Part shown: in pieces, positions 1 to 10,927 of the stretch
Numbering within the stretch: the stretch's first letter is position 1
Layout of the letters: each line of letters begins with the position of its first letter
From: Planctomycetales bacterium
GTDB lineage: Bacteria > Planctomycetota > Planctomycetia > Pirellulales > UBA7805
Reading direction: 5' to 3'
NCBI GenBank assembly: GCA_011772275.1
Contig: WVZU01000003.1
Coordinates: 1-10,927, forward strand
Length of the DNA stretch: 10,927 bases
Program-made: the position numbers and the translations under genes
Notes under the pieces: model-generated
Database searches by the model: none
What the model saw: only the letters and a program-made list of their open reading frames with translations
Told to the model about the DNA's origin: nothing

Positions 1-146
1 TGCCCCTGTGCGCCAAGCTGGCCCTCAGCAGCCGGGGTGCTGACCCTAACCGTGATCCCAGAAGCACCCCGGCTGCTCAAGCCCGACCGCAGGCGGAAAC
101 GCTGTCCCTTCGCGCCAAGATGGCACTCAGCAGCCGGGGTGCTGAC
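1..146. repeat. REP-like cluster: two direct 44-base copies and one inverted core
   Basis: Units at 1-44 and 103-146 agree at 39 of 44 positions, and at 32 of 34 in the part from CGCCAAG onwards. Each contains two hairpins: GCCA-3 bases-TGGC (12-22; 114-124) and TCAGCA-GCCGGGG-TGCTGA (25-43; 127-145). The two differences within that part fall in the first loop and in the linker, so both stems are conserved. Between the copies, at 63-77, the 15-base core occurs perfectly in the opposite orientation beside a small CCGC-AG-GCGG hairpin (87-96). Alternating palindromic units of this kind are typical of REP/BIME elements in other bacteria. No transposase is visible. The first unit may extend beyond the left edge. 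Confidence 0.65.
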
Positions 147-157
147 ACAACCGCCAC

Positions 158-170
158 CAGCCAAAGGCTG
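158..170. repeat. Small perfect hairpin CAGCC-AAA-GGCTG
   Basis: A 5-base perfect stem with a 3-base loop sits directly beside the larger fold-back at 171-282. No T-run follows on either strand. It adds to the unusual density of palindromes at the left end of the window. Confidence 0.35.
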
Positions 171-282
171 AAATCAGACCGGCTACTGTTTGGGGCAACT
201 TGGAGGGCTGAGCAAAGCAGTTTCTGCCGCAGATTCCTATCCAAGTTTGCCAATTTATTCCATCAAGTAGCGCGTCTGATTT
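171..282. repeat. Long imperfect inverted repeat after the propeller gene
   Basis: Arms at 171-187 and 266-282 are complementary at 15 of 17 positions. A second, inner pair (190-204 with 240-253) matches at most positions with a small bulge, and GCAG/CTGC (217-220, 224-227) closes a tip hairpin. Together they make a nested fold-back of about 112 bases that begins 18 bases after the stop codon at 301. There is no T-run on the minus side. It could be a 3' stabilising structure, a small fold-back element or a structured RNA. Confidence 0.5.
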
Positions 283-300
283 TTCCCTGGTTACTGCGAT

Positions 301-2004
301 TTACTTCCAGGGGTTCGGTCCTTTGGATTCAGTGCCTGCCCCGTGGTCTTTGTTCGTGGTCTTTTTTGCGGCTGATTTTTTTGCGAGGACCGGCAATTGG
401 TAGCAGGCGGCTTCCAAGTGGTTACGGACCAAAAGGTAGGGCCCGGCCAGGGCGGGGTTGTTCCAGGTTTTGCCCTCCAGGGCCTGAAATTTCGCCAGTT
501 CCTCGTGTCGCTGGGGAGTTGCCCGGACCAGTACCAGTTCCCCCTGTTCAGAGGTAATCAACAGCAGACCACCGACCAGCAGCAGCTGGCCATGGCCGTA
601 GCGTCCCCGTTTCCATTTCCGCTTCAATCCCTCGATCTGCACACATTCCAGGATCCCGCCGCTCAGCCCGTAGAGGTGGTCCTGGTAAACAACCACGTTG
701 GTCATTTTGGTCTTCAGCGACTTGTGCGATCGCCACAGGAGGTGAGCGGTGAAGTTGTCGTGGTTGCTGGTGCGAATTTCAAACAGGGCACAACCCTGGA
801 GATAGCCCTTGGAGACAAATACGCGGTCGTCGCCGAGGGGAACGGGCTGGGACGTATTGGCATCCGCAGAACTATCGCCGGGCCAGGGAAAGCTCCACAG
901 CGGCCGGCCATCTTCGACATCGTGGCCGCGGACGTGATCTTCATTGACGGTGACCACCTGCCGTCGCCCGGCGAGTGTGGCGAGAACCGGAGACGCGTAA
1001 CTGGATTGATCGTTCCCGGCGCTCCATGTCGGCTGGCCGGTCCATTTGTTGTAGGCCACCAGCGATCTTCCGTTGGGTCCCCCGGCACTGACGACGACCT
1101 TGTCGTCAACGATCAAGGGGGACCCGCTGCGTCCCCATTGAATTTGCGTTGCAGAATTGTCGGTGAGGATGTCACGCGTCCAGATCGGTCGGCCGCTGGT
1201 CAGCTGCAGGCAATTCAACAGCCCCGTCGCCCCTTGCGTATACACTCGGTCGTCGTCGACCGTGGGCGTGGCGCGAGGTCCGATACCACCCAGCACTTCC
1301 TGGAAGCGCGTCTTATCCTGGTGCGACCAGACAATCCGACCGGTTTTCCGTTCATAACAGACCACCAGCTCGTCCGCCCCCCGCTGTTCCTGGGTTATCG
1401 CGTAGTCGCCGACGATTGAGAATGCGGACCAGCCGGCGCCGATTGGCTGCCGCCACAGCAGTCGTGGCGGGTTGTTTTTCCAGTCGGTGGCCAGCGCGAC
1501 GTTCTCCACCGTCGCTCGACCGTCGGCCCCCAGAAACCGTGGGTAGTCATGATCTCTGCCCACGTTCCCGCGGGTCGCTTCCATGGCGACCTCGGTTTCT
1601 GCCTGGGGCAGCCGCTGGTCAGGTCGGGGCATGAAGCGCCAGGCTAACTGAAACCGCATGTCCGCGGTGAAGTCCTCGAAGCGGATGCAAGCGACCAGTA
1701 TCACCAGGCCGACCAGAGGTACCAGCCACTTTGCGAGGCGGGGCAGCGACGAGCGGCTCCAGTACCAGCCGGCCAGTAGCAGGCCGGCCACGCCAAGCGT
1801 GATTGTGGAGACCACGTTTTTGTAGTCCTGGTCCAAGACGTCGGCAGTCTGCGTGGCACACCAGCTGAGCACCACGGTGGCCACCACGAGCACGACCGCG
1901 GTGAAGAGAATATCATTCCGCCAGGACCTGCCTGGTGTGGAGGAACGGGGAAGGGTGTCCCCAGATTGTGCCGACATGGTGCTGCGTTTGCTTGGGGTTG
2001 TCAT
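301..2004 (-). CDS. Membrane-anchored PQQ-like beta-propeller protein
   Basis: From the ATG at 2004 the protein has 567 residues. A short, basic N-terminus precedes three transmembrane helices at about 31-50, 64-82 and 91-108, which would place the rest of the protein outside the cytoplasmic membrane. From about 154 (YPRFLGADGRA) to about 540 it carries repeated propeller-blade motifs of the PQQ/BamB kind: TGRIVWSHQ at 221, SGRPIWTRD at 270, TGQPTWSAG at 322 and DGRPLWSFP at 365, each followed by a strand. A Lys-rich tail ends it. Proteins of this type, abundant in planctomycetes, act as scaffolds or as quinoprotein-like enzymes. No dehydrogenase active-site motif, haem-binding CxxCH or lipoprotein signal is visible, so PQQ binding and enzymatic activity are not supported. 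The start is uncertain: no clear ribosome binding site precedes 2004, and an ATG at 1977 (nine codons shorter) fits the predicted promoter better. A longer non-ATG start at 2106 would overlap the promoter and is unlikely. Confidence 0.87.
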   Translation of the reverse strand: MTTPSKRSTMSAQSGDTLPRSSTPGRSWRNDILFTAVVLVVATVVLSWCATQTADVLDQDYKNVVSTITLGVAGLLLAGWYWSRSSLPRLAKWLVPLVGLVILVACIRFEDFTADMRFQLAWRFMPRPDQRLPQAETEVAMEATRGNVGRDHDYPRFLGADGRATVENVALATDWKNNPPRLLWRQPIGAGWSAFSIVGDYAITQEQRGADELVVCYERKTGRIVWSHQDKTRFQEVLGGIGPRATPTVDDDRVYTQGATGLLNCLQLTSGRPIWTRDILTDNSATQIQWGRSGSPLIVDDKVVVSAGGPNGRSLVAYNKWTGQPTWSAGNDQSSYASPVLATLAGRRQVVTVNEDHVRGHDVEDGRPLWSFPWPGDSSADANTSQPVPLGDDRVFVSKGYLQGCALFEIRTSNHDNFTAHLLWRSHKSLKTKMTNVVVYQDHLYGLSGGILECVQIEGLKRKWKRGRYGHGQLLLVGGLLLITSEQGELVLVRATPQRHEELAKFQALEGKTWNNPALAGPYLLVRNHLEAACYQLPVLAKKSAAKKTTNKDHGAGTESKGPNPWK

Positions 2005-2019
2005 GGGAAGGCCGTTCGT

Positions 2020-2048
2020 ATCGTAAATTGCCCAGGTACGGCAGACAA
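2020..2048 (-). promoter_or_regulatory. Predicted sigma-70 promoter of the propeller gene
   Basis: On the minus strand TTGTCT (2043-2048) and TACGAT (2020-2025) each match 4 of 6 consensus bases and are exactly 17 bases apart. A start near 2013 would leave only about 9 bases before the ATG at 2004 but about 36 before the in-frame ATG at 1977. If the promoter is real, the later start gains weight. Confidence 0.3.
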
Positions 2049-2100
2049 GCCAAATCAAGTTGTTTTGCGTGGGCCGCGTGTCGCGCGAAAAATCGCCGCG

Positions 2101-2139
2101 AAACAAAACGGGGGATTGCCTCAGGGGCTTGTTCCCCCG
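2101..2139 (-). terminator. Predicted intrinsic terminator of the GGDEF transcript
   Basis: Reading the minus strand, CGGGGGA (2133-2139) pairs perfectly with TCCCCCG (2109-2115) across a 17-base loop that contains an inner GCC/GGC pairing. The stem is followed at once by TTTTGTTT (2101-2108). A GC-rich stem followed by a T-run fits a rho-independent terminator. It lies about 240 bases after the GGDEF stop and just before the predicted promoter of the propeller gene, separating the two units. Confidence 0.5.
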
Positions 2140-2305
2140 CAGGAAACGCCGGCACCGTGCACAAACGGCCCTTGGGGGTCACCGGCATGGTGCGGGAGGT
2201 CGTTGGCAACTTTCGGCCCACAGCGGCCGGGACGGGGCTTTCGGATTGGCCGCTGGCTGCGGCACCTCGCTGCTCGTCCCGCTCGCCGGGAGGATGCAGC
2301 ATGCC

Positions 2306-2332
2306 CTTGTGACAAGCTCGTTTGGCAAACGA
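2306..2332. repeat. Two adjacent short palindromes after the GGDEF gene
   Basis: CTTGTGACAAG (2306-2316) and TCGTTTGGCAAACGA (2318-2332) are perfect palindromes with a single central base, one base apart. They begin 44 bases after the GGDEF stop. Single-base centres are more typical of dimeric protein sites than of RNA hairpins, but neither sits near the predicted promoter of the next gene. They may be part of the 3' untranslated structure of the GGDEF transcript. Confidence 0.4.
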
Positions 2333-2375
2333 TCGTCGTGGAAGCTTCGGGTGCCTGGAGGGCCTGGCGGCCGGT

Positions 2376-3488
2376 TTAGCCGGTGGGCTGCGTGGTGGGG
2401 GGCGGGGTCAGGTCTTGCTCCTGTAAGGCGGGCAGGGGGTCTGCCTCATCGGCCGCCGGCGGCTGGGAGCTGGCATTTTGTGCGGACGCTTCGGCCGGAT
2501 CAGGACCGTTGACTTCTGCTTCCCCTTCGGCCGGCGGAATCGCCGTCTTGGGGTGGGACAGTTCCAGGGCCTTGTTCACGGAAATCACGTTCCCCTCCCA
2601 GTAACAACATGCGGTGTTGCGGCCATTGGCCTTGGCCTGGTAGAGCGCGTTGTCGGCCCGTTTGAGGATTTGGGTGGCGGATCCTTCGCGCCAGGAACAG
2701 GCAACGCCGATGCTGAAGGTCACGGCCACCTCCTCGGCGCCCCGTCCCAGGTCGAATGTCTGCTCGCAAACATTGTTGCGTAACCGTTCTGCCGCTCGCA
2801 GGGCCGTGTCCGCATCCGCCTCGGTCAACATCAGTGCAAATTCATCTCCGCCATAGCGGGCCACGAAATCCTTGGTGCGGACACATTTCTTGAGAAACTC
2901 GCCAATGTGGGCAACCAGCACGTCGCCAGCCGCGTGCCCGTGCGTATCATTGACCCATTTAAAATGATCGACATCTGCCAGCAACAGGGCGAAGGGGGTG
3001 CCGCTGCGCCGGCAATGGGCCAGCATCGCCGTCAGGCGTTCGTCCATCGCTTTGCGATTGCCCACGCCGGACAACGCGTCGGTACGCGCCTCGCGCCGTG
3101 CTTCGTCGATGATTTCTGCCTGTTGTTCGACCTGGCACCGTGTGACCGTGAGATCGTCTTCCAGGCGCATATTGGATTCGAGCACGCTGCTGACCTGTTT
3201 CATGAGTCGATGCTGAATCACCTGCAAATCGCCCTCAAGATCCAAGCCGATCAGGTCTTCACCCACCTCTTTAATTTCCACATTGCGTTCGCTCACCTCG
3301 CTGGTAAGTTGCTCGGTGGCAGAAAGCAGCTCAGACAGCACGCGAAACGTCAAGTCACGTTCGGCGTCCATGCGGTCCTTGTCTTTGTCGGCGTACCGCG
3401 ACATCCCCAGGTAAAAGCCGATACCCAGGCCGACAGCGACGCTACCGATGACCCATGGCAGGATGGAAATCAATGTATTCACGGGCAT
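2376..3488 (-). CDS. Membrane-anchored GGDEF diguanylate cyclase
   Basis: The 370-residue protein should make the second messenger c-di-GMP from two GTP at the inner membrane. Visible parts: one transmembrane helix at about 5-28 directly after the start; a charged, helical, probably coiled-coil region at about 35-135 that would hold the dimer together; a GGDEF domain at about 136-295; and a Pro/Glu/Ala-rich, probably disordered tail at about 305-370. The active-site loop is canonical GGDEF (213-217), metal-binding Asp172 sits in ADVDHFKWVND, and an inhibitory site RTKD (204-207) lies exactly five residues before GGDEF. The enzyme therefore looks active and subject to feedback inhibition by its product. 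There is no PAS, GAF, HAMP or receiver domain, so the input signal is not evident; it may come through the helix or a partner protein. The ATG at 3488 has a GAGGA close upstream (short spacing). A terminator-like hairpin downstream separates it from the next gene. Confidence 0.95.
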   Translation of the reverse strand: MPVNTLISILPWVIGSVAVGLGIGFYLGMSRYADKDKDRMDAERDLTFRVLSELLSATEQLTSEVSERNVEIKEVGEDLIGLDLEGDLQVIQHRLMKQVSSVLESNMRLEDDLTVTRCQVEQQAEIIDEARREARTDALSGVGNRKAMDERLTAMLAHCRRSGTPFALLLADVDHFKWVNDTHGHAAGDVLVAHIGEFLKKCVRTKDFVARYGGDEFALMLTEADADTALRAAERLRNNVCEQTFDLGRGAEEVAVTFSIGVACSWREGSATQILKRADNALYQAKANGRNTACCYWEGNVISVNKALELSHPKTAIPPAEGEAEVNGPDPAEASAQNASSQPPAADEADPLPALQEQDLTPPPTTQPTG

Positions 3489-3565
3489 CTTTCCTCGAGA
3501 CGGACCGGAGCGCAGGCGTGGGGCTCGAGTCTCCTTCCAATCATAGGCCGCAGCTGGTGGTTCGG

Positions 3566-3577
3566 CGAGCCGGCTCG
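3566..3577. promoter_or_regulatory. 12-base palindrome upstream of the GGDEF gene
   Basis: CGAGCCGGCTCG is a perfect palindrome 78-89 bases before the GGDEF start. A TATGAT hexamer (minus strand, 3540-3545, 5 of 6 to the -10 consensus) lies 20 bases downstream of it, but no good -35 accompanies it. The palindrome may be an operator near a weak promoter; in GC-rich DNA it could be chance. The 235-base gap between ppdK and this gene shows nothing else convincing. Confidence 0.25.
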
Positions 3578-3723
3578 GCAGGCCAATTTCCCGCGGGACG
3601 GGTCGTTTTCAGGGATCGTACGGGTTATCCGGGGTGGGACCATGGTGCGGCTTGGATCCGCGGCGGACCTTGGCAGAAGACGTGGGGCGAATGTGTTCTT
3701 CAGGCGGGTTGGGTGCAGCGTGA

Positions 3724-6375
<2,652 letters not shown>

Positions 6376-6382
6376 CAAATGT

Positions 6383-6387
6383 TCCTT
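6383..6387 (-). promoter_or_regulatory. Ribosome binding site of ppdK
   Basis: AAGGA on the minus strand lies 7 bases upstream of the ATG at 6375. This spacing favours the ATG at 6375 over the adjacent in-frame TTG at 6378. It is the clearest Shine-Dalgarno sequence in the window and suggests efficient translation. Confidence 0.7.
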
Positions 6388-6394
6388 GGAACGT

Positions 6395-6420
6395 GGGGGG
6401 AGAAATGGGTGGGGCAGGGG
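6395..6420 (+). other. G-quadruplex motif just before the ppdK start
   Basis: The plus strand carries four G-runs (6395-6400, 6407-6409, 6411-6414, 6417-6420) with loops of 6, 1 and 2 bases, fitting the standard G3+ N1-7 pattern. It lies on the ppdK template strand 20-45 bases upstream of the ATG, so the mRNA is C-rich there. That leaves the purine Shine-Dalgarno next to a C-rich tract. Folding in vivo is not shown. Confidence 0.45.
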
Positions 6421-6482
6421 AGGACCCGTGGGTGGCCGCTGGAGTTCCGCCTGGCGGCCTGGTCGAGCCGAAGAGGGTCTTC

Positions 6483-6520
6483 AATGTCTGCCGTCGCCGT
6501 AAATGTCTGCCTTCGCAGTA
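6483..6520 (-). repeat. Two tandem 19-base repeats in the ppdK leader
   Basis: Plus-strand units at 6483-6501 and 6502-6520 are head-to-tail and agree at 17 of 19 positions. Each begins AATGTCTGCC and ends GTA; a further AAT follows the second. They lie 108-145 bases upstream of the ppdK ATG, downstream of the predicted promoter. The roughly two-helical-turn period would place two identical protein sites on one face of DNA, or give a repeated element in the leader RNA. It could equally be a chance duplication. Confidence 0.6.
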
Positions 6521-6626
6521 AATCGCTGGAACCGGACTGTGGGAGCTGGCCGACTTGAAGCCTGTCTGGCTTGACGGGGCTGGGGTCTGGTCGGCCGCGA
6601 CCTGAAGGCCCCGCGGGAAACGGACC

Positions 6627-6656
6627 AATGTAGATCAGAACGATACGGGTCGTCAA
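6627..6656 (-). promoter_or_regulatory. Predicted sigma-70 promoter for ppdK
   Basis: On the minus strand, TTGACG (6651-6656, 5 of 6 to the -35 consensus) and TACATT (6627-6632, 4 of 6 to the -10 consensus) are separated by 18 bases. The pair begins 19 bases after the kinase-tubulin stop codon. A start point near 6620 would give ppdK a leader of roughly 245 bases that includes the tandem repeat and the C-rich tract. The -35 overlaps a short inverted repeat, CGTCTTGACG (6651-6660). The call rests on motif matching alone. Confidence 0.45.
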
Positions 6657-6674
6657 GACGATCGCCGGGACTGT

Positions 6675-9600
6675 CTAAACCAGTGACAACCAGTCGACAT
6701 CGGTGCGAGTGTGCAGCCGAGCGGCGACCTGCAGCAGGTCGGGGCGGTCTCCGATCAGCGACCAGGCCAGGTCGGTGATTTCCAGCCCTTCGGCTTCGTA
6801 GCAGAACACGAGGTCGCCGTCGGTGTCGAAGACAAGATTCAGCGACTTTTTCAGATAGTGTTCCAGACTGGCGGCAATCGGTTCCCGTGCACTGCTCTCC
6901 GGCACGACGCTCAACAGACGTCGCGCACCACCGCACTTTGTCATGCGGGGTTGTGCTATTTGGACGCATGTCTGCAGGGGCGAGTGGGTCGCGTCTTTCG
7001 AGCTGGCGGTAACAGCCAACACAAGCTCGGCCACGTTCACCTCCCGAACCGCTCGGCGCAAGACCTGAGACGCGGTGGTGCGGAGGACGTCGGCCAGGTC
7101 GCTTTGCAGACCGGTGTTGGAAGCCAGCAAAACACGGAGGCCGCCGTTGTTGCCGAAGAGCCCCGTTTCCACATCGGCCGCGAATTCCGCCAGGCGGTGG
7201 GAAAGGGCGGTTTGCGAGGAAGAGCGGATGTATTGACGAAACGTCACGGCGTCACTGTGGGCAGAGGGGGGGGACAGCTGCGGCGCCGGGGGTGTTTTGA
7301 ATTTGCTGTTCAACGCGTCCAGTTCGCGCAGCAGTCCCTGCAGCTGTTCCGCCGCGGCGGCCACATGGATCTCGTCAATGCTGCGGAAGGTCTTGGCTAC
7401 GGCGCGCATCACCGTCTGGTTCAGTCGCAATTGGTAATAGCTGGACAGCAAGGGGTTGTCTGCCAGGTCTTTGGGGGCGTCCTGGGTGGCGGTAGCCAGC
7501 AGCCGGCCTCGGACGTGCAGCGCTTCTTCCGAGTGCGTCTTTACGAGATCGCTTGCCTGGCGAGCCATGTTTTGCAGATATTTCGCCAGCCAGGCGGTAG
7601 CGCGGCGGGCACCGCGGATGCGTCCACGCGAATTGTCTACCATTTCCCACAGCCATTCCCGCAACATGGAACCGCGCTGGTCTGCCACCTCCTTGAGGCG
7701 ATCGTTGATCACCGCCTGGAGAGGAAGAAAAGTCCCGTCGGGTGCGCCATCTGTCGCGTCGGTTCCCAGCATGCGATCGGTCAGATCCATCAAGTCCTGT
7801 ATGGCGGTCGCATCTTTGTGGGGTGTCTGCTGGCTGCGAAGCTTTGCCAATTCGCTGAAATAGTCTTTCGGATCGCAGCGCATCTCTTCCCCGGCCAGCG
7901 CCATGATCTCCTGCGACAACGGCTCGATATCCAGCTTCAATTTCTCGGCCTGCTCCTCTGCTAGCCGATCCACGGTGGTGTTGAAAGCGGATGATTTATC
8001 CGCCGCCGTTTTGCTGCCGGCTGTGACGTCGGAGAACTTGAGCGGCTGGCTGTCGGAGGCGGTTTGAGGCCCGCCGCGCCAGTCTTCCATCAGCCGGCTA
8101 CAGATGGCGTCCGCCAGTTCCGTGGGGACGTCACTGTTGGAGAGCCCCAGTTGGTAGAGGCCGAACGATCGGAGGGTGGTTTCCGGACACGGAACCGGAT
8201 GTTCTTGGTGTTCGTGTTGACGGGACTGGTCAAAAAACTCGCCAGCCCGCGTGACGGCGTTGCAAAACAGGTATTCTGCCACGCGGTCCAACTGGTCCCC
8301 CAACTCCGCCGCTTCCAGATCATCGCCCAGATGGACGAAATATCCGTGATGGAATGTCGATCCGTTGAAGCTTGCCAGTCCGAGGTTCGCGTCGCCGGGA
8401 TAATGTCCCGCCGGCTGGCTGTAATGTTTCAATTCTGTCAGACAGGCGAGGGTATTGGCGAGTGCCAGATCTTTTGCCGACGCTCGACGATCGGTGTGGT
8501 GCGTGAGGATACCGCAAACGCCGTCGTCGGGATGTCCGTATTCGGTAAGAATCTGGCGGACTGCGTAAGCGATGTCGAGGACCATGCCGCTGCCGCTGCC
8601 GCCGGCAATTGAGGTCACGATGAAGACGCGTGGGGCCGCCACGGCGAAGGGCGTGCCGCTGGCCTTGCTGGAGGCGTGGATCGCATCTTCCTCTGAAAGC
8701 ACGCCGATCAGCTCGCGGATCCGCTGCATCAGCTGTTCCCCATGGTCAATCATTACCAGCCGGCCGAGTGGCCGGAGCCCCTCTGTTTGTTGCGAGCGGG
8801 GAATGTTGTAGAGCCATCGTCGGCTGAGCCAGGAGAGGTATTTGTCCGATTCGCTGCGGTAGTCTTGGGTCCGCCGCAAGGGAAGAGCCAGCGTCTCGCG
8901 TGTCGCCAGGGCCGCCGTGTTGTTGTCGGTGCAGGCCAGGGTCAGTGCCGAGCGATCGGAGTCGATAGCCAGGATCTGGATGGCGGGGACTTCGTTCAGA
9001 TCTCCCAACCGATCGTGCAATCGACGGCGGAGCAGCCGCAAGATCTCGACGGCTGCTCCCCCCACGCCCAGAAAGAGGGTGGGACGGCAGGCGTGTTTGC
9101 CGGTCAACTCCAGCGGCGCCAAGTCGGCCATGTCCACATCGCGGTTCGGCAGCGGAGATTTCTCCAGGGTCTGGTTGGTGCGGTTGATCTCGTCCAGGGA
9201 GATCGTGCGGTTTGGTCCTGAGAAATTGGTCGAGCGTGAGCTCGCTTGGATGACCGTCGCCGCGGCCGCCATTTCGGGTTTCATCAACGTTTCGATGAAG
9301 GCGCGACAACCGGCGAACCGTTTGCCTGGATCCTTGGAAAGGGCTCGTGCCACGGCCACGCGGTCGGCCGGCGGCAGCGTCTCCAGTTTGGGTTGGCTGT
9401 GCATGTGTTGCGCGGCCAGTTGCGCGGCGGTGCGGCCGTCAAAGGGCACCGCGCCGGTCAGCATCTCCTGGTAAACGATGGCCAGGCTGTATTGATCGCT
9501 TTGCCGATCGGGGCGGCCGTCGAACACTTCAGGGGGTGCGTAGGTCGGGGTGAGCCCGCCCATCATCGAGACGTTGGTATTAACCAGTTCGCGGACCAGC

Positions 9601-10103
9601 CCGAAGTCAGCGACTTTCACGCGGTCGCCAACCAAAAGCAGATTTTCCGGTTTGACGTCCAGGTGCTGCAGGTGGTAGTCGTCGCGAATGTAGTCCAGGG
9701 CCTCGGCCGCATCCTTCAGATATTTCAGCAACCGTTCGCGCGGCACGCCCGACATGCCGGATTCCTGGCATTCGGTCAAGACTTCCTTGAGGTTGGTCTC
9801 TGCCAGTTCCGTGATGACGATCAGCCGCCCGTTGACCACCTCGATCCGTTCCAGCGAAAGCAGAAACGGATGGCGAACCTGCTTGATCCGGTTCAGCGCC
9901 TTCAATTCGCGGGCGGCCCGTTCGTCGTCCATGTGCCCGTAGACCAGTTTGGCTGCCTTGGTCAGGCCGCCGGGCGCTTCGACTTTCCAGACTTCGCCGT
10001 AGCCGCCGATGCCGATGCGTTCCACCAGCCGGTAGCCCGGTATCGGTTCCTCGGTCTGCAAGGCAGTGGGGGATGGCGACAAACTATCCAGTTCGTTGGT
10101 CAT
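6675..10103 (-). CDS. Ser/Thr protein kinase fused to tubulin/FtsZ-like domain
   Basis: This 1142-residue protein combines a Hanks-type Ser/Thr kinase with a tubulin-superfamily module. Kinase, about 22-275: glycine loop GIGGYGEV at 31-38, ATP-binding Lys52, helix-C Glu66, catalytic loop HLDVKPEN at 147-154 (Asp149, Lys151, Asn154), DFG at 166-168 and APPE at 189-192. All catalytic residues are present, so it should be active. Leu148 replaces the Arg of HRD, making it a non-RD kinase. A Ser/Thr/Asn-rich linker spans about 276-339. Tubulin-like part, from about 340: GVGGAA at 346-351, an FtsZ T2-like loop DSDRSAL at 381-387, and GGSGSGM at 501-507, matching the tubulin signature GGGTGSG with Ser for Thr. 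This resembles the Pfam Tubulin_2 type. About 650-1142 is mostly helical and charged with no recognised domain. No membrane segment is seen, so it is probably cytoplasmic. The ATG at 10103 was chosen because the kinase starts soon after it; the only upstream alternative is a TTG at 10175 without a ribosome binding site. Expected role (inference): a nucleotide-dependent filament or scaffold controlled by its own kinase. Confidence 0.9.
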   Translation of the reverse strand: MTNELDSLSPSPTALQTEEPIPGYRLVERIGIGGYGEVWKVEAPGGLTKAAKLVYGHMDDERAARELKALNRIKQVRHPFLLSLERIEVVNGRLIVITELAETNLKEVLTECQESGMSGVPRERLLKYLKDAAEALDYIRDDYHLQHLDVKPENLLLVGDRVKVADFGLVRELVNTNVSMMGGLTPTYAPPEVFDGRPDRQSDQYSLAIVYQEMLTGAVPFDGRTAAQLAAQHMHSQPKLETLPPADRVAVARALSKDPGKRFAGCRAFIETLMKPEMAAAATVIQASSRSTNFSGPNRTISLDEINRTNQTLEKSPLPNRDVDMADLAPLELTGKHACRPTLFLGVGGAAVEILRLLRRRLHDRLGDLNEVPAIQILAIDSDRSALTLACTDNNTAALATRETLALPLRRTQDYRSESDKYLSWLSRRWLYNIPRSQQTEGLRPLGRLVMIDHGEQLMQRIRELIGVLSEEDAIHASSKASGTPFAVAAPRVFIVTSIAGGSGSGMVLDIAYAVRQILTEYGHPDDGVCGILTHHTDRRASAKDLALANTLACLTELKHYSQPAGHYPGDANLGLASFNGSTFHHGYFVHLGDDLEAAELGDQLDRVAEYLFCNAVTRAGEFFDQSRQHEHQEHPVPCPETTLRSFGLYQLGLSNSDVPTELADAICSRLMEDWRGGPQTASDSQPLKFSDVTAGSKTAADKSSAFNTTVDRLAEEQAEKLKLDIEPLSQEIMALAGEEMRCDPKDYFSELAKLRSQQTPHKDATAIQDLMDLTDRMLGTDATDGAPDGTFLPLQAVINDRLKEVADQRGSMLREWLWEMVDNSRGRIRGARRATAWLAKYLQNMARQASDLVKTHSEEALHVRGRLLATATQDAPKDLADNPLLSSYYQLRLNQTVMRAVAKTFRSIDEIHVAAAAEQLQGLLRELDALNSKFKTPPAPQLSPPSAHSDAVTFRQYIRSSSQTALSHRLAEFAADVETGLFGNNGGLRVLLASNTGLQSDLADVLRTTASQVLRRAVREVNVAELVLAVTASSKDATHSPLQTCVQIAQPRMTKCGGARRLLSVVPESSAREPIAASLEHYLKKSLNLVFDTDGDLVFCYEAEGLEITDLAWSLIGDRPDLLQVAARLHTRTDVDWLSLV

Positions 10104-10120
10104 GGTGCGTGTGTGTGTGG
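10104..10120 (-). repeat. CA-dinucleotide run before the kinase-tubulin start
   Basis: On the minus strand the 17 bases before the ATG are almost purely alternating C and A (CCACACACACACGCACC). No purine-rich Shine-Dalgarno sequence lies in the normal window. The run probably keeps the start region unstructured and implies SD-independent initiation, which is common in planctomycetes. As a dinucleotide repeat it is also prone to slippage, though it lies outside the coding frame. Confidence 0.6.
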
Positions 10121-10182
10121 CTAAGCAGGTTGGTTGTCCGCCCTGGTGGGACGTGTCGAAGATTCCTGTTCCCAAAGTTGTG

Positions 10183-10202
10183 GCGTCCCCCAGGACGGAC
10201 GC
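10183..10202 (-). other. Intergenic hairpin after the AAA+ gene
   Basis: A perfect 6-base stem (GCGTCC / GGACGC) with an 8-base loop begins 15 bases after the AAA+ stop codon. No T-run follows on the minus strand, so it is not a standard intrinsic terminator. It may be a processing or attenuation structure that tunes expression between the two genes. The 114-base gap shows no convincing -35/-10 pair, which favours co-transcription. Confidence 0.3.
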
Positions 10203-10217
10203 TGGCTCGTTAAGTTT

Positions 10218-10927
10218 CTAGACGGATTTGCCGCCTTTACATAGGACGTCCGTGAAATATGTCTTCACGGCCCGGTCGAAATAGTCGTTCTTCATTTCCA
10301 GCGGTAGTCGCTGGTAACCGCAGTAGTTGCGGACCTGGTACAGCAGGTCGCGCGGGTGGCAACGGCGCAGCTGCCGGTTGGCCGCCCGGTAATGTTTTTC
10401 CAGGAGGTGCTCGACCACGTCCTGACGGTACTCGCAGCCGATTTGTTCGGCACAGCTTTGAAAGAGTCGCTTGAACTCTTCTTCGCTGGGGTCGTTGATT
10501 TCAATCTTGTAGGGGAGGCGTCGCAGAAAGGCTTCGTCGACCAGATCGGCTGGCTGCAGATTTGTCGAAAACAAGATCAATTGCTCGAAAGGCACCTGGA
10601 TTTTCTTGCCCGTCGGCAAGGTGAGGAAATCGTGGCGGTTTTCCAGGGGGACGATCCAACGGTTGAGGAGCTGGTCCGGGTCGATTCGCTGGCGGCCAAA
10701 GTCGTCGATCAGCATGCAACCGCAGTTGCTTTTCAATTGAAGGGGAGCTTCGTTGATATTGCCCCGTGGGTCGAAGCGAATTTCCAGGTTGTCCATCGTC
10801 AATTCGCCACCCACCACCACCGTCGGTCGCCGGATCTTGATCCAGCGGCGGTCGTATTCTTGTTTCTTCAGCAGTTCGCTTTTCCCAGTGGCTACCGGGA
10901 CGTGGTACGCCGCGTCGAACAGCTTGA
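10218..10927 (-). CDS. AAA+ ATPase, C-terminal part (5' end outside window)
   Basis: The reading frame stays open to the right edge; reading back from the TAG stop gives 235 residues, so the gene starts beyond the window. Visible (numbering from the first residue in the window): a Walker B strand MLIDDFG at 71-77, with DD rather than the usual DE; a sensor-1-like strand ILFSTNL at 117-123 (Asn122); and an arginine pair in AFLRRLPYK at about 132-140, the arginine-finger/sensor region. A helical lid domain follows. The stretch DRRWIKIRRPTVVVGGEL and the LLNRWIVPLE segment match, from memory, an AAA+ ATPase type common in planctomycetes. Walker A must lie upstream and cannot be checked. AAA+ proteins use ATP to remodel partner proteins. 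The neighbouring kinase-tubulin gene, 114 bases downstream in the same direction, is the obvious candidate partner, but this is inferred from position only. It is not clearly MoxR or any named AAA+ subfamily. Confidence 0.88.
   Translation of the reverse strand, partial: KLFDAAYHVPVATGKSELLKKQEYDRRWIKIRRPTVVVGGELTMDNLEIRFDPRGNINEAPLQLKSNCGCMLIDDFGRQRIDPDQLLNRWIVPLENRHDFLTLPTGKKIQVPFEQLILFSTNLQPADLVDEAFLRRLPYKIEINDPSEEEFKRLFQSCAEQIGCEYRQDVVEHLLEKHYRAANRQLRRCHPRDLLYQVRNYCGYQRLPLEMKNDYFDRAVKTYFTDVLCKGGKSV

Follow-up and report, generated by a model that had tools for sequence, protein, structure and literature searches.

A planctomycete protein joining a Ser/Thr kinase to a tubulin-like domain, and its FHA-EAL and AAA+ partner genes

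What a bacterium might do with a protein kinase built into a tubulin-like protein is the question raised by a gene, here termed KTUB, in the first 10,927 bases (the window) of a planctomycete contig of 16,195 bases. An earlier note on this DNA had claimed that one polypeptide carries both a kinase and a tubulin-like domain. This is borne out: KTUB is a single open reading frame (6675-10103, minus strand, 1142 aa) with an ATG start and no internal stops, matching Pfam Pkinase and Tubulin_2, and all residues named in the note are found in place (K52, D149, N154, D166, GVGGAA at 346-351, DSDRSAL at 381-387 and GGSGSGM at 501-507). The gene of the partner AAA+ ATPase lying upstream is interrupted by a stretch of N (contig 10928-10974) right where the window ends, and extends to about position 11551 of the contig. 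Beyond it and outside the window follows a divergently transcribed gene encoding an FHA-EAL protein (contig 11768-13012). The GGDEF gene of this locus is located 5.9 kb from KTUB, with an unrelated gene in between. The features of the window are as follows.

6675..10103, minus strand: KTUB, kinase-tubulin fusion gene, 1142 aa
9234..10058, minus strand: Hanks-type Ser/Thr kinase domain, about residues 16-290, predicted by family HMM match
9642..9665, minus strand: kinase catalytic loop HLDVKPEN, residues 147-154, non-RD
9093..9233, minus strand: linker between kinase and tubulin domain, of differing length among loci
8073..9092, minus strand: tubulin-like nucleotide-binding domain and start of the C-terminal half, S1-H9, residues 338-677, predicted from model topology
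9051..9068, minus strand: T1-like loop GVGGAA, residues 346-351
8583..8603, minus strand: T4 tubulin signature GGSGSGM, residues 501-507
6930..8072, minus strand: all-helical arm within the tubulin fold at the H9/S8 junction, residues 678-1058, predicted from the model
6678..6929, minus strand: end of the tubulin fold, S8-H10-S9-S10, and C-terminal RLHTRxDVxW motif, residues 1059-1142, predicted from model topology
10218..10927, minus strand: 3' part of the partner AAA+ ATPase gene, upstream of KTUB and co-directional

Kinase domain and tubulin-like fold of KTUB

The Pkinase match of KTUB scores 101.5 bits over residues 24-243. Among 91 distinct kinase domains of the family, each of at least 220 residues, K52, the glutamate of helix C and three residues of the HLDxKPxN loop (D, K and N) are invariant (91/91), and DFG is replaced in a single case by DYG (90/91). 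Because the catalytic loop bears HLD in place of the RD-class motif HRD in all 91, the kinase is classed as non-RD. The activation loop shows a TPxYAxPE-type motif. By its residues, the domain belongs to the Hanks-type Ser/Thr kinases.

The downstream part matches Tubulin_2 (PF13809) with 129.7 bits at a cut-off of 27 (residues 343-591), and no match to the canonical FtsZ/tubulin family PF00091 was obtained in KTUB at E ≤ 1 or in any of 40 related genomes. Across the KTUB family, the T1 GxGG and T4 GG(T/S)G(S/G)G motifs are strongly conserved, and the motif RRWLYNIP is exact in 87 of 91 members. The apparent site of the FtsZ T7 acid, assigned by sequence order and not by superposition, is model position 289, which is Thr in 115 of 118 sequences; three residues before it, position 286, assigned in the same way, mostly carries D, N or S. 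Since Thr seems to take the place of the T7 acid, GTP hydrolysis and the formation of dynamic polymers by KTUB are doubtful.

The structure model indicates that the C-terminal part of KTUB represents a whole tubulin/CetZ-like fold, including the C-terminal domain. A prediction devoid of such a fold, which the earlier note had named as the outcome speaking against its claim, was thus not obtained. In this confident model, the C-terminal half is split by a helical arm of about 380 residues. Foldseek gives modest scores (TM-score by target 0.31-0.52, rmsd 4.7-15), alignments with CetZ and tubulin show 8-15% identity, and KTUB differs from both in its large insertion, its N-terminal fused kinase and the missing PF00091 match. 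The arm measures 14, about 150 or about 380 residues among 11 relatives compared, being essentially missing (14 residues) in three of them with both tubulin-fold flanks kept.

The fusion itself is already known. Four planctomycete FtsZl1 proteins with an extra N-terminal kinase have been described (Makarova and Koonin, 2010; PMC2875224), and passages of a 2023 paper on FtsZ/tubulin origins (PMC9871819) and of a 2024 paper on planctomycete kinases (PMC11032199) also mention the kinase-FtsZl1 fusion. Having the same domain (PF13809) and the same fusion, KTUB falls into the planctomycete kinase branch of FtsZl1, and residues 678-1058 correspond to the extended helical/coiled-coil region that follows the FtsZ-like domain in this family. 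In contrast to the 2010 paper (PMC2875224), where no FtsZ/tubulin similarity was found for the C-terminal domain of FtsZl1, this half is recognised here as tubulin-like and split by the arm, and a partner set of FHA-EAL, AAA+ and GGDEF genes is described. No experimental work on FtsZl1/Tubulin_2 proteins was found in the open-access literature searched.

Distribution of the fusion among planctomycetes

A total of 103 family loci was collected (tubulin domain above 100 bits with the family HMM), 94 of them distinct after dropping nine with a tubulin sequence identical to another. The kinase lies in the same open frame in 91 of the 94; two of the other three end at a contig edge and one, locus L039 of genome G012, lacks the kinase. 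With 91 distinct loci carrying it, the fusion is no sequencing error, assembly artefact or chance event. Hence, the joining of two genes by a sequencing error, against which the earlier note had warned, is ruled out, and the search for the same fusion across planctomycetes that it had proposed has yielded these 91 loci. In a protein set built from the best 120 of 438 matches (7999 candidates scored; 117 of the 120 aligned in A2 and 77 in A4), six members without a Pfam kinase among the matches listed look truncated, since their starts fall within the linker or at the kinase end, leaving G012/L039 as the only kinase-less case.

Among the 40 related genomes, own genome included (10 of them less than 90% complete or more than 5% contaminated), a dedicated profile search established the tubulin domain in 18, with two copies in G031; a 19th genome (G035, 81% complete) holds just a C-terminal tubulin fragment and was scored negative. 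Up to 65 candidates were scored in some genomes for this count, and up to 49 for the FHA-EAL count given below. Within the own family, one of 10 genomes carries the domain. Of 392 genomes drawn from the phylum, 16 gave tubulin-domain matches by sequence and 22 matched PF13809, 19 of these above the cut-off. All 10 same-order or same-class genomes among the 16 show the kinase fusion; of the six more distant ones, a fused kinase is missing from the five whose upstream sequence is available (L086, L088-L091), and L087 is cut. Some planctomycete FtsZl1 proteins are not fused, as G231, a genome of the same class, has a 127-bit Tubulin_2 match and no kinase match within the 4 kb examined. Besides, a scan of one genome per species, which used the single peptide RRWLYNIP and therefore missed divergent members, found 77 loci with titles naming planctomycetes (73), 'bacterium' (three) and 'Candidatus Nealsonbacteria' (one). 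Named strains with the locus include Lacipirellula limnantheis, Botrimarina, Adhaeretor mobilis and Blastopirellula marina.

Partner genes and the state of their c-di-GMP domains

Full flanks, meaning at least 6.5 kb on the upstream and 4.5 kb on the downstream side of the tubulin domain, are available for 60 fused loci. Within 7 kb of KTUB, all of these have an FHA-EAL gene (60/60), 49 have an AAA+ gene, which is not adjacent in the other 11, and 34 have a gene for a GGDEF protein, the window's own included. Gene orders observed are F<A>KT>, A>KT>F>, G>F>A>KT> and (A>)G<F>KT> (F, FHA-EAL; A, AAA+; G, GGDEF; KT, KTUB); as the order varies, the linkage between KTUB and its partners outlasts rearrangement. 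Domain content was determined with Pfam for four of four FHA-EAL copies, one REC-GGDEF-CBS protein and one GGDEF protein of another type, all others being assigned by family HMMs; two full-length AAA+ partners score under every Pfam cut-off.

The FHA-EAL family (E ≤ 1e-50) occurs in 17 of the 40 related genomes; these are precisely the ones whose tubulin domain is fused to a kinase, and the 23 others gave no such match. The KTUB-type AAA+ paralogue (at least 58% identical to the query) follows the tubulin domain, being encoded in precisely its 18 genomes, with two copies where KTUB itself is present twice. A second, less similar AAA+ paralogue is encoded in 31 of the 40; in six of its regions inspected, the gene was recognised in five and no telling neighbours were seen. 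The FHA-EAL protein need not serve KTUB alone, since eight of the 17 genomes encode additional copies not linked to KTUB, in some cases next to other kinase genes (eight regions inspected, the gene recognised in seven, another kinase gene close in three). As the genomes are related, the co-occurrence of the partners is not independent evidence. Mirror-tree comparisons, with the AAA+ protein of the window genome represented by one of its two pieces, were null, giving r = -0.01 for AAA+ versus the tubulin domain (17 genomes) and, given the second paralogue (16 genomes), 0.04 for AAA+ versus FHA-EAL and -0.22 for AAA+ versus kinase.

The kinase-less tubulin gene of G012 is located directly downstream of an AAA+ gene, with FHA-EAL and REC-GGDEF-CBS genes absent nearby. 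Although this genome is 99% complete, the 49 of 89 candidates scored in it included no FHA-EAL at E ≤ 1e-50; a query with the FHA-EAL protein from another member of its family, for which all 53 candidates were scored, retrieved four FHA-type matches only. From this single case (n = 1), FHA-EAL would seem to be tied to the kinase, and AAA+ to the tubulin part.

EAL catalysis was scored at nine positions in 81 distinct FHA-EAL proteins, each 300 residues or longer. Eight or nine positions are kept in 40 of these proteins and zero to five in 41, with no intermediates; because the latter have lost four or more of the nine, the c-di-GMP link may be vestigial there. The FHA pocket residues, on the other hand, are kept in all proteins except one gapped row. 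We read this as phospho-docking being the constant part of the system and cyclic-nucleotide turnover the dispensable one, as judged from conserved residues. In all 38 loci where a divergent REC-GGDEF-CBS-type gene adjoins FHA-EAL, the GGDEF motif and the EAL are both degenerate. Conversely, where a GGDEF gene neighbours an intact EAL (six loci), its motif is always intact; no such neighbour is in view in the other 34 intact-EAL and in three degenerate-EAL loci. The EAL/GGDEF state requires six changes on an 88-row KTUB tree (78 rows labelled). Since starred branches force just one of these changes, independent co-loss is not claimed, and repeated loss was dropped as an interpretation.

A conserved phosphothreonine motif was not found in the linker, and the motif TxxD/E/I/L/V is not enriched in 77 linkers (156 observed versus 156 expected). 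A post-hoc motif, [KR]T[LMIV][VQSI][LIFVM], showed enrichment in the protein set (17 of 76) but was rejected, as just one of 86 independent linkers, the window's own, contains it.

Possible role of KTUB and its partners

The best reading, although evenly poised between right and wrong, is that KTUB is a tubulin-like scaffold switched by phosphorylation, with FHA-EAL as its reader and AAA+ as its remodeller, related to c-di-GMP signalling and not a general division protein. The earlier proposal of a self-regulated filament or scaffold in membrane organisation or division is partly supported. A general division role appears unlikely, given that FtsZ was found in none of the 40 relatives and that 22 of them also have no tubulin-domain match. 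The tubulin-like domain would bind guanine nucleotide and form an assembly from which the helical arm projects, and the built-in kinase would phosphorylate threonines on its own or a neighbouring subunit. The FHA domain of FHA-EAL would then dock on a KTUB phosphothreonine, as suggested by the near-invariant pocket residues and the exact co-occurrence. In this way the scaffold would recruit a c-di-GMP phosphodiesterase or, at roughly half of the loci, an EAL domain that has degenerated. The dedicated AAA+ ATPase may remodel or disassemble the tubulin part rather than the kinase, since it adjoins the one kinase-less tubulin gene. The system would be a regulated scaffold coupled to c-di-GMP-related signalling in FtsZ-less planctomycetes. 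Against this mechanism speak the null AAA+ distance tests, the missing linker motif and the doubtful T7 loop. In actinobacterial FHA-kinase pairs such as PknB/FhaA, a Ser/Thr kinase, there a membrane PASTA protein, is likewise combined with a phosphothreonine-reading FHA protein; in contrast, the kinase of KTUB is joined to a tubulin fold, and the FHA domain of its partner to an EAL domain.

A kinase-regulated FtsZ-like polymer shaping membranes or the division site would suit the predicted complete tubulin-like fold, the membrane remodelling proposed for FtsZl1 (PMC2875224) and the fact that FtsZ was found in none of the 40 relatives. However, we consider it unlikely, with the tubulin domain present in just 18 of 40 relatives and one of 10 own-family genomes and with vWA, OmpA and GTPase genes absent among 11 neighbouring genes scanned besides KTUB, AAA+ and FHA-EAL. 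A vWA-gene operon is common though not defining for FtsZl1 (PMC2875224), and the non-fused planctomycete FtsZl1 at L090 has a vWA gene neighbour. Filaments would not be needed if KTUB were a static GTP-binding sensor scaffold with the tubulin domain as a nucleotide-sensing lever between kinase and arm, neither polymerising nor hydrolysing GTP. Such a lever would fit the large arm inserted into the C-terminal half and the apparent Thr at the T7 acid position (115/118, by sequence order, not superposition), and the 2010 paper, where T6-H7 was not identifiable in FtsZl1, allows for a filament-free role (PMC2875224). Yet three natural members with a 14-residue arm keep both tubulin-fold flanks, so that a lever role cannot be general, and T1 and T4 are strongly conserved, making this an improbable alternative.

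A conflict, defence or programmed-death module combining kinase, tubulin and ATPase, akin to GTPase-tubulin-HSP70 and vWA-MoxR sets, is quite improbable. The tubulin domain is patchily distributed, the kinase domain matches the PADLOC models PD-T4-6 and mad6, which are kinase models themselves, and GAP1-N2 GTPase systems include tubulin-family proteins (Kaur et al., 2020; PMC7159879), in that respect resembling KTUB as a tubulin-family protein within a conserved gene set. However, those systems comprise GTPases, vWA and FNIII proteins of firmicutes and actinobacteria, in contrast to kinase, FHA-EAL and AAA+ here (PMC7159879). Moreover, TRAFAC GTPase, HSP70 and vWA/MoxR core genes were not seen among the 11 scanned neighbours and the partners, and the latter form a fixed set with c-di-GMP domains, not variable effectors.

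A reviewer comment in PMC2875224 noting a diguanylate phosphodiesterase gene next to the Pirellula staleyi fusion gene fits the FHA-EAL gene found here; the words FHA, EAL and GGDEF are absent from the main text of that paper. A search of the open-access literature, the scope of which ended before the supplementary gene contexts of the 2010 paper, found no description of the FHA-EAL/AAA+/GGDEF set. Apparently new, as far as these searches reach, are thus the partner set, the whole-fold reading with a modular arm and the parallel degeneration of EAL and GGDEF. More tentatively, and less likely than not, KTUB may be part of a self-contained, second-messenger-controlled cytoskeletal switch of FtsZ-less planctomycetes, comprising a built-in kinase, a phosphothreonine reader with a c-di-GMP enzyme and an AAA+ remodeller, in which roughly half of the loci have degenerated in their c-di-GMP chemistry while docking was kept.

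The conserved partners turn an orphan protein into a testable machine, as the set with its likely reader next door offers biochemical handles such as phosphorylation, FHA pull-down and AAA+ interaction. The predicted whole tubulin-like fold with its modular arm lay beyond the view of the 2010 sequence analysis. If dynamic, the assembly would represent a bacterial tubulin system controlled by a kinase, c-di-GMP and an AAA+ ATPase in organisms where FtsZ is not found.

Conserved motifs and irregular copies of the fusion gene

Among the top conserved motifs of the kinase-tubulin fusion family (KTUB) are RRWLYNIP, at residues 428-435 of the protein, and likewise RLHTRxDVxW at the extreme C-terminus. 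Irregularities at single loci concern a KTUB reading frame broken near the C-terminus in one genome (locus L024, 7878-11418), which is a frameshift, either assembly-made or real, and a planctomycete-type KTUB gene on a contig titled 'Candidatus Nealsonbacteria' (L094) that is probably mis-binned.

Surroundings of KTUB in the window

KTUB and the GGDEF gene do not adjoin; pyruvate phosphate dikinase is encoded between them:

2376-3488, (-), GGDEF protein with intact GGDEF motif
3724-6378, pyruvate phosphate dikinase gene, between the GGDEF gene and KTUB

The gene at 301-2106 (-) encodes a beta-propeller protein, PQQ/BamB-like, which has hydrophobic segments at its N-terminus. At the other end, where the window stops (10918-10927), a run of N (contig 10928-10974, locus L022) interrupts the AAA+ ATPase gene, which is therefore incomplete in the assembly.

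Orphan FHA-EAL genes and other kinases

Away from KTUB, orphan FHA-EAL genes at three loci (L174, L175 and L176) have genes for other Ser/Thr kinases nearby, with ORF lengths of 959-1565 aa. Hence, FHA-EAL may be paired with several kinases.
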